Source: Candidatus Gastranaerophilales bacterium (lineage in GTDB: Bacteria > Cyanobacteriota > Vampirovibrionia > Gastranaerophilales > Gastranaerophilaceae). Taken from it: a DNA stretch of 64,000 nucleotides. Numbering within the stretch: the first letter of the stretch is position 1; every line of letters begins with the position of its first letter. Location of the stretch: positions 186,001 to 250,000 of the forward strand of contig CALUTL010000001.1 of assembly GCA_944323655.1 (NCBI GenBank), given 5' to 3'. This document shows positions 1-64,000 of this stretch, piece after piece. The translations under genes were made by a program, and so were the position numbers. Under the pieces are notes generated by a model. It did no database searches and was not told where the DNA came from. It was given only the letters and a program-made list of their open reading frames with translations.

Positions 1-1
1 A

Positions 2-3000
2 GGCTTATCCGTTACAGAATACATCATTTCCTCATACGGTGCACGTAAAGGTCTTGTAGATACGGCGTTAAAAACAGCTGACTCCGGATACTTAACCAGA
101 CGTCTGGTTGATGTTGCACAGGACGTAATTATTAGAGCAGACGACTGCCACACAACAAAATCAATCAATATGAAACCGATTACAAACGGAGATGCAGTAA
201 TTGTACCGTTAATTGACAGACTTTTAGGCAGAACGATAGCAGAAGATATTGTTGATACAGACGGAACAGTTCTTGTAAAATCAGGGACAACAATGAACCG
301 TGACGATATCAGAAAAGTAGCACATTTGAACCTGCAGCAGTTGAAAGTTCGTTCAGGATTAACCTGCGGACTTGAATACGGTATTTGCCAGAAGTGCTAC
401 GGTTGGGCAATGACAACTCAAAAACTTGTTGATATCGGTGAAGCAATCGGTATTATAGCAGCCCAGTCAATCGGTGAACCCGGAACACAGCTTACAATGA
501 GAACCTTCCACACGGGCGGTGTATTCAAAGGTGCCGGTGCAATGAAGTCAATAGAAGCAAAATCAGCAGGTGAAATTGTTTCTAACGTAAGAACCCGCGA
601 AGTAAGAACACGTCACGGGGACGTAGTTAAAGTTGCAAACTATGAAGCAGATATCGAAATTAAAAGTGCAAAACGAACCGATAAATACCACATTCCAGCG
701 GGTTCAACCGTATACTTTGAAAACGGAATGCAGGTAGAAAAAGGCTTTAAGTTAGCGACATACGAACCTGTATCATCAGGAGACGGTTCACGTTTAACCG
801 AAAAAGCGACAAAAGATATTACATCGGATTTGTCAGGTGAAGTTATCTACGAAGACTTCATAGCAGATGAAAAGAAAGACCGTCAAGGAAACATTTCAAG
901 AACAACAAACAAACAAGGTATCATTTGGGTTCTTGGAGGCGATGTATACAACCTTCCGGGCGGATCTAAAGTTCTTGTAAAAGACGAACAGAAAGTTACC
1001 GAAGGCGAAAAACTTGCCGAGACATTAATGCTTTCTGAACACGGCGGAGAAGTTCGTTTTGGAGAAGATCTTGTAATAGAAGATGTTAAATTTGAAGGCA
1101 AAAACATAAAGAAAATTGTTCAAGGTAAAGAATTGACAATTGTTATAGCATCATTACAGCCTGAAAATGCAACATTTGAGCAAACCAAAAAAGAACAACT
1201 TTGGACAGTGGACAAAACAGGTGAAAAATACATCGTTAAAGCTCCTGTAGATACACCGGTAGAAAACGGAATGATAATAGCAGAGCTTTTGGATGATGAA
1301 TGTGCAGTAACATCTTCAGGTGAAATCAGATACGTTGACGTTGAAGTTGATGAAAACCAGATTATAACAAAACCTGGATCGGTTGTGTTTATCCCTGAAG
1401 AAATTCACCAGATATCCAAAGACAGTTCATTGAAGATGGTTGAAAACGGAACATTCGTTACAGCAGGCACAGAAGTTGTAAAAGACGTGTACTGCCACAT
1501 TGACGGTATTGTTGAATTTAAAGAATTTAACGATATTATCCACGAAATTACCGTAAGACCTGGTGAAGTACATCAACTTTCAAGCATATCAGAGCTTAAA
1601 GTTGACGAAGGCGAAGTTGTTAAGAAAGGTACAGTAATAGCTGACGGAATCAAGGCAAAAGAAACATCAATCATCACAATTATGGATTCAGCAAATGATG
1701 ACATTGATATTGATGATTTGGATGAAGAAATTGATACAACATTGTCACTTGACGAAGACAACATCGCAAATCAGCCTGTACAAATTCTTATAAGACCTGT
1801 TCAGGTATTGGAAGTTCAGCAGAAGGATGTTTCAATTAAATTTAACACAACAGACGATTTAATTGACATTGTTCCTGTAACTCAACTTCAATACAAAGAC
1901 GGTGCAAGAGTAAGAAACCTAGACGGTTCAACAATTACCAGAACAAGTCTTGTTTTACAAATGCAGGGTTACCTGTCACACCTAAAAGGTATGGTAGAAC
2001 TTGACGAAAACGGAAGCTTAAGAATTGTTGTTCTTGAAAACTTAATTGTACGTCGTGAATTTGAAGGCAATTCAAAATTGATGACATCGCTGCAAACAGA
2101 ACTTCTTGTAAAAGACGGTCAGGTAATTGATCCGAAGACACCGGTAGCAAAGACACAAGTACTTGCAATTAATGACGGTACCGCATCAATTAAACACGAC
2201 AACGAAGATGCAAGAAGATTGCTGATTATCTGCGACAGCTATGAAACAGATGTAAAAATCGGCGGAAAAGCAAGTGTTAAAAAAGGTGATTTCATCAAAT
2301 TAGACGGAATTCTTTCGGACAACGGCGACAGATCACCGATATCAGGCCAGATAGTTGCAGTTAACAAAGACACCGTAAAAATAAGAAACGGTCGTCCATA
2401 CTTAATCAGCCCCGGAACGATGCTGCAGGTTGAATCAGGCGCACTTGTTCTTCGTGGTGATATTATTGCGACATTGGTATTTGAAAGACAGAAAACAGGC
2501 GATATCGTTCAAGGTCTTCCGAGAGTTGAAGAATTATTGGAAGGCCGTAAACCGAAAGATTGCGCAATCCTTGCAGAATCAGACGGTGTTGCGGAAATTG
2601 AAACAGATGAAGATCTTCCAAGACTATATCTTGCAACAGAAAACGGAAGAACAGAAATCAAATATGCAATTGATGCAAATATAATCGTTCAAGACAAACA
2701 AAAAATCACAAAAGGTCAACCTTTAACAAGCGGTCCTTTAAATCCGCACGATGTAATAAGACTTTGCGGACCGGAAGCTGCGCAACAGTATTTGGTAGAT
2801 GAAGTTCAGCGTGTATACCGTTCACAGGGTGTAGAAATCGCCGACAAACACGTTGAAATAATTGTCCGCCAGATGACAAAGAAAGTTAAAGTTGTTGATG
2901 CGGGAGATACAACCCTTCTTCCGGGAGAATTGGTTGAAATTCAGCACTTTGAAAATATCAACAAACAGGCAGAAGAAGAAGGAAAGACACCTGCGACTTG

Positions 3001-3352
3001 CGAATACATGTTGTTAGGTATAACAAAAGCTTCATTGAACACAGAAAGCTTCATATCAGCAGCATCATTCCAGGAAACAACAAGAATCCTGACAGAAGCT
3101 GCCGTTGAAGGTAAGAAGGATATGCTCAGAGGCTTGAAGGAAAACGTTATTATCGGACGTTTAATTCCTGCAGGTACAGGCTTCCACCACCTTACAAATG
3201 CAAATGAAGAAAAAGAACGCGAAGCAAGAAAACGTGCAGTTGCTCAAAGAAATCAAGCAAGAAAACCATCCGCAATTCTGGAAGAAATTGAAGGAATGTT
3301 CGGTGCTCCTGATTTCCAGCTTGAAGATGAGCAGGACAATGATGAAGAATAA
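2..3352 (+). CDS. rpoC2: RNA polymerase beta' C-terminal part, RpoC2-like (5' partial)
   Basis: Catalytic RNA polymerase subunit; the reading frame is open from base 2, so the start lies outside the window. The first visible residues (GLSVTEYIISSYGARKG) match the beta' bridge-helix region. Next come the zinc cysteines (DDCH, then TCGLEYGICQKC), the trigger loop (SIGEPGTQLTMRTFHTGG, ending near base 520), and the C-terminal part (LLGITKASLNTESFISAASF, LKENVIIGRLIPAGTG). Between the trigger-loop halves lies an insertion of about 658 residues (about 521-2490), far larger than the roughly 190-residue E. coli SI3 and like the giant SI3 of cyanobacterial RpoC2. It closes with TGDIVQGLPRVEELLEGRKP, a cyanobacterial/plastid form. 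I cannot see whether rpoC is split into rpoC1 and rpoC2 upstream. An acidic run (IDIDDLDEEID) sits inside the insertion. Confidence 0.96.
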   Translation, partial: GLSVTEYIISSYGARKGLVDTALKTADSGYLTRRLVDVAQDVIIRADDCHTTKSINMKPITNGDAVIVPLIDRLLGRTIAEDIVDTDGTVLVKSGTTMNRDDIRKVAHLNLQQLKVRSGLTCGLEYGICQKCYGWAMTTQKLVDIGEAIGIIAAQSIGEPGTQLTMRTFHTGGVFKGAGAMKSIEAKSAGEIVSNVRTREVRTRHGDVVKVANYEADIEIKSAKRTDKYHIPAGSTVYFENGMQVEKGFKLATYEPVSSGDGSRLTEKATKDITSDLSGEVIYEDFIADEKKDRQGNISRTTNKQGIIWVLGGDVYNLPGGSKVLVKDEQKVTEGEKLAETLMLSEHGGEVRFGEDLVIEDVKFEGKNIKKIVQGKELTIVIASLQPENATFEQTKKEQLWTVDKTGEKYIVKAPVDTPVENGMIIAELLDDECAVTSSGEIRYVDVEVDENQIITKPGSVVFIPEEIHQISKDSSLKMVENGTFVTAGTEVVKDVYCHIDGIVEFKEFNDIIHEITVRPGEVHQLSSISELKVDEGEVVKKGTVIADGIKAKETSIITIMDSANDDIDIDDLDEEIDTTLSLDEDNIANQPVQILIRPVQVLEVQQKDVSIKFNTTDDLIDIVPVTQLQYKDGARVRNLDGSTITRTSLVLQMQGYLSHLKGMVELDENGSLRIVVLENLIVRREFEGNSKLMTSLQTELLVKDGQVIDPKTPVAKTQVLAINDGTASIKHDNEDARRLLIICDSYETDVKIGGKASVKKGDFIKLDGILSDNGDRSPISGQIVAVNKDTVKIRNGRPYLISPGTMLQVESGALVLRGDIIATLVFERQKTGDIVQGLPRVEELLEGRKPKDCAILAESDGVAEIETDEDLPRLYLATENGRTEIKYAIDANIIVQDKQKITKGQPLTSGPLNPHDVIRLCGPEAAQQYLVDEVQRVYRSQGVEIADKHVEIIVRQMTKKVKVVDAGDTTLLPGELVEIQHFENINKQAEEEGKTPATCEYMLLGITKASLNTESFISAASFQETTRILTEAAVEGKKDMLRGLKENVIIGRLIPAGTGFHHLTNANEEKEREARKRAVAQRNQARKPSAILEEIEGMFGAPDFQLEDEQDNDEE

Positions 3353-3377
3353 ATAACTTCAAAATAATAAAAAGAAA

Positions 3378-3410
3378 ACGAGGGAATTTAAAAAATTTCC
3401 TCGTTTTTTT
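3378..3410 (+). terminator. Rho-independent terminator after rpoC2
   Basis: The arms ACGAGGGAATT and AATTTCCTCGT pair with one G-U, over a short A/T loop, and are followed by seven T. It lies 25 bases after the rpoC2 stop and separates it from the next gene. Confidence 0.88.
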
Positions 3411-3478
3411 ATACATTTTTCGGATTATGTTTAAATTTTCAAAACCTGCTATACTGTTGGAAAATTAAGGAGAAAGAA

Positions 3479-4600
3479 ATGTCTGAAAAAGAAATAAAGA
3501 CCTCTGAGATGAGGATGAATTTTCATAAAATCTACTATGAAAAAATAGCACCGATGATGGAAAAATATGAGAAAGAAAGAAAATTTATTATTTTTAAAAT
3601 ATTTTTAATAGAAATATTAATTATCGGTCTTTTATTAATAGTTTTACACTATACACACTCAAGTATACAAGCAGCATCGACAAATGGTATTCTCATCATA
3701 TTAGATATACTTTTATTTGTATCCTGTTTTTTGATTCCGTTTCCTTTTAATAACAAATTTTCAAAGAAATTAAAAAAAAGCTGCATGCCCAAAATATTAA
3801 ATGCCTTTGGGGACATTAGCTGGTATAATTCAAAAAACAAAACAACAACCTATCTTCCGATAGATGAGTGCAAATATATAGCAAGCGACCTTTTTTCAAG
3901 TTTTAATCATTTAACAAGTGACGACAATTTTACAGGCAGTTATAAAGGAGTAAAGTTTTCAATCAACGAAGTTCACATGTGGTATGAAACAGGATCAGGC
4001 AAAAACCGTTCATACCGTGATGTTTTTAGAGGTGTTATTATAAATTTTGATGCAAACAAGACTATAAAAAACAAAACAATAATAGCAACAAAATGGGATT
4101 CAAACATAAAAAACAGATGGTTTACCACCGGAACATTTTTATTCACCTTAGCTTTAGTTATAAGCGGATTTTACATTAGAGATTATGAAATTATGTCCTA
4201 CAGTCTTATATCCTTTATAGCAATGGTAGCATCGATTTTATACGAAAAATGCAGCAAAGATAAGAATATATTAAGAGAAATAAAACTTGAAGATCCGAAA
4301 TTTAACAGCAAATACAGAGCCTACTCATCAGACGAGGTCGAAGGTAGATATTTAATCACAACGGCATTTATGGAAAGATTCAACAATATAAGAACAGCTT
4401 TTGGCTCAAGAGGTGCAAAGTGTTCATTTTACGGAAACAGTCTGATGTTTGCAATATCTACGGGAAAAAATCTTTTTGAAGTCGGGAATTTATTTACGCC
4501 TCTCAACAACCCCAAACAACTGAAAAGATTTATGAACGAATTAATATCGATTTTTGCGCTTGTAGATTACTTCAAGCTTGATGAAAAAATCGGCTTGTAA
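3479..4600 (+). CDS. DUF3137-like membrane protein
   Basis: A 373-residue protein of unknown role. Two hydrophobic segments lie near residues 36-58 and 70-90, then a soluble block with the pattern FTGSYKGVKFSINEVHMWYE and FRGVIINFD, and two more hydrophobic segments near 217-258. This arrangement and the soluble block resemble DUF3137 (PF11335), a family with no assigned function; the assignment is from memory of the pattern. It has its own upstream -10 like sequence (TATACT, 3450-3455) and a ribosome site AAGGAGAAAG just before ATG. It stands alone between a terminator and a small gene. Confidence 0.7.
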   Translation: MSEKEIKTSEMRMNFHKIYYEKIAPMMEKYEKERKFIIFKIFLIEILIIGLLLIVLHYTHSSIQAASTNGILIILDILLFVSCFLIPFPFNNKFSKKLKKSCMPKILNAFGDISWYNSKNKTTTYLPIDECKYIASDLFSSFNHLTSDDNFTGSYKGVKFSINEVHMWYETGSGKNRSYRDVFRGVIINFDANKTIKNKTIIATKWDSNIKNRWFTTGTFLFTLALVISGFYIRDYEIMSYSLISFIAMVASILYEKCSKDKNILREIKLEDPKFNSKYRAYSSDEVEGRYLITTAFMERFNNIRTAFGSRGAKCSFYGNSLMFAISTGKNLFEVGNLFTPLNNPKQLKRFMNELISIFALVDYFKLDEKIGL

Positions 4601-4699
4601 AAACATTATCAAATTAGAACGAGGATTTCTAAACAGAAAGAACGATATTGTAAAAGGTTTTGAAAGATTTGCCGTATACTGATTTGAAAGGATAAAAAT

Positions 4700-4864
4700 A
4701 TGGCAAGAATAATAGAAGGTAAACGACGGATAATCCAGATGTCAGTAGACGATGTTTTAAACATAGTAAGAGAATACCAGCAAATAACCAGAAATTCGTG
4801 CTGCTATGAACACACGAGGGAATTACTACAACAGGCAACATTTTTTGTACCTGAGGATTTTTAA
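4700..4864 (+). CDS. Small hypothetical protein, 54 residues
   Basis: A short open frame starting MARIIEGKRR and ending VPEDF. AAGGA lies 8 bases before the ATG and TATACT lies at 4675-4680. The protein is basic at the N-terminus, then likely one helix (SVDDVLNIVREYQ), with a CC pair near residue 36. I recognise no family. The whole gap between the DUF3137 gene and the next gene is filled by this frame, which supports it being real, but the evidence is only the ribosome site, the promoter-like box and a plausible composition. Confidence 0.6.
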   Translation: MARIIEGKRRIIQMSVDDVLNIVREYQQITRNSCCYEHTRELLQQATFFVPEDF

Positions 4865-4920
4865 ATTTTTGTAAACAAGCCATAAAAAAAAGGCAAAAAA
4901 AATCCTGTTTTGATTTAATA

Positions 4921-4935
4921 CAGACAGGAGGTCTG
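4921..4935 (+). promoter_or_regulatory. Ribosome binding site in a small hairpin loop
   Basis: The 5-base arms CAGAC and GTCTG pair around the loop AGGAG, which is the ribosome site for the ATG at 4939. The stem is short, so this may be chance, but it would place the Shine-Dalgarno sequence exactly in an exposed loop. Confidence 0.4.
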
Positions 4936-4938
4936 CCT

Positions 4939-5382
4939 ATGTACGTAAATTCTGTAAGAAATAGTAATGTTTATTCATTTAGAGCAAACGAAAACACTGA
5001 AGTAAAGGATGCAAAAGCTGAGCAGCCGGCAGGAATAGCACCGGAAGCGTCTGGAGCAAACGCAAAAGAGGACAAATTTGATAAAAAGGAAGCTTTGCAA
5101 GGTGAAATGTCTGCACCTGCAAATAATGAAGCGAAACCTCAATACAGTACAGAATCAATAATAGCACAAATAAACAAAATGCAAAAAACGCAGAAGATTT
5201 TAGGCGGAACCTTGTTAGGAATCGGTATTTTGGGTGCATTATCCTTTTTAAGTCCTAAAAAATGGGTAAGAGGTTTATTCACGATTCCGGCAGGCGGAGT
5301 AATAGGATATTTTGGAGCCAACATGCTAATGGTGGCAAGAAACATTGACAAACTAAAACAAATGCCCCAATCGGACAAATAA
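4939..5382 (+). CDS. Hypothetical membrane protein with disordered N-terminus
   Basis: 147 residues. The first 85 or so are polar and rich in Ala, Glu, Lys and Asn, beginning with MYVNSVRNSNVYSFRANE; two hydrophobic segments follow (near 95-110 and 118-135, with GTLLGIGILGAL and GGVIGYFGANML) and then a basic tail. No family recognised. The start is fixed by a strong AGGAGGT site. It sits between a small gene and the thioredoxin/CcdA pair but is separated from both by promoter-sized gaps, so no shared role is implied. Confidence 0.72.
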   Translation: MYVNSVRNSNVYSFRANENTEVKDAKAEQPAGIAPEASGANAKEDKFDKKEALQGEMSAPANNEAKPQYSTESIIAQINKMQKTQKILGGTLLGIGILGALSFLSPKKWVRGLFTIPAGGVIGYFGANMLMVARNIDKLKQMPQSDK

Positions 5383-5457
5383 AAAATACCCTGTTGGAGT
5401 TTTGAGAAAATCCTTTTTGGTTTATGATATTATGTAAGTCGAAAAGGAGAAATTTTC

Positions 5458-5874
5458 ATGAAAAAAAACATTGTAATTATAGCATTAGTGTTTATAGTAC
5501 CGCTTTTAGCATTTTGGATTTTGAGCAGTTCAAATCCGACAACCGCCAAAACAAATGTAGAAGTACCTTCAACAGAAGAAGTTATTGTAACAGGCAAGCC
5601 GCAGGTATTAAAATTCACATCAACAATGTGCTTGGATTGTCAAACTATGAACAAATTATTCAAGGAAGTTTTTCCTAAATATTCAAACGACATAGTTTTG
5701 ACGGAAATTTCAGTCCAAGACGGAACAGCATTTACGAATGATCAGATAAAAAAATATAACATAACCCTTGTGCCAACTATGATATTTCTTGACTCAAACA
5801 ACAAAGAGGTAAGACGAGTAGAAGGAGCGATAGATAAAGAAGTTTTGGAAGGATACTTAGAAGGGCTAAAATAA
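5458..5874 (+). CDS. Membrane-anchored thioredoxin-like protein
   Basis: 138 residues. A membrane anchor or signal (about residues 4-23) is followed by a thioredoxin-fold domain with active-site C58-L-D-C61 and the cis-proline region LVPTM (P106). It probably carries reducing power on the outer face of the inner membrane. The last base of its stop codon is the first base of the next ATG (TAATG), so it is translationally coupled to a CcdA protein, which would reduce it with electrons from cytosolic thioredoxin. Upstream there is an extended -10 (TG-A-TATTAT, 5425-5433) and the site AAAAGGAGA. The CLDC motif is less common than CGPC. Confidence 0.85.
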   Translation: MKKNIVIIALVFIVPLLAFWILSSSNPTTAKTNVEVPSTEEVIVTGKPQVLKFTSTMCLDCQTMNKLFKEVFPKYSNDIVLTEISVQDGTAFTNDQIKKYNITLVPTMIFLDSNNKEVRRVEGAIDKEVLEGYLEGLK

Positions 5875-6581
5875 TGGAAAATTATGTAGAATTGTTTACG
5901 AACAACGGGAATATAGCACTGCTTTTTTGGTTATCATTTTTAGGCGGAGTAGTAGCGTCAATTTCTCCTTGTTCGTTAGCAATGATACCTTTAATAGTCG
6001 GGTATATCGGCGGATATTCAAAAGAGAGATCAAGTGCAAAAACATTTTTGCAAATGCTGTTTTTTGTATTCGGAACAGCGATTGTATTTTCAATAATCGG
6101 AATAATATGCGCCTTAACAGGAAAAGTTTTCGTATCATTTGCGGGCGGATATTTTGGACTAATCCTTGCGTCAATAGTTCTTGTAATGGGCTTAAAGCTT
6201 GTAGGATTTTTGGACTTTGACATGCCTGTCGTAATAAAAGAAATGCCACAAAGTGACGGGAAAAACGTATTTTTATATCCGATAATACTTGGGGCAGTAT
6301 TTGCGCTTGCCGGAACCCCTTGTTCTACACCGATTTTAGCAGCGATAATGGCATTTGCATCGCTTTCCGCAAGCCTTGCGCAATCAGTGATAATGCTGTT
6401 TTTATTTGCACTAGGGCAAGGGATTATCCTAATTTTTGCAGGAGTACTGACTTCAAAACTCAAAAACTGGAAAGGATTTTATAAATTTTCTGATATGCTT
6501 CTAAAACTGAGCGGAATTTTACTAATACTGGCGTCATTATATATTTTTTATAAGATTTTTCTGCCGTTTGTTGTAAAATAA
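5874..6581 (+). CDS. ccdA: CcdA/DsbD-type transmembrane thiol transporter
   Basis: 235 residues with about six hydrophobic segments. The two conserved redox cysteines lie in SPCSLAMIPL (C33) and GTPCSTPIL (C150), the pattern of the CcdA/DsbD membrane domain, which moves reducing equivalents from cytosol to periplasm. Coupled by a one-base overlap to the thioredoxin-like gene before it, its likely partner. No cytochrome c genes are in the window, so the final target (cytochrome maturation, or disulfide reduction in secreted proteins) cannot be decided here. Confidence 0.9.
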   Translation: MENYVELFTNNGNIALLFWLSFLGGVVASISPCSLAMIPLIVGYIGGYSKERSSAKTFLQMLFFVFGTAIVFSIIGIICALTGKVFVSFAGGYFGLILASIVLVMGLKLVGFLDFDMPVVIKEMPQSDGKNVFLYPIILGAVFALAGTPCSTPILAAIMAFASLSASLAQSVIMLFLFALGQGIILIFAGVLTSKLKNWKGFYKFSDMLLKLSGILLILASLYIFYKIFLPFVVK

Positions 6582-6624
6582 GCATAAATGAGTTAAAATA
6601 GTTGCATAGACAAAGGTTAGGGCT

Positions 6625-6652
6625 TTGAGAAAACATAAAAAAGGGATATTAT
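6625..6652 (+). promoter_or_regulatory. Promoter for ribH
   Basis: TTGAGA, a 16-base spacer, then TATTAT, 30 bases before the ribH start. It fits a housekeeping sigma promoter. No FMN riboswitch fold was found in the short leader. Confidence 0.65.
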
Positions 6653-6681
6653 AAAAACCTCAAGGCTTATGGAGAAAGATT

Positions 6682-7140
6682 ATGAAAACATACGAAGGTC
6701 AGTTAGTAGCAGGAAATGAAAATTTTTGCATAATTATATCAAGATTTAACGATTTTATCGGATCGAAACTTCTTTCAGGCGCAATAGATGAACTTAAGCG
6801 CCACGGAGTATCGGAGGATAATATAGATATAGTAAAAGTTCCGGGCGCATTTGAGATACCTATAGCAGCGCAGAAATTTGCCAAAAGCGGCAAGTATAAT
6901 GCAATAATAACACTTGGGGCAGTAATAAAAGGATCAACCCCGCATTTTGATTATGTAAGCGCAGAAGTATCAAAAGGAGTCGCACAAGTAAGCCTTCAAA
7001 CCGGAATTCCTGTAATATTTGGAGTATTAACGACTGATAATATAGAACAGGCAATAGAAAGAGCCGGCACAAAAGCAGGCAACAAAGGTTCTGACGCCGC
7101 AAAATCAGCTATAGAAATGGCTAATTTGATGAAATTATAG
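6682..7140 (+). CDS. ribH: 6,7-dimethyl-8-ribityllumazine synthase
   Basis: Makes lumazine, the direct precursor of riboflavin, from a ribityl-aminouracil and dihydroxybutanone phosphate. At 152 residues it is the usual length. Typical motifs are visible: [15 protein letters not shown] near the N-terminus, VPGAFEIP (53-60), and [16 protein letters not shown] with the catalytic H88. The C-terminal GNKGSDAA is the phosphate-binding part. It has its own promoter. The other riboflavin genes are not nearby, so the pathway is scattered here. Confidence 0.96.
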
Positions 7141-7152
7141 GAGTTAATCAAT

Positions 7153-7557
7153 ATGAGTATGAAAATAGATTCAGTAAGAAATTTTTTCATAAATGCTTGT
7201 TACACGTCTGCACCCTTAAGCAAGAAAAGTTCAGCGGCGCAAAATATGATTTCTTTTTATAAAGAAGGTGCTAAAAGCCCTTCCGTAGCTAAAGCAATTG
7301 CAGGTGCAGAAAATGAAAAAACATATTTTTTACCTGTTCGAGCTTGTGCACAATGGTTCAACAATTACAACATTTTAAAGAAACATCCTGACGTAAAACC
7401 TGCTTATGAGTCATTTGAAAACGTATTTGAGACAATGTACCCGAAAACAGGTAAACTTCGTGAGTTTTTAATAGATAAATCAAGGCTGTCATTTGAAAAG
7501 GTTCTGCCTAAAATGAGTCCTAATCAGAAGACCGCAGCAAAAGCATATTTAGCATAA
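7153..7557 (+). CDS. Hypothetical protein, 134 residues
   Basis: Starts 12 bases after ribH with a GGAG site, so it is probably on the ribH transcript. The protein is soluble and basic, with helices predicted by eye and a C-terminal run KMSPNQKTAAKAYLA. No domain recognised. ATG at 7159 (MKIDSV) is an alternative start two codons in. It could be a lineage-specific protein. Confidence 0.7.
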   Translation: MSMKIDSVRNFFINACYTSAPLSKKSSAAQNMISFYKEGAKSPSVAKAIAGAENEKTYFLPVRACAQWFNNYNILKKHPDVKPAYESFENVFETMYPKTGKLREFLIDKSRLSFEKVLPKMSPNQKTAAKAYLA

Positions 7558-7597
7558 AGAAAATAGTTTTTAGTGTTTATAAAGAAAGGGTTGTAAG

Positions 7598-8491
7598 ATG
7601 AGCGACATTATTACGGAATTCAGGAACGAAAACACCAAGGATATAGATATCCTGCCGACGATTGAAATTGTAAAAAAGATGAACAATGAAGACAAGCTTG
7701 TAGCTCTTGCGGTAGAAGACGAAGCGGAGCACATAGCAGAAGGAATTGATTTAATCGCAAAACAATTTTTAAAGGGCGGGAAATTATATTACTTTGGAGC
7801 AGGAACTTCAGGCCGTTTAGGGATTCTGGATGCATCTGAATGTCCGCCGACATTTAGTGTTCCCAAAGATATGGTAACAGGATTTATAGCAGGCGGAGAT
7901 GCAGCGATAAGACATTCAATAGAAGGGGCAGAAGACAACCCTGACTTTGGATATCAAGATGCGGCTATATTAACCTCAGACGATGTCGCTGTCGTAATTT
8001 CAGCAAGCGGAAATCCTAAATATTTGCTAGGAGTTTTAAAACGAGCAGAAGAAGTCGGCTGTAAAACAATCGGAATCACCTGCAATCATAAAGGCAGAAT
8101 AGCGGAAGAAGCAGGACTTGTAATTTGTGCGGAAGTAGGCCCTGAAGTAATAGCAGGTTCAAGCCGCTTGAAGGCAGGTACTGCGCAAAAGATGATATTG
8201 AATATGCTATCAACAGGTGCTATGATAAAGATAGGCAAGACTTATGAGAATTTCATGATAGATCTTCAAGCAGTGAATGAAAAACTTAAAGACAGAGCCA
8301 TCCGAATAGTTGCACAAATTGCGGGAGTTTCGCATAGCGAAGCTTTGGCGGCACTTCTAAAATGCAATTGGGAGATAAAAACCGCAATTGTAAATTTGGA
8401 ATTAAATCTTGATATAGAAGAAGCCAGAACAGAATTAAAGAAACACCGCGGGGTTTTAAGAAAACTGTTACAAGCAGGCACAGCAGTATAA
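7598..8491 (+). CDS. murQ: N-acetylmuramic acid 6-phosphate etherase
   Basis: Cleaves the lactyl ether of MurNAc-6-phosphate to give GlcNAc-6-phosphate and D-lactate in cell-wall recycling. 297 residues, the usual length. The SIS sugar-phosphate domain shows FGAGTSGRLGILDASECPPT, with the phosphate-binding G67-x-x-T70-S71 and the probable catalytic E81; VIAGSSRLKAGTAQK is the second signature. A C-terminal UBA-like helical region (NLELNLDIEEARTELKK) is complete. AAAGGG precedes ATG. No PTS transporter or anhMurNAc kinase is beside it. Confidence 0.96.
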   Translation: MSDIITEFRNENTKDIDILPTIEIVKKMNNEDKLVALAVEDEAEHIAEGIDLIAKQFLKGGKLYYFGAGTSGRLGILDASECPPTFSVPKDMVTGFIAGGDAAIRHSIEGAEDNPDFGYQDAAILTSDDVAVVISASGNPKYLLGVLKRAEEVGCKTIGITCNHKGRIAEEAGLVICAEVGPEVIAGSSRLKAGTAQKMILNMLSTGAMIKIGKTYENFMIDLQAVNEKLKDRAIRIVAQIAGVSHSEALAALLKCNWEIKTAIVNLELNLDIEEARTELKKHRGVLRKLLQAGTAV

Positions 8492-8518
8492 TAGAAAGAA
8501 AATGAGGGCAAATATAAT

Positions 8519-9520
8519 ATGAAATTGACAGTAATTGGAGCAGGATGTTGGGGGCTGACTTTAGCGTGGCTTTTGACAGACAACTTTGAATACGTCACGA
8601 TTTGGGGACGAGAAAAAGACTTATCCGAAGATTTGATAAACAACAAACACACGTCAAAACCTTTAGAAGTACAATTACAAGACAAAGTAGAGATAACCTC
8701 GGATCTTAAAGAAGCGATAAAAGATGCTGATATAATTTTAAACGTAGTAGCAACTTCAGGCACACGAGATGTCTGCGAAAATCTTAAAACAGCAGGAATA
8801 AAGTCGGAACAAATATTAGTAAATGCTTCAAAAGGGATTGAACTTCCGTCATTAATGCGGATGTCAGAGGTAATAAAATCGGTATTACCGGAGCAAAAAC
8901 TTGCAATACTTTCAGGGCCTACACTTGCAAAAGAGGTTTTATTAGGACTTCCGACAGCAGCATCCGTTGCTTGCGAAGACATAAAAACAGCGGAATTTGT
9001 CCAAAAAGCTTGTTCCGTCCCGAACAGATTTAGATTATACACAAACACAGATGTAATCGGGGTTGAACTTGGCGGAAGCTTGAAGAACGTAATCGCAATC
9101 GCCTCAGGTTTTGCAAAAACAATGGGGCTAGGGGATAATTGCACAGGCTCGCTTTTAACCCGCGGGATGGCAGAGATTGTTAGAGTAAGCATCCAGCTTG
9201 GCGCAAACCCGTCAACCTTATACGGTCTATCCGGTATGGGGGATTTAATTGCGACCTGCTCAAGCCCGATGTCAAGAAATTATACAGTCGGCTCAATGCT
9301 TGCAAAAGGTAAAAAAATTGATGACATTTTATCGGAACTGGGCTCAGTTGCTGAAGGAGTTAAAACATCAAAAGCGATTTGCGAATTAGCTAAAAAGCTC
9401 GGAATAGAAGTTCCGGTATCAGAGGCAATTTATGAGGCTGTGTATACTGATATCACGCCAAGAGCTTTGCTTGAAAAATTAATGAACAGAAAACTAAAAG
9501 AAGAAGAAAGATACGTTTAG
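8519..9520 (+). CDS. gpsA: Glycerol-3-phosphate dehydrogenase [NAD(P)+]
   Basis: Reduces dihydroxyacetone phosphate to sn-glycerol-3-phosphate for phospholipid synthesis. 333 residues. The Rossmann motif is VIGAGCWGLTLAWLL (residues 4-18; GCWG in place of the common GSWG). Substrate site: LSGPTLAKEV, then LGGSLKNVIAIASG with the catalytic Lys and GLSGMGDLIATCSS. It begins 28 bases after murQ with a GAGGG site and ends 2 bases before the RicT gene, so murQ-gpsA-ricT probably form one operon. Confidence 0.97.
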   Translation: MKLTVIGAGCWGLTLAWLLTDNFEYVTIWGREKDLSEDLINNKHTSKPLEVQLQDKVEITSDLKEAIKDADIILNVVATSGTRDVCENLKTAGIKSEQILVNASKGIELPSLMRMSEVIKSVLPEQKLAILSGPTLAKEVLLGLPTAASVACEDIKTAEFVQKACSVPNRFRLYTNTDVIGVELGGSLKNVIAIASGFAKTMGLGDNCTGSLLTRGMAEIVRVSIQLGANPSTLYGLSGMGDLIATCSSPMSRNYTVGSMLAKGKKIDDILSELGSVAEGVKTSKAICELAKKLGIEVPVSEAIYEAVYTDITPRALLEKLMNRKLKEEERYV

Positions 9521-9522
9521 AG

Positions 9523-10449
9523 ATGAAATTTGCCGTAAATTATATAAAAAACACATTTTACCCGTTGAATATACCGGACAACATTACGCTTGAAGACGGT
9601 CAAATGGTGCTTGTTAGAACCGATAAGGGCGAAGAAGCGCTAAAAGCAGTCAGAGTAAACTCAAAAATTTCGGAGCTTTGGGAGAAAGACAAAAACAAGC
9701 CCGAACCTTTAAATGTAATAAGAGTTTTAACCCAAAGAGATTTACAAACTTTAGAGGACATCAAAAAAGAAGAAGTAACCTCGTTTTTCAAATGCCAAGC
9801 ACTTATTCAACAGCACAAACTGGTAATGAACCTTGTACAATGCAGAATAACCTTTGACAGAAGAAAAATCACTTTTTACTATACGGCACCTGAAAGGGTA
9901 GATTTCAGGGCATTATTAAAGGATTTAACCCAAACCTTTACAAGAGTAAGAATTGACCTTCGCCACATTGGAGTTCGTGATGAAACCTCAATTCTTGAAG
10001 GCATGGGGATTTGCGGACGCCCGTTTTGCTGTTCAAGTTTTTTGAGGAAGTTTGCGACGATAAACGTAAAACTTGCAAAAGATCAGGGGATGCCGATTGC
10101 GCCCGGTAAAATTTCAGGAACCTGCGGAAGATTATTATGCTGCTTAACTTATGAATATTCAAACTACATTGATGCAGCAAAAGGTATGCCTCCTGTCGGA
10201 TCATCAGTTATGACGCCCGAAGGACTCGGTAAAGTTTGCTATTTACAGTTCTTGAGCGGAAAAGTCGCTGTTAAAATGGAAGACGGAAAAGTAAAAGAAT
10301 TTCCGAAAACTGATATTGAAATGGTTGACGCAGACGTCAATGTCGAAATTGATATTCCTGTAATGAACACTTATTCAGATGATTCAGACGGTGAAATTGA
10401 TATCAAACAGCTTGAAGATGACCGCAACAGTTCAACAGGAAACGTATAA
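9523..10449 (+). CDS. ricT: RicT/YaaT-like PSP1 C-terminal domain protein
   Basis: 308 residues. The PSP1-C domain shows GMGICGRPFCCSSFL (C164, C169, C170) and GTCGRLLCCLTYEY (C201, C206, C207), the cysteine set that binds iron-sulfur clusters in Bacillus RicT. There RicT works with RicA and RicF in mRNA maturation by RNase Y; those partners are not in this window. It follows gpsA by 2 bases. The C-terminal 30 residues are acidic. The family is clear, but its role in this lineage is inferred. Confidence 0.9.
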   Translation: MKFAVNYIKNTFYPLNIPDNITLEDGQMVLVRTDKGEEALKAVRVNSKISELWEKDKNKPEPLNVIRVLTQRDLQTLEDIKKEEVTSFFKCQALIQQHKLVMNLVQCRITFDRRKITFYYTAPERVDFRALLKDLTQTFTRVRIDLRHIGVRDETSILEGMGICGRPFCCSSFLRKFATINVKLAKDQGMPIAPGKISGTCGRLLCCLTYEYSNYIDAAKGMPPVGSSVMTPEGLGKVCYLQFLSGKVAVKMEDGKVKEFPKTDIEMVDADVNVEIDIPVMNTYSDDSDGEIDIKQLEDDRNSSTGNV

Positions 10450-10450
10450 T

Positions 10451-11050
10451 TTATTTAACCGCTTTGAAAAACTCATCAGAAATCAACTGTGAATAACGCT
10501 TCTTTTCATTGGCAGCCACAAGAAGCCTTTGTTCACCGTCTTTATTTTCAACAACGGAAATAATCCCTGCAATATCGCCAATCGGAAGTTTTTTGGCTCT
10601 TGCCTCAAACTTAACATAAGGAACATCTTTACCAAAAGAATTTAGAGTTCCTCGTTTGGTGATTTTAAAATCCTCGACCTGAAAAGCCTGATATTTTACT
10701 TTTTGAGTAAGCCCGATTAATTTATCCTCAATTTTGTCAGATTTAATATCTTCTTGAGTTAAAATCGGTTTATTATTCGTATCAATCACAAGAAGCTTTT
10801 GCCCGGAAGCCTTATGTTCAGCGACAACGCCGTTGTAGCCAAGCATTCCGGCGGCTCTTTCAAGTTCAAATTCATCATCAATTTTTGAAAAATCACCGAC
10901 TTTTTCGGCTTTTTTAACAAGCTCATCTTTGGGCGGGTTTAAAAAATTATCAATAATATCACCCGCAAGCCTTCCGCCGCCAAGCGACATAAAACCGACA
11001 AAAGCAAGTGCCAGTAATATTGCCATAAAAATATTTTTTAAACAGCCCAT
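10451..11050 (-). CDS. Hypothetical membrane-anchored protein
   Basis: 199 residues. The N-terminal hydrophobic segment (about 6-24) could be a signal or anchor; the remainder is soluble, rich in Lys, Glu and Val, with alternating beta-like stretches. No family recognised. It converges with the RicT gene (one base between the stops) and is divergent from mutS with only 38 bases between start codons. AGGAAAAC precedes its ATG. Confidence 0.7.
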   Translation of the reverse strand: MGCLKNIFMAILLALAFVGFMSLGGGRLAGDIIDNFLNPPKDELVKKAEKVGDFSKIDDEFELERAAGMLGYNGVVAEHKASGQKLLVIDTNNKPILTQEDIKSDKIEDKLIGLTQKVKYQAFQVEDFKITKRGTLNSFGKDVPYVKFEARAKKLPIGDIAGIISVVENKDGEQRLLVAANEKKRYSQLISDEFFKAVK

Positions 11051-11070
11051 ACAGTTTTCCTATTTCATGC

Positions 11071-11076
11071 TATAAT
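11071..11076 (+). promoter_or_regulatory. Extended -10 element close to mutS start
   Basis: TGC-TATAAT, a perfect -10 with the TGn extension, lies 12 bases before the mutS ATG (11089). Transcription would start about 6 bases before the start codon, and no ribosome site fits in that leader. Confidence 0.6.
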
Positions 11077-11088
11077 TTGATTATAGCT

Positions 11089-13665
11089 ATGTCAAAATCA
11101 GAAATCAATCAAATAAATTCGTGGGATGTAAAAATTGAAGATTTAACTCCGGTAATGCAGCAGTATATGCAGACAAAACGCCAAAATCCGGAGGCTGTTT
11201 TGTTATACAGACTCGGAGATTTTTACGAAACATTCTTTGAAGATGCTGTTTTAATGTCAAAAGAGCTTGAGTTAACTCTTACAGGGCGCGACGCAGGCCC
11301 TGTTTACGGAAGGATTCCGCTTGCAGGAATTCCTTATAAAGCCATAAACAACTATCTTGAAAAGCTTGTCCAAAAAAACATTCGTGTTGCAATTTGCGAG
11401 CAGCTTGAGGATCCAAAATTTGCAAAAGGGCTTGTAAAAAGAGGAGTTACAAGAATTGTCACATCCGGAACGCTTACCGAAAGTGACTTTTTGAACCAAA
11501 ATAAAAACAATTATATTGCGGCAATGTTTAAGGATGAAAAGTCAGGGCTTTACGGATTTGCATACGCAGATATTTCAACCGGAGAATTTAAAGTAACTCA
11601 AGCACCGCTTGAGCTTTTAATGTCAGAACTTGCAAGGATTTCACCAGCAGAGATTATAGCACCTGCAACAAGAGGTGAGATTAAACCTTTTCAAATAGTT
11701 CCCGAGGAAAAAGTTGATCTTCCTGAAAACATTACGCAAATATATAACTGCACAAAAATTCCGTCTAATGTTTTTGATTTTTCAATGACAGACAACAATT
11801 TAAAAGCGGTATTTACACCTGCCGCCCTTACGGCATTCGGTTATGACAAATATAAAACCGCATTCCGCGCAGCAGGCGCATTAATTGCTTATGTTTGGGA
11901 AAACATGAAAGAAAATGTACCGAAGATTGAAAAAATCGAAGCTTATGAACTTTCGGAATTTATGATTATAGATTCTGGGACAAGAAAAAATCTTGAACTT
12001 GTCGAAACATTAAGAGAAAAAAATAAATACGGCTCGCTTCTTTGGGCAATTGACAAAACCAAAACGAATATGGGCGCAAGGCTTTTAAGAAACTGGATAT
12101 GCCAGCCATTAAAAAGAGTTTCGGACATTCAAAAACGTCAGGATGCCGTAAGCGAGTTTGTCGAAAAATCAGACATTCGAGTTTCATTAATTGAAGTTTT
12201 AGAAAAAATTTATGATATACAACGCCTTGCAACAAGACTGAGCAACAATTCCGCAAACCCTAAAGACTTTTTGAGCCTGATGGCATCATTGAATCTTTTT
12301 CCGGAACTTATTGAAGCAGCCGAAGGACTTTCAAACAATCCGTTCAACCAGATTGCGCAATATAAAGATGAGATAAAAGAATTTTCCGACCTTATCGGCA
12401 GAACAATAAAAGAAGATGCGCCGATGATTATAAAAGAAGGCGGAATCATAAATGAGGGTGTATCAGGAGAACTTGATTATTACAGAGATCTTCTGACAAA
12501 CGGAGAGCAGTGGCTTTTAGATTTTGAAGAAAGAGAAAAAGAAGCGACAGGGATTAAAAACCTAAAAGTCGGATATAACAGAGTTTTCGGGTATTTTATA
12601 GAAGTTACAAACTCATACAGAAACCTTGTTCCGTCAACCTATATAAGAAAACAAACACTTACGGGCGCCGAAAGGTTTATAACGGAAGAACTCAAAAAAC
12701 ACGAAGACGATGTTTTGTCAGCAAGATTTAAGGCGACAGAACTTGAATATAAATTATTTACGGATTTTAGGGAATATTCAAAAGAGTTTGTCACAAAAAT
12801 TCGAGAAATAGCAGATTGTATTGCAAGAGCGGATGTATTAACTTCTCTAGCCCAAACGGCCGCCGAGAGCAATTATTGTAAACCTGAAATAGACGAAACC
12901 GGTGATTTTATTGTTAAAAACGGCAGACATCCGGTTTTAGAGAAGATTTTACCACTTGGAGAATATGTCGCAAACGACTTGGAGCTTCAAAGCAATTCGA
13001 CTGACAAAACTCAATTTATGATTTTGACAGGCCCGAATATGGCAGGAAAATCGACTTATATGAGGCAAAATGCCCTAATTGCAATTTTGGCTCAAATAGG
13101 TTCATGGGTTCCTGCGGATTATGTGAAGCTAGGTGTTTTAGATAAAATCTTTACACGAGTCGGAGCGTCTGACGATTTAACTTTAGGCCAGTCGACATTT
13201 ATGGTAGAAATGATTGAAACTGCACACATTTTAAATTCCGCAACCGACAAAAGCCTTATTTTGCTTGACGAAATAGGCAGAGGCACAAGCACTTATGACG
13301 GAGTTGCGATTGCCTGGTCCGTCGCAGAATTTATCGCAACAAAAATTAAGGCAAGATGTATTTTTGCAACTCACTACCACGAATTAAACGTAATGACAAA
13401 CACATATCCGCAGATTAAAAATTACAGAATAACAATAACCGAATCCGACGGAGAAATCGAATTTTTACGCAAAATTGTTCAAGGTGGTGCCAGCAAAAGT
13501 TACGGGATTCAAGTTGCTAAAATGGCAGGTTTGCCTTCCTCTGTCATCAAGCGTTCACAGGATTTGATGAATAAAATGCAGAGAGATTTTTCAAACAATC
13601 TTGCAACCCGCAAAAAACAGGATAATAAAGAATTAACCGTTCCGCAGTTAAATTTGTTTAATTAA
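11089..13665 (+). CDS. mutS: DNA mismatch repair protein MutS
   Basis: Recognises mismatches and starts repair as an ATPase clamp. 858 residues from ATG 11089. The mismatch-binding part has YRLGDFYETFFEDA (Phe-x-Glu wedge). Then come the connector and lever domains, Walker A GPNMAGKST (about 648-656), Walker B LILLDEIGRGTS (about 722) and the C-terminal helix-turn-helix. ATG 11089 is preferred to an in-frame TTG at 11077, because that TTG directly abuts a perfect -10. A second, MutS2-type homologue lies at 39368-41752; MutL is not in the window. Confidence 0.96.
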   Translation: MSKSEINQINSWDVKIEDLTPVMQQYMQTKRQNPEAVLLYRLGDFYETFFEDAVLMSKELELTLTGRDAGPVYGRIPLAGIPYKAINNYLEKLVQKNIRVAICEQLEDPKFAKGLVKRGVTRIVTSGTLTESDFLNQNKNNYIAAMFKDEKSGLYGFAYADISTGEFKVTQAPLELLMSELARISPAEIIAPATRGEIKPFQIVPEEKVDLPENITQIYNCTKIPSNVFDFSMTDNNLKAVFTPAALTAFGYDKYKTAFRAAGALIAYVWENMKENVPKIEKIEAYELSEFMIIDSGTRKNLELVETLREKNKYGSLLWAIDKTKTNMGARLLRNWICQPLKRVSDIQKRQDAVSEFVEKSDIRVSLIEVLEKIYDIQRLATRLSNNSANPKDFLSLMASLNLFPELIEAAEGLSNNPFNQIAQYKDEIKEFSDLIGRTIKEDAPMIIKEGGIINEGVSGELDYYRDLLTNGEQWLLDFEEREKEATGIKNLKVGYNRVFGYFIEVTNSYRNLVPSTYIRKQTLTGAERFITEELKKHEDDVLSARFKATELEYKLFTDFREYSKEFVTKIREIADCIARADVLTSLAQTAAESNYCKPEIDETGDFIVKNGRHPVLEKILPLGEYVANDLELQSNSTDKTQFMILTGPNMAGKSTYMRQNALIAILAQIGSWVPADYVKLGVLDKIFTRVGASDDLTLGQSTFMVEMIETAHILNSATDKSLILLDEIGRGTSTYDGVAIAWSVAEFIATKIKARCIFATHYHELNVMTNTYPQIKNYRITITESDGEIEFLRKIVQGGASKSYGIQVAKMAGLPSSVIKRSQDLMNKMQRDFSNNLATRKKQDNKELTVPQLNLFN

Positions 13666-13714
13666 AATCGGACTTATTTGTTTAATAATATTTTTGAAGT
13701 ATAATTGAGGCATA

Positions 13715-15055
13715 ATGAGTAGATTAAAATTCAGGCATTATGCTAAAGAACTTTTAAACATTGCCCTTCCGATAATTATGGGGAATCTCGGGTTTATCCT
13801 TATTGGAGCCGGAGATGTGCTTATAGCCGGCAGACATTCAACAGACACGCTTGCGGCAATAAGCATTGCAACGGCAATCACAAATTGTATTCAAACATTC
13901 GGAATAGGTTTGATTGCAAGTGTTTCTCCATTGTTATCAAATTACAGGGGGGAGAGAAAATCCGCTAAAAAGTATTTTTATCCGACGATAAGATTTTCAA
14001 TGCTTCTTGGCTTAATCATAATGTTTGCAGTGCTTGCATCAATTCCGCTGATAGATTTTCTTCACTTTGAAGAGAAACTTGTGCCGATGATAAAGGATTA
14101 TATGCTTATTACGGCATTTGCGACATTTGGCGGGTACTTGCACGCAGCGTTGAAAGAATTTTTACAAGCTTTTGAAATCGTTTTAGTTCCGAATCTTGTA
14201 ACTGTTTTTTCTGTATTTTTAAACGTTGTGCTTAACATAATTCTTGTATTCGGACTTGGGCCAATACCGTCTTTAGGTGCTGTCGGCCTTGCAATTGCAA
14301 GTTTTATTGTCAGATATTTTATGGGATTTTGTCTGCTTATTTATTGCTTTAAAATAATGAAATTCCGCAATTACAAAGACTTTGATTATTATAAAAATTT
14401 GCTTAAAATCGGACTTCCAATTTCTTGCGCGATAATTGTTGAATTTATTGCATTCAACAGTGTTGCGATAATAATGGGCAGAGTGTCCGGAATTTATGCA
14501 GCTGCGCAGAATTTGATTTGCACATTAACTACAATATCCTTTATGGTTCCGCTTGCAATATCAAATGCAATTGCTGTTAAAGTCGGGTTTGCAAACGGGG
14601 CAGGAAATATTTACGAACTTAAAAGATATTCTTTTGTCGGATTAGTTATGTCTGTGGGATTTATGCTTTTTAGCGCAATTATCTTTTCGACATTTCCGAA
14701 TTTTCTTGTCGGATTGTTTACTGTGGACAAAAAACTTTTTGAAATTTCTGTACCGATATTGTATATTCTTTCAATCTTTCAAGTTTTTGACGGTTTGCAG
14801 GTTGCACTCTCCGGAATTTTTAAAGGTATGAAACAGACAACCATTGTTTTAATTTCAAACTTTACTGCATATTGGCTTTTATTTTTACCATTAGGAAGCT
14901 ACCTTGCTTTCAAAATGAATATGAATTTAAAAGGATTTTGGATTGGACTTGTGATTGCGGCTATTACGTTATGCACAATTATGCTTGGGGTGTTGGGAAA
15001 AGAGCTTAAAAATCTTAAAGGTAACATTCAAATACAAACAACAGGCAGAGCTTAA
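13715..15055 (+). CDS. MATE family efflux transporter
   Basis: 446 residues with about 12 hydrophobic segments and the MATE pattern (ALPIIMGNLGFILIGAGDVL; later FGLGPIPSLGAVGLAIASF). MATE proteins export cationic drugs or metabolites by Na+ or H+ antiport; the substrate is unknown here. A TATAAT at 13700-13705 ends 9 bases before ATG, with TTGTTT 16 bases further up, so the leader may be only 2-3 bases, although GAGG lies in the gap. It starts 49 bases after mutS. Confidence 0.9.
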   Translation: MSRLKFRHYAKELLNIALPIIMGNLGFILIGAGDVLIAGRHSTDTLAAISIATAITNCIQTFGIGLIASVSPLLSNYRGERKSAKKYFYPTIRFSMLLGLIIMFAVLASIPLIDFLHFEEKLVPMIKDYMLITAFATFGGYLHAALKEFLQAFEIVLVPNLVTVFSVFLNVVLNIILVFGLGPIPSLGAVGLAIASFIVRYFMGFCLLIYCFKIMKFRNYKDFDYYKNLLKIGLPISCAIIVEFIAFNSVAIIMGRVSGIYAAAQNLICTLTTISFMVPLAISNAIAVKVGFANGAGNIYELKRYSFVGLVMSVGFMLFSAIIFSTFPNFLVGLFTVDKKLFEISVPILYILSIFQVFDGLQVALSGIFKGMKQTTIVLISNFTAYWLLFLPLGSYLAFKMNMNLKGFWIGLVIAAITLCTIMLGVLGKELKNLKGNIQIQTTGRA

Positions 15056-15099
15056 CCTAAAAAAGTTTTTATGATATAATTTTCATGAATGGAGGGACT

Positions 15100-15573
15100 A
15101 TGCATACAGAAGAAAGAACATTTGTAGCAATCAAACCGGATGGAGTTAAGAGAGGGCTGGTTGGAGATATTATCAGCCGCTTTGAGAAAAAGGGTTATAA
15201 ATTAATCGGAATGAAGATGCTTCAGGTAACCGAAGAACTTGCTGCAAAACATTATGAAGAACACATCGGAAAGCCGTTTTATCCGAATCTTGTAAAATAT
15301 ATTACAAGCGGGCCGATTGTTGCAATGGTATTTCAAGGTTATCTTGCGGTACAGGGAATCCGCCATGTGCTTGGCGCAACAGATCCTTGCGAAGCAGATG
15401 TAGGCTCAATCAGAGCGGATTATGCACAGTTAAAATCTTATAACACAGTTCACGGCTCAGACAGCGTTGAAAGTGCTGAAAGAGAAATCGCAATCTACTT
15501 TAAGCCCGAAGAACTTTGTCCTGATTATAAGAATATGATGGAACTTGTAACAGAAGATGTCGATGCAAAATAA
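15100..15573 (+). CDS. ndk: Nucleoside diphosphate kinase
   Basis: Transfers the gamma phosphate of ATP to nucleoside diphosphates. 157 residues from ATG 15100, slightly longer than the usual 140-150 because of a C-terminal tail (DYKNMMELVTEDVDAK). Motifs: ERTFVAIKPDGVKRGLVG at the N-terminus and NTVHGSDSVESAEREI, with the phosphorylated His. GGAGGG 4 bases before ATG 15100 favours this start over an in-frame ATG at 15085. TATAAT lies at 15075-15080. The end overlaps tgt by 17 bases. Confidence 0.95.
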   Translation: MHTEERTFVAIKPDGVKRGLVGDIISRFEKKGYKLIGMKMLQVTEELAAKHYEEHIGKPFYPNLVKYITSGPIVAMVFQGYLAVQGIRHVLGATDPCEADVGSIRADYAQLKSYNTVHGSDSVESAEREIAIYFKPEELCPDYKNMMELVTEDVDAK

Positions 15574-16681
15574 TGAATTTTTCGATTATGAAATAGTTCA
15601 TACATGTGCTCAGACAGGCGCAAGAGCAGGGGTTTTCAGAACTCCGCACGGGATTATAAAAACCCCGATATTCATGCCTGTCGGAACAAATTCTGCCGTC
15701 AAAACTCTGACATCCGATCAGGTTGCGGATACGGGCGCACAGATTATTCTTGCAAATTCTTATCATCTTTATTTAAGAGCAGGCACAAAAAGAATAAGAG
15801 ATTTTGGCGGAATTCACGGCTGGATGAACTGGCATAAACCGGTTCTGACAGATTCTGGCGGTTTTCAGGTATTTTCACTTGCACATTTGAGAAAAATTAC
15901 CGAAGACGGGGTAGAGTTCAGAGATCCAAAAGACGGCAAAAAACATTTTATATCACCTGAAATTTCAATGGAAATTCAGCAGGATATAGGAGCCGATATT
16001 ATTATGGCATTTGACGAATGCGCACCGTTTCCTTGTGAGTATGATGAAGCTAAAAAAGCAATGGAGCGCACTCACAGGTGGCTTGAAAGATGCTTTAAAG
16101 CTAAAACTAATCCTCGCCAAGCATTGTTTCCGATTGTTCAGGGTGCTTTTTTTGATGATTTAAGAAAAGAAAGCGCTTCTGTCATTTCCTCATTTGATGC
16201 TGTCGGATATGCAATCGGAGGCTTAAGCGTCGGTGAAACAAAAGATATTATGAATCATTTTGTTGAATTTACAGCCCCTCTTCTGCCGAATAACAAGCCC
16301 AGATATCTTATGGGAGTCGGAACTCCTGAGGATTTGTTGGATGGGATTAAACGAGGAGTAGACATGTTTGACTGTGTGCTTCCTACAAGAAACGCACGCC
16401 ACGGCTCATTCTTCACTTGGGAAGGCAAACGTAATATTAAAGTTAAAGCTTACGAAGATGATAAATCGCCGCTTGTCGAAGGATGTAATTGTTATGCGTG
16501 CAAAAATCATTCAAAAGCATACATAAGACACCTTTGGAGATGCGGCGAAAGTACAGCAGCAACTTTATTGTCCATTCATAACATTCAGTTTCTTGTCGAA
16601 TTTTCGCAAAAGTGCCGTGAAGCAATTCTTAATGACAGATTTGGCGACTTCTATAATGAACACTACAATCTGCTTGTTTAA
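15557..16681 (+). CDS. tgt: Queuine tRNA-ribosyltransferase
   Basis: Replaces G34 by a queuosine precursor in tRNAs with a GUN anticodon. 374 residues, the usual length. Base-binding Asp in VLTDSGGFQVFSL, nucleophile Asp in DCVLPTRNARHG (about residue 271), and zinc site C310, C312, C315, H341 are all present. The start overlaps the ndk stop by 17 bases, and ATG 15563 is an alternative. The other queuosine genes are not in the window. Confidence 0.96.
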   Translation: MSMQNNEFFDYEIVHTCAQTGARAGVFRTPHGIIKTPIFMPVGTNSAVKTLTSDQVADTGAQIILANSYHLYLRAGTKRIRDFGGIHGWMNWHKPVLTDSGGFQVFSLAHLRKITEDGVEFRDPKDGKKHFISPEISMEIQQDIGADIIMAFDECAPFPCEYDEAKKAMERTHRWLERCFKAKTNPRQALFPIVQGAFFDDLRKESASVISSFDAVGYAIGGLSVGETKDIMNHFVEFTAPLLPNNKPRYLMGVGTPEDLLDGIKRGVDMFDCVLPTRNARHGSFFTWEGKRNIKVKAYEDDKSPLVEGCNCYACKNHSKAYIRHLWRCGESTAATLLSIHNIQFLVEFSQKCREAILNDRFGDFYNEHYNLLV

Positions 16682-16685
16682 TTAA

Positions 16686-17387
16686 CTAAAGTTTTGAAAA
16701 ATAATCTTTTTCTGTTAATGCTTTTATTGTACACCCGGCACCATTCATATCATTTGTTGACGTTGGAGAACAGTACTCATCATTTTCACTGTAATAAGTA
16801 GTTCCTTCCGCTCCCATTGGAAGAAGCTTGCCATTTTCGCTAATCTGAAACATAAACAAATCTTGACCAAGCCTGTTTGGATTTTGCTTATAACCGTTTA
16901 CATCCACTGATATATATAAATTTCTGGATCCAGCATCTTCAAGTAAAATTAAACTTCCGTCGTTTAATACAAATTGACCATCATCAAATGGGCTTAAATT
17001 AATGTTTGTCTTTCCATTAAAAGTTTTATAATTGGTAGAATTTTTGTCAATATCTCCATTATTTTCATAATTTGGTATACAGGTTTTCTCTAGAGCACTT
17101 GCTGAAGATTCTGAACCTCTTCCACAGTCAACTAAAACATTAAAATATTCAATAATATTAGCTTTTAAATACCCTCTTTGTATAATATCTTTTGTCAATC
17201 TTTCGCCGTTCTGAGCATAATACATATTCAATGCTTGCTCTATTACGGAATAATTTTTCTTAAATGCAGTTTCTAAAGCTTTGTTACGCTTATTATTAAT
17301 TAATGACGGTAAAGTCATAGCCGCAACTATCCCGATAATTCCCAGTGTTATCAATACTTCAGCCATTGTAAAACCTGTGTGTTTCAT
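16686..17387 (-). CDS. Type IV pilin-like/pseudopilin protein
   Basis: 233 residues. The N-terminus has a prepilin site, KHTGFTMAEVLITLGIIG, with cleavage expected after Gly5 and a Glu at mature position 5, followed by the conserved hydrophobic helix (about 6-30). The remainder is a secreted globular part with a few cysteines (DCGRG, KTCIPNY, EYCSPTS, AGCTI) that could form disulfides. It likely belongs to a pilus or type II secretion-like apparatus whose other genes are elsewhere. AGAGGA precedes ATG. A related protein lies at 20805-21509. Confidence 0.88.
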   Translation of the reverse strand: MKHTGFTMAEVLITLGIIGIVAAMTLPSLINNKRNKALETAFKKNYSVIEQALNMYYAQNGERLTKDIIQRGYLKANIIEYFNVLVDCGRGSESSASALEKTCIPNYENNGDIDKNSTNYKTFNGKTNINLSPFDDGQFVLNDGSLILLEDAGSRNLYISVDVNGYKQNPNRLGQDLFMFQISENGKLLPMGAEGTTYYSENDEYCSPTSTNDMNGAGCTIKALTEKDYFSKL

Positions 17388-17442
17388 AAACAGTCCTCTT
17401 TTTGTTCTCTTTTAGACTACATACAATTTATAATATAACACA

Positions 17443-17448
17443 TAAAAT
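17443..17448 (+). promoter_or_regulatory. -10 element of a predicted leaderless start (GTG)
   Basis: TAAAAT ends 6 bases before the GTG of the small HTH gene, and no ribosome site is present. It is one of six such layouts in the window. Confidence 0.45.
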
Positions 17449-17454
17449 TATTTT

Positions 17455-17673
17455 GTGAACAATAAGACTACAAAAATTTTACAATTAGGACGCAATATAT
17501 TTAATCTGCGTAAGCAAAAAGGGCTTTCGCAAAACCAGCTTGCCGAAAAACTTGATATTTCAAGAGAACACCTCGCAAAAATTGAAACCGCAAAACGCTG
17601 TGTCAGTCTCGGACTTCTTATAGACATCTCGGAAGCGCTTGATGTCCCTGTCAAAGATTTTTTTGATTTTTAA
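17455..17673 (+). CDS. Small XRE-family HTH regulator
   Basis: 72 residues, essentially one Cro/C1-type helix-turn-helix domain (GRNIFNLRKQKGLSQNQLAEKLDISREHLAKIE). It should bind DNA as a dimer. The start codon is GTG without a Shine-Dalgarno site; TAAAAT ends 6 bases upstream, which suggests a leaderless mRNA. It is divergent from the pseudopilin gene at 17387, with 67 bases between, so it may control it; this is inference from position. Confidence 0.85.
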   Translation: MNNKTTKILQLGRNIFNLRKQKGLSQNQLAEKLDISREHLAKIETAKRCVSLGLLIDISEALDVPVKDFFDF

Positions 17674-17737
17674 TTATTTGCTATAGAATCCTGTTTTTTA
17701 TTCCGTTTTTGTCTGCAGATTTTATTCAGAATTTCTT

Positions 17738-17766
17738 TGAGATGCTGAAACCAGTTCAGCATGACA
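17738..17766. repeat. REP-like palindrome
   Basis: The arms ATGCTGAA (17742-17749) and TTCAGCAT (17755-17762) pair around ACCAG, flanked by TTGAG and GAC. The form resembles short palindromic intergenic repeats seen in many bacterial genomes. Only one copy was noticed in this window. Confidence 0.45.
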
Positions 17767-17790
17767 AAATAAAAAATTTGCAAAACAAAT

Positions 17791-17818
17791 AAAAACCCGA
17801 CTTCACAATCGGGTTTTT
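17791..17818. terminator. Bidirectional terminator
   Basis: AAAACCCGA and TCGGGTTTT pair around CTTCACAA, with A and T tracts on the two sides. It can end both the small HTH transcript (plus) and the efp-accB-accC transcript (minus). Confidence 0.85.
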
Positions 17819-17825
17819 ACTATGT

Positions 17826-19190
17826 TTATTTTTCTTTTTTATTTTTTCCAGTCCGCTTGTAGAAATCTTCAATGAAGCCGGTATTAAAGTTTCCACTCAT
17901 AAATACAGGATCCTCAATTATATCCTGATGGAACGGAATTGTTGTTTCGATTCCTGTTATGACGTATTCTTTAAGGGCTCTATACATTCTTCTGCGGGCT
18001 TCATTTCTTGTTCTGCCCCAGCAGATAAGTTTACCTATCATACTGTCATAGAATGGCGGGATTTTGTAATCCTGATAAACGTGAGAATCCACTCTTACAC
18101 CAAAACCTCCAGGAGTTACGTAACCTGTAATTTGTCCCGGGTTCGGCATGAAATCTTTTTCGGGATTTTCAGCATTTATACGGCACTCAATAGCATGACC
18201 TCTCAACACGATATCATCTTGAGTAAAGTCAAGCGGTTCGCCTGATGCAACCATAATCTGTTCTCTGACTAAATCTATATTTGAAATCATTTCGGTTACA
18301 CAATGCTCAACTTGAATTCGGGTATTCATTTCCATAAAATACCAGCTTCCGTCATGGTCTAGCAGGAATTCACAAGTTCCGGCGCCTTCGTAATTTATGG
18401 CTTTTGCAGCTCTAACCGCCGCAGCACCCATTTCTTTTCTGGTTGCTTCGTCAATCGCAGGGGACGGAGCTTCCTCTAAAAGCTTCTGGTGACGTCTTTG
18501 GATTGAACAGTCACGTTCTCCCAAGTGAACTACGTTGCCATATTGGTCGCCCAAAATCTGAACTTCAATGTGTCTGGGATTTTCAAGATATTTTTCAGCA
18601 TAAACATCAGGATTGCCGAAGAAATTCTGAGCCTCAGACTGGCAAAGGTTCATATTAACATCAACCTCTTCATCCGAACGGCAAATTCTCATCCCTTTGC
18701 CGCCGCCGCCAGCAGTAGCTTTCAGAATAATCGGATAGCCTGCTTTTTTAGCAAATTCTTTAACTTCCTGAGGAGTCTTCAAAATTCCGGTTCCGGGAGT
18801 TACAGGAACGTTATTCTCAATCATAGTTTTACGGGCAGTGGCCTTATCGCCCATTTTGCGCATAGCTTCTGCTGTCGGCCCGATGAACTTGATTCCGTGT
18901 TTTGCACAAATTTCTGCAAAATCCGCACGCTCCGACATAAATCCGTAACCCGGGTGAATTGCGTCGGCTCCCGCTACAAGTGCCGCTGATATAATCGCCG
19001 GAATACTCAAATAACTTTTTGAGCTTTCCGCAGGCCCGATACAATATGCCTCTGTTGCAAGTCTTACGTGAAGAGAATTTGCATCGGCTTGAGAATATAT
19101 AGCAACTGTCGGAATACCGATTTCTCTGCAAGCTCTTATTATTCTTACCGCAATTTCGCCGCGGTTTGCTATCAACACTTTCTTAAACAT
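17826..19190 (-). CDS. accC: Acetyl-CoA carboxylase, biotin carboxylase subunit
   Basis: Carboxylates biotin on BCCP using ATP and bicarbonate, the first half-reaction of malonyl-CoA synthesis. 454 residues, the usual length. ATP-grasp motifs: [32 protein letters not shown], and [16 protein letters not shown] with the catalytic Glu, Asn and Arg. It follows accB on the same strand after a 95-base gap containing a strong hairpin, so it may be transcribed by readthrough. accA and accD are not in the window. Confidence 0.97.
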
Positions 19191-19241
19191 TTTAATCCCT
19201 TTTCTAAATATTCGAACTTTTATAAAAATTCGATATATAAA

Positions 19242-19273
19242 GAAGTGAAGAATAAAAAATCATTCTTCACTTC
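19242..19273 (-). promoter_or_regulatory. 12-bp hairpin between accB and accC
   Basis: Perfect arms GAAGTGAAGAAT and ATTCTTCACTTC flank a loop of 8 bases. On the minus strand it is followed by TTTATATAT, a weak U-rich tract. It could be an attenuator or an mRNA-stabilising or processing site that sets the AccB:AccC ratio. Confidence 0.65.
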
Positions 19274-19285
19274 ACACTTCTCTTG

Positions 19286-19729
19286 TTATTCTACATACAT
19301 CAAAACCTGACCGAATTCGACAGGCTGACCGTCTTTTACGCAAATTTCGGTAATTGTACCCGAAAATTCCGATTCAATTTCGTTCATAAGCTTCATAGCT
19401 TCAACGATACAAACAACATCCCCCTGCTTAACTGTTTGACCGACTTCAACAAACGGTTTAGCGTCCGGAGAAGGTGCCATATAGAAAGTTCCGACCATCG
19501 GAGAAGTCAAAGGTTTACCTTTTTTAACTTCTTCTTTAGCTTCAGCGGGAGCAGCCTGAGGCTGTGCTGAGGCTACAGGTGCAGGAGCTGCAACTGCAAC
19601 AGGTGCGCCTGTAAACATTTCTTTGCGGATTGTTATAGCTTGATCGCCGTCTTCAAGTGAAATTTCAGTCAACGAATTATCTGCCAAAACCTTCGCAAGT
19701 TTTTCAATATAATCTATTTCAAATTTCAT
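19286..19729 (-). CDS. accB: Biotin carboxyl carrier protein of acetyl-CoA carboxylase
   Basis: 147 residues. The N-terminal helical domain ([15 protein letters not shown]) is joined by an Ala/Pro-rich linker (about 41-68) to the biotinyl domain with [10 protein letters not shown], in which K113 carries biotin. I chose this ATG, 9 codons inside a longer frame, because AAAGG sits just upstream and the protein then starts like other BCCPs. Its position between efp and accC is the arrangement common in Cyanobacteria and Firmicutes. Confidence 0.95.
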
Positions 19730-19788
19730 TTTTAGCCTTTCTTTGAGAAGCGACAATTTACAAGAAATCGCCGCACTCGTTACTTAAA

Positions 19789-20346
19789 TTAAACTCTGTC
19801 TAAATATTCGTTACTTCTTGTATCAACTCTTATTACATCGCCGTTTGAAACAAAGAACGGAACGTTTACAACAGCACCGGTTTCAAGTTTAGCAGGTTTT
19901 GTACCGCCTTGAGCAGTGTTTCCTTTTTCTGCCGGAGGGGTATCAACAACTTCCAATTCTACGTGAGCAGGAATATCTACACCGATTATTCTTGAGTCGT
20001 GAAGAAGAACCTGTACGTTCATATTTTCTTTTAAATATTTAAGACCGTCACCGATTTGATCTTCTGTCAAGTGAAGCTGATCATAAGTTTCGTTATCCAT
20101 CATAACGTATTCAGCGCCTTCTTTGTAAAGATATTGCATTTCACGTCTGTCAAGAGTTGCTTTTGCAACTTTTTCGCCTGCACGGAAAGTTTTTTCTACA
20201 ACCTGCCCTGTTTCTACGTTTTTAAGTTTTGATCTAACGAAAGCGGCTCCTTTTCCCGGCTTAACGTGTAAAAATTCAACAACTGACCATAAACCGTTGT
20301 CCAGTTCTAAAGTCAAACCTGTTTTTAAGTCGTTTACTGAAATCAT
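19789..20346 (-). CDS. efp: Translation elongation factor P
   Basis: Relieves ribosome stalling at polyproline. 185 residues with three beta-barrel domains. The tip loop is [12 protein letters not shown] with Lys32; I see no modification enzyme (EpmA/B, EarP) in the window, so its modification state is unknown. The start [10 protein letters not shown] is chosen for its AGGGGAA site; a frame 6 codons longer has none. It is the first gene of the likely efp-accB-accC transcript. Confidence 0.96.
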
Positions 20347-20389
20347 ATTATTCCCCTTTTTCAAAGTATAATCATTTACTCTTAAACTG

Positions 20390-20417
20390 ATGATAACATA
20401 AAAGTATTAAACTTCAA
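20390..20417 (-). promoter_or_regulatory. Promoter for efp-accB-accC
   Basis: On the minus strand TTGAAG, 16 bases, then TATCAT lies about 44 bases before the efp ATG. A second -10 like TATACT is closer to the gene. Confidence 0.5.
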
Positions 20418-20473
20418 ATAATTGTAACAATTTTAGGGGTTATATTAACAAAACCTTCCGCGGCGGAGCGGAT

Positions 20474-20695
20474 TTATTTCCGTTTGAGAATAATTTCATA
20501 GCCGAGAATAGTGCAAATCTGCTGAAATTCCGCCAGTTTCAGGCCGTTGCGTTTAATCTTGCACGAAAAAGTGCTTTGCGGAATATCTTCGCCTGCTTTA
20601 TCTTTGAGCATTTCAAGAAGAATTTTTTGAGTAATGTGACCTTTAGCCATGACTAGGCGTAGTATTTCGTCATTATTCCAGTCTGTGATGTTCAT
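20474..20695 (-). CDS. Small HTH-like regulator, leaderless start
   Basis: 73 residues. The run HITQKILLEMLKDK, then STFSCKIKRNGLKLAEF and GYEIIL, looks like a diverged Cro/C1 helix-turn-helix of the small Firmicutes-like type. TTGATA, 16 bases, TATACT, 6 bases, ATG lies upstream with no Shine-Dalgarno site, a clear leaderless layout. It is divergent from the pseudopilin gene at 20805 and shares a control region holding a long palindrome, so autoregulation and control of the pseudopilin are plausible. Confidence 0.75.
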   Translation of the reverse strand: MNITDWNNDEILRLVMAKGHITQKILLEMLKDKAGEDIPQSTFSCKIKRNGLKLAEFQQICTILGYEIILKRK

Positions 20696-20701
20696 ATAAA
20701 A

Positions 20702-20729
20702 AGTATAAAATATTGACTTTTAATATCAA
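20702..20729 (-). promoter_or_regulatory. Promoter of the HTH-like gene
   Basis: TTGATA (20729-20724), a spacer of 16, TATACT (20707-20702), then 6 bases to the ATG. It overlaps the plus-strand promoter of the pseudopilin gene face to face. Confidence 0.7.
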
Positions 20730-20741
20730 CTTATGTAATAT
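20713..20741 (+). promoter_or_regulatory. Promoter of pseudopilin gene
   Basis: TTGACT (20713-20718), a spacer of 17, TAATAT (20736-20741). Transcription should start near 20748, inside the left arm of the adjacent inverted repeat. Confidence 0.65.
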
Positions 20742-20784
20742 TTTATTGAATATATCAATATTATATTTATATATTCAATAAAAT
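20740..20784. repeat. 16-bp perfect inverted repeat in divergent control region
   Basis: Left arm ATTTTATTGAATATAT (20740-20755) and right arm ATATATTCAATAAAAT (20769-20784) are separated by 13 bases. It covers the expected transcription start of the pseudopilin gene. It could be an operator, or form a hairpin in the 5' leader just before the AGGAG site. There is no T tract, so it is not a typical terminator. Confidence 0.7.
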
Positions 20785-20804
20785 TTCATAAGAAAGGAGC
20801 TGTT

Positions 20805-21509
20805 ATGAATTATAAAGCGTTTACTATGGCTGAGGTTTTGATTACCCTTGGAATTCTTGGAGTTGTGATTGCAATGACACTTCCGGCACTTATGTCAAAT
20901 CATCGTAAAAAGATTGCGGAGGTGCGTCTTGCAAAATTCTACAGCACGATTAATCAGGCAATACTCCGTTCAGAGCTTGATAACGGGCCTAAAGAATATT
21001 GGGATAAAGTTCCAAACGGCTTTGTTACCGGTGAAGACGGTAATGCTGATAAGACCCAATCGCTGGTAACTCCTTGGTTTAATAAATATTTAAAACCATA
21101 TCTGTTTGCGCTTAATACAGAAGTGGAAGAAAGAACCGGCGAAGGTAAAATTCTGGTTTACTTTGAAGATGGAAGTTTGCTTCAGATTAGTGGAAGTTCA
21201 TTTATATTTTTTCCTGAGGCAAAAGATTATGATGTAGTTGAAAATGAGTCGGGCTCAACAACCCGGGATACGACTTTTTCAGGAACTAAATATTTTACTT
21301 TTTTCTTTGCTCCTTATGATAAAGATAATAAATATTATTATAAAAAGGGTGTGGAGCCTTATATGTATAACTGGGATGGAACCAGAGAAATGCTTTTAAA
21401 TGGTTATTATGGCTGCTATCAGGCAAATAAACAGGAAAGGGCCTATTGTGCGGCTTTAATTCAGATGAACGGCTGGACTGTGCCTAAAGATTATCCGCTC
21501 AGGTTTTAG
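20805..21509 (+). CDS. Type IV pilin-like/pseudopilin protein
   Basis: 234 residues. Begins MNYKAFTMAEVLITLGILGV, a prepilin signal with the F-T-M-A-E helix start, then a globular domain rich in aromatic residues and a C-terminal CYQANKQERAYCA pair of cysteines. It is homologous at the N-terminus to the protein at 16686-17387, while the remaining parts differ, as is usual for minor pilins. AGGAG precedes ATG. The gene is preceded by a promoter and a 16-bp inverted repeat shared with a divergent HTH-like gene. Confidence 0.88.
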   Translation: MNYKAFTMAEVLITLGILGVVIAMTLPALMSNHRKKIAEVRLAKFYSTINQAILRSELDNGPKEYWDKVPNGFVTGEDGNADKTQSLVTPWFNKYLKPYLFALNTEVEERTGEGKILVYFEDGSLLQISGSSFIFFPEAKDYDVVENESGSTTRDTTFSGTKYFTFFFAPYDKDNKYYYKKGVEPYMYNWDGTREMLLNGYYGCYQANKQERAYCAALIQMNGWTVPKDYPLRF

Positions 21510-21519
21510 TTTTTTGTGC

Positions 21520-21525
21520 TAAGAT
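21520..21525 (+). promoter_or_regulatory. Extended -10 of leaderless rsgA
   Basis: TGC-TAAGAT ends 6 bases before ATG 21532. The gap TACTTT holds no ribosome site. Confidence 0.55.
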
Positions 21526-21531
21526 TACTTT

Positions 21532-22521
21532 ATGCAAGGGCAGATTTATAAAATTCATTCTGATTTTTATTACGTAGATGACGGAGAACAAATTTTCGAA
21601 TGCAAAATCCGAGAAGTTCTCAAAAAACGTAAGGAAAAAATTTTCGTCGGCGACTTTGTAGAATTTGACGGAGGCGTTATTGAAGAAATTCTCCCAAGAA
21701 AAAATTTCATAAGCCGTCCATCCGTTTCAAACATTGATCAGGTTGTTGTCGTTTCTGCGCTTAAAGAGCCTGATTTGAGCTTTTTGCAGCTTAACAGGTA
21801 CATTGCGCTTGCAAAATATTACAAAATTCCTGCGGTTTTATGTTTTAACAAAAGCGATTTGAAATTTGAGAAGAATTTAAAGACAAAAATTCACGATATT
21901 TATGAACCGCTAGGATACAAAATAGTTTACACCTCAGCGACCGAACATAACGGGATTAAAACATTTGAAAAGCTTTTAAAAGACAAAACAAGTGTTCTTT
22001 GCGGAAACTCAGGAGTCGGAAAATCCAGTCTTATCAATGCAATTAATCCTGAACTTAACCTAAGAACAAAATCCGTAAGCGAAAAAACTCAAAGAGGCAC
22101 TCATACAACCCGCCACTCCGAAATTATGAAAATCGGAGAAAACACCCGAATCGTTGACACACCTGGATTCAGCAACGTAAAATTTGATTTTCTGCTTCCG
22201 ACAGAAATCGGCGGGCTTTTTGATGAGATTGCACCGCTTAAGGACGGATGCAAATACCCTGACTGCCTGCACATAAAAGAAGACGGATGCCATGTGCTTG
22301 CAAATATTGATAAAATAGACCAAACAAGATATGAAAGTTATCTTGCCTTCGTCGAAGAAGCGAAATCCTACAAAGAAAAAATTAAATACGAAGGGGTTAA
22401 AACAGAGCATTCGAAAAAACTTGTACATAACAAACAAATCGCAAAAATCAGCACTAAAAAACGAGAAAGCGGAAGAAATACCTTAAAACAAAATCTGAAA
22501 AAATTTGATATTGATGAATAA
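21532..22521 (+). CDS. rsgA: Ribosome small subunit GTPase RsgA
   Basis: Late 30S assembly GTPase. 329 residues: an N-terminal OB fold, a circularly permuted GTPase with NKSD-type G4 (CFNKSDL) before G1 GNSGVGKSS (about 159-167) and G3 DTPGFSN, and a zinc site CKYPDCLHIKEDGC. The C-terminus is basic. There is no Shine-Dalgarno site, and an extended -10 ends 6 bases before ATG, so the transcript is probably leaderless. It starts 22 bases after the pseudopilin gene. Confidence 0.95.
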   Translation: MQGQIYKIHSDFYYVDDGEQIFECKIREVLKKRKEKIFVGDFVEFDGGVIEEILPRKNFISRPSVSNIDQVVVVSALKEPDLSFLQLNRYIALAKYYKIPAVLCFNKSDLKFEKNLKTKIHDIYEPLGYKIVYTSATEHNGIKTFEKLLKDKTSVLCGNSGVGKSSLINAINPELNLRTKSVSEKTQRGTHTTRHSEIMKIGENTRIVDTPGFSNVKFDFLLPTEIGGLFDEIAPLKDGCKYPDCLHIKEDGCHVLANIDKIDQTRYESYLAFVEEAKSYKEKIKYEGVKTEHSKKLVHNKQIAKISTKKRESGRNTLKQNLKKFDIDE

Positions 22522-22558
22522 ATTTTGAAAACGAAGGATGCAAAACGGAGTCAGAATT

Positions 22559-23452
22559 ATGCAGATGAAAGATTACATTGAAATAGTAGACAAAAAGTTA
22601 AATGAATATATTCCGATAACTTACCCTGAAGATATATTCAAATCTATGAGATATACCGTTTTGCTTCCTGGCAAAAGACTTCGCCCGATAATGTGCATTG
22701 AAAGCGCAAAGTTATTTGGTGCAAAGCTTGAAGACACCTTGCCGACAGCTTGTGCAATAGAGATGCTTCACGCTCAAACCTTAATCCATGACGACCTTCC
22801 GTGTATGGACAACGACGATTTCAGAAGAGGCAAGCCTTCCAACCACAAAGTTTTTCCTGAAGCAATTTCGGTTCTTGCAGGCGATGCGCTTTTAACCTTT
22901 GCGCCGCAAATTATTTTAAAAAATTCTAAAAATCTTTCCTCTGAAAAACTTTTGAAAATTATTGACGAATATTTTTATGCCGCAGGCGCATACGGCGTAA
23001 TCGCAGGGCAGGTTGTCGATATCGAAAACGAAAGAAAACAAAACAACGGTTCTGAAATTTCACAAAACGAAAAAGCTGAAATTCTTAAATATCTTCATCT
23101 TCACAAAACCGGTGACCTGTTCAGGCTTTCTGTCAGAACAGGCGCAATAATCGGCGGAGCTGACGAAAAATCAATTGAAGCCTTAACCGCTTTTGCCGAA
23201 AAATTCGGGATAGCATTCCAAATAGCAGACGATATTCTTGATGAGGAAGCAACCTTCGGCGAAATCGGCAAAACCCCCGGCAAAGACAAAGAAGCCGGAA
23301 AACTTACCTATACAACCCTCTTTGGAATTAAAAAAGCAAAAGAAGATTTATCCGAACTTATCAAAGAATGCCGTAAAATTCTCTCGGATAACAACTTTAA
23401 TTCAGAAATTTTTGAAGAAATTTTAATAAAAATCAGCAAACAAGCAGCTTAA
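22559..23452 (+). CDS. ispA: Polyprenyl synthetase (geranyl/farnesyl diphosphate synthase)
   Basis: Condenses isopentenyl diphosphate with allylic diphosphates. 297 residues from ATG 22559, which has a GGAG site; the frame is open back to ATG 22538. Aspartate-rich motifs: first HDDLPCMDNDDFRRG and second QIADDILDEEA, with GKRLRP for diphosphate binding. Two extra residues between the Asp of the first motif (DDLPCMDNDD) fit the bacterial short-chain FPP/GGPP class. The exact chain length cannot be told by eye. Confidence 0.94.
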   Translation: MQMKDYIEIVDKKLNEYIPITYPEDIFKSMRYTVLLPGKRLRPIMCIESAKLFGAKLEDTLPTACAIEMLHAQTLIHDDLPCMDNDDFRRGKPSNHKVFPEAISVLAGDALLTFAPQIILKNSKNLSSEKLLKIIDEYFYAAGAYGVIAGQVVDIENERKQNNGSEISQNEKAEILKYLHLHKTGDLFRLSVRTGAIIGGADEKSIEALTAFAEKFGIAFQIADDILDEEATFGEIGKTPGKDKEAGKLTYTTLFGIKKAKEDLSELIKECRKILSDNNFNSEIFEEILIKISKQAA

Positions 23453-23491
23453 TATAAAAATTTCCCGCAACAATAACTTAAAAATGATAGT

Positions 23492-23519
23492 TTGCAACAT
23501 CTTATGCTTGTGATAAAAT
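23492..23519 (+). promoter_or_regulatory. Promoter for DUF212 gene
   Basis: TTGCAA, a 16-base spacer, TAAAAT; 32 bases before ATG 23552. Confidence 0.55.
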
Positions 23520-23551
23520 AGAAATACGAAATTAAATAGAGAGCAGGATTG

Positions 23552-24016
23552 ATGATACAAAAGATTTTAAATACAGGTTATGAAGCAATAATATCAGGAC
23601 TTGCCGCTGCGTTTTTTGCACAAGTCATAAAGTTTTTTATTTTTACAATCAGATCAAGAAAAATAAATTTTAAAATATTCACAACAACCGGCGGAATGCC
23701 AAGTTCACATTCAGCAGGTGTAATGGGGCTTTCAACATCAGTCGGGCTTATTTCCGGATTCGATTCCGTAATTTTTGCGGTTGCAATAGGATATGCACTT
23801 GTCACAATGTATGATGCCGCAGGCGTCAGACGTGCCGCAGGTAAAACCGCAGCCTGCTTAAATAAAATGATGGATGATTTCTATAAACATAACGTACAGG
23901 CTATCGGCGGAAAATTGAAAGAACTTTTAGGCCACACACCACTTGAAGTAATTGCAGGCGCAATTTTTGGAATCGCATTTTCATACTGTTTTCATCATTA
24001 TTTGATGGGTATGTAA
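23552..24016 (+). CDS. DUF212 (YuiD-like) divergent PAP2 family membrane protein
   Basis: 154 residues with several hydrophobic segments. The signature GGMPSSHSAGVMGLSTSVG and YDAAGVRRAAGKTA are those of DUF212, a family related to acid phosphatases and vanadium haloperoxidases. It may dephosphorylate a lipid phosphate, but no substrate is known. AGGA lies 5 bases before this ATG; a TTG one codon upstream is possible. It has its own promoter. Confidence 0.9.
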   Translation: MIQKILNTGYEAIISGLAAAFFAQVIKFFIFTIRSRKINFKIFTTTGGMPSSHSAGVMGLSTSVGLISGFDSVIFAVAIGYALVTMYDAAGVRRAAGKTAACLNKMMDDFYKHNVQAIGGKLKELLGHTPLEVIAGAIFGIAFSYCFHHYLMGM

Positions 24017-24034
24017 TTCCTTTTTAATTACTAC

Positions 24035-24062
24035 TTGCCTTTTTTTGTTATTCATGTATAAT
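24035..24062 (+). promoter_or_regulatory. Promoter for SNF2 helicase gene
   Basis: TTGCCT, a spacer of 16, TATAAT. The start of transcription is expected near 24069. Confidence 0.6.
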
Positions 24063-24079
24063 ATGAGTATTGAGGGTTT

Positions 24080-24154
24080 ATGGAGGTAATCTTACTTCTA
24101 TATCCGAAGTTTACACCCTTAGAAAAGAAAGAGATACTCCCAAGATTTTCATGA
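24080..24154 (+). CDS. Possible 24-residue leader peptide
   Basis: A short frame (MEVILLLYPKF to PRFS) with GAGGG 4 bases before ATG. Its TGA overlaps the ATG of the helicase gene (ATGA), so the two would be translationally coupled. It could instead be chance, with the helicase starting at an in-frame TTG (24070). Confidence 0.35.
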   Translation: MEVILLLYPKFTPLEKKEILPRFS

Positions 24155-27100
24155 GTGTTGAAGAATTTAATTACAAGTATATAAAAGACCATGCAAGCGC
24201 CGGAAGCTGGAGACGCGGATATGAATACCACCTTAAAGATATGGTATTTGATACTTATCCTGAGAAAAACTTTTACATGGGCAAGGTAAAAGGGAATTTT
24301 CAGGACTTCTACAAAACAGACTTAATCTTCAAAAAAAATAAAGTAGAAGCCCGCTGCAACTGCCCTCTTAAAGAAGAATGGTGCAAGCACGCTGTTGCAG
24401 TTGCTCTTAAAGCTATTGATGAACACGCTTATGAAGATTGGCTTGAGACAAAATTCGGAATAGAACCGAACTTCCCTGATGAAAATACGGCACTCACAGA
24501 AAAGCCTGAAGGAAATTTTATATTCCACTTTAACCCGAAACGTAAGGCAAACTTCTTTTCAGTCCTTGTAATGTCAAGGGAAACAGGAAAAGTCGTAAGA
24601 CAAATTGAACCGATTCTAAGAGCATTGATTGAAGCTCAAAAACAAGATAAAAATTTTGAGCTAAATAATTCCCAAAAGGTTGAAATTGCAATCTTCCAAC
24701 AGCTTTTAACCATTTCAAGACAGGACAAAAAAGCCGGCTGGTATGATATTCCGATTACAAAATTCGGCCCGATGTTTACGCTTCTGTCAAAAGCTGACGA
24801 AGTTCTTGATGAAAAAACAAAAGACCGCCTGAAATTTGTCGATGAAGAATGGAAACTTAAACTTTACGTAAACGCAGGCACTCAAGGAACAATTCTTTTA
24901 TCCCTTGAATGGATAAGACCTGATAAAGATGACGTTATACCTTTTGAAGAGGTTCGATATTTTTCAAGACACCTAAAGTGGGGACGTTATAAAAATCTGA
25001 TTTTCCCGACAAATGTTGCGATCCAAGCACTGCCGCAAAATCTTATCAAATCAAGCTTTACGGATTTAAAAGATTCAGAGGGCGGCAAGTTTATATACGA
25101 AGAACTTCCGCAATTGCAGCAAATTATGGACGTAGAGGTTTCTGAAACAATCAGCAAGCTAATGCTTGAAGAACGCCCGCCTCTAAACATTGTCACAATG
25201 GGAATTGATTACGACCAATCCTTAAAAGCGACTTTGGAATTTGAATATGACGGGGTAAAGGTTCCGTTTTCCAAAAATGCAGAAAAATCACCTTACATTA
25301 CAATCAAAAAACAAGGTGAAGATCTTGTATATTGGATAAAAAGAAATTACCAGCACGAAATCGAAGCTTATCACATGCTTTTAGCCTGCAAATTCGTTCC
25401 TATGCAAACCAATAACCTTGCTTTAGAAAAAGAAAATGCGATTGATTTTTACAATTATTATATTAAACAAGCTGGCGAAGGGTGGAAATTTGAAGAAAAA
25501 GACGATATGAACTTTTTCAAGCTAATGGAGGAACCGTTCAGACTTTGTGCAAAAATCAACTTCAGCGAGGAAGCTTCTGACAGCTTTGACATAACCCTTT
25601 ACGGCCAAGTCGGAGATGAAATAATCTCTTTCAGCGACATTTATGACACAATTCAAAGCGGAGAAAAATACAGCCGAATCAGAAGTTTAGGGTTTGTCGA
25701 GTTTCCGGCGCAGAATATTTACGCAATGATGCGCGCTTTTAACTCGTTTGATGTATTCAGAAACGACGATGACAAATTTACCGTAAAAACATACCGTGCA
25801 GGCTTAATCAACGAACTTAAAAACCTTGATGTTGAGCTTGTTTTGAGTGATGAGTTTGAGGAATTTTGGAAACAAATGTCCTCGTTTTCAACAGCCGAAG
25901 AGATTGAATTGCCCAAAGATATTAACGCAGAATTTCGTGAATATCAAGTTAAGGGTTACGGCTGGCTCTGGTTTATGTATAAATACGGGCTAAACGGAAT
26001 TCTGGCAGACGATATGGGGCTTGGAAAAACCTTGCAGGCGCTTGCAGTTGTACAAAAAGCAAAAGAAGTTGACGGACCTGCGCCGACTCTTGTAATCTGC
26101 CCGACAACAGTTGTTTTCAACTGGGAAGCTGAAATACAGAAATTTGCACCGACATTAAGCTGTCTAAAACTTTCCGGTGTTGACAGAAAAAGCCTTTTTA
26201 AAGAAATTCCGAATTATGATGTCGTAATTACAAGTTATGCGCTTGTAAGACGTGATATTGATAAACTTCAAAAATACGATTTCAGATACATTATTCTTGA
26301 TGAATCTCAAAATATTAAAAACGCACTTTCGCAAACTGCACAAGCGGTTAAGAAATTAAACGGAGATCATAAACTTGCACTATCAGGTACTCCGATAGAA
26401 AACAAGCTTGAAGAATTATGGTCTGTATTTGACTTTTTAATGCCGGGATTTTTGATGAGCGTATCGGAATTCAATTATCGCTATGTCAATCCGATTATGG
26501 AACGAGGCGACAAAACTGTTGAAAAACGGCTTAAACTTCAGATTTATCCGTTTATCTTGCGCCGTATGAAACGTGATGTTGCAAAAGATTTGCCTGATAA
26601 AGTTGAAAACATTGCATACTGTGAGCTTACGGATGAGCAGAAGGACTTCTACTTACAAGTTCTTGATTCAACCAAAGAAGAATTATTCAAATCAATTGAA
26701 CAAAATGGTCTTGAAAAGAGCAGATTGTCCATATTCTCAGCACTTCTCAGATTACGTCAGATTTGCTGTCACCCGAGGCTTTATGATAAAGAAAACGTTA
26801 AACACGTACTTTCATCAGGCAAGTTTGAAAAACTTAAAGTTATGCTTGAAGAAATTATCTCCGAAGGTCACAGGGTTCTTTTGTTCAGCCAGTTTGTAAA
26901 TATGCTTGATATCGTAAAAGCTTGGCTTGAGAGAGAAGGTATTGATTACGAATATTTGACAGGAAAAACAAAAGACCGTCAGGCTGCTGTTGAAAGATTT
27001 AATAACAGTAACATTCCGATATTCTTAATAAGCTTGAAAGCCGGCGGTACAGGCTTGAACCTTACAGGCGCCGATTACGTAATCCATTACGACCCCTGGT

Positions 27101-27324
27101 GGAACCCTGCGGTGGAAGATCAGGCGACCGACCGTGCTTATCGTATCGGACAAACTAAGAAAGTATTTGTTTACAGGCTTATTACCAAAAATACTGTTGA
27201 AGAAAAAATTCAAAAACTTAAAACAATTAAACGCAACCTCGTTGACAGCGTAATTTCAGTAGACAGAAATATCGTAAAATCGCTTACAATAGACGATATC
27301 AGAGAAATTTTCTCAGCCGACTAA
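24151..27324 (+). CDS. SWIM domain SNF2-family helicase
   Basis: 1057 residues from ATG 24151. An N-terminal SWIM zinc finger (CNCPLKEEWCKH, near residue 69) is followed by a long linker region and a Swi2/Snf2 ATPase: Walker A DDMGLGKTLQ (about 620), DESQ box (about 715; DEAH/DEAQ is more common), SGTPIENKLEELWS, and the helicase C domain with SLKAGGTGLNLTGAD and RAYRIGQ. Bacterial members of this type act as DNA translocases of uncertain role, possibly remodelling RNA polymerase or nucleoprotein. The start is uncertain: TTG 24070 in the same frame adds 27 residues. Confidence 0.92.
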   Translation: MSVEEFNYKYIKDHASAGSWRRGYEYHLKDMVFDTYPEKNFYMGKVKGNFQDFYKTDLIFKKNKVEARCNCPLKEEWCKHAVAVALKAIDEHAYEDWLETKFGIEPNFPDENTALTEKPEGNFIFHFNPKRKANFFSVLVMSRETGKVVRQIEPILRALIEAQKQDKNFELNNSQKVEIAIFQQLLTISRQDKKAGWYDIPITKFGPMFTLLSKADEVLDEKTKDRLKFVDEEWKLKLYVNAGTQGTILLSLEWIRPDKDDVIPFEEVRYFSRHLKWGRYKNLIFPTNVAIQALPQNLIKSSFTDLKDSEGGKFIYEELPQLQQIMDVEVSETISKLMLEERPPLNIVTMGIDYDQSLKATLEFEYDGVKVPFSKNAEKSPYITIKKQGEDLVYWIKRNYQHEIEAYHMLLACKFVPMQTNNLALEKENAIDFYNYYIKQAGEGWKFEEKDDMNFFKLMEEPFRLCAKINFSEEASDSFDITLYGQVGDEIISFSDIYDTIQSGEKYSRIRSLGFVEFPAQNIYAMMRAFNSFDVFRNDDDKFTVKTYRAGLINELKNLDVELVLSDEFEEFWKQMSSFSTAEEIELPKDINAEFREYQVKGYGWLWFMYKYGLNGILADDMGLGKTLQALAVVQKAKEVDGPAPTLVICPTTVVFNWEAEIQKFAPTLSCLKLSGVDRKSLFKEIPNYDVVITSYALVRRDIDKLQKYDFRYIILDESQNIKNALSQTAQAVKKLNGDHKLALSGTPIENKLEELWSVFDFLMPGFLMSVSEFNYRYVNPIMERGDKTVEKRLKLQIYPFILRRMKRDVAKDLPDKVENIAYCELTDEQKDFYLQVLDSTKEELFKSIEQNGLEKSRLSIFSALLRLRQICCHPRLYDKENVKHVLSSGKFEKLKVMLEEIISEGHRVLLFSQFVNMLDIVKAWLEREGIDYEYLTGKTKDRQAAVERFNNSNIPIFLISLKAGGTGLNLTGADYVIHYDPWWNPAVEDQATDRAYRIGQTKKVFVYRLITKNTVEEKIQKLKTIKRNLVDSVISVDRNIVKSLTIDDIREIFSAD

Positions 27325-27361
27325 GATTAACCGCCCCACTAAATCCAAAAGTCGTAAAATT

Positions 27362-28264
27362 TTAATCTATCGGTTTTATATAAGTGTAAAAGAAAGCTTT
27401 GTAAAACATTGGTCTAAACATAAAAAGTGGTCTGTATTTTAAATAACCACAAAAAGAAACTACTTTATTTTTGTTATACCAATATTTCTTTTCTTCCTCC
27501 GTCAAAGCCCAAGGGGTTAGCTGAAGATATTTAAAATAATAGTTTTTGTGATAACTGAAAGATCCGAAATGCCAGGGTTTTCTTTTTGAAACAAAGTGAA
27601 TAATCCAAGGATGGCGGGTATAACTTGAACGATTTGTGAAGTTGCTTGATTGAACATTCCATCTGTCATCAAGGATTTGAATTCTACCCTTCAAAACTTC
27701 ATTAATTATTTCCTGATCGCCTAATTTTATCGTATCAATATTTTTTTCTGTCCAGTTTAAAAATTCATCCTCAATATTTTGTTCACGAATTTTTTTCAAA
27801 TCCATAACAAGAACGCCCGAATTTACATAAGACGGATTACGTTTTAACATTCTGCGGTTAATATCTCTAACCCCGCCTGCAATATTTTCACCTAAATCTG
27901 ATCCATAAAGCTCTTTCAAACTTTTATTTATAACAACATCGCAATCAAAATAAATAATCTTGTCTACATTAGGCAAAATACTTGAAAGTTTTAATCTGTA
28001 ACATCCGCATATTGGAATGTAAGAATGAGTTTTTATATTTTTGTAAGCTTCAAAAAGCTTATCATCAAGCGTAATAAATTTTATTTCACAATTTTTTATT
28101 TCTTTTAATTTAAGAATTTCAGATTGTGTTTTTTCACTCAACCCATCAGTCAGAATGTAAAAACACAAATTATCCTCTTGATTAGCATTACTGAGGACAG
28201 AAGCTATAACAACCCCTGCATATTTTGAATAGTTTTCGTCACACGCAATACCAACATTAATCAT
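27362..28264 (-). CDS. Glycosyltransferase family 8
   Basis: 300 residues. GT8 signs: VGIACDENYSKYAGVVIASVL at the N-terminus, the metal-binding DxD in KIIYFDCDVVIN, YVNSGVLVMDLKKIRE, GDQEIINEV, and IIHFVSKRKPWH at the end of the catalytic core. Retaining enzymes of this type add galactose or glucose to lipopolysaccharide cores in diderm bacteria; the acceptor here is unknown. It stands alone, with GAGGA before ATG, downstream of and convergent with the helicase gene. Confidence 0.92.
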   Translation of the reverse strand: MINVGIACDENYSKYAGVVIASVLSNANQEDNLCFYILTDGLSEKTQSEILKLKEIKNCEIKFITLDDKLFEAYKNIKTHSYIPICGCYRLKLSSILPNVDKIIYFDCDVVINKSLKELYGSDLGENIAGGVRDINRRMLKRNPSYVNSGVLVMDLKKIREQNIEDEFLNWTEKNIDTIKLGDQEIINEVLKGRIQILDDRWNVQSSNFTNRSSYTRHPWIIHFVSKRKPWHFGSFSYHKNYYFKYLQLTPWALTEEEKKYWYNKNKVVSFCGYLKYRPLFMFRPMFYKAFFYTYIKPID

Positions 28265-28423
28265 AAATTTTTCCTCAATTTTTATTCTTATTACAGATTA
28301 ATCTACTGTATAATCACCCTGCTTAAGACAAATCAACTAAACAAGCAGACAATTTTCTTTATTATAATACAACAACAAGCCTCTACGCAACAGATTTAAA
28401 ATAAGATTGATAATCTAAATACA

Positions 28424-29653
28424 TTACTCATATCTTAAAGCTTCAATCGGGTTTAAAAGCGAAGCTTTATATGCAGGATAGTATCCGAACAAAACCCCGA
28501 TGGCTCCTGAAAAACCTAACGAGAGAATTATTGAAAAAGTTGAAATTGAAATAGACATGCCTGCCAAAAGATGTAAAAGTTCAGCCCCGCCGACTCCTAT
28601 TATAACCCCGATAAGTCCGCCGATTATTGAAAGCAAAAATGATTCAATCAAAAATTGAATTCTGATATCGGAAGCTTTTGCCCCGATTGCCATACGAATA
28701 CCTATTTCTTTAGTTCTTTCGGTGACAGATACAAGCATAATATTCATAATCCCGATTCCGCCGACAAGAAGTGAAACTGACGCAATCGCTCCTAATAAAA
28801 GCGACATAGTTTGAGCAGAAGATTTTATTGTTTCCTGCATTTCCGCTAAATTTCTAATCTCAAAATCGTCCTCTTGATTTTTGCCGATATTATGTCGGCG
28901 GCGAAGAATTTCAGTTATTTCGTCAGATGCAATCGTTAAAGTTTCATCACTTTGAGCCTTAACATTTATCATCTTTACGCTTCCGGGAAAATCTGTCCCG
29001 AAAACCTTTTTCTGAGCGGTTGTTATCGGAATAAACACAAGATCATCCTGATCCATTCCCATTCCGCTTTCACCTTTTGTCTTTAGAAGTCCAATAATTT
29101 TAAAAGGCACATTACCTATACGCATTGTTTTATTTATCGGGTTCATATCTCCGAACAGCTCTGTCGCAACGGTGTTCCCGATAATCGCAACTTTTGTGCT
29201 GTTTTTGATATCAACAGGAATAAAGTTTCGGCCTTCTATAATTTCATAATTTCTTATAAAAAGATACGAAGCAGTAGTTCCCGCAACAGTAGTCGCCCAG
29301 TTCTGGTTCCCGTAGGTAAGCTGGGCGCTTGCGCTTGAGTATGGTGCAACGGCCAAAACCCCTGCCGCATTTGATTCGATAACTTCAGCGTCCTTCAATG
29401 TAAGAGAAGGCTTTGTACCGGATCCCATTCTAACCCCGCTTGTCGTTGCGGAGCTTGAACGTATCATAAGAAGATTACTTCCCATTGATTCCATATCCCT
29501 GGCAATTCTCTCACTTGCGCCTGAACCCACCGCAAGCATTATTATAACCGCACTTACACCGATAATTATACCCAATGATGTCAGCATTGAGCGCATTCGG
29601 TTTATCTTTAATGATACTATTGCCATTTTTAAGGTCGATTTGAAATCTATCAT
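28424..29653 (-). CDS. MacB-like ABC transporter permease
   Basis: 409 residues. One N-terminal membrane segment (about 20-42, SMLTSLGIIIGVSAVIIM) is followed by a large periplasmic MacB_PCD domain (about 45-280) and three C-terminal membrane segments with the FtsX motif RTKEIGIRMAIGAKASDI. It is the mechanotransmission-type membrane part of a MacAB-TolC exporter. The ATPase is a separate gene 9 bases upstream, unlike E. coli MacB, in which both are fused. It is the last gene of a four-gene operon. Confidence 0.93.
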   Translation of the reverse strand: MIDFKSTLKMAIVSLKINRMRSMLTSLGIIIGVSAVIIMLAVGSGASERIARDMESMGSNLLMIRSSSATTSGVRMGSGTKPSLTLKDAEVIESNAAGVLAVAPYSSASAQLTYGNQNWATTVAGTTASYLFIRNYEIIEGRNFIPVDIKNSTKVAIIGNTVATELFGDMNPINKTMRIGNVPFKIIGLLKTKGESGMGMDQDDLVFIPITTAQKKVFGTDFPGSVKMINVKAQSDETLTIASDEITEILRRRHNIGKNQEDDFEIRNLAEMQETIKSSAQTMSLLLGAIASVSLLVGGIGIMNIMLVSVTERTKEIGIRMAIGAKASDIRIQFLIESFLLSIIGGLIGVIIGVGGAELLHLLAGMSISISTFSIILSLGFSGAIGVLFGYYPAYKASLLNPIEALRYE

Positions 29654-29662
29654 ATATTGTCC

Positions 29663-30367
29663 TTATCCGCATAACTTGCGATTTTTGTTAATTTCATCCG
29701 AGATGATATTGCCGTCTTTAAACCTTACAACCCGTTTACAGTATTCCGCAATATCAGGTTCGTGAGTAACAAGAATTATTGTTTTGCCTGTTTTTTCGTT
29801 TAATTTAACAAAAAATTCCATTACTTCAATACTCGTTTTGGTATCAAGATTACCTGTCGGCTCGTCCGCCAAAATTAGCGGCGGGTCGTTAATTATTGCC
29901 CGAGCAATCGCCACACGCTGCTGCTGACCGCCTGACATTTGATTCGGCATATGATCTTCTCTTGCCTCAAGACCGACTATTTTTAATGCGGCTTTTGCTC
30001 TCTCAATCCGTTCTTCTTCAGGAATTCCCTTATATATCATCGGAAGTTCTACATTTTCAAGGGCTGTTGTTCTTGCGATAAGGTTAAATCCCTGAAATAC
30101 AAAACCCATTTTTACATTACGTATTTCGGCAACCTCGTTTGGTGAAAGATTAAGCATATCAATTCCGTCTAGATAATAGCTTCCGGAATTTGGTTTATCA
30201 AGGGTTCCAAGCATATTCATAAACGTTGATTTGCCGGAGCCTGAAGCACCCATAATTGCGACAAACTCTCCTTCTTCTACGCTTAAAGATACACAGTTAA
30301 GCGCATTAAAGCTGTCCTCGCCTGTTTGATATGTTTTTATCGCATCTTTTACTTCTATTAGTGCCAT
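29663..30367 (-). CDS. ABC transporter ATPase, MacB/LolD type
   Basis: 234 residues. Walker [10 protein letters not shown], signature [15 protein letters not shown], Walker [14 protein letters not shown]-loop ILVTHEPD. Gln-Gln-Gln after SGG and GNLDT fit the MacB/LolD subgroup, which powers export of macrolides, peptides or lipoproteins. It is between macA and the permease with 9-11 base gaps, so all are co-translated. Confidence 0.95.
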
Positions 30368-30378
30368 TGTTATCCTTT

Positions 30379-31551
30379 TTAGAACATTCCTCTCGGACGC
30401 GGTTTGTTTTGCGACGTCTTTGGATTTTTGCCTTTTACTCCAGTAATTATTAAATCATTTTCTTTTATATCTTCTGATATAAGTTCTGTAAAATCATCAT
30501 CGCCTGCGCCTGTTTTAATTTCATGTCTTACGGGTTTGTTTTTCTCTAAAAGCCATATTCCTTGTTTTTCATATTTTGTGCCATCGGTTGAAGGAGTAAA
30601 TTTCATCGCAATATTTGGCAGGCAAAGTACATTTTCGCTTTTATTGGTTATTATTGAAACATTCGCTGTCATTCCGGGTTTAAGTTTTAAATCTTCATTT
30701 TTAACACCAACTATTACCGAATAAGTAACAACGTTGCTTGTCGTTGTGGAGGCAAGTCTTACCTGAGTAACTTTACCTTTAAACAGGCTGTCCGCATAAC
30801 CGTCAAGAGTGTATGTAACATCCTGACCTTCTTTAACTTTACCGATATCTGCTTCGGATACATTTACTTCAATCTGCATCTGGGTTAAATCCTGCGCTAT
30901 TGTGAAAAGTTCCGGGGCCTGAAAACTTGCGGCAACCGGCTGGCCCAAGTCTATTTCTCTTGAAATTACCGTTCCGTCTACAGGTGCTATTATTTTGGTA
31001 TAGCCAAGGTTTGTAAGTGCTGTTTTTAATGATGCCTGATATTGGGTTATTTGTGCTTTTGCTGAATTTATCTGCGCTAAATCCGATTTGTAGGTGCTCT
31101 CTGCTTGATCCAATTCGCTTTTGGCTACAAAATTCTTCGCATATAGATTTTTGTATCTTATATACATTTTATAATCATAATCCATTATCGCTTGAAGTTT
31201 TGCAAGATTAGCTTGGGCATTTGCAATTTGTGCCTGATTCTGCTGTACTGTTGCCTCAAAATTCGCCGGGTCAATCTGTGCCATCAACTGACCTTTCTTA
31301 ACCTCTGAGTTAAAATCTACATAAATCTCTTTTATCAGCCCTGATACTGTTGAACCGACACTAACCGTGTTTACAGGGTTTATTGTTCCCGAAGCCTCTA
31401 CTATTTCCGTAATTGTACAGCGTTTTATCGGCTGAGTTATATACCTTACTTTATTCTTTACCGCAACATAACCCGAAGCACTTATAACCACGCCTAAAAG
31501 CACTGCACATGTAAGTATATAACGCTTTTTAAAAAACTTTTTAATTTCCAT
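30379..31551 (-). CDS. MacA-like periplasmic adaptor (membrane fusion) protein
   Basis: 390 residues. An N-terminal anchor (about 12-30) is followed by a barrel and lipoyl halves (VNTVSVGSTVSGLIKEIYVDFN; IIAPVDGTVISREIDLGQPV) around a long coiled-coil hairpin (about 115-185), then beta-barrel and membrane-proximal domains. It links the ABC pump with the outer-membrane TolC channel. Its start overlaps the stop of tolC by one base. The C-terminus is Pro/Arg/Lys-rich. Confidence 0.94.
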   Translation of the reverse strand: MEIKKFFKKRYILTCAVLLGVVISASGYVAVKNKVRYITQPIKRCTITEIVEASGTINPVNTVSVGSTVSGLIKEIYVDFNSEVKKGQLMAQIDPANFEATVQQNQAQIANAQANLAKLQAIMDYDYKMYIRYKNLYAKNFVAKSELDQAESTYKSDLAQINSAKAQITQYQASLKTALTNLGYTKIIAPVDGTVISREIDLGQPVAASFQAPELFTIAQDLTQMQIEVNVSEADIGKVKEGQDVTYTLDGYADSLFKGKVTQVRLASTTTSNVVTYSVIVGVKNEDLKLKPGMTANVSIITNKSENVLCLPNIAMKFTPSTDGTKYEKQGIWLLEKNKPVRHEIKTGAGDDDFTELISEDIKENDLIITGVKGKNPKTSQNKPRPRGMF

Positions 31552-33008
31552 TAATCTTTATCCTCAATATTGATTTTAACATTAGGTTTAATTGCCATTG
31601 ACTGTTCTAAAGCTGCTCTTGCCACATTGTAATTATACACCGCTTGAACATAAGCCTGCTGAGCATTGTTGTAATTTACTTTTGCATCCTGAAGCTCTAT
31701 ATAATCGCCTATTCCGACAAAATACCGCCCGTCTGCAAGCTCCAAATTTTCTAAAGTCTGCTTTACTTTTACTGCCAATAACGGAATCTGCTTCTCTAAT
31801 TGTATCATATCTATATATGCCGCCTGAACTTCAAAATATATGTTCTGCTTTAATAAATCAATCTCGTTTTGCGCAAGTTCTACCTGAATTTTTCCGGCAT
31901 CCACTTGGTTTTTCTGACTCATGATATTCAGCGATGTGTTCAGAGTCAGCCCCATATTAAAAGAATTCGTACTGTATTTTTCATCTCTTAACGAATATCC
32001 CGCAGTTCCGGATAATGTCGGATAATATTGTCGCTTTATGTATAAAAGTGATTGTTTCATCGCTTTTAAAGTATTTTCATAAGCCTTTAAATCAGGTCTG
32101 TTATCAATCGCTATTTCTACCGACTTCTCAAATGTGTACGGAAACGGATCAAATTTGAAATTCTCCATTACGTTAAGTTTCTCTACCGAAGAAGTTAATG
32201 TTGCATCCGAAATATTATCAGGAAGCTTGCTCAAATCATGTTTTTCCGAAATTTTTTCCAAATTTACCGGAATTTCATTTCGCTTAAAGTTAAACGTTTC
32301 GGTATTTTTAATTTCATATTCCGGCGCATAAGCTATGTACATTGAATTGTTAAGCTTTACCATTGCATTCTTAAACTGATTTTCTGACTGAACAAGTGAA
32401 ACTTTTGAATCACTTAAATAAACTTCCGCATTGACCAGATCAATTTTTGATCTTATCCCTTCATCAAAATAAGCCTTAGTTCTCTGGTAATTTCTTTCAT
32501 TTATCTGAACATTTGCTCTATTAACATCCATCGCAGCTTTTGCCGCTAATACCGCATAATAATTGTTTTTTACGGTATAAATGGTCGACAAAACCATATT
32601 ATCAAAACTGAACTGAGATGATATCATATTAAACTTCTGCATTTTTATTCTTGCATTGGTTTTCCCGAAGTTCCAAATCATCTGGTTTATAGATGCCTGA
32701 GCATTATAATAGTTGTTATTATAATCTCTTAATCTGGATTTACTGTCATTATAGTTAAGCCCCGTACTTAAACTTAACGTCGGGAAAAAATCTGACTTTG
32801 CGATATTTACATCAGTCTTGCTTAACCTGTAATTATATCTTGATTTTTTAATATTAGGGCTGTTTTTGAGCGCAATTTCAATACAATCTTCCAGCGACAA
32901 AACCATTCCTTTTTGTACTGCCGCTACTTCCGCTGAAAATACAGGGGTAAAAGATATTAATAAGCCCGCAATCACAAAGAATATTTTTATTTTGACGGAA
33001 ATGTTCAA
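31551..33008 (-). CDS. tolC: TolC-like outer membrane efflux channel
   Basis: 485 residues. A signal peptide (about 1-26, cleaved near FSA-EV) is followed by two OEP repeats (about 37-235 and 290-470) with the helical pattern of TolC (SLEDCIEIALKNSPNIKKSR and FEKSVEIAIDNRPDLKAYEN). It forms the outer-membrane exit duct, so the cell has an outer membrane. The start codon is TTG with GAGGA 7 bases upstream. It is the first gene of the tolC-macA-ATPase-permease operon, all parts of one exporter. Confidence 0.94.
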   Translation of the reverse strand: MNISVKIKIFFVIAGLLISFTPVFSAEVAAVQKGMVLSLEDCIEIALKNSPNIKKSRYNYRLSKTDVNIAKSDFFPTLSLSTGLNYNDSKSRLRDYNNNYYNAQASINQMIWNFGKTNARIKMQKFNMISSQFSFDNMVLSTIYTVKNNYYAVLAAKAAMDVNRANVQINERNYQRTKAYFDEGIRSKIDLVNAEVYLSDSKVSLVQSENQFKNAMVKLNNSMYIAYAPEYEIKNTETFNFKRNEIPVNLEKISEKHDLSKLPDNISDATLTSSVEKLNVMENFKFDPFPYTFEKSVEIAIDNRPDLKAYENTLKAMKQSLLYIKRQYYPTLSGTAGYSLRDEKYSTNSFNMGLTLNTSLNIMSQKNQVDAGKIQVELAQNEIDLLKQNIYFEVQAAYIDMIQLEKQIPLLAVKVKQTLENLELADGRYFVGIGDYIELQDAKVNYNNAQQAYVQAVYNYNVARAALEQSMAIKPNVKINIEDKD

Positions 33009-33127
33009 TTAAAATTCCTCAAAAACTTGCACTCATTTAATTAACGATTTTATTATATTATTTGTTCATTTTAATCATTTAGAAATATTATATTTTAATA
33101 ACATTTCTTCTTAAGTCAACCTATTTT

Positions 33128-34600
33128 TTAAGCTTGACGCTTAAATGACCAAAACTCTCGTTGAAACATTACCAAAAACGGAACAATTTCCAACCTTCCG
33201 ACCAACATTGAAATTATCATTATTATTTTAGTTGCTTCATGCAAGTTGCTGAATGATCCCATAGGCCCTATTACACTTCCAAAACCAGGACCAATGTTGC
33301 CTAATGCGGTTATTGAACCTGTTAAACCTATTGTTGCACTGTGTTCTATTACGGAAATCAAAAACGCTCCGACTGCAAAACATAAAAAATAAAAGAACAC
33401 AAAAACAACAGTCTGATTTAATATTTCGTGAGGAACAATTGCATTGTCCACTTTAACATTCAAAATCGCATTCGGATGCAAAATTTTTGTAATCGCATTT
33501 TTCATTGATTTATAAACCAACATCCACCTGGTCATTTTTATACCGCCACCCGCTGAACTTGCACAAGATCCCATAAACATTACCGCAAATAATAATACTT
33601 GCGGCAAAAAGCTCCATTTTGCAAAGTCTACACTCGCACTTCCAGTCGATGTTGTAATACTAATCACCTGATACAATCCGTGCATTATGCCGTCATGAAT
33701 ACTGTAACCATCATTAAAGTATAATGCCGCTGCTATCAGCAATGACATTATTAATATCATGCCGGTATAAACTTTAAATTCTTCATTCTTAAAAATTAAT
33801 GAAGGCTTTCTCTGAACAATAACTTTATACTGCAGAATAAAACTTGCCCCTGCCAAAAACATAAAAAATGTCGTTATCCAAATTGCCGCATTTGAATTAT
33901 ATCCGGCAAGACTAAGCGAATTTGGAGAAAACCCGCCAGCAGCAAGAGTCGAAAGAGAATTACAAACACAATCAAACCACGGCATTCCTGTAAAATGCAG
34001 CAATATAACTTCTACAAAAGTCAACCCCGCATAAATTTTCCATAAAGCCCCGGCAGTGTTACGTATTCTTGGAGTAATTTTATCTTCCGTCGGACCGGGA
34101 GCTTCCGCAAAAAACATCTGACGCCCTGCAACCGCAAACTGTGGCAAAATCGCTATAAATAACACGATTATCCCCAAACCGCCCAACCACTGGGACAATG
34201 ATCGCCAAAAGAAAAATGCCGCCGGATAATCATAACTCGTAAGGATTGTCGCACCAGTCGTCGTGATTCCGGAAACCGCCTCAAACATTGCATCCGTCAG
34301 GCTTAACCCGTAAAATAAATACGGAAGTCCTGAAACAACCCCGAATAAAATCCACGATAATGCCACAACCAAAAGAGCTTCCGATTTTTTAATGTCGTTC
34401 AAATTATCTTCAGTATATGCATCTTTTATTAACTTTCTGACAATATATCCGATTAAAATTGACGCCAAACCCGATATCAAAAACGGATAAATCGAATTAT
34501 AATCCTTATAAATAACCGCTACTATAATAGGTATAAGTATAACTAATCCTATATATTTTAAAATAAGACAGAGCGCATTTGCAATATAATTTAATCGCAT
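33128..34600 (-). CDS. trkH: Potassium uptake protein TrkH
   Basis: 490 residues with about ten membrane segments and four pore loops with filter motifs such as SGITTTGATI, STLAAGGFS, TSTGSASVD and ALGNIGPG. It is the membrane channel of the Trk K+ uptake system. It starts one base after the trkA stop (same strand), so the two are co-translated. Confidence 0.95.
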   Translation of the reverse strand: MRLNYIANALCLILKYIGLVILIPIIVAVIYKDYNSIYPFLISGLASILIGYIVRKLIKDAYTEDNLNDIKKSEALLVVALSWILFGVVSGLPYLFYGLSLTDAMFEAVSGITTTGATILTSYDYPAAFFFWRSLSQWLGGLGIIVLFIAILPQFAVAGRQMFFAEAPGPTEDKITPRIRNTAGALWKIYAGLTFVEVILLHFTGMPWFDCVCNSLSTLAAGGFSPNSLSLAGYNSNAAIWITTFFMFLAGASFILQYKVIVQRKPSLIFKNEEFKVYTGMILIMSLLIAAALYFNDGYSIHDGIMHGLYQVISITTSTGSASVDFAKWSFLPQVLLFAVMFMGSCASSAGGGIKMTRWMLVYKSMKNAITKILHPNAILNVKVDNAIVPHEILNQTVVFVFFYFLCFAVGAFLISVIEHSATIGLTGSITALGNIGPGFGSVIGPMGSFSNLHEATKIIMIISMLVGRLEIVPFLVMFQREFWSFKRQA

Positions 34601-34601
34601 C

Positions 34602-35942
34602 CTACTTCACCTTAAAGAATTTCTTAATCTCAGGAGCATCCTCCGCCTGCGTAAATATTATCAATACATCGCCAGAACGAAGTTCCGTATCACCTTTCGG
34701 AATAATTACCGCATTTTTTCTTTGAATTACACCGATAATCGCACGCTTTGGAAGATTTAAATCCATAATTTTTCTGCAGCTAAACTCCGGAAGAACTCCT
34801 ATCTCAAGAACTTCTCCCTGCCCCTGCTCTACTGTTGCCAAAATATCAACATCATTTTCTTGCAAATCGTTTCTTACCTCATTTAACGCAGAATTCTTCG
34901 GAGATATCGCTATATCTATCCCAACCCGCTCAAACAGAGGTATATTTAAAACCTTCGAAACTCTTGCGATAACTCTTTTAACCCCAAGCTGTTTTGCAAG
35001 AAGCGAACAAAGCAGGTTTCTTTCATCATTATTCGTAACACTTATCACGACATCCGAAGATCCGATATCCTCTTCATCCAAAAGTTTCAAATCCGTACCG
35101 TCACCGTTGATAACTAAAGTATTACAAAGTTCTTCCGCCAAATAATGGCATCTTTCAAGATTTTTTTCTATAACTTTTGTTTTAATTTTCAAAGTTTCAA
35201 GACTCTTTGCAAGCATCAATCCGACGTTTCCGCCGCCGATTATCGCAACATTTTTAACGCATTCCTTCTCGTGGAAGAATGTCCCCGCCAAAATATCCAA
35301 AGAATGCGATGTCCCCATAAATATCAGCTTATCCTCCGCTAATATTTCGGTTTCACCGTTCGGTATAAACAAATCCCCGCCTCTGGTAATTCCGACTATC
35401 AAAGTTTCTTCCGTAAATCCTATGTCCTTTATTTTTTGACCTATTATCGGAAGCCCTTCCTTAACTTTATACTCAAGAAGTCTTGCCCTGCCGTCAGCAA
35501 AATTTTCTACATCCAAAGCGTGCGCTACTGTAACAATTCTGAAAATTTCCTGCGTCAGAAGTTCTTCCGGCCAAATTATATAATCTATGAAAACATCCGT
35601 AAAATAATCATCATTTTTTTCATAAGTAAGTGTATTTTTATATTCTTCTTTGCTTACAAAGCAAATCGTCCTTATCTTTCCGTACCTTTTTGCCGCAAGA
35701 CAAGCTACAATATTTATCTCATCCATCGCCGTACAAGCTATGAATATATCCGCATTCTTTATATCTGCCTGATTTAAAACCTCAAGATCAGATGCATTAC
35801 CTTGAACAAAGCTTATGTCAAGCTTGTTAAACTCATCCGTACGGTTTTCTTCTTTATCTATTATCGTAATGTCATGGTCTTCAAAAAACTCTGTTGCTAG
35901 AAGACATCCCACCTCTGTTGCGCCAAAAATTATTATTTTCAT
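34602..35942 (-). CDS. trkA: Potassium uptake regulator TrkA
   Basis: 446 residues, two RCK units: Rossmann NAD(P)-binding folds (IIFGATEVGCLLATEF at the start; NVAIIGGGNVGLMLAKSLE near 226) each followed by a TrkA-C domain. It gates TrkH in response to NAD(H)/ATP and possibly cyclic di-AMP. The first nucleotide motif reads GATEVG in place of the usual GAGxVG, so the two halves may differ in ligand binding. No clear ribosome site was seen. Confidence 0.94.
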   Translation of the reverse strand: MKIIIFGATEVGCLLATEFFEDHDITIIDKEENRTDEFNKLDISFVQGNASDLEVLNQADIKNADIFIACTAMDEINIVACLAAKRYGKIRTICFVSKEEYKNTLTYEKNDDYFTDVFIDYIIWPEELLTQEIFRIVTVAHALDVENFADGRARLLEYKVKEGLPIIGQKIKDIGFTEETLIVGITRGGDLFIPNGETEILAEDKLIFMGTSHSLDILAGTFFHEKECVKNVAIIGGGNVGLMLAKSLETLKIKTKVIEKNLERCHYLAEELCNTLVINGDGTDLKLLDEEDIGSSDVVISVTNNDERNLLCSLLAKQLGVKRVIARVSKVLNIPLFERVGIDIAISPKNSALNEVRNDLQENDVDILATVEQGQGEVLEIGVLPEFSCRKIMDLNLPKRAIIGVIQRKNAVIIPKGDTELRSGDVLIIFTQAEDAPEIKKFFKVK

Positions 35943-36027
35943 AATATTTAAACTCTATACCAAACCCGAAAAAAAAACAATATATTAAGATAACGGAATA
36001 AAGCTCTTTATCCGCTACTTAACCGCT

Positions 36028-36297
36028 TTAAACAAATTGGAAAAGCGCAAAAATTATAAGCTGCTGAACAATCTGCAGCACCAAAAGTGCCACTATCGGA
36101 GATATATCAATCATTCTAATCGGCGGAATAAATCTCCTGAACAATGCAAGATAAGGTTCTGTCGATTGATAAACAAATCTCCAAGGCTGCTTATACCAAT
36201 CCAATCTTGGCACCCAGCTTAATAATAATCTTGTAAATATCAAAATATAGAAAATTAAAAATATATTGTTTATACCGAATATTAAGCCTCTTATCAT
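36028..36297 (-). CDS. YggT family membrane protein
   Basis: 89 residues with two hydrophobic segments. The motif SWVPRLDWYKQPWRFVYQSTEPYLALFRRFIPP is a full YggT signature (quoted here in part as SWVPR, TEPYL and RFIPP). YggT proteins are linked to cell division and, in Cyanobacteria and plastids, to nucleoid or division-site placing. AGGAGG precedes ATG. It follows mtnP by 22 bases. Confidence 0.9.
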   Translation of the reverse strand: MIRGLIFGINNIFLIFYILIFTRLLLSWVPRLDWYKQPWRFVYQSTEPYLALFRRFIPPIRMIDISPIVALLVLQIVQQLIIFALFQFV

Positions 36298-36319
36298 ATT
36301 TTTAACCTCCTATAAGAGT

Positions 36320-37123
36320 TTATAACCTTGACATTTTCTGGGTTTGCCCGCACACACAATTGTTGCGTTCTGCCGGAATTTTTTCAATCATCTTAAAGAG
36401 TAATGTTTTAAGGTTAGCAAGATTATTCGCAAATACTTCTGTCACTTCCTGATGAGAAACAGGCGGAACATCCCCGACTAACCCCGCATCATAATCAGTT
36501 ATTAATGAAATATTCAAAGGACACATATCCATTTCTCTGACAAGATAATTTTCAGGAAAAGCGGTCATATTTATAACTTCCCAACCTTGATTTGTAAAGA
36601 ATTTAGATTCCGATTTAGTCGAAAATCTCGGCCCGTTAATTACTACAACAGTACCGGTTTCGTGAATTGTAAGTCCGATTTCTTTGCCTGTTTCAATCGC
36701 AAGCTTTCTAAGCTCCGGGCAATAAGTTTCCGCAGCAGAAGGATGAGTTACAATCGGCCCTTCAAAGAAAGTTGATTTTCTTCCGTCTGTCCAATCTACA
36801 AACTGATCACAAATTACAAAATCGCCGGGTTTTACTTGTTTTTGAAGGCTTCCGGCAGCACAAGGAGAAATTACTCTTTCAACCCCGATTGACTTCATAG
36901 CCCAAACATTTGCACGATAGTTTAAAAGGTGAGGTAAAATAGAATGATTTCTTCCGTGTCTTGGCATAAAAGCTACTTTATGAGGCCCGATTTTACCGAT
37001 GAAAAGATTGTCGCTCGGCATTCCGTAAGGTGTTTCTATCCTTACCTCCTCAATATCCTCAAGAAATTTGTAAAATCCTGATCCGCCAAAAACACCGATT
37101 GTTGCAAGCTTTTTATTTTCCAT
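36320..37123 (-). CDS. mtnP: S-methyl-5'-thioadenosine phosphorylase
   Basis: 267 residues. Phosphorolysis of methylthioadenosine to adenine and methylthioribose-1-phosphate. Motifs: IGVFGGSGFY, MPRHGRNHSILPH, ISPCAAGSLQK, QFVDWTDGR, INGPRFSTKSESKFF and INMTAFPE with a substrate-binding Met and the VREMDMC segment. This sequence is close to the MTAP rather than the purine nucleoside phosphorylase branch. AAGGAG precedes ATG. The C-terminus ends with cysteines (NNCVCGQTQ). Confidence 0.93.
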   Translation of the reverse strand: MENKKLATIGVFGGSGFYKFLEDIEEVRIETPYGMPSDNLFIGKIGPHKVAFMPRHGRNHSILPHLLNYRANVWAMKSIGVERVISPCAAGSLQKQVKPGDFVICDQFVDWTDGRKSTFFEGPIVTHPSAAETYCPELRKLAIETGKEIGLTIHETGTVVVINGPRFSTKSESKFFTNQGWEVINMTAFPENYLVREMDMCPLNISLITDYDAGLVGDVPPVSHQEVTEVFANNLANLKTLLFKMIEKIPAERNNCVCGQTQKMSRL

Positions 37124-37420
37124 TTATATCTCCTTTTTAAACTCTAATTCCCTATAAAAATTCTATCATAAAAAAAAATTATCACAAACTTAACAAACTT
37201 GACTTTTGCTTGACACGAAATTTACATTCTTAACATTCCCAAAAGCACCATCGTGTAAGTGTTTCTACCACACTTAAAGAACAAGGGCTTGAAATTTAAA
37301 TTTTTTGTAATATTATATGTATATAAAATTTAGTTCTTGAAGGTTAACACCTTGAACAAAAAATAAGGAGAGAGGTTAGTTCATTCAAGAATTTTCAATT
37401 TACAACCAGAGGATTACATT
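37124..37420 (+). promoter_or_regulatory. Long control region of lytic transglycosylase gene
   Basis: A 297-base gap without a gene. It holds a strong promoter, TTGAAA (37289-37294), a 16-base spacer and TATTAT (37311-37316), plus a possible earlier one (TTGACT 37199-37204). A hairpin TAAGTGT/ACACTTA lies at 37256-37276. The expected leader of about 98 bases has a bulged hairpin at 37333-37357 (GTTC..AAGGT with ACCTTGAAC) and an AAGGAG that is far from the start codon. No known riboswitch was recognised. Confidence 0.5.
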
Positions 37421-38020
37421 TTGAGAAAACTATTACTAATCACTTTTGCACTCGCGTGTATACTTTGCAATACCCCCGCGCAGGCTGCGGATGTCAACAC
37501 CGTAAAAGCGACTATTGTAAAACATGCACTTGAGATGGGAGTAGATCCTGCTATTGCTTTATCTATTGCAAGAACCGAATCAGGTTTCAGACACGAAGCA
37601 AAAAGCAGCCACGGAGCAGTCGGAGTTTTCCAGTTAATGCCGTCTACTGCCAAGAGAATGGGATTAAATCCATACCTTTTGAATGACAACATCAAAGGCG
37701 GAATTATGTACTACAAGATGATGTACAAAATGTTCGGTTCTATGGAATTGGCACTTGCTGCTTACAACGCAGGGCCGGGAAATGTTAAACGTTACAATGC
37801 GGTTCCGCCGTATGCTGAAACCAGACGTTTCGTTAACAAAATTATGGCTGATTATCGCAACTACAAAGCTAATCCTGATTTAATGATGGTTAAGGCTCCT
37901 GCTCCTGTGGCACCTGCCAAAGCATCAGCACCTGCGGTTAAACCGGAAGCTAAAAAAGTAGAAGTTATTGAGGAAATGCCGATAGAACTCGAAATTGAAG
38001 CTACTACACTTGCTATATAA
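37421..38020 (+). CDS. Lytic transglycosylase (SLT domain), secreted
   Basis: 199 residues. A signal peptide (residues 1-22, ending AQA-AD) is followed by a Slt-type lysozyme-like domain with the catalytic Glu in IARTESGFRHEA, then GAVGVFQLMPSTAKRMG and LALAAYNAGPGNVKRY. It cleaves peptidoglycan glycan strands to anhydro-muropeptides, which links to murQ recycling. The last 50 residues are an Ala/Pro/Lys linker and an acidic end. TTG start with AGAGGA 9 bases upstream. Confidence 0.93.
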   Translation: MRKLLLITFALACILCNTPAQAADVNTVKATIVKHALEMGVDPAIALSIARTESGFRHEAKSSHGAVGVFQLMPSTAKRMGLNPYLLNDNIKGGIMYYKMMYKMFGSMELALAAYNAGPGNVKRYNAVPPYAETRRFVNKIMADYRNYKANPDLMMVKAPAPVAPAKASAPAVKPEAKKVEVIEEMPIELEIEATTLAI

Positions 38021-38046
38021 GTGTAAAGCTTAAAGTAAATTTCAAT

Positions 38047-38077
38047 AAAAAGAGCAGTTATAATAACTGCTCTTTTT
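38047..38077 (+). terminator. Rho-independent terminator after lytic transglycosylase
   Basis: AAAAAGAGCAGTTA and TAACTGCTCTTTTT form a 14-bp stem with a TAA loop; the A and T tracts make it active both ways, so it can also end the opposing peptidase transcript. Confidence 0.92.
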
Positions 38078-38109
38078 GTATAATTAAATTATCCTCTTGG
38101 CCGATTAAA

Positions 38110-39270
38110 TTAATCACTGTAAGCTTTATAGAAAGCTTCAAGCAATTCTTGACCTTTGATTATGGATTTGTAATTAACATTTTCTTCTGATGAGTGCATA
38201 TTCTGAACATCAGCAAGTCCAACCAAAAACGGAAGGAATTTTTCGCCTTTGGAATTTGTTCTGTTTGCGTAAATATGAGTTTCTGCCCCTGCGTGGAAAG
38301 ATGAAATTTCAGGAGTTACCCCTACTTTTCGTGCAACTGCCTCGAACAATATCGGAATATAATCATCTTCGGCTTTTTCAAACGGCGGAAGATGTTCTTC
38401 AAAAACTATTTCAGCTTTTGCAATTCCTTCATATTGTTTATTAAAATCATCAATTTCAAAAATCATACGATTTTTAAGTTCTTCTTCCATTTTTCTGCTA
38501 GAGCTTCGGATAGAATAGCTTGCCTCAGCTGTTGTGTTAATTATATTTGTAACCTTTACATTACCTGAAATTATTCCGCCGATATTGCAGGAAGTAACAA
38601 CCTGACCGTTTTCGGAATAGTAAACCCCTTGCGGAAGATTTGAAACTATATCAGCAATAAGTTTTGCGGCATTTTCTCTTGTCGGATCTGCGATATCAAT
38701 TCCGGAATGTCCGCCTTTAAAGCTTGTTACGTGAATTTTTACGGTAGTATAGCTTGCGCCTGATGTCATAAGCTGTCCCAAGCTGTCACTATCAAGAACT
38801 AGGGCATATTTAGAATTAAGCTTGTCAAATTCAATATTTCTGATTCCCGATGCTTCGTTTTCTTCATCTCTGGTAAACACAAGCTCCAATTCACCGTGAG
38901 GCATTGAAGATTTTGAAAGCTTTGTTGCAAAATAAAGTGCATTGGCTAATCCTGCTTTATCGTCAGCACCGAGTGTTCTGCCTTTTGCTCTTATCAAATC
39001 TCCGTCCAAATAAGCTTCCACAGGGCTGTCATCGCCGATAACATCCATGTGACTGGACAAAAGCAACGGCGGCTTTGTGCTGTCAGTTGCAGGAACTTTT
39101 ATCAAAACATTTTTATAACCGTCAAGCCTGTATTCAAGATTGTTTCTGCGGCAGTAATCCTCAAGGAATGCAATCACTTTTTCTTCCTGCATTGATGGCG
39201 ACGGGGTTTCAGCAAGCCCGCAAAACAAATCTATAAGCTCATTTTCTTCTCTTAATTCACTAATTAGCAT
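38110..39270 (-). CDS. PepT-like M20 peptidase
   Basis: 386 residues. Metal ligands of the M20 family: H in LLSSHMDV, bridging D in LGADDKAG, catalytic E and ligand in TRDEENEASG, D in LDSDSLG, and late H in MHSSEENV. It removes N-terminal residues from tripeptides or small peptides in the cytosol. The dimerisation domain is present (SFKGGHSGID). AAGGAGT precedes ATG. The gene is single, between two terminators or gaps. Confidence 0.92.
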   Translation of the reverse strand: MLISELREENELIDLFCGLAETPSPSMQEEKVIAFLEDYCRRNNLEYRLDGYKNVLIKVPATDSTKPPLLLSSHMDVIGDDSPVEAYLDGDLIRAKGRTLGADDKAGLANALYFATKLSKSSMPHGELELVFTRDEENEASGIRNIEFDKLNSKYALVLDSDSLGQLMTSGASYTTVKIHVTSFKGGHSGIDIADPTRENAAKLIADIVSNLPQGVYYSENGQVVTSCNIGGIISGNVKVTNIINTTAEASYSIRSSSRKMEEELKNRMIFEIDDFNKQYEGIAKAEIVFEEHLPPFEKAEDDYIPILFEAVARKVGVTPEISSFHAGAETHIYANRTNSKGEKFLPFLVGLADVQNMHSSEENVNYKSIIKGQELLEAFYKAYSD

Positions 39271-39367
39271 ACCAAACTCCTTAATATAATTCTTACCCTA
39301 CATTATAACACAGAAAATGATTATTTTATATAATTACAAACAATAGAATATTTTATTAATGTAAAAA

Positions 39368-41752
39368 CTACCTTAACCCAACTACACTTACTCCGTCACC
39401 GCCTTCGCCGTCAACACCGGGGCGAAACTCTTTTACATACGGAGATGTCTTTAAAAAATCTCTGACAGCAGACTTTAAAGCACCTGTGCCGTGACCATGG
39501 ATTACCGTAACTTCACTAAAGCCCGCTAAACTTGCGTGATCCAGAAAAATCTCAAGCTCGTCCAGTGAATCCTCAACTGTTTTCCCTCTCAAATCAAGCC
39601 TGTTTGAAATTTCAGTTTTTCTAAGTTCAAACCGCTCGGTCATCACAGGTTTATATATACTTGATTTTGTTTCGTATTTTTTATCGTAAGGTGCAAGCTT
39701 ATCTTTAGGCATATTTGTTTTTATGTTTCCCATCTGAACAAGAACTTTGCCTTTCTTATCGGGCTTTGAAAGAAGTACAACAGGCTGATGAAGCTCTTTT
39801 ACGATTAATTTTTCTCCGATTTGAATTTTCTCAAAATCTACAGGCTGATAACTGTTTTTTTCGTCATATTCATCAAGTTTTTCTCTAAATCCCTGCTCAA
39901 GTTTTGCAAGTCGAGAATAAGATCTGCGCGCAATTTTTTCGGTCTTTTCTTTGCGCATATCATCTATTATTTCTTTAAGTTCCGCTCTAACCTCAAGCAT
40001 TTCGTAATCAAATTTATTCTTTATATTTTTGATTGTTTTTTTCTTATCTTTTTTGATTGCTTCAAGATTTTCTTCATATTCTTTCTTTAATTCATCAGCT
40101 TCCTCTTTTGCAATTTCGGTATTTTTAAGATTATCACTGAGTTTTTGCTGTGTTTCCTGAAGCTTTTCAACAACCAAAATTGAGGGATCTTTTTGATTTA
40201 TCAGAATTTCTTTGGCTTTTTCGGTTATTTCTTTATTCAAACCTAAATTTGCAGAAATTGCGATTGCGTTGCTTAGTCCTGGGATTCCTAATAAAAGCTT
40301 GTAGGTAGGGTTTAAAGTGTTTGTATCGAATTCGACAGATGCGTTTTTAAAATACGGATTTGAATACTCAAGCGCCTTCAATTCGCCATAATGTGTCGTA
40401 ACCGTTGAAAGAACTTTCTTTTGTGCCAGATATTCAAGAATAACTTTTGCTAAAACAGAACCCTCCTGAGGATCGGTTCCGGCACAAATTTCGTCCAATA
40501 AAACATAAGTTTCTTCATCAGATTTTTCAACAATGTCTATTATATTTTTCATGTGAGAAGAAAAAGTGGACAAACTTTGCAAAATGCTTTGATCATCCCC
40601 GATGTCGGCAAAAACTTTTTTAAACGGATAGAGCTTTGCCATTGTGCAAGGGAGAAAAAATCCCGCTTTTGCCATTAACAAAAATAGGCCGATTGTTTTT
40701 ATCGTAACCGTTTTTCCGCCTGTATTAGAACCTGTTATTATAATGGATTTGTAATCTCTTCCAATCTCAAAATTGTTTGAAACAATATTCTCAACAGTCC
40801 CGATGAGAAGCGGATGGCGCATATTTTCAAAAATTACAATCTTTTCCCCATTGTCCTGCTGAATAATCTCGGGTTCAACAGCCTGAATTCTTGCGGCATA
40901 CCTTGCTTTTGCAAAATGAAAGTCAATTTCGGCAAGCGTTCTTTCGGCAATTTTTAAGTCAGTCATTTTTTCTTTCACAAGAGAAGAAAGCTCTACCAAA
41001 ATTCTCACTTCTTCAGCGTGAATTTGCGCTCTGATTTCACGAATTTTGTTATTCACAGGAACAAGTTCTTCAGGCTCAATATAAAAAGTTTTATTTGTTG
41101 CAGACACATCGTGAACTATGCCTCTAACTTTATTCTTAGAAGGCGCTTTCACCTGAAAAACAATCCTGTCATCTCGGGTTGTGTATATATTTTCCTGCAA
41201 ATGTTTTGAAAATTCCGCAGAATTCAACAAATCATTAACCCTTGTTCTTAAATTCTTTTCATTATCGCCCAACGATGCCCACAAACCTTTAAGTTCAGGG
41301 GTTGCATCCTTTTTAATCTCTAAATTTTCATCAAAAGTATCAAAGATTTTTTCTTCCAAATCCCTTGCCTGCAAAAGATTTTGAGATAAATTAAACAGCT
41401 GCGGGATTTTAACAGACTCCGAATTGTCCGATAAAAACTTTTTGACAAGACGTGAAGAACGAAGTGTCTGCGCAACATCCGACAATTCCTCCGGCGTTAA
41501 ATAACTAATTAAAGCACTTTTTTGAATTTGGTTTACGTCCGCAACAAAACCTATCGGCAAATCTATTGCGTAATCCAAAATACTTTTCGCTTCTTTTGTG
41601 TAATTTAATGCCTTAATAATTTCGGAATATTCATCGTAAATTTTAGCCCCCAAAGCTAATTCTTTGCTTTGAGAAATTTTGGCAAAAAGCGATATTTTTT
41701 CTTGTATTTTGTCAAATTCTAAAGTCTTTAATGTCTTTGATTGAATATCCAT
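39368..41752 (-). CDS. mutS2: Endonuclease MutS2 (Smr domain)
   Basis: 794 residues. The core has Walker A ITGSNTGGKTVTIKT, Walker B VLLDEICAGTDPQEG, and a long coiled coil (about 520-630). The Smr nuclease domain is at the C-terminus (LDLRGKTVEDSLDELE, VIHGHGTGALK). In bacteria MutS2 suppresses recombination or rescues collided ribosomes. TTGCAA, 16 bases, TAAAAT ends 6 bases before ATG with no Shine-Dalgarno site, so it is predicted leaderless. Divergent from the gltA-like gene. Confidence 0.95.
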   Translation of the reverse strand: MDIQSKTLKTLEFDKIQEKISLFAKISQSKELALGAKIYDEYSEIIKALNYTKEAKSILDYAIDLPIGFVADVNQIQKSALISYLTPEELSDVAQTLRSSRLVKKFLSDNSESVKIPQLFNLSQNLLQARDLEEKIFDTFDENLEIKKDATPELKGLWASLGDNEKNLRTRVNDLLNSAEFSKHLQENIYTTRDDRIVFQVKAPSKNKVRGIVHDVSATNKTFYIEPEELVPVNNKIREIRAQIHAEEVRILVELSSLVKEKMTDLKIAERTLAEIDFHFAKARYAARIQAVEPEIIQQDNGEKIVIFENMRHPLLIGTVENIVSNNFEIGRDYKSIIITGSNTGGKTVTIKTIGLFLLMAKAGFFLPCTMAKLYPFKKVFADIGDDQSILQSLSTFSSHMKNIIDIVEKSDEETYVLLDEICAGTDPQEGSVLAKVILEYLAQKKVLSTVTTHYGELKALEYSNPYFKNASVEFDTNTLNPTYKLLLGIPGLSNAIAISANLGLNKEITEKAKEILINQKDPSILVVEKLQETQQKLSDNLKNTEIAKEEADELKKEYEENLEAIKKDKKKTIKNIKNKFDYEMLEVRAELKEIIDDMRKEKTEKIARRSYSRLAKLEQGFREKLDEYDEKNSYQPVDFEKIQIGEKLIVKELHQPVVLLSKPDKKGKVLVQMGNIKTNMPKDKLAPYDKKYETKSSIYKPVMTERFELRKTEISNRLDLRGKTVEDSLDELEIFLDHASLAGFSEVTVIHGHGTGALKSAVRDFLKTSPYVKEFRPGVDGEGGDGVSVVGLR

Positions 41753-41758
41753 AAGGAA

Positions 41759-41786
41759 ATTTTACAATTTAAAGCCTTTTTTGCAA
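41759..41786 (-). promoter_or_regulatory. Promoter of leaderless mutS2
   Basis: On the minus strand TTGCAA (41786-41781), 16-base spacer, TAAAAT (41764-41759), then TTCCTT and ATG. Both hexamers are good, which makes this the best-supported of the leaderless promoters with 20702-20729. Confidence 0.65.
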
Positions 41787-41813
41787 GCGATTATGAAGTT
41801 TTTAAATTAATTC

Positions 41814-41842
41814 TTGCATTGATTACGTTTTTTAATTACAAT
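41814..41842 (+). promoter_or_regulatory. Promoter of gltA-like gene
   Basis: TTGCAT, a spacer of 17, TACAAT, 42 bases before ATG 41885. Confidence 0.6.
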
Positions 41843-41884
41843 ACTGATATTAAAAGTAGATTATATATAAGAAGGGGATATAAA

Positions 41885-43258
41885 ATGGCTGTAGAAAGAC
41901 AACGAGTAATAGAGCAGGATAAAATTCAAAGACGTTCAAATTTTGATCCGGTAGAAAGCAATCTTACACCGGAACAGGTTAAGCTCGAGGCTTCAAGATG
42001 TTTGAATTGTAAAAATCCGCAGTGCGTAAAAGGCTGTCCGGTTAACATTCAAATTCCGCAATTTATCCACGAAATTAAGGAAGGCAATCTGGATAAAGCA
42101 GGCGAAATTATTCGTGAAACAAGTATGCTTCCGTCAGTCTGCGGCCGTGTTTGCCCGCAGGAAAGACAATGCGAAGGCAAATGTATTTTAGGAATTAAAG
42201 GACTTCCCGTTGCAATCGGTGCTTTAGAAAGATACGTCGGCGACAACACAAAAGCTGATATGCCGGAAATTAAACCTTCAGGCAAAAAAGTTGCAATAGT
42301 CGGTTCTGGGTGTGCAGGAATTACAGCAGCCGCAGACTTGAGAAAAGCAGGTCACGAAGTTGTTGTTTTTGAAGCACTTCACGAACTCGGCGGTGTGTTA
42401 AGATACGGAATTCCGCCTTTCAGACTTCCAAGAACCGTTCTTGACCGAGAAATTACCAACCTCAAAGCTATGGGAGTTGAATTCCACACAAATGTCGTTG
42501 TCGGGAAATCAATTACTATTAAACAATTAAAAGAAGACGGATTTGACGCAATATTCATCTGCTCGGGCGCAGGTTTGCCGAAAATGCTTCACGTTCCCGG
42601 CGAAAACTTGAACGGAGTATTCTCTGCTAACGAATTTTTGACAAGGGTAAACCTGATGCACGCAGGACAACCCGATAGCCCGACTCCTTTAAGAGTGGGT
42701 AAAAAAGTTGCGGTATTCGGCGGCGGAAACGTTGCTATGGACGCTGCAAGAACCGCTGTCAGAGTAGGTTTTGAAGAAGTTTACATCATTTACAGACGTA
42801 CAGAAAAAGAACTTCCTGCAAGACTTGAAGAAATTCGCCACGCAAAAGAAGAAGGCGTTGTATTCAAATTCTTGTATGCACCAAAAGAAATTCTCGGCCA
42901 AGACGGTTATGTAAAAGCCGTTGAATTGGAAGTAATGGAGCTTGGCGAACCCGATGAAAGCGGACGCAGAAAACCTGTTCCGACAGGAAAAATCGAAACA
43001 GTTGAACTTGATACTGTAATCGTTGCGCTAGGCACAGGCCCGAACCCGATTATACAAAGATCAGCAGAAGCCGACGGTATTGAAATAATTACCGATAAAA
43101 AAGGCTACATCACAGTTGACGGCGAAACCAGAGCAACAAATATTCCGACTGTTTACGCAGGCGGGGACGTTGCACCTGTCGGCGAATCCAACGCAATCAA
43201 CGCAATGGGCGCAGGCAAAAAAGCCGCAAAAGCTATCAATGAGCTTTTAGCTGAATAG
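41885..43258 (+). CDS. gltA: Glutamate synthase small-subunit type NADPH oxidoreductase
   Basis: 458 residues from ATG 41885, which has AAGGGG upstream; the longer frame from 41741 runs through the promoter. An N-terminal Fe-S binding part (CLNCKNPQCVKGCPV and CGRVCPQERQCEGKC) is followed by FAD (GSGCAGITAAADLRKAG) and NADPH (FGGGNVAMDAARTAVRVG) folds. This is the GltD/NfnB/GltA family, either homotetrameric glutamate synthase (GltA) or the beta subunit of an electron-bifurcating complex. No large subunit (gltB) or nfnA is adjacent, so the exact role is uncertain. Confidence 0.88.
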   Translation: MAVERQRVIEQDKIQRRSNFDPVESNLTPEQVKLEASRCLNCKNPQCVKGCPVNIQIPQFIHEIKEGNLDKAGEIIRETSMLPSVCGRVCPQERQCEGKCILGIKGLPVAIGALERYVGDNTKADMPEIKPSGKKVAIVGSGCAGITAAADLRKAGHEVVVFEALHELGGVLRYGIPPFRLPRTVLDREITNLKAMGVEFHTNVVVGKSITIKQLKEDGFDAIFICSGAGLPKMLHVPGENLNGVFSANEFLTRVNLMHAGQPDSPTPLRVGKKVAVFGGGNVAMDAARTAVRVGFEEVYIIYRRTEKELPARLEEIRHAKEEGVVFKFLYAPKEILGQDGYVKAVELEVMELGEPDESGRRKPVPTGKIETVELDTVIVALGTGPNPIIQRSAEADGIEIITDKKGYITVDGETRATNIPTVYAGGDVAPVGESNAINAMGAGKKAAKAINELLAE

Positions 43259-43267
43259 TATAAATTT

Positions 43268-43322
43268 ATAACGTCACTTTTAGAGCTTTTTACAAGGCAG
43301 AGTAAAAGTGACGTTATTTTTT
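43268..43322 (+). terminator. Rho-independent terminator after gltA
   Basis: A perfect 15-bp stem, ATAACGTCACTTTTA (43268-43282) with TAAAAGTGACGTTAT (43303-43317), with a 20-base loop and a T run. It lies 9 bases after the stop. Confidence 0.93.
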
Positions 43323-43333
43323 GAGAGGGAATT

Positions 43334-44227
43334 GTGAAAAGAATAGTTGTTGCGATATTAGGTTTATATTTAACAATAACGCCTGCTTTGGCTTTGGAAC
43401 TAGATTTGTCGGTGGATGAGGAGATAAGAAAAAATTACAACCCCTCAAAACTTGAGCAGCAAAACTTACCTCCGCTTCCAAAAACTGCAACCCCTTCCAA
43501 AACAGTAACAACTCAACCCAAAACAACAACTTCACCAAAGACAACGACATCTGCCCCTCCTAAAACAACCCCAACAGTCACAGAACCTGCAAGAAAAAAA
43601 GTCAACAAAAATCTTCCCGGAACCACTTTAACACAGGATGATTTCACTGCAATCAAAATCAAAAAAGGCACAAAATTTCGTCTTAAATCAAACAATCTTG
43701 TTTCTGATTATCTGAAACCCGGCTCAAAAGTCAGTTTTACTTCTCTTACACCGGTTTACCAGAGGTATGTGACAATTCCCGCAGGAACCGTATTCACTGC
43801 ATCTGTTGTTGATTCGCACCTTCCGCAGATTACGGGTAACGGCGGACTTGTAGAATTGAAAATAGAAACGGTTCAGTTTAAAGGCCGTACTTATTCTGCT
43901 CACGGGAAAGTCACAAAAGCCAATCACAAAAAGATTTTCATAAACAACATAAAAGGCAAGCGCCAGTACTGGAAAGGTGTTGCAAATCAGGTTGAAAAAG
44001 GGCACAAGTTCTACAAGAAAACCCGTGTGACCTCACAAAAGCTTGCGGAAAATCCCGTTGGTGTAATAATTTCTCCTATACCGACAGTTGTCGGTGTTGT
44101 TGCTTATGTCGTTAATCTTGCAGGTTCTCCGGTATTTTCAATAGGCTATAAAGGCGGAAGGGTCTCAATCCCTGCCGGAAGCGAGTTTGAAATTAAATTA
44201 CAGGAAGATGTTTATTTAAGTTTATGA
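43334..44227 (+). CDS. Secreted protein with Thr/Pro linker, family A
   Basis: 297 residues. Signal peptide (1-20, ending ALA-LE), a short acidic part, a Thr/Pro/Lys-rich linker (about 50-90), then a beta-rich domain with VTIPAGTVFTASVVDS and a C-terminal VSIPAGSEFEIKLQED. The protein at 61545-62474 has the same plan: a GxxVxFxS start, then F(T/V)xxx and GG(L/T)xxxKI, TYxAxxxVTKxN(K/H)K, and the same C-terminal end (IPxGxEFEIKLxxD). So both belong to one secreted family that I do not recognise, possibly envelope proteins. GAGAGGGA precedes the GTG start. Confidence 0.75.
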   Translation: MKRIVVAILGLYLTITPALALELDLSVDEEIRKNYNPSKLEQQNLPPLPKTATPSKTVTTQPKTTTSPKTTTSAPPKTTPTVTEPARKKVNKNLPGTTLTQDDFTAIKIKKGTKFRLKSNNLVSDYLKPGSKVSFTSLTPVYQRYVTIPAGTVFTASVVDSHLPQITGNGGLVELKIETVQFKGRTYSAHGKVTKANHKKIFINNIKGKRQYWKGVANQVEKGHKFYKKTRVTSQKLAENPVGVIISPIPTVVGVVAYVVNLAGSPVFSIGYKGGRVSIPAGSEFEIKLQEDVYLSL

Positions 44228-44562
44228 TTTTTTCTTTTTGAGGCTGTCAAATCGTAGCTTATTTTGATAAGTTTTGAAAGTGCTTTTTTATCAATATTAT
44301 TCACATCAACCTTAATCCAGTGTTTTTTATTCATATGCCAAGCACTTGTAATTGCGGGATATTCATCCTTTAAAACTGCCGCTAAATCAGGATTGCATTT
44401 TAAGTTTATGTATAACTTGCCGTCCATCTCAAAAATTAAACCATACCACTTATTATTATCAGTATGCCTTATAACAGTACAGTCATAACCCTCCTTAAAC
44501 GGACAATCCGCTTGAGTTTCTTCTGAAATTAGAGATAATTTAATCAAATTTTCTTTATTCAT
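44212..44562 (-). CDS. MmcQ/YjbR family protein
   Basis: 116 residues. YjbR-like fold pattern: KWYGLIFEMDGKLYINLKCNPDLAAVLKD and SAWHMNKKHWIKVDV (shown here in part as LYINLKC and HMNKKHW). The family has a CyaY-like DNA-binding fold with unclear function. GGGGGAAA precedes ATG and an extended -10 (TGC-TAAAAT, minus, 44595-44587) lies upstream. Its 3' end overlaps the end of the secreted-protein gene by 16 bases, tail to tail. Confidence 0.87.
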   Translation of the reverse strand: MNKENLIKLSLISEETQADCPFKEGYDCTVIRHTDNNKWYGLIFEMDGKLYINLKCNPDLAAVLKDEYPAITSAWHMNKKHWIKVDVNNIDKKALSKLIKISYDLTASKRKNHKLK

Positions 44563-44634
44563 TTTCCCCCGCCGATTTACAAAAAAATTTTAGCACAAAA
44601 TCCCCCTCTAAGCGTATGATTTATTGTTACAAAG

Positions 44635-44663
44635 TTGTCACAAATCTTAATTTAGATTATAAT
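44635..44663 (+). promoter_or_regulatory. Strong promoter for hppA
   Basis: TTGTCA, a spacer of 17, TATAAT, near consensus in both boxes. It leaves a 32-base leader with AGAGGGAGAG before the ATG. Confidence 0.8.
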
Positions 44664-44701
44664 ATCTGCGTGTAACGACTTAATTTAAAGAGGGAGAGTT
44701 T

Positions 44702-47155
44702 ATGTTTAAGAAATTACTTTCATCCGGAACGATGGCGGCTCTTCTTGCTGCATTGTTCTGCTCTGTTTCGCCTGCTCTTGCAAGCGAAGCTGATTTAGTT
44801 GTTCCGAGTATTAAAGACGCAAGCCTCTCAAGTTACAATCTTCTCTTAATCGGGATTGTAATTTCGGTAATCGGCTTAATATTCGGATTTATTGAATTTT
44901 TAAGAATTAAAAAATTGGAAGTCCACGCAGCGATGGCTGATGTAGGCAACACTATTTTTGAAACCTGCAAAACTTACTTGATTCAACAAGGTAAGTTTTT
45001 GCTTGTATTAGAAGTGCTAATCGGTTTATGTATAGCATTTTATTTCGGTTACTTGCAGGGAATGCCGTTGAAAAACGTTTTAATTATCCTTGCTTGGTCA
45101 GTAATCGGTATATTAGGCTCTTATGCCGTTGCTTGGTTTGGAATCAGAATGAATACCTTAGCAAATGCAAGAACTTCATTCGCCTCATTAAAAGGACAGC
45201 CCCTAAATGTTTTAAACATTCCGTTGAAAGCCGGTATGTCAATCGGTGTATGCCTTGTATCAGTTGAATTGATTTTGATGCTTACAATTCTATTGTTTGT
45301 ACCGGGCGAAATTGCGGGTGCTTGCTTTATCGGGTTTGCAATCGGTGAATCTTTAGGCGCATCAGCACTTCGTGTGGCAGGCGGTATCTTTACAAAAATT
45401 GCTGATATCGGCTCAGATTTAATGAAAATTCAATTCGGTATAAAAGAAGATGACCCGAGAAACCCAGGGGTTATAGCAGACTGCACAGGCGACAACGCAG
45501 GAGATTCTGTAGGCCCAACTGCTGACGGTTTTGAAACTTACGGGGTCACAGGTGTTGCACTTGTTTCATTTATCTTGCTTGCAGTTGCAGGTTCTGAAAA
45601 TCAAGTTCAACTTTTAACCTGGATTTTTGTAATGAGATTTTTAATGATTGTAACTTCAGTTGTTGCATACTGGATTAACGGTGTAGCTGACAGAATTTAC
45701 GCAGCAAAAACTCAAAAATTCGATTTTGAAAAACCCTTAACTAACCTTGTTTGGTTAACTTCAATATTATCAATCGGTATGACTTTCGGAGTAAGCCACT
45801 GGCTTCTCGGAGGTTTGGAAGGGAATTTATGGCTGATTCTTTCTTGCATAATTTCTTGCGGAACTTTAGGAGCAGCATTAATTCCTGAATTTACGAAAAT
45901 ATTCACTTCACCTAAAGCTAAACACACTGAAGAAGTAGTAACAGCATCCCGTGAAGGCGGTGCATCATTGACAATCCTTTCAGGAATTGTTGCAGGTAAC
46001 TTCTCAGCATTCTGGATTGGTATGGTAATTGTTCTTTTGATGGGATTAGCTTATGTTGCATCAACATTTATTCCGTCAGAATTGATGATTTATCCGTCAG
46101 TATTTGCTTTCGGGCTTGTAGCTTTCGGATTTTTGGGTATGGGGCCTGTTACAATCGCAGTTGACTCTTACGGCCCTGTAACAGATAACGCTCAATCAGT
46201 TTATGAATTGTCTTTAATCGAAGATATTCCGAATATCTCAGAAGAAATCGAAAAAGATTTCGGATTTAAACCTGATTTTGACAACGCTAAAAAATACTTA
46301 GAAGAAAACGACGGTGCAGGAAACACCTTCAAAGCAACTTCAAAACCTGTACTTATCGGAACAGCTGTCGTAGGTGCGACAACAATGATTTTCTCTTTAA
46401 TCTTAGTCATAAAATCTACACTTGGATTAGAGCCTGAAATGATTTTGAATGTATTAAATCCTTATACATTACTTGGCTTCCTGGCTGGCGGCGCCGTAAT
46501 CTACTGGTTTAGCGGAGCTTCAATGCAGGCAGTAACAACAGGAGCTTATTCTGCAACCGAATACATCAAAGACAACATCAAACTCGGTGAAGCAGATGAA
46601 AAAAGCGCAAATGTTGCAAATTCAAAAGAAGTTGTAAAAATTTGTACACAATACGCACAAAAAGGTATGATAAATATCTTTATCGCACTATTCGCATTTG
46701 CTTTAGCATTTGCATGTCTTTCAGCACCTGGCTGTATGACATCAGCACCTGTTGCATTCTTTGTAAGCTACTTGATAGCAATTGCCGTATTTGGCTTATT
46801 CCAAGCAGTATTTATGGCAAACGCAGGCGGCTGCTGGGATAACGCTAAGAAAATCGTAGAAGTTGATTTGGCTGAAAAAGGAACCCCGCTTCACGAAGCA
46901 ACAGTAGTGGGCGACACAGTGGGAGATCCTTTTAAAGACACATCTTCAGTTGCAATGAACCCGATTATCAAATTCACAACATTATTCGGACTTCTTGCAA
47001 TGGAAATCGCAATTTCAGCAAGTTTCAGAGAAATAGCACCGATTGCAGGATGGGTATTCTTAATTATCGCCTTGATTTTCGTAATCAGATCATTCTATGC
47101 AATGAGAATCCCGTCAAAAGCCAACGTTGAAGCAAAAGCAGAAACAGAAGGCTAA
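44702..47155 (+). CDS. hppA: Membrane-bound pyrophosphatase (ion pump)
   Basis: 817 residues, about 16 membrane segments, with a possible signal-like N-terminus ending ALAS. It hydrolyses pyrophosphate and pumps H+ or Na+. The catalytic loop reads EDDPRNPGVIADCTGDNAGD, then SVGPTADGFETYGVTG; later acidic clusters (SYGPVTDNA, DTVGDPFKDTSSVAMNP) are intact. The DCTGDNAGDSVGPTADGFETYG form differs from the common [21 protein letters not shown] and belongs to a divergent branch. Pump ion cannot be decided by eye. It lets an anaerobe save energy from biosynthetic pyrophosphate. A strong promoter and a terminator frame it as a single gene. Confidence 0.95.
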   Translation: MFKKLLSSGTMAALLAALFCSVSPALASEADLVVPSIKDASLSSYNLLLIGIVISVIGLIFGFIEFLRIKKLEVHAAMADVGNTIFETCKTYLIQQGKFLLVLEVLIGLCIAFYFGYLQGMPLKNVLIILAWSVIGILGSYAVAWFGIRMNTLANARTSFASLKGQPLNVLNIPLKAGMSIGVCLVSVELILMLTILLFVPGEIAGACFIGFAIGESLGASALRVAGGIFTKIADIGSDLMKIQFGIKEDDPRNPGVIADCTGDNAGDSVGPTADGFETYGVTGVALVSFILLAVAGSENQVQLLTWIFVMRFLMIVTSVVAYWINGVADRIYAAKTQKFDFEKPLTNLVWLTSILSIGMTFGVSHWLLGGLEGNLWLILSCIISCGTLGAALIPEFTKIFTSPKAKHTEEVVTASREGGASLTILSGIVAGNFSAFWIGMVIVLLMGLAYVASTFIPSELMIYPSVFAFGLVAFGFLGMGPVTIAVDSYGPVTDNAQSVYELSLIEDIPNISEEIEKDFGFKPDFDNAKKYLEENDGAGNTFKATSKPVLIGTAVVGATTMIFSLILVIKSTLGLEPEMILNVLNPYTLLGFLAGGAVIYWFSGASMQAVTTGAYSATEYIKDNIKLGEADEKSANVANSKEVVKICTQYAQKGMINIFIALFAFALAFACLSAPGCMTSAPVAFFVSYLIAIAVFGLFQAVFMANAGGCWDNAKKIVEVDLAEKGTPLHEATVVGDTVGDPFKDTSSVAMNPIIKFTTLFGLLAMEIAISASFREIAPIAGWVFLIIALIFVIRSFYAMRIPSKANVEAKAETEG

Positions 47156-47198
47156 ATAAAAACAAAAACTAGGGAATATGAGTATTTCTCATATAAAG

Positions 47199-47230
47199 AA
47201 TCGCTCCGGTGAAAATCGGGGCGATTTTCA
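47199..47230 (+). terminator. Terminator after hppA
   Basis: AATCGCTCCG and CGGGGCGATT pair with one G-U around GTGAAAAT, then a short T run. It lies 44 bases after the stop. Confidence 0.8.
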
Positions 47231-47328
47231 TTTGTGAAATTATGTAAACTTTATTAAAAAAAATTAAAGTTATAAGTTCTTTCTGCCGAATACATCCTCT
47301 GTGTAGATAATAAAAGGAGAAAATTTTT

Positions 47329-48273
47329 ATGAGTGAATATCAGATCAATGACACAGGGCTTCCGCACGATATAACTATTAGTGGAACAGACCTTTCAGAA
47401 GAAGATAAGAAAAAACTTGAAAAACAAAAAACTAATGAAGACATTCAAAATTATTACAAGAAAGAAGAAAAGTCTGAAGAAAAACCTGCTTTAAATCAGA
47501 TTGAAGATAAAAAAGCAAAACTTATGAAGACAGCAGAGGATATACAAAAATACTATGATAACAATCCTGGTGAACATATGGAACTTAAGCACAAAGACAT
47601 TCCAAACAACTCAAAAGATTTTAAAACAATAATTAATGATGAATTAGAAAAATTTAAAAAAGCCATAGCTCCAAAACTTGAAACAATAGCAAAAGAATAC
47701 GAAGAAAAAAAACAGCAAATGGAAACTGAATTAAATGCAAATCAAAAAGCTGAAAAAGAACTTGCTGAAGAAGTAGAGAAAGCAAAAGCAGAATTGAATG
47801 AAGCCTTGAAAGCCGGCTCCCCTGACGTAGCGGAAAAAGATTATAACTATGAAGTATTAAAACAAAGGCTTGAAACTTTGAGAGCACTGAATAAAGAAAT
47901 GCAAGAAGAAGATTTAAAGATTAAAAAGCAGAAGAGTGAAGAAAAATTAATGAAAGCACTCCTAAATTCTGAAAATACAGATAATGAAACCCAATTAAAC
48001 TCCCAAAAATCTGAAACAGCTTTAGAACAAAAAATTCATTCACTTGAAAAAGAATTGAATCAACTTAAACAAGAATATAATGCTATTAGAAATGGACGTA
48101 TTAATTCCGCTTCTAGCCACAAAAGCGCCTCATATCTTCATACTCAAATTGAAAAAATTGAAACAGAATTAAAAACACTAAAAGCTCGTCAGGATAAAAA
48201 AAGCAATAAATCTTCGGAAGATCAAAACTTTGTTAAATATGATAAACAAAATAAATTAAATTTAAAACAATAA
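47329..48273 (+). CDS. Coiled-coil protein of unknown function
   Basis: 314 residues, very rich in Lys, Glu, Gln and Asn. Long coiled-coil stretches lie at about residues 100-190 and 225-300 (EQKIHSLEKELNQLKQE and QIEKIETELKTLKARQD). Two similar N-terminal segments, TNEDIQNYYKKEE and TAEDIQKYYDNNP, look like a short internal repeat. There is no signal or membrane segment. AAAAGGAGA precedes ATG. A terminator follows. No family recognised; it is perhaps structural. Confidence 0.75.
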   Translation: MSEYQINDTGLPHDITISGTDLSEEDKKKLEKQKTNEDIQNYYKKEEKSEEKPALNQIEDKKAKLMKTAEDIQKYYDNNPGEHMELKHKDIPNNSKDFKTIINDELEKFKKAIAPKLETIAKEYEEKKQQMETELNANQKAEKELAEEVEKAKAELNEALKAGSPDVAEKDYNYEVLKQRLETLRALNKEMQEEDLKIKKQKSEEKLMKALLNSENTDNETQLNSQKSETALEQKIHSLEKELNQLKQEYNAIRNGRINSASSHKSASYLHTQIEKIETELKTLKARQDKKSNKSSEDQNFVKYDKQNKLNLKQ

Positions 48274-48301
48274 ATATTATTTCTTAAATAACTAAATAAA
48301 T

Positions 48302-48334
48302 AAAAAAAGTGCAGACATAATCTGCACTTTTTTT
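48302..48334 (+). terminator. Terminator after coiled-coil gene
   Basis: AAAAAAAGTGCAGA and TCTGCACTTTTTTT pair around CATAA, and a T tract is part of the right arm. Confidence 0.9.
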
Positions 48335-48357
48335 AGAAAATCCTATGAGCAATTTAT

Positions 48358-48453
48358 ATGTCAAATAATTCAAAATTAAATACGGAATTAATATTAAAAC
48401 ATTTTGAAGAAACCAAGAAAGAATCCCTCAAAAAACTTAAAGAAGAAACTTAA
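48358..48453 (+). CDS. Very small possible protein, 31 residues
   Basis: ATG frame MSNNSKLNTELILKHFEE to KLKEET, highly charged and helical in look, like the end of the coiled-coil protein upstream. No ribosome site is seen and it follows a terminator. It may be chance or a remnant. Confidence 0.2.
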   Translation: MSNNSKLNTELILKHFEETKKESLKKLKEET

Positions 48454-48461
48454 AATATATA

Positions 48462-48518
48462 TTTACGGCATGTTTTTTTTATGCTAGAGTTGGGTTAAGA
48501 ATTTACAATAGCCGTAAA
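48462..48518. repeat. Inverted repeat upstream of dehydratase activase gene
   Basis: TTTACGGC (48462-48469) and GCCGTAAA (48511-48518) are perfect 8-bp inverted copies 41 bases apart, in the leader or promoter region of the next gene. Between them GCAT/ATGC forms a smaller hairpin around a T run. Confidence 0.4.
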
Positions 48519-48564
48519 ACAATTAAACAAAGCCTTCGGCAGCTTTAAATAAGGAAGTGAAAAT

Positions 48565-49572
48565 ATGAGTTTAACAGTATATTTAGGGATAGACGTAGGA
48601 TCAGTAACAACAAAACTAGCATTAGTTGATGAAAAAGGGAAATACGTAGACAGTTACATGCTAAGAACAGCAGGTAAGCCTGTAATGGCAGTACAGAAGG
48701 GTTTAAACGAACTCTACTCAAAAAAAATAACTGACTATAACGTAATGGGAGTAGGAACCACTGGTTCAGGCAGAAATTTAGCAGGCGCACTTGTTGGAGC
48801 GGATATTATAAAGAACGAAATCACGGCCCACGCAGTTGCCGCAAGCATAAATGTACCGGGAGTACAAACAATATTAGAAATCGGCGGTCAGGACAGCAAA
48901 ATTATAATTTTACGTGACGGTATCGTAACAGATTTTGCTATGAACACAGTTTGCGCGGCAGGCACAGGAAGTTTTCTTGACCAACAGGCAAACAGACTAA
49001 ATGTTCCGATAGAAAAGTTTGGCGAAACCGCACTTAAATCAACAAATCCTGCAAGAATTGCCGGCCGCTGCGGAGTATTTGCAGAAAGTGACTTAATCCA
49101 TAAACAACAATTAGGTTATCCTGTAGAAGACCTGCTTTACGGTCTATGTCAGGCTCTTGTACGTAATTACCTGTCAAATCTTGCATTAGGAAAGGAACTT
49201 TTACCTGTATTCTCATTCCAAGGGGGAGTAGCAACAAACCAAGGTATGGTAAAAGCTTTTGAAGAAGCCCTAGGCCACAAAGTTATTGTTCCTGAAAACC
49301 ACCAGACAATGGGTGCAATAGGAGCCGCATTGTTAGCGATGGAAAATCACCAATACACAGATGCTTCAACGAAATTCAAAGGCTGGGAAGTCGGCGATAT
49401 GCACTTCCACTCAATCACCTGCGAATGCAACGGATGTTCAAACAATTGTGAAGTTATCACCATCATTGAAGGAAATGATGAAGTTCAACACGTTGAAAAA
49501 ATAAAAGACATAAAAGGCAACATCATTGCACGCTGGGGCGGCACCTGCGGAAGATGGGATATTACAAATTAG
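48565..49572 (+). CDS. 2-hydroxyacyl-CoA dehydratase activase (BadF/HgdC family)
   Basis: 335 residues. ASKHA ATPase fold: GIDVGSVTTKLALVD (phosphate 1), GVGTTGSGR, LEIGGQDSK, CAAGTGSFLDQQA and FQGGVATNQGM. The two cysteines that bridge a [4Fe-4S] cluster between subunits are C130 and C169 (NTVCAAGTG, AGRCGVFAESD). It injects electrons, with ATP use, into a dehydratase or a related double-cubane enzyme. Unusual: a C-terminal extension with CECNGCSNNC, a possible second cluster or metal site. No dehydratase subunit is adjacent, so the target is unknown. AAGGAAGTG precedes ATG. Confidence 0.92.
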   Translation: MSLTVYLGIDVGSVTTKLALVDEKGKYVDSYMLRTAGKPVMAVQKGLNELYSKKITDYNVMGVGTTGSGRNLAGALVGADIIKNEITAHAVAASINVPGVQTILEIGGQDSKIIILRDGIVTDFAMNTVCAAGTGSFLDQQANRLNVPIEKFGETALKSTNPARIAGRCGVFAESDLIHKQQLGYPVEDLLYGLCQALVRNYLSNLALGKELLPVFSFQGGVATNQGMVKAFEEALGHKVIVPENHQTMGAIGAALLAMENHQYTDASTKFKGWEVGDMHFHSITCECNGCSNNCEVITIIEGNDEVQHVEKIKDIKGNIIARWGGTCGRWDITN

Positions 49573-49580
49573 CTTTTTTG

Positions 49581-49604
49581 TAAATTTTTATTAACAAAAA
49601 TTTA
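49581..49604 (+). terminator. Weak AT-rich hairpin after activase gene
   Basis: TAAATTTTT and AAAAATTTA pair around ATTAAC. There is no GC and no T tract, so termination is doubtful. Confidence 0.35.
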
Positions 49605-49670
49605 AATAAATGAAATTTTGCTGGGTATATATACTTTATATATTTAAAGTAATATAAACGAGGATTTATT

Positions 49671-50480
49671 ATGGGCGGATTTTCAATAAATTCTGACAGC
49701 GCTTGGTTACAACCCAAACCAACAACACAAAATCCTACTGGCAATGCGTTCAGTGCAGCCGGCAAGGCTTTAGGTGAAATAGGCAATCTTCTTATGGGAA
49801 ATGCGGCTACAAAATCCCAGACCTCACCTATAAGAGGAAATCAGACTATATCAAACACGAATGCCGCTAATAATCAAAAAACTATCCCTACATCAAAATC
49901 AAGTGCAAGTGAAGCAAACATAGTGGCCCAAACGCCTGCAGATGGAGACTTTAAAACCGGCAGCGTTGCAAATAACTTGTTTAATAAAATGACAAATGCA
50001 GAAGATGTAAAAATTTCCGTAATTTCGGATGAGATATCAGCTTTAATGTCAAAGAAAAATCCGACACCTGAAGAAATCAAACAAATACAAACGGCATTAA
50101 GCCAAGGTTTCCAAAAACTTGGCAGCTCAATGACCAAGTTTATTTCTACAAAATACGGAGATGGCGGCGAAACAATCAGCAAAGAAGCATTTATGAAATT
50201 CCAGAATGAAGGTTTATCAGATGTCGAAATCAAAAACATGGAAGAAAACAACAACAATGTATTTAACAGGCTTGACCACGATGGTGACGGCGTAATTTCA
50301 GAAAAAGAAATGGCAGCCTTCTATTACGCAATGGATTTTGATGATAAAAATGTCGGCAACGGCTCTATTGACACAGTTTCATATTATGCAAATATGTCAA
50401 TATTAGACGATCCGAACGAAAATATTTTTGATAAGAAAATGGATTATACATACAATATGCTTTCACAGAACGAAGAATAG
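49671..50480 (+). CDS. EF-hand calcium-binding protein
   Basis: 269 residues. The first 100 are Asn/Thr/Ser/Ala-rich and disordered in look, with no signal peptide. A helical part follows with a canonical EF-hand loop D-H-D-G-D-G-V-I-S-E-K-E (near residues 202-213) and a possible second, weaker loop (DFDDKNVGNGSIDTV). It likely binds Ca2+; partner and role are unknown. GAGGA precedes ATG. A short palindrome ACTTTA/TAAAGT lies in the upstream region (49630-49647). Confidence 0.82.
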   Translation: MGGFSINSDSAWLQPKPTTQNPTGNAFSAAGKALGEIGNLLMGNAATKSQTSPIRGNQTISNTNAANNQKTIPTSKSSASEANIVAQTPADGDFKTGSVANNLFNKMTNAEDVKISVISDEISALMSKKNPTPEEIKQIQTALSQGFQKLGSSMTKFISTKYGDGGETISKEAFMKFQNEGLSDVEIKNMEENNNNVFNRLDHDGDGVISEKEMAAFYYAMDFDDKNVGNGSIDTVSYYANMSILDDPNENIFDKKMDYTYNMLSQNEE

Positions 50481-50536
50481 GAAAAGCTTTTAATTTGAAT
50501 AATAATCCAGAATAAGAATACAAAAGGCTTTTATGC

Positions 50537-50542
50537 TATGAT
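50537..50542 (+). promoter_or_regulatory. Extended -10 of leaderless YkgJ-type gene
   Basis: TGC-TATGAT ends 6 bases before ATG 50549. The gap TTTGCT holds no ribosome site. Confidence 0.55.
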
Positions 50543-50548
50543 TTTGCT

Positions 50549-51223
50549 ATGGAGAATTTAAACAGCATAGTAAACAAACAGCGAACCGTATTTAGGGAAA
50601 AATTTAAGCAGGCAGTAAATGAAATTCAAGAACTTGCAGAAGGGATTAAACCCAAAGGGCTTGAGGCTGACATTTTTACGGAATTTCCGCCCGATAGTGA
50701 AGGCAGAAAATGGCAGACAGAATTTCTAAACCTGTTAGAGAATAAAATTTCGAAAGAAGTTTATATAAAATTTCAAAACATTTTAAAAGAGCGTTCTGAT
50801 TACAAATGCTTAGGATGCGCAACCTGCTGTAACTTAGCTTGCAGTGAATATTCACCCGAAGAATTAAAAAGACGAGCAGAAAACGGCGACAATTTTTCGA
50901 AGCAATTTTTAAGTATTTTTGTTCCCTACAAAGATAAAGAAGAAGCCCGAAAAGTTTATCCTGAATACATTGCGCTTTTAGAAGAAAATAAAGAGGACGA
51001 AGTATATTTTTATCACTGTCCGAAACTAACAGAAGACAAAAGATGTTCGGATTACGAAAACAGACCGCAGATATGTCGGGACTTTCCTGATAATCCTTTA
51101 TGTATATTGCCCACATCATGCGGATTTTACCTCTGGCGAGAAAAGAGCGAGGAACAAACGCTTTATCTTCATGCTATGATTGAGGTTGTGGAATATTACA
51201 AAGAAAAAATTCCGGTGAAGTAA
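50549..51223 (+). CDS. YkgJ-family CxxCxxCC protein
   Basis: 224 residues. An N-terminal helical part is followed by the metal-binding CLGCATCC (near residue 90), then CPKLTEDKRCSDYENRPQIC and a late CILPTSC, the full set of YkgJ (PF03692) cysteines, which bind Zn or Fe-S. FliB lysine methylase and YkgJ are in this family; the function here is unknown. It has a paralogue at 57562-58143. No Shine-Dalgarno; extended -10 ends 6 bases before ATG. Its stop overlaps rlmN by one base (TAATG), so it is coupled to rlmN. Confidence 0.88.
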   Translation: MENLNSIVNKQRTVFREKFKQAVNEIQELAEGIKPKGLEADIFTEFPPDSEGRKWQTEFLNLLENKISKEVYIKFQNILKERSDYKCLGCATCCNLACSEYSPEELKRRAENGDNFSKQFLSIFVPYKDKEEARKVYPEYIALLEENKEDEVYFYHCPKLTEDKRCSDYENRPQICRDFPDNPLCILPTSCGFYLWREKSEEQTLYLHAMIEVVEYYKEKIPVK

Positions 51224-52272
51224 TGAAAATATTATCAGGATTAAATTTAAAAGAAATCGAAGAAATAACGGACACCTTAAAGGCCTCCAAATTCAGAGCC
51301 CGCCAGATTCACAACTGGATTTACCTGAAATCTGTAAAAGAAATTGATGATATGACGGATTTGTCGGTAAAATTCAGAGAAGAATTAAAGCAAATAGCGA
51401 CGGTAACTGATGTAAAAATAAAAGTCAAGCAGGTAAGTTCAGACGGGACAATAAAATATTTACTTGAATACCCTGACGGCGAGTGTGTAGAGACGGTTTT
51501 AATGCGATTTGACAATCGTGCGAACCTGACAGCCTGCGTAAGCTCACAAATCGGGTGTGCGGTAAATTGTTCATTTTGTGCAACTGGAAAACGCGGATTT
51601 ATAAGGAATTTAACCTATAAAGAAATTCTGGAACAAGTTTTAACGATCCAAAGAGATACGGGCTTAAAAGTAACAAATATTGTATTTATGGGGCAGGGAG
51701 AGCCCTTATTAAATCTTGATAACGTACTAAAAGCGATGGAAATATTTAACGAAAGCTTCCAGATAGGCGCAAGAAGGATAACTGTATCGACAAGCGGAAT
51801 AATCCCTCAAATGTATAAACTAGCTGAAAACGATATGCAATCGACATTGGCAATTTCGCTACACGCCCCGAACCACACTATCAGAAAGCAGATTATGCCG
51901 ATAGAAAACAAATACGATATGTCGGAATTAAAAAAAGCGATGAAAAGCTACGTAAACAAAACAGGGCGAAGAATTACGATAGAATATTTACTGATAAAGG
52001 ATTTAAACGACACAACAGAAAGCGCCAAAGAGCTTGCTGAATATTTAAGCGACATCAAATGCAACATAAATTTAATTCCCTACAATCCGACGGCAAAGAA
52101 CGATTACAAGCGTCCGTCAAACAATTCGATCCAAAAGTTCAAATACTTGCTTGAGCATTCGGGGAAAAAGGTTACGGTAAGGTTAGAGCGAGGTTCAGAC
52201 ATAGATGCTGCGTGCGGACAGTTAAAAGGAAGGGTTGATAAAGAAAATGAAAGCGCTGATTCAAAGAGTTAA
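51223..52272 (+). CDS. rlmN: 23S rRNA/tRNA adenine-C2 methyltransferase RlmN
   Basis: 349 residues. Radical SAM enzyme that methylates A2503 of 23S rRNA and A37 of tRNA. The cluster motif is CAVNCSFC in QIGCAVNCSFCATGKRG, followed by FMGQGEPLLNLDNV and the second reactive cysteine in DIDAACGQL. The N-terminal helical domain is complete. It starts inside the stop codon of the preceding YkgJ-type gene and its 3' end overlaps dtd by 26 bases, so the three are one operon. Confidence 0.96.
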   Translation: MKILSGLNLKEIEEITDTLKASKFRARQIHNWIYLKSVKEIDDMTDLSVKFREELKQIATVTDVKIKVKQVSSDGTIKYLLEYPDGECVETVLMRFDNRANLTACVSSQIGCAVNCSFCATGKRGFIRNLTYKEILEQVLTIQRDTGLKVTNIVFMGQGEPLLNLDNVLKAMEIFNESFQIGARRITVSTSGIIPQMYKLAENDMQSTLAISLHAPNHTIRKQIMPIENKYDMSELKKAMKSYVNKTGRRITIEYLLIKDLNDTTESAKELAEYLSDIKCNINLIPYNPTAKNDYKRPSNNSIQKFKYLLEHSGKKVTVRLERGSDIDAACGQLKGRVDKENESADSKS

Positions 52273-52684
52273 AGAAGCATCGGTCAAGATTGACGGCGAG
52301 ATTTATTCAGCAATAAATGCCGGCATGCTTGTATTTTTGGGAGTAGAAAAAACAGACACATCTGAAAATGCCGAAAAACTTTCACAAAAAGTTTTAAGTT
52401 TAAGAATATTTGAAGACGAAAATGAAAAAATGAATTTTTCAATTCAGGACATAAAAGGCGAAATACTTGTGGTATCACAGTTTACCCTATGCGCAGACTG
52501 CAAGAAAGGCACCCGTCCGAGTTTTGATAACGCAGCCAATCCTGAAATCGCAAACGGATTGTATGAGGAATTTGTAAAACTTTTAACAAAATCCGGACTT
52601 ATTGTTAAGACAGGTAAATTTCGAGCGATGATGGAAATATCGCTTATAAACGACGGTCCGGTGACTTTTTGGGTAGAAAAATAA
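52247..52684 (+). CDS. dtd: D-aminoacyl-tRNA deacylase
   Basis: 145 residues. Hydrolyses D-aminoacyl-tRNA. Signature motifs SQFTLCADCKKGTRPSF and the cross-subunit GPVTFW near the end are intact. I chose ATG 52247, giving the common start MKALIQRVKEASV; an in-frame TTG 52235 with the site GGAAGGG just before it is an alternative. It overlaps rlmN by 26 bases. Confidence 0.95.
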   Translation: MKALIQRVKEASVKIDGEIYSAINAGMLVFLGVEKTDTSENAEKLSQKVLSLRIFEDENEKMNFSIQDIKGEILVVSQFTLCADCKKGTRPSFDNAANPEIANGLYEEFVKLLTKSGLIVKTGKFRAMMEISLINDGPVTFWVEK

Positions 52685-52695
52685 TTAATCCCCAC

Positions 52696-52724
52696 TTGCA
52701 AATATTTTATATCTGTGTTATTAT
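52696..52724 (+). promoter_or_regulatory. Promoter for the zinc-ribbon gene-rimM-trmD operon
   Basis: TTGCAA, a spacer of 17, TATTAT. It gives a leader of about 97 bases, AT-rich, with an orphan GAGGAG near 52760 that is not next to a start codon. Confidence 0.65.
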
Positions 52725-52827
52725 ATGAATATTAAGTATATTGATATTTATATTTTACCGAGGAGTAATCTTTTTTTAAATTAATTTTTATTATGCAATT
52801 ATTTTTTCTAATTAAGAGGCTTTCAAT

Positions 52828-53931
52828 ATGTATGTAAACAAGTGCGTTAAGTGCGGGCGTGAATTTGAAACAAAAAACCCCAAAAGAGTAATATGTCCGG
52901 ATTGTCTGTATCCTGATAAGAAGATGATGATAAACCCAACCTCCGGCGATAGTGGAGAATCATACAGTGCTCCCCAACCGGCTGGTGAAGGAGAACAGCA
53001 GAATTTGAGAAGTTATAGTACAGAAGACAGACCGCAGTTCTATAACAGCTACTCGAGCGGCGGAAACGAAAACCAAGGTTACAGAAGACCGCAGCAGCAG
53101 CGCAATTACAATAACCAAGGCGGCTTTAGACGTGACAACAATCGTCAAGGCGGTTATAACAGAAACAATCAAGGCGGCGGATACAACCAGCGCCGTAACA
53201 ATCAAAGACCTCAACAGGGCGGATATAACAACAGATTTAACAATAACAGACGCCCACAGGGTAATAACAGATTCAACAACAGACGTCCTCAGGGCAAACC
53301 GAAAGCTCCAAAACAGCTTTTAGTAAGCAAGGAGCAGCTTGAACAAATTGAATTGCTCTACAAAACGATGCTTCCGCTTCCAAACCCTGATGCGCACGAA
53401 GTTATCGGAGAAAAAATCGGACTTGAACCGAGAAAAGTATTTTTCGGTATAAATCTTGTAAGACAAAAGCTTATGCTTCCGAAAATACCGTTTCCGAAAC
53501 GTAAGCTTGCAATCTCACCTGATCAGCTTTTTGCGATCAAGAGCTTGTATGAGCCATTGCTTCCGTTGCCTCCAATCGGCTGCCACAAGATTATAGCGGC
53601 ACAGTTGAAGATGGATGAATGGCGAGTTCACGTAGGAATTGGCTTAATCCGTTCACAAATGGGATTACAAAGATGGAATCAGGACAGAACCGATATTCCG
53701 GAAGAATTTAAGAAAAAAATGGAAGAACATCAAGCTTTAGCAGAGGCTAAGGCTGCCGCTAAAGCAGCAGAAAAAGCCGCAAAAAAAGCTGCTGAAGAAC
53801 AGGCTGCCGCAACAGAAAACGAAGTTGAAAAAGCTGAACCTGCTGAAAATCCAGAAGTTCCGGAGGAAGAAAAGCCGAAACGCGGAAGAAAACCTAAAAA
53901 AGTTGAAGTTGAAGAAACAGCCGAGTCATGA
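52828..53931 (+). CDS. Zinc-ribbon, RGG/Asn/Gln-rich protein with tandem helical domains
   Basis: 367 residues; no family recognised. Order: a C4 zinc ribbon at residues 6-31 (CVKCGREFETKNPKRVICPDC seen as two CxxC pairs), a Gly/Arg/Asn/Gln/Tyr-rich segment (about 75-160) with many NNR, RRPQ and GGY repeats, two copies of a 56-residue helical domain (about 164-219 and 227-282; shared pattern S-x-(E/D)-Q-L, LY, LPLP, V-x-x-GI-x-L-(V/I)-R), an Ala/Lys/Glu coil and an AT-hook-like KRGRKPKK. This looks like a nucleic-acid binder, probably RNA. It overlaps rimM by four bases (ATGA) and occupies the slot where rpsP or a KH protein often lies. Confidence 0.85.
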   Translation: MYVNKCVKCGREFETKNPKRVICPDCLYPDKKMMINPTSGDSGESYSAPQPAGEGEQQNLRSYSTEDRPQFYNSYSSGGNENQGYRRPQQQRNYNNQGGFRRDNNRQGGYNRNNQGGGYNQRRNNQRPQQGGYNNRFNNNRRPQGNNRFNNRRPQGKPKAPKQLLVSKEQLEQIELLYKTMLPLPNPDAHEVIGEKIGLEPRKVFFGINLVRQKLMLPKIPFPKRKLAISPDQLFAIKSLYEPLLPLPPIGCHKIIAAQLKMDEWRVHVGIGLIRSQMGLQRWNQDRTDIPEEFKKKMEEHQALAEAKAAAKAAEKAAKKAAEEQAAATENEVEKAEPAENPEVPEEEKPKRGRKPKKVEVEETAES

Positions 53932-54440
53932 CAAAATTTATTTCAGTCGGTAAAATCCTGAATTTTCACGGCATTCAAGGAGAAGCAAAGGTCGGATTTT
54001 CAAGAAATCAGGAAGATTTTTTCTGCGGTTTAAAAGAAGTTTTTGTGAAATCCGGAAATGAATACAAACCGTTAAAAATAAAAAACGTAAGAGTTCAAAA
54101 GAACACAGCGATAGTCAAATTTAACGGAATAAATTCTATCGACGAACTTCTTGAATATAAAGGAAGTCTGCTTTTTGTAGAAGAAGAAACGATAAGAGAA
54201 TCGCTTGAAGAAGATGAGTTTTTGATAGACGAGCTTGTCGGGTTGGATGTAGTTGATGAAAACGGCCAGAAGGTTGGGTTTGTCGTCGGGGTATCAAATA
54301 ACGGGGCAAACGATTTGCTATCGGTAAAAACCAAATCAAAACACATTTCTCTTGTCCCTTTTGTGCAGGCAATAGTAACAGAGGTAAGCCTTAAAGACAA
54401 AAAAATAACAATAAACAATATAGAGGGGCTTCTGGAATGA
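53928..54440 (+). CDS. rimM: Ribosome maturation factor RimM
   Basis: 170 residues. Binds S19 and helps mature the 30S head. N-terminal barrel with VGKILNFHGIQGEAKV, then a PRC-barrel with EFLIDELVGLDVVDENGQKVG and SLVPFVQAIV. Its start overlaps the preceding gene by four bases (ATGA) and its stop overlaps trmD by four bases, so all three are translationally coupled. Confidence 0.96.
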   Translation: MTKFISVGKILNFHGIQGEAKVGFSRNQEDFFCGLKEVFVKSGNEYKPLKIKNVRVQKNTAIVKFNGINSIDELLEYKGSLLFVEEETIRESLEEDEFLIDELVGLDVVDENGQKVGFVVGVSNNGANDLLSVKTKSKHISLVPFVQAIVTEVSLKDKKITINNIEGLLE

Positions 54441-55108
54441 GATTTGACGTATTAACACTGTTTCCTGAGATGATAGAAACCCACTGCTCATACAGCATCC
54501 TAAAACGAGCAATAGAGGCAGATGTAATTGAAGTAAATACAATAAACCCGAGAGAATTTACACACGACAAACACAGAAAAGTGGATGATACCCCATACGG
54601 AGGCGGAGCAGGAATGGTTTTGATGCCGCAGCCTTATGTGGAAGCTTATGAAAGTGTCGAAAAGCTTGAGAATTCAATCACGATAATGCTTTCACCACAG
54701 GGAGAACCTTTATGCGAAAGAATTGTAAAAGAGCTTGCGGGATTTAATCAGATAATCTGCCTGTGCGGGCATTATGAAGGATTTGACGAAAGAATCCGCG
54801 ACATCATAAAACCAAGAGAAATTTCCTTAGGAGACTTTGTCTTAACAGGCGGAGAACTTCCTGCACTTTGTGTAATTGATGCAGTCAGCAGAAAGATTGA
54901 GGGGACTTTAGGCAAAATAGAAAGTGCCGAAGATGATAGTTTTTCTGACGGGCTTCTGGAATATCCTCAATATACAAAACCGAGAGAATACAGAGGACTA
55001 AAAGTGCCTGAAGTATTGTTAAACGGGAATCACAAAGATATTACGGAATTCAGAAACAGCCAAAGGCTGATTAGAACTAAATTAAAACGCCCTGACTTAC
55101 TAAAATAA
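54437..55108 (+). CDS. trmD: tRNA (guanine-N1)-methyltransferase TrmD
   Basis: 223 residues, a bit shorter than the usual 240-255. Makes m1G37. The trefoil knot SAM site shows LCGHYEGFDERIRD and ISLGDFVLTGGELPAL with the catalytic Asp; the N-terminal MRFDVLTLFPEMIE is typical. The C-terminal domain is trimmed but has the RPDLL end. The usual last gene of this cluster, rplS, does not follow. Confidence 0.96.
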   Translation: MRFDVLTLFPEMIETHCSYSILKRAIEADVIEVNTINPREFTHDKHRKVDDTPYGGGAGMVLMPQPYVEAYESVEKLENSITIMLSPQGEPLCERIVKELAGFNQIICLCGHYEGFDERIRDIIKPREISLGDFVLTGGELPALCVIDAVSRKIEGTLGKIESAEDDSFSDGLLEYPQYTKPREYRGLKVPEVLLNGNHKDITEFRNSQRLIRTKLKRPDLLK

Positions 55109-55136
55109 CAATGATTTAGATGTAAATTTACCCGCA

Positions 55137-56009
55137 ATGAAAATTAATTTATCTGAAAAAATTGCATTTAATGGAAGACGAGAAAGCCGGCAGACTTACG
55201 AAAATTTTCGTAATTTTTTTGACAGAAATGATTCCGTAAAACTTTTAAAAAAGTCTTTGTCACCGGAATTTAAAGCAGGCGAAGGCTTTTTAAGCACAGT
55301 TTATTCTATCTGTGAAAATGATACATTTATGCTTAAAGTTGACAAATTTGAGGCAGCACCTTTAAAAAAAATTTCTCTAAAACAAGAAAAAGACTACTTT
55401 CCTGAACTTAATCTGGGGCAAAAAATTGCTTCTTTAAACGAATTTGCATCGGTAATAATACGACAAAACGGGCTTCCGTGCGGGATAAAACATTTTGAAA
55501 ACAAAAAATACCAGCAGGTTACAAAAGCAGATTTACCCGATTTTATTGATTATTTAAGAAAAGTTTCAGAGTTTCCCCAAGAAAGTTACGACGATTTTGA
55601 AAAAGAGATAAAGACAATTCACAAAAGATTACACATGTTTGATTTTGTAAACTCTCAAAATGTTCTAATGGACGAAAATTCAAAGGCTTTTAATATAGTT
55701 GATATAATAAAACGCAAAACAACACGATTTCTCAACTGCGACCTTGTAATGCCAATGGCACTTCTGGATTTTCAAAATTATTCCCGTTTTTTATTACTTG
55801 CTGATGCTGAACAAAAGATGCAAATTTATGAACTTTCCAAAAAGATTATCGAAAAATCCCATCAGGCATATTACGGTCAAAACAGATTTTCGCAGCATTT
55901 AATGATTGATTTTTACGCAAATTTTATCGGAATAAAAAACGGCAGAGAATTAACAAACGAATTTTTTAAGATGAAAAGAATTATAAAATCTATTTCTGCA
56001 AAAACTTAG
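55137..56009 (+). CDS. Kinase-like fold protein with degenerate catalytic loop
   Basis: 290 residues; family not recognised. By eye it has kinase-like landmarks: GEGFLSTVY (48-56, Gly-loop-like), FMLKVDK (about 64-70, ATP-binding Lys), FDFVNSQNVLMDE (about 168-180, like a catalytic loop ending QNVL), and NIVDII (about 186, DFG-like Asp). In the loop the expected catalytic Asp is replaced by Phe, so it may be a pseudokinase. The start MKINLSEKIAFNGR has no clear ribosome site and lies 28 bases after trmD. Its end overlaps the next, convergent gene by 20 bases. Confidence 0.6.
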   Translation: MKINLSEKIAFNGRRESRQTYENFRNFFDRNDSVKLLKKSLSPEFKAGEGFLSTVYSICENDTFMLKVDKFEAAPLKKISLKQEKDYFPELNLGQKIASLNEFASVIIRQNGLPCGIKHFENKKYQQVTKADLPDFIDYLRKVSEFPQESYDDFEKEIKTIHKRLHMFDFVNSQNVLMDENSKAFNIVDIIKRKTTRFLNCDLVMPMALLDFQNYSRFLLLADAEQKMQIYELSKKIIEKSHQAYYGQNRFSQHLMIDFYANFIGIKNGRELTNEFFKMKRIIKSISAKT

Positions 56010-56454
56010 TTGTACCTAACCCTAGCCCATCTTTAATGAAGTTAAATCCTGCGTAAGCTGCAAGAGCAATAGCACTACCGCAAGCTAATTTTTTACCTTT
56101 TGCAAGCAGCGCAACGGCAGAAAGCCCTAAAGGAACAACGCATTCAACAAGCATTGAGCCTAAGCCTGAAAAATATCCGATTGCGGAATTAAAAAATGAC
56201 GGGACATTACTGTCCATATGCCATTTCATTACTTTATCTTTAACTTCACTTTTCAAAAGGCTTGGAGAATCCAAACGCTGCGAATTTTCATATAAATCCA
56301 TGCTTATATCGGCATCTCTGCTTTGCGAGCGGACATCTGCCTGAAGCTTTCCGATATTATGCGCATCACGCAGTATAAGCCCGAGCCCGACGGCTCCGAC
56401 GCCTTTGGCTATATATTTACCGTAATTATTTTTTACTGCGCTTATAATGTTCAT
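55990..56454 (-). CDS. Hypothetical small membrane protein
   Basis: 154 residues. N-terminal glycine-rich segment (KGVGAVGLGLILRD), a polar middle with a helix, and a hydrophobic C-terminal half (VECVVPLGLSAVALLA and GSAIALAAYAGFNFI). No family recognised. It begins 11 bases after the HEAT-repeat gene, so the two are likely co-transcribed. Its 3' end overlaps the end of the kinase-like gene. Confidence 0.7.
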   Translation of the reverse strand: MNIISAVKNNYGKYIAKGVGAVGLGLILRDAHNIGKLQADVRSQSRDADISMDLYENSQRLDSPSLLKSEVKDKVMKWHMDSNVPSFFNSAIGYFSGLGSMLVECVVPLGLSAVALLAKGKKLACGSAIALAAYAGFNFIKDGLGLGTTKFLQK

Positions 56455-56465
56455 TTTCTATAACC

Positions 56466-57434
56466 TTATTTCTTTGAGGAATTTTCCGGAACTTCAAATT
56501 CCTTTTCAACTACTTTACCTGACATTTTCAGAAGAATATTTGTTGCCTGTGCCGCATCCTGTCCGTAACCTGAGGTTGAATTTTGCATCTTCTTCAAGAC
56601 ATTTACTGTGTAATCGTTTCCTGTGCAAACTCTTGCATCCAACATGCTTAATGCAAGAATTCTTATATGCTGGTCAGGATCCTGAAGCATTTTATTTATT
56701 AATGCGGTAAGTGCAGGATCATCTTTTCTGCTGTCGTCCTCCTGAAGTCTTGCAACAACTTCTTTTGCACCCATCATTCGGACTTCTTTGTCTTGACTGT
56801 TTAAATAATTTTCAAGATTTTTAATATATTCATCCGTTAATTCAACAACTTTACGCTTTTCGGTTTTCTTCTTTTCTTCCGTTTTGGTTGTTTCTTTATT
56901 TTCGGTCGTTGTAGTTGTTGAATTAGTTATATCTTTTGCTGAAGCATTTGAAGTATCTTGACTGTTTCCTAACGAATTGCCAATACCGCCTGAGGATTCC
57001 TGAGGCACGTTATTTGTGTTATAAACTGTTGCATTTCCGCCTTGGCCACCTTGGGCTATAATTTGCGGCTGCGGTTGAGGTGCAAATTGCTGGGTATAAT
57101 AATTCGAAGGATAAGCTATCCCCGGTAAGGACTGTGATTGCGGCATATTGCCCGTCGGATTTATATTTGGAATTCCGACCGACGGATTATAAATTTGAAT
57201 ATTTACCCCTGCATAACTCGGTGATTGCTGAGTTTGCGCTGCCGGTGACTGCTGAACAACAGGTGCTTGAAGAGTCGGCGGAGCTATCGGTGTCGCCGGA
57301 ATTGTCGGAACTGTATTATACCCTTGAGTTACCGACTGAACCTGCGGGGTTGAAGATTGATGAGAATATGCAGGCTTTATTTGCGGTATCGCACCTTGAA
57401 TTTGTTGATTTCCCTGATTTTGTACTGATGTCAT
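56466..57434 (-). CDS. Low-complexity protein with C-terminal HEAT-like repeats
   Basis: 322 residues. The first 150 are Pro/Gln/Ser/Asn/Thr-rich and lack a signal peptide; then a charged Thr/Lys/Glu linker (ENKETTKTEEKKKTEKRK), and a helical C-terminal region (about 205-310) with HEAT-like units (EVRMMGAKEVVARLQEDD; HIRILALSMLDARV). HEAT repeats bind other proteins. Function unknown. AAGG lies before ATG. It pairs with the small membrane gene downstream, which suggests a shared envelope role. Confidence 0.75.
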   Translation of the reverse strand: MTSVQNQGNQQIQGAIPQIKPAYSHQSSTPQVQSVTQGYNTVPTIPATPIAPPTLQAPVVQQSPAAQTQQSPSYAGVNIQIYNPSVGIPNINPTGNMPQSQSLPGIAYPSNYYTQQFAPQPQPQIIAQGGQGGNATVYNTNNVPQESSGGIGNSLGNSQDTSNASAKDITNSTTTTTENKETTKTEEKKKTEKRKVVELTDEYIKNLENYLNSQDKEVRMMGAKEVVARLQEDDSRKDDPALTALINKMLQDPDQHIRILALSMLDARVCTGNDYTVNVLKKMQNSTSGYGQDAAQATNILLKMSGKVVEKEFEVPENSSKK

Positions 57435-57549
57435 AACACTACCTTTTTAAACTACTTATATATTAAAAGTATTTTTTTTATAATTTATTGCTCTTATTTT
57501 TGAAAGTTTAAGAAATGTTAAATATATTTTTTTAAAAATAAATTTTGAA

Positions 57550-57555
57550 TATAAT
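57550..57555 (+). promoter_or_regulatory. -10 of leaderless YkgJ-type gene
   Basis: A perfect TATAAT ends 6 bases before ATG 57562 with no ribosome site between. The -35 region is poor (T run). Confidence 0.55.
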
Positions 57556-57561
57556 TAAATT

Positions 57562-58143
57562 ATGGGAAATTACGAAGAAACATACCTTGCCCGCCGACCT
57601 CAGGAGCTTTGCAAAATGTGCGGACGCTGCTGCCGAGTGGTTACAACATCTAAACCTTATGATGAATTGCTTAAGCTTCAGGCTGAAAACGACGAAGGAG
57701 CTTGCGAATTTTTGCGGATTTTTGTACCTTACCCGTCTATTGAAGCTGCCAGAAAAATCGACGCCGAAGTCGTGGATAACGTAATTGAGCTTTTGAAAGA
57801 AGACGACAATTACGATGAAAGCAAATTAACTTTCTATGGATGCAAATATCTTCTGGATAACAATTTATGCTCAATTTATGAAGAACGTCCGGTCTTGTGC
57901 AAGCACTGCCCGGCAACACCTTGGTCAATTGTTCCTCCCGGATGCGGATTTGAAGGCTGGCTGTTTCTGGAAAGAGAAAATACCAAACAACGTGTCAGAA
58001 AAGCTAAAGAAGATCTCCTTGAACTTGAACTTCTGAAACAGAAAAACCCCTCGCCTGATGTATTGAAAAAAATTGCATCTGTCGAACACAAAATTTCTAA
58101 CACCATTGAATTATATAAAAAATACGGTTCTTACGACTGGTAA
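57562..58143 (+). CDS. YkgJ-family CxxCxxCC protein
   Basis: 193 residues. Core motif CKMCGRCC (near residue 16), then CKYLLDNNLCSIYEERPVLC, KHCPATPW and GCGFEGW; the same cysteine plan as the protein at 50549-51223, which it resembles through the stretch IFVPYPSIEAARK. It has a C-terminal coiled region (EDLLELELLKQ). Likely Zn or Fe-S binding. TATAAT ends 6 bases before ATG and there is no Shine-Dalgarno, as in its paralogue. It converges with the DUF3536 gene, 1 base between stops. Confidence 0.88.
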   Translation: MGNYEETYLARRPQELCKMCGRCCRVVTTSKPYDELLKLQAENDEGACEFLRIFVPYPSIEAARKIDAEVVDNVIELLKEDDNYDESKLTFYGCKYLLDNNLCSIYEERPVLCKHCPATPWSIVPPGCGFEGWLFLERENTKQRVRKAKEDLLELELLKQKNPSPDVLKKIASVEHKISNTIELYKKYGSYDW

Positions 58144-58144
58144 T

Positions 58145-60640
58145 TTATATTTTTATAAGTTTTGTTCTGTAAAATTCAGTGTTGATATTAAGTTTCGTGC
58201 CGATATCCAGAAGCATTTCGGCAAAACGCTTGTCACTGTTGCGTTTTGTATTAACACTTGAGGAAATTATATCTTCTATATTAAGATAAATTTTTGCAAA
58301 GAATATATTCTGCGCTTCAGATATATCAACCTCCAATTCCAACTTTTCAACATAATCAAACAATTCCAAAACAACATCTGCCTGCTGAATTTCAAAACTG
58401 TATGCAAGCCTGTTGATATTTTGAAGAATTTTCTTACTGAAAATTTTGTTGGAAGGCTGCTTATCCAATTTTATACCCATAGATTTCGCTTCGTAATTTA
58501 TATCCGTTGCCTGCTGCAAAACTGCAGGTTCCACAAAACCGTTGGAATCTTTTATCAATTCGTTAAATCTGCGGCTTAGCGCATATTCGGCTGCAATCTT
58601 AAATTCATCGGGAATTGCAAGTCCGAGTGATTGCATATGATAAATTGAACCTTTGCCCTCGTCATACATATCCTGATAAATCTGCGCAAATTTTTCCATC
58701 TTATCTTTTAACAGTCTTTGCAAAATTTTGCGTCTTTCCTCTATAAAGATATCCTTAAGCGTAAAGTAATCCTTGCCGAAGTTTTCATCCAATGCCCTTA
58801 TAATCTCTGTCAGAGGGTTAAGCATAAATATTTTTATCAAATCATTTTTCATTTTGTTGTATTCAATATCGTCAGAATATTCTTTTATTGCACAATGAAA
58901 ATCCCCGCCTGAATATTGCATTAAAGCGAACATCAAATTTGATTTCTGCATTGTAATTCTTGAACGAATTTCAATATGCCCCACAACAAAATTTGAATTA
59001 CCTTTTTGAATTTTCTGATAATCGTCACGAATTATTTTATAACAATAGACATCTTCTTCATCTTCAAAATCCTGATATAGAGATGAAATTGCCCATAAAC
59101 TTGCAACTTGCTTAGTTGTAACGATTGACGGCTTTACAAAATTGTTGAAAATATCTCTGCCCGTTCCGTATTCCGTGATATTACTTTTGGCTTCAGATAG
59201 AATTTCTGTAAACCGTGCTTCAAAATCTTTCTTCGTAAAGACTGCCGCAAGCTGCATTGCACGAGCCGCATATTTCATGATTTGAACGGTTTCAATCCCT
59301 GAAATTTCAGAGAAAAACCACCCGCAGCTTGTATACATCAACTGTGCCTGTCGCTGTATTTCCAGCAGCTCCATAGCCTTAACTTTATTTTCATCCGACA
59401 AATTCGGCTGAAAATTCTCTTTTTGAAATTTGTTTACACTCAATGAACTTCTGTCTAAAATTACATCTATATAATTATTTCTAACCTCCCAGCAATTCTT
59501 ATTAAAGAATTTTGGAGCCTCCTCCTCAAACAGTTTTACAAGTTCGTCCCGCAAATAATCAAGTGCGTCTCTTAAAGGCTTTCTCCACTTCTGGTTCCAT
59601 CCCGGATGCCCGCCTGTTGAGCAGCCGCAATCTTCCTTCCAACGCCCGACACCATGGAAACAACTCCAACTTGAAGCCTGTTTTATGTCAACTTCATAAT
59701 CGCTTCTGTATTTTGCAAGGTACTCTCCATAATTTGTAATTATAAAGCCTTCTTCTTTCGCCTTTATCTGAAGCACATAAGCTAACGCCATATCGCCAAA
59801 TTTGGTATGATGTCCGTAACTTTCACCATCTGTTGCTATATTTACAAGCTGAGGATAATCTCTGCAATCCGAAATTCCGTCCTTTAAGCGTTTCGCAAAT
59901 TTATTTCCGTCTTTTAAAAGCTCATCAAAAGCGACCGACTTTGAAATTGCGCCATCGTAAAAGAATAAATCTATAAACTTGCCCGGAGCTGATTTGATGT
60001 AATATCTGTAAGATCTTGCAGGATCAATATTCCCCCAGCTTACATCCGTCCACTTCTTATCCCCCTCTTGTCGAACCTTCAAAGCCTGATAAGGTGATAG
60101 TACAGTGAATTTTATTCCGTTTTCTTCTAAAACCCTCAAAGTATCATCATCAACTGCTGTTTCCGCAAGCCACATGCCCTCAGGTTTTCTGCCGTAACGG
60201 TATTCAAAATCCCTTATACCCCATTTTACCTGAGTTATCTTGTCATTTTCATTCGCTAACGGCATGATTATGTGATTATAAACCTGCGCCATCGCATTTC
60301 CATGCCCGTCATGCTCACCGATACTTTCTATATCCGCCTTTATTATACGCTCGTAAGTGAGAGGGGCAAACTGCTCCATCCATGAAAGAAGTGTCGGCCC
60401 GAAGTTAAAGCTCATATGCTCGTAATTGTTTACTATATCAAGAATCCTGTTTCTGCTGTCTACTATTTTTGATACTGAATTAGGATTGTAGCATTCTTTA
60501 TTAATTCTCTCATTCCAATCATGGAAAGGAAGCGCACTGTCCTGAAGCTCTATTGCCTCCAACCAAGGATTCTCTCTTGGCGGTTGGTAAAAGTGTCCGT
60601 GTATTGTTAAAAATTTTTCTGTTTGCGCAGCTTCAGTCAT
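58145..60640 (-). CDS. GH57-like protein with DUF3536
   Basis: 831 residues from ATG 60640. The N-terminal GH57-type catalytic part has TIHGHFYQPPRENPW, FNFGPTLLSWME, GHGNAMAQVYNHIIMPLA and GMWLAETAVDDDTLRVL (the last with the Glu of the nucleophile position), and CGCSTGGHPGWNQKWR later; a C-terminal DUF3536 helical domain follows. It is expected to act on alpha-glucans (glycogen or starch-like), but no member of this subfamily is well studied. ATG 60640 has GAGGAG 7 bases before it; TTG 60655 is in frame. No glycogen genes are adjacent. Confidence 0.93.
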   Translation of the reverse strand: MTEAAQTEKFLTIHGHFYQPPRENPWLEAIELQDSALPFHDWNERINKECYNPNSVSKIVDSRNRILDIVNNYEHMSFNFGPTLLSWMEQFAPLTYERIIKADIESIGEHDGHGNAMAQVYNHIIMPLANENDKITQVKWGIRDFEYRYGRKPEGMWLAETAVDDDTLRVLEENGIKFTVLSPYQALKVRQEGDKKWTDVSWGNIDPARSYRYYIKSAPGKFIDLFFYDGAISKSVAFDELLKDGNKFAKRLKDGISDCRDYPQLVNIATDGESYGHHTKFGDMALAYVLQIKAKEEGFIITNYGEYLAKYRSDYEVDIKQASSWSCFHGVGRWKEDCGCSTGGHPGWNQKWRKPLRDALDYLRDELVKLFEEEAPKFFNKNCWEVRNNYIDVILDRSSLSVNKFQKENFQPNLSDENKVKAMELLEIQRQAQLMYTSCGWFFSEISGIETVQIMKYAARAMQLAAVFTKKDFEARFTEILSEAKSNITEYGTGRDIFNNFVKPSIVTTKQVASLWAISSLYQDFEDEEDVYCYKIIRDDYQKIQKGNSNFVVGHIEIRSRITMQKSNLMFALMQYSGGDFHCAIKEYSDDIEYNKMKNDLIKIFMLNPLTEIIRALDENFGKDYFTLKDIFIEERRKILQRLLKDKMEKFAQIYQDMYDEGKGSIYHMQSLGLAIPDEFKIAAEYALSRRFNELIKDSNGFVEPAVLQQATDINYEAKSMGIKLDKQPSNKIFSKKILQNINRLAYSFEIQQADVVLELFDYVEKLELEVDISEAQNIFFAKIYLNIEDIISSSVNTKRNSDKRFAEMLLDIGTKLNINTEFYRTKLIKI

Positions 60641-60680
60641 TCCATAACTCCTCAAATAAAGTTTCTCTTAAATTAAAAGT

Positions 60681-61205
60681 CTAATTTGCTTTCTTCTCGG
60701 TACCCTTATTTTTCTTCGACAAAACATTAAACTGTTCGGCATCCATCCAAACATCTCCTAAAGCATTCGAAAATACCTTTCCCGAAAATTCAACTATATC
60801 TCCGGCATCAAGATCTATATGCTTTTCGGCCTCTGTCCGCTTAATAAAAATCTTAAGCTCAGATAACGGAACATTATGATCCAAAACATCCGGACGCTGG
60901 ATTAAAAATGATATGTAATCCTCCGAACTTTTCATCGCAGGCTTGTAATCAAGTCCAAGCGTCGAAAATTTATCAAATCTCGCTTTAATTTTTACATTTT
61001 TGTTAAGATAAAATGACGGATTATTAACCATATCAAGAGGATTCACACTTAAATACGTTTTAGCAGCAGTAGGTGCCGCAACTGAAATTAACGGATTTTC
61101 AAGATTTATTCCAGCACCGTTTGCAAATGAAACCCCTGTTATTGCACTTATTCCGAATACTAACGATAACATAACCGCCGGTAAAATATATCTAAACTTC
61201 GCCAT
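60681..61205 (-). CDS. Secreted OB-fold-like hypothetical protein
   Basis: 174 residues. Signal peptide (about 1-29, ending SFA-NG), then a beta-rich domain with the pattern NPSFYLNKNVKIKARF, FSTLGLDYKPA and DIVEFSGKVF, DVWMDAEQF, typical of OB-like barrels found in secreted proteins; then a basic tail. Role unknown. GAAGGGAAA precedes ATG. It is 40 bases upstream of the GH57/DUF3536 gene on the same strand and probably shares its transcript. Confidence 0.72.
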   Translation of the reverse strand: MAKFRYILPAVMLSLVFGISAITGVSFANGAGINLENPLISVAAPTAAKTYLSVNPLDMVNNPSFYLNKNVKIKARFDKFSTLGLDYKPAMKSSEDYISFLIQRPDVLDHNVPLSELKIFIKRTEAEKHIDLDAGDIVEFSGKVFSNALGDVWMDAEQFNVLSKKNKGTEKKAN

Positions 61206-61544
61206 TTAATTTTCCCTTCTTTATATCTCAACAATTATATCTTAGCACATAAATCCGTTTTTTGTATATAGTTACGTCATATATCATTTTAGGCAAGTTG
61301 AAAATTTAACTTGTCCATGCGGCTGGTATTAACTGCCACTTCTCACTGTTTTTAGGCTGTTTAAGCTTAATTTTATTTTTTTTAAACTGAATTTTAATCA
61401 ATAATAATTCTATTTTGAACATTTTTAATGTAATCGTTTTTCTGAACGATTGTTAATAAGATTCTTTGATTTATTGTATATATGTTCAGGCTATCGGTTG
61501 GATATCTTGAAACGTTTACCCCACTTTTTATAAGGATTTAAACA
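61206..61544. other. Divergent control region, 339 bases
   Basis: A stretch without a gene between divergent secreted-protein genes. It holds several AT-rich hairpins: CAAGTT/AACTTG (61294-61313), GTTTAA/TTAAAC near 61359, and a perfect 7-bp AATCGTT/AACGATT with a 6-base loop (61432-61451). A promoter for the plus-strand gene, TTGAAA (61507-61512), spacer 16, TATAAG (61529-61534), ends the region. No tRNA or known sRNA was recognised. Confidence 0.5.
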
Positions 61545-62474
61545 ATGCAAAAGATATTTAGTGCTTTATTGCTTAGTGCAATATTATCCCAAACTTTTAC
61601 ACCCTGTTTTGCTGAAGAAAGAAATTTTAATGATGAAATTTCAAATATTCCTTTAGCCGTACCTGCGGATTACTCGGAGAAAGAAAATTCACAAACACAA
61701 GTTTCCGACAACTTATCTGAAGAAACCGCGACTTCCGCAGACGAAATCCAACAAAATAAAACTTCTGATGAAATCAACCTTGTTGATGAAGCCCAAACAT
61801 TCGGCTGTCCGAATGAAGCAATCACGGTTCAAAGAAACGGTACAGTTGAAGCTTTCAAATCGGCTTACAAATGTCTTGCAGGAAAAGAACTTGCGGCTAC
61901 CATGCTTGAAAAGGGGAGAACTTTCGACGTAAAGTCAATGCAATCAATGTCTTACGAAACAACAGGCGGAGCGGAAGTAAAATTTGAATCTATGTATCCT
62001 GAAAGGGTATTTACGGACAAGGATCCTGTTAAACTTGTATTCACGGGAGAAATAGTAAAAAACAAACCGCCCAGAAAATGCGGTTCAAGCGGAACGCTAA
62101 AGGTTATGATTAAGCAGGTAAAACTTGAGAACATAACTTATCCGGCAGAGGCATACATAACTAAAATGAATAAAAAAGGTGTACTTTTAGGGGTAGTAGC
62201 AGGGCCATCAAATTATAAAGACAACCTTGCAGACACCGTAAGCAACGGAACAATCCATACAATATATAAAGATCCTTGCAAAACCACGGCAGACGAGTGC
62301 GTAAGCACCGTCACAAAACCTTTTTACTTTTTAACAGGAGCCTTGCTTCAAACCGCAGATCTTTTTATTGCACCGATTGTGGCGCTGTTTCTTCCGGGAA
62401 ATGAAGTTGTAATTCCCGAAGGTACCGAATTTGAAATAAAACTGGAAAATGATATTCCGGTACTTGAGATATAA
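61545..62474 (+). CDS. Secreted protein, paralogue of the protein at 43334
   Basis: 309 residues. Signal peptide (1-23, ending CFA-EE), a polar Ser/Glu/Gln/Thr linker (about 25-80), then a domain that aligns by eye with the 43334-44227 protein: GAEVKFESMYPERVF; LVFTGEIV; GSSGTLKVMIKQVKLENITYPAEAYITKMNKKG (in part), and VVIPEGTEFEIKLENDIP at the end. Both have a cysteine in the N-terminal half of this domain only in this copy (CGSSG, PCKTTADEC). Family and role are unknown, perhaps an envelope protein. TATAAG lies 10 bases before ATG and AAGGA overlaps it. Confidence 0.75.
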   Translation: MQKIFSALLLSAILSQTFTPCFAEERNFNDEISNIPLAVPADYSEKENSQTQVSDNLSEETATSADEIQQNKTSDEINLVDEAQTFGCPNEAITVQRNGTVEAFKSAYKCLAGKELAATMLEKGRTFDVKSMQSMSYETTGGAEVKFESMYPERVFTDKDPVKLVFTGEIVKNKPPRKCGSSGTLKVMIKQVKLENITYPAEAYITKMNKKGVLLGVVAGPSNYKDNLADTVSNGTIHTIYKDPCKTTADECVSTVTKPFYFLTGALLQTADLFIAPIVALFLPGNEVVIPEGTEFEIKLENDIPVLEI

Positions 62475-62616
62475 ATTTCGACAAAAAAAAGACCTGTCAT
62501 TTCTGCCAAGCCTTAGTATATCAAACGTGAAAACCATTGATATTTATAAAATTTTGTACATAGTATTAAAGATGTAACTTATATTATGAGAAGATTGATT
62601 TTTAAAGGGGATAAGC

Positions 62617-62766
62617 TTGCTATATTTTAAACCAAACCGCAAAAGAAAAAATCTTGTCGCAACCCCGAAAAAAGTGCCTGGATATAACAAGCTTACTATA
62701 ATACTATACCCTGTTTTCAGGACTTTTTCACCACTCAAAAGAATAACTTTTATTTACGTAAATTAG
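62617..62766 (+). CDS. Possible small protein with TTG start, 49 residues
   Basis: A frame beginning with TTG, 6 bases after AAAGGGG, and running to TAG. The product is basic and has a hydrophobic middle (NKLTIILYPVF). No family recognised. Only the ribosome site supports it. The remainder of the region 62475-62783 shows nothing else I can support. Confidence 0.35.
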   Translation: MLYFKPNRKRKNLVATPKKVPGYNKLTIILYPVFRTFSPLKRITFIYVN

Positions 62767-62783
62767 CAACATCGGACTAATTC

Positions 62784-63131
62784 TTAAGAATTAGATTTAT
62801 AATTGTTTTTAAATAGACTCAAATTATAGATCATTTTGTATAAGAATTCAATTTCTTTTTCGTCTGCATGTTCAAGATAAGTATGAATCTCTTTTAATAA
62901 AATATTCTTATTGTTAAAGTGTTCAAAATCAAATAAATCTACAACTTTTGCATCTAAGGCCTTTGCAATTTTTTCAATATTTTCAGGAAGTGGAAAGTGG
63001 GTTCCTTTTTCTAATTTTGAAATGTTAGGAGGTTCTATTCCAATACGTTCGGCAAGCTGTTCTTGCGTAAATCCTTTGTTTTTTCGAAGTTCTTTTACTC
63101 TTTTACCGAATTTTTGTTTAATGTTTGTCAT
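62784..63131 (-). CDS. XRE-family HTH transcriptional regulator
   Basis: 115 residues from the ATG that has GGAGG 6 bases before it; the frame extends 12 codons further without a site. A Cro/C1 HTH (FGKRVKELRKNKGFTQEQLAERIGIEPPNISKLEKG) occupies the first 65 residues; a C-terminal helical part (LYKMIYNLSLF) may dimerise. It is divergent from the gene at 63312. A 10-bp inverted repeat (TTGTCATAAC with GTTATGACAA) spans its start codon and upstream region, a likely self-operator. Confidence 0.87.
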   Translation of the reverse strand: MTNIKQKFGKRVKELRKNKGFTQEQLAERIGIEPPNISKLEKGTHFPLPENIEKIAKALDAKVVDLFDFEHFNNKNILLKEIHTYLEHADEKEIEFLYKMIYNLSLFKNNYKSNS

Positions 63132-63193
63132 AACAGCCTCCATATAAAAGAATAATTGTCTATTCAAATAAAATACATAATAAGTTATGACAA
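63125..63193. repeat. Inverted repeat around the XRE gene start
   Basis: TTGTCATAAC (63125-63134) overlaps the start codon of the HTH gene; its perfect reverse complement GTTATGACAA lies at 63184-63193, 49 bases away. A 10-bp palindrome ATCATATGAT is at 63218-63227, next to a TATAAT. These look like binding sites for a dimeric regulator. Confidence 0.5.
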
Positions 63194-63270
63194 TTTTTGT
63201 GTGTAAATATTCCTATAATCATATGATGTGTAAAAATTATTAATAAGATATATTAATTTTAATGATGTTT

Positions 63271-63276
63271 TATAAT
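63271..63276 (+). promoter_or_regulatory. -10 box upstream of 63312 gene
   Basis: TATAAT 36 bases before ATG, weak -35. AAGGA lies about 10 bases before the ATG. Confidence 0.35.
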
Positions 63277-63311
63277 GTGTTAGGAATGTTTAAAGTAAGG
63301 ACTGATGAGCT

Positions 63312-63725
63312 ATGAATAATCAAGAATGGAAGGAAGAATTTTTAGAAAATGAATTAAATCTAAAAAGAATCGGAAGAACAAAACTATTTAAAAATTCTGT
63401 ATTAATTATCTCACCCGCATTGACCGCTAATTGGTTTGGGATAAGACCTGAACAGAAATTCTTGATTGATGAAGAGTTAAATACAGGTTCAAGGTGTTTT
63501 TTATTGTTGCGGTTAATTGATAAGGAACTATTTCTATTGGCTGATTATAAGGATATAAAACCAATGATGGATAATGCTGTACCTAAAAGTGGACATTTTC
63601 ATTTTTCTTTGAAACAAAGTAATACAAATTCTTACATTATTAAAAATGAATCATCTGAAAATGGAATAAAAGTTTTGCCAATTTCAGAAGAAGAAATTAA
63701 AAGGAGAATAAAAAATGAAATTTAA
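63312..63725 (+). CDS. Hypothetical protein, 137 residues
   Basis: Acidic and mixed alpha/beta by eye, with no signal peptide. Central segment RCFLLLRLIDKELFLLADYKD is beta-like. No family recognised. It overlaps the next gene by 11 bases (ATG 63715 within its last codons), so the two are co-translated. It is divergent from an XRE regulator. Confidence 0.65.
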   Translation: MNNQEWKEEFLENELNLKRIGRTKLFKNSVLIISPALTANWFGIRPEQKFLIDEELNTGSRCFLLLRLIDKELFLLADYKDIKPMMDNAVPKSGHFHFSLKQSNTNSYIIKNESSENGIKVLPISEEEIKRRIKNEI

Positions 63726-64000
63726 GGTTTTGTCGATTTTATTAGTACTTATGATTGCGCTTCCTGCCAATGCTGTGAATTGTGAAAAGAAACCATGTCA
63801 CAAAAAATGTATAGCGAGTCAGCCTGATTATATAAAAAACCAATGTCGCTGCAATAAAAGGAAAAAGGTTTATTATTGGCGGGTTCCAGAATATGATCCT
63901 GCTTGCGATGGTAGTGTGGAACAATATATAATAAAATATTGTGAAGCTAAACGTATATATGATCAAACTTTTTTAAATTACACCGATCCTTATATTCCAA
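63715..64000 (+). CDS. Secreted cysteine-rich protein (3' partial)
   Basis: The frame is open from ATG 63715 to the window end, 95 codons. Signal peptide: MKFKVLSILLVLMIALPANA, cleavage near residue 20. The mature part is Cys-rich (NCEKKPCHKKC, NQCRCNK, ACDGS, KYCEAK), suggesting disulfides. AGGAG lies 8 bases before ATG. It overlaps the preceding gene by 11 bases. Family and end unknown. Confidence 0.7.
   Translation, partial: MKFKVLSILLVLMIALPANAVNCEKKPCHKKCIASQPDYIKNQCRCNKRKKVYYWRVPEYDPACDGSVEQYIIKYCEAKRIYDQTFLNYTDPYIP

Follow-up and report, generated by a model that had tools for sequence, protein, structure and literature searches.

Related regulatory systems

The rightward operator region of phage lambda, OR, combines divergent promoters and tandem operators with a leaderless repressor transcript, that of cI from PRM. 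PapB-type fimbrial regulators serve chaperone-usher fimbriae and follow another regulatory logic. They resemble the locus described here in that a local regulator sits beside a pilin gene (PMC12388093). Among the controller (C) proteins of restriction-modification systems, C.Csp231I binds two CTAAG-n5-CTTAG repeats, acts as both activator and repressor and is expressed from a leaderless transcript (PMC4824078). Type IV pilus genes have been reported in Gastranaerophilales (PMC5877343); in the open-licence literature, we found neither an account of their regulation nor a description of the module presented below.

We analysed a window of 64,000 nucleotides (G000:C1:186001-250000) from a 1.95-Mb genome, in which a small HTH gene stands opposite a pilin-like gene. 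The computed anatomy of the locus appears closest to that of C proteins and lambda OR. As with C.Csp231I and C.Esp1396I, a small Cro/CI-type HTH protein is combined with two inverted repeats with N5 centres and a leaderless regulator mRNA; the tandem operator by the regulator’s own promoter and the leaderless gene are here predicted from sequence. Where C-protein systems have a restriction enzyme downstream, the gene paired with the regulator here is a pilin or another surface gene in divergent orientation, and the two promoters overlap back to back. With lambda OR and other phage switches of the CI/Cro kind, the locus shares divergent promoters and tandem operators, and a phage repressor is the top fold match of its HTH protein. 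In contrast to them, the window locus shows one regulator only. Membership in either class fails, because no restriction or methyltransferase genes occur among the neighbours of the HTH gene, and because the second, divergently transcribed opposing repressor of a lambda-type switch is absent, the divergent gene being a pilin.

Overlapping predicted promoters and a putative tandem operator

The HTH ORF (73 aa, minus strand, 20474-20695) and the pilin ORF (234 aa, plus strand, 20805-21509) are separated by a gap of 109 bp. It contains two sigma70-like promoters (20702-20741) in a back-to-back overlap, each with its -35 element inside the spacer of the other. The predicted promoter of the HTH gene (minus strand, 20702-20729) consists of TTGATA (20729-20724), a 16-nt spacer and TATACT (20707-20702); that of the pilin gene (plus strand, 20713-20741) of TTGACT (20713-20718), a 17-nt spacer and TAATAT (20736-20741). 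Such matches by themselves are weak evidence, since a simple scan of 4 kb returned 17 promoter sites against 10.6 ± 2.9 expected. The true evidence for both putative promoters is their conservation in related loci, where a TTGAC-like -35 is kept at the equivalent position on the pilin side. The overlapping pair of the original prediction is thereby confirmed. Counted from the -10 boxes, transcription is predicted by promoter consensus to start at about 20748 for the pilin and at about 20695, the A of the ATG, for the HTH gene.

An imperfect palindrome of 45 bp (20740-20784) spans the predicted pilin start. Its perfect 16-nt arms (20740-20755 and 20769-20784, around a 13-nt gap; 22 nt at 95% when extended) found no equal when the intergenic sequence was dinucleotide-shuffled 2000 times, the longest arm then averaging 8.0 nt and never exceeding 15. 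A perfect 16-bp inverted repeat over the plus start had been claimed: its arms are real, but it is not a single palindrome. What is conserved in 24/24 group-1 orthologous loci is two tandem 13-bp dyads, TTGA-N5-TCAA, spaced by exactly 20 bp (two helical turns); as these are mirror images of one another, they give rise to the 16-nt “palindrome”.

In operator dyad 1 (TTGAATATATCAA, 20746-20758), TTG and CAA are invariant in all 24 loci; dyad 2 (TTTATATATTCAA, 20766-20778) is less strictly conserved. Dyad scores in these loci range from 12 to 16 out of 16, and the dyads lie 32-33 nt from the plus -35, a distance measured from another anchor in L074. In the window, they start 5 nt past the plus -10, extend across the position where pilin transcription is predicted to begin and stay clear of the minus promoter. 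Their centres fall at about +5 and +25 relative to the pilin start, and at about -57 and -77 relative to that of the HTH gene.

A second divergent pair (16686-17673) is found 3 kb away: an HTH_3 protein (17455-17673, plus strand, E=6e-16) opposite a pilin-like gene (16686-17387, minus strand), with a gap at 17388-17454. Its HTH family differs and its layout is similar.

The HTH protein and its pilin-like partner

The AlphaFold2 model of the putative regulator (pLDDT 89) is a compact helical fold, with helices 8-18, 23-34, 40-48 and 54-63 and an HTH with its recognition helix. The best PDB match in Foldseek is the TP901-1 CI NTD, followed by HipB and C.Esp1396I, with C.BclI also among the matches; E-values are 0.09 and above, with probabilities near 1. 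The protein thus models as a Cro/CI-type fold, close to CI, HipB and C proteins. Group-1 orthologues share 68-95% identity. No curated HTH family cut-off of Pfam is reached: the only match of the window protein is DUF6471 at 15.5 bits against a required 26.8, so that by the cut-off rule it is not a member. Several module members give weak full-length matches to DUF6471 or HTH_26; our search found no literature on DUF6471. A sequence search against solved structures returned nothing informative, and PHROGs and NCBIfam gave weak, mixed matches. A phage or plasmid origin was considered and rejected, the protein having no match in phage or plasmid records.

The ATG of the HTH gene (20695) lies 6 nt past the minus -10 and is preceded by no Shine-Dalgarno-like sequence, which makes a leaderless gene, as first proposed, a fair prediction. 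It gains support from the relatives: in 51 of 55, a -10 (TATAAT/TATACT) is placed 6-8 nt ahead of the ATG. A Shine-Dalgarno-like sequence precedes 2 of 55 HTH genes versus 36 of 40 partner genes.

The putative regulated cargo, a pilin-like protein beginning with MNYKAFTMAEVLITLGILGVV, has such a sequence (AAGGAG) upstream. It matches Pfam DUF6613 (E=9e-20) and carries the class III signal motif FTMAEVLITLGILGVV, with N_methyl at 20.9 bits just below its cut-off of 21.2. Its model contains a helix at 8-60, and a fold search against the PDB gave no meaningful match. The same genome encodes one Peptidase_A24 (prepilin peptidase), one two-domain T2SSF (platform) protein and at least 28 pilin-like genes; across the genus, their number per genome ranges from 10 to 91.

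Recurrence of the module and co-variation of its operator

Relatives of the HTH gene come mostly from metagenome-assembled records of gut or rumen, many of them under the name Candidatus Gastranaerophilales or Melainabacteria. A divergent pilin starts directly upstream of the HTH gene, within 450 bp, in 40 of 57 relatives; three further ones (L074, L076 and L088) have pilins with long leaders. The same holds for 24 of 60 distant paralogues fetched, two of them in the window’s own genome (L119 and L120). Other pilin starts nearby number only four in both sets together. With 10-91 pilins per 1.5-2.2-Mb genome, adjacency in divergent orientation would arise by chance in about 1-2% of cases, a rough estimate and not a computed null, and the counts are non-independent trials, the genomes being related. 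A profile search finds 0-19 small HTH genes of this kind per genome in the family.

The architecture is kept in several genomic contexts. In the window, the neighbouring genes, recognised from sequence, are the pilin and those for an RsgA-like GTPase, for EF-P, and for a biotin carboxyl carrier and a carboxylase. Judged by this computed recurrence, the pair of an HTH gene and a divergent surface gene is a recurrent module of the Gastranaerophilales, gut-dwelling relatives of the cyanobacteria. At an RnpA/ProC-like site, locus L091 is a remnant in which the HTH N-terminus and the pilin are both gone, which suggests loss of the two as a unit. The contig of L063, labelled Fusobacterium sp. CAG:439, has both the module and the synteny typical of Gastranaerophilales; its label seems mistaken.

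Two clades of the HTH protein that are only about 35% identical share the recognition helix SCK, and both have TCAA-type half-sites (35/38). A clade with SAK, 74% identical to one of the SCK clades, has TAG-type half-sites instead (8/9), CTATATATAAGTAG...CTATTTATATATAG, and the helix ANR is paired with TATTTTATAAT...ATTATA. By this computation, the operator sequence tracks the recognition helix and not overall relatedness, in what amounts to about two independent changes, the half-site types having been set by eye before counting. Among distant paralogues, a single-palindrome statistic, which overlooks tandem dyads, is significant in 13 of 48, and all but two of these palindromes are centred 16-20 nt past the plus -10; in some distant paralogues a clear palindrome is missing. 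One suggestive case is L114, with a TAG stop at codon 10 of the HTH gene, a retained divergent pilin and a partly degenerate operator.

A proposed local switch and its alternatives

Conservation extends jointly to the gene pair, its two promoters and the operator, whose sequence shifts with the recognition helix. These observations favour the compact divergent switch that had been proposed, with the HTH protein as natural ligand of the repeat, and the core of that interpretation is likely right. At a probability of roughly 0.7, we read the locus as a self-contained divergent switch: HTH dimers would bind the two adjacent dyads covering the pilin start, block the pilin promoter and favour their own leaderless transcript. 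As the promoters overlap, polymerase would be unable to occupy both, and blocking of one should benefit the other by mutual exclusion. Protein bound at the dyads, roughly 57 and 77 bp ahead of the HTH start, could also help HTH transcription. The position of the dyads, at about +5/+25 of one gene and -57/-77 of the other, thus favours repression of the pilin with the HTH promoter free or helped. Binding, dimer stoichiometry, repression as opposed to activation, positive feedback and a releasing signal are what we infer.

The HTH protein might instead bind the dyads and activate the pilin, or mainly repress itself, much as restriction-modification C proteins on their tandem inverted repeats both activate and repress (PMC4824078). 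We consider this unlikely: dyads at and past the predicted pilin start are in a repressing position, and, being clear of the minus promoter, they make self-repression by simple blocking improbable. Placed at the plus start, the operators speak for repression over activation, short of proof.

That another regulator binds the dyads while the HTH protein acts elsewhere is very improbable. Among the matches listed, genus genomes with the HTH gene have the tandem operator at the HTH locus with 0-2 mismatches, the remaining 2-mismatch matches being dissimilar; genomes without a group-1 HTH gene lack it at 0-2 mismatches, bar one dissimilar match. No second such site occurs in the window’s own genome, and paralogous modules bear operator sequences of their own. 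Very improbable too, and disfavoured, is action of the repeat as an RNA hairpin in the pilin leader, for although the 16-nt arms could pair (-10.6 kcal/mol in the window), transcription should begin within the left arm, predicted energies vary from -1.6 to -15.5 among orthologues, and conservation falls on the half-sites of the individual dyads, which track the HTH recognition helix.

The reach of the proposed switch is probably narrow. The original prediction also had it control pilus-type secretion in general, which is not borne out: with up to 2 mismatches allowed, the genome contains a single tandem operator, at the HTH/pilin locus, against the 28 or more pilin-like genes. A pan-pilin regulon was rejected on the same count; one pilin is the likely target, and the locus is likely a local switch of that gene.

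Exchange of the cargo

The wider value of the finding lies in a repeated, cargo-swapping module. At the same EF-P/RsgA-like site in another genome (G007, locus L061), the HTH protein is 94.5% identical and the intergenic region very similar, with a pilin body only 27% identical. Conversely, L066 has a more distant HTH protein (81%), yet a pilin body 56% identical. At other sites, the same promoter-operator region stands ahead of a Stealth-type enzyme in L078, of a glycosyltransferase-like gene followed by a CDP-glycerol glycerophosphotransferase in L083, and of DUF1796 proteins in L096 and L098. In some distant paralogues, the partner is a small helical-looking protein of about 55-79 aa. Computed over these loci, the predicted control cassette stays while its cargo changes.

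We would entertain, tentatively and with more doubt than belief, that Gastranaerophilales possess a family of local switches, insulated from one another and possibly bistable, in which an HTH protein and its own operator form an exchangeable socket for a surface gene (a pilin, or an enzyme of the wall or capsule). If true, cells could diversify their displayed surface proteins under a fixed control cassette. For an uncultured gut lineage that carries dozens of pilin-like genes, with one prepilin peptidase detected in the window’s genome, the proposed switch provides a testable explanation of how cells might choose the pilins they express. The paralogous regulators with differing operators also form a natural series, usable to read a recognition code.

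Anonymous and probably helical partners of about 55-76 aa replace the pilin opposite many distant HTH paralogues: L118, L134, L135, L148, L155, L156, L169, L171, L174, L175 and L089. The first of these, a paralogue in the window’s own genome (G000:C6:92603-95203), has a strong palindrome, TATCACATATATGTG...CGTATATGTGATAA, past the divergent promoter, opposite a 66-aa protein.

Finally, the prepilin genes of L074, L079, L093, L117, L121 and L122 contain in-frame expansions before the FTLAEVL processing site. They often repeat FTLAE and an “ATHV” peptide, and several are related at the DNA level; possibly, they are repeat elements that are tolerated since processing removes the leader.
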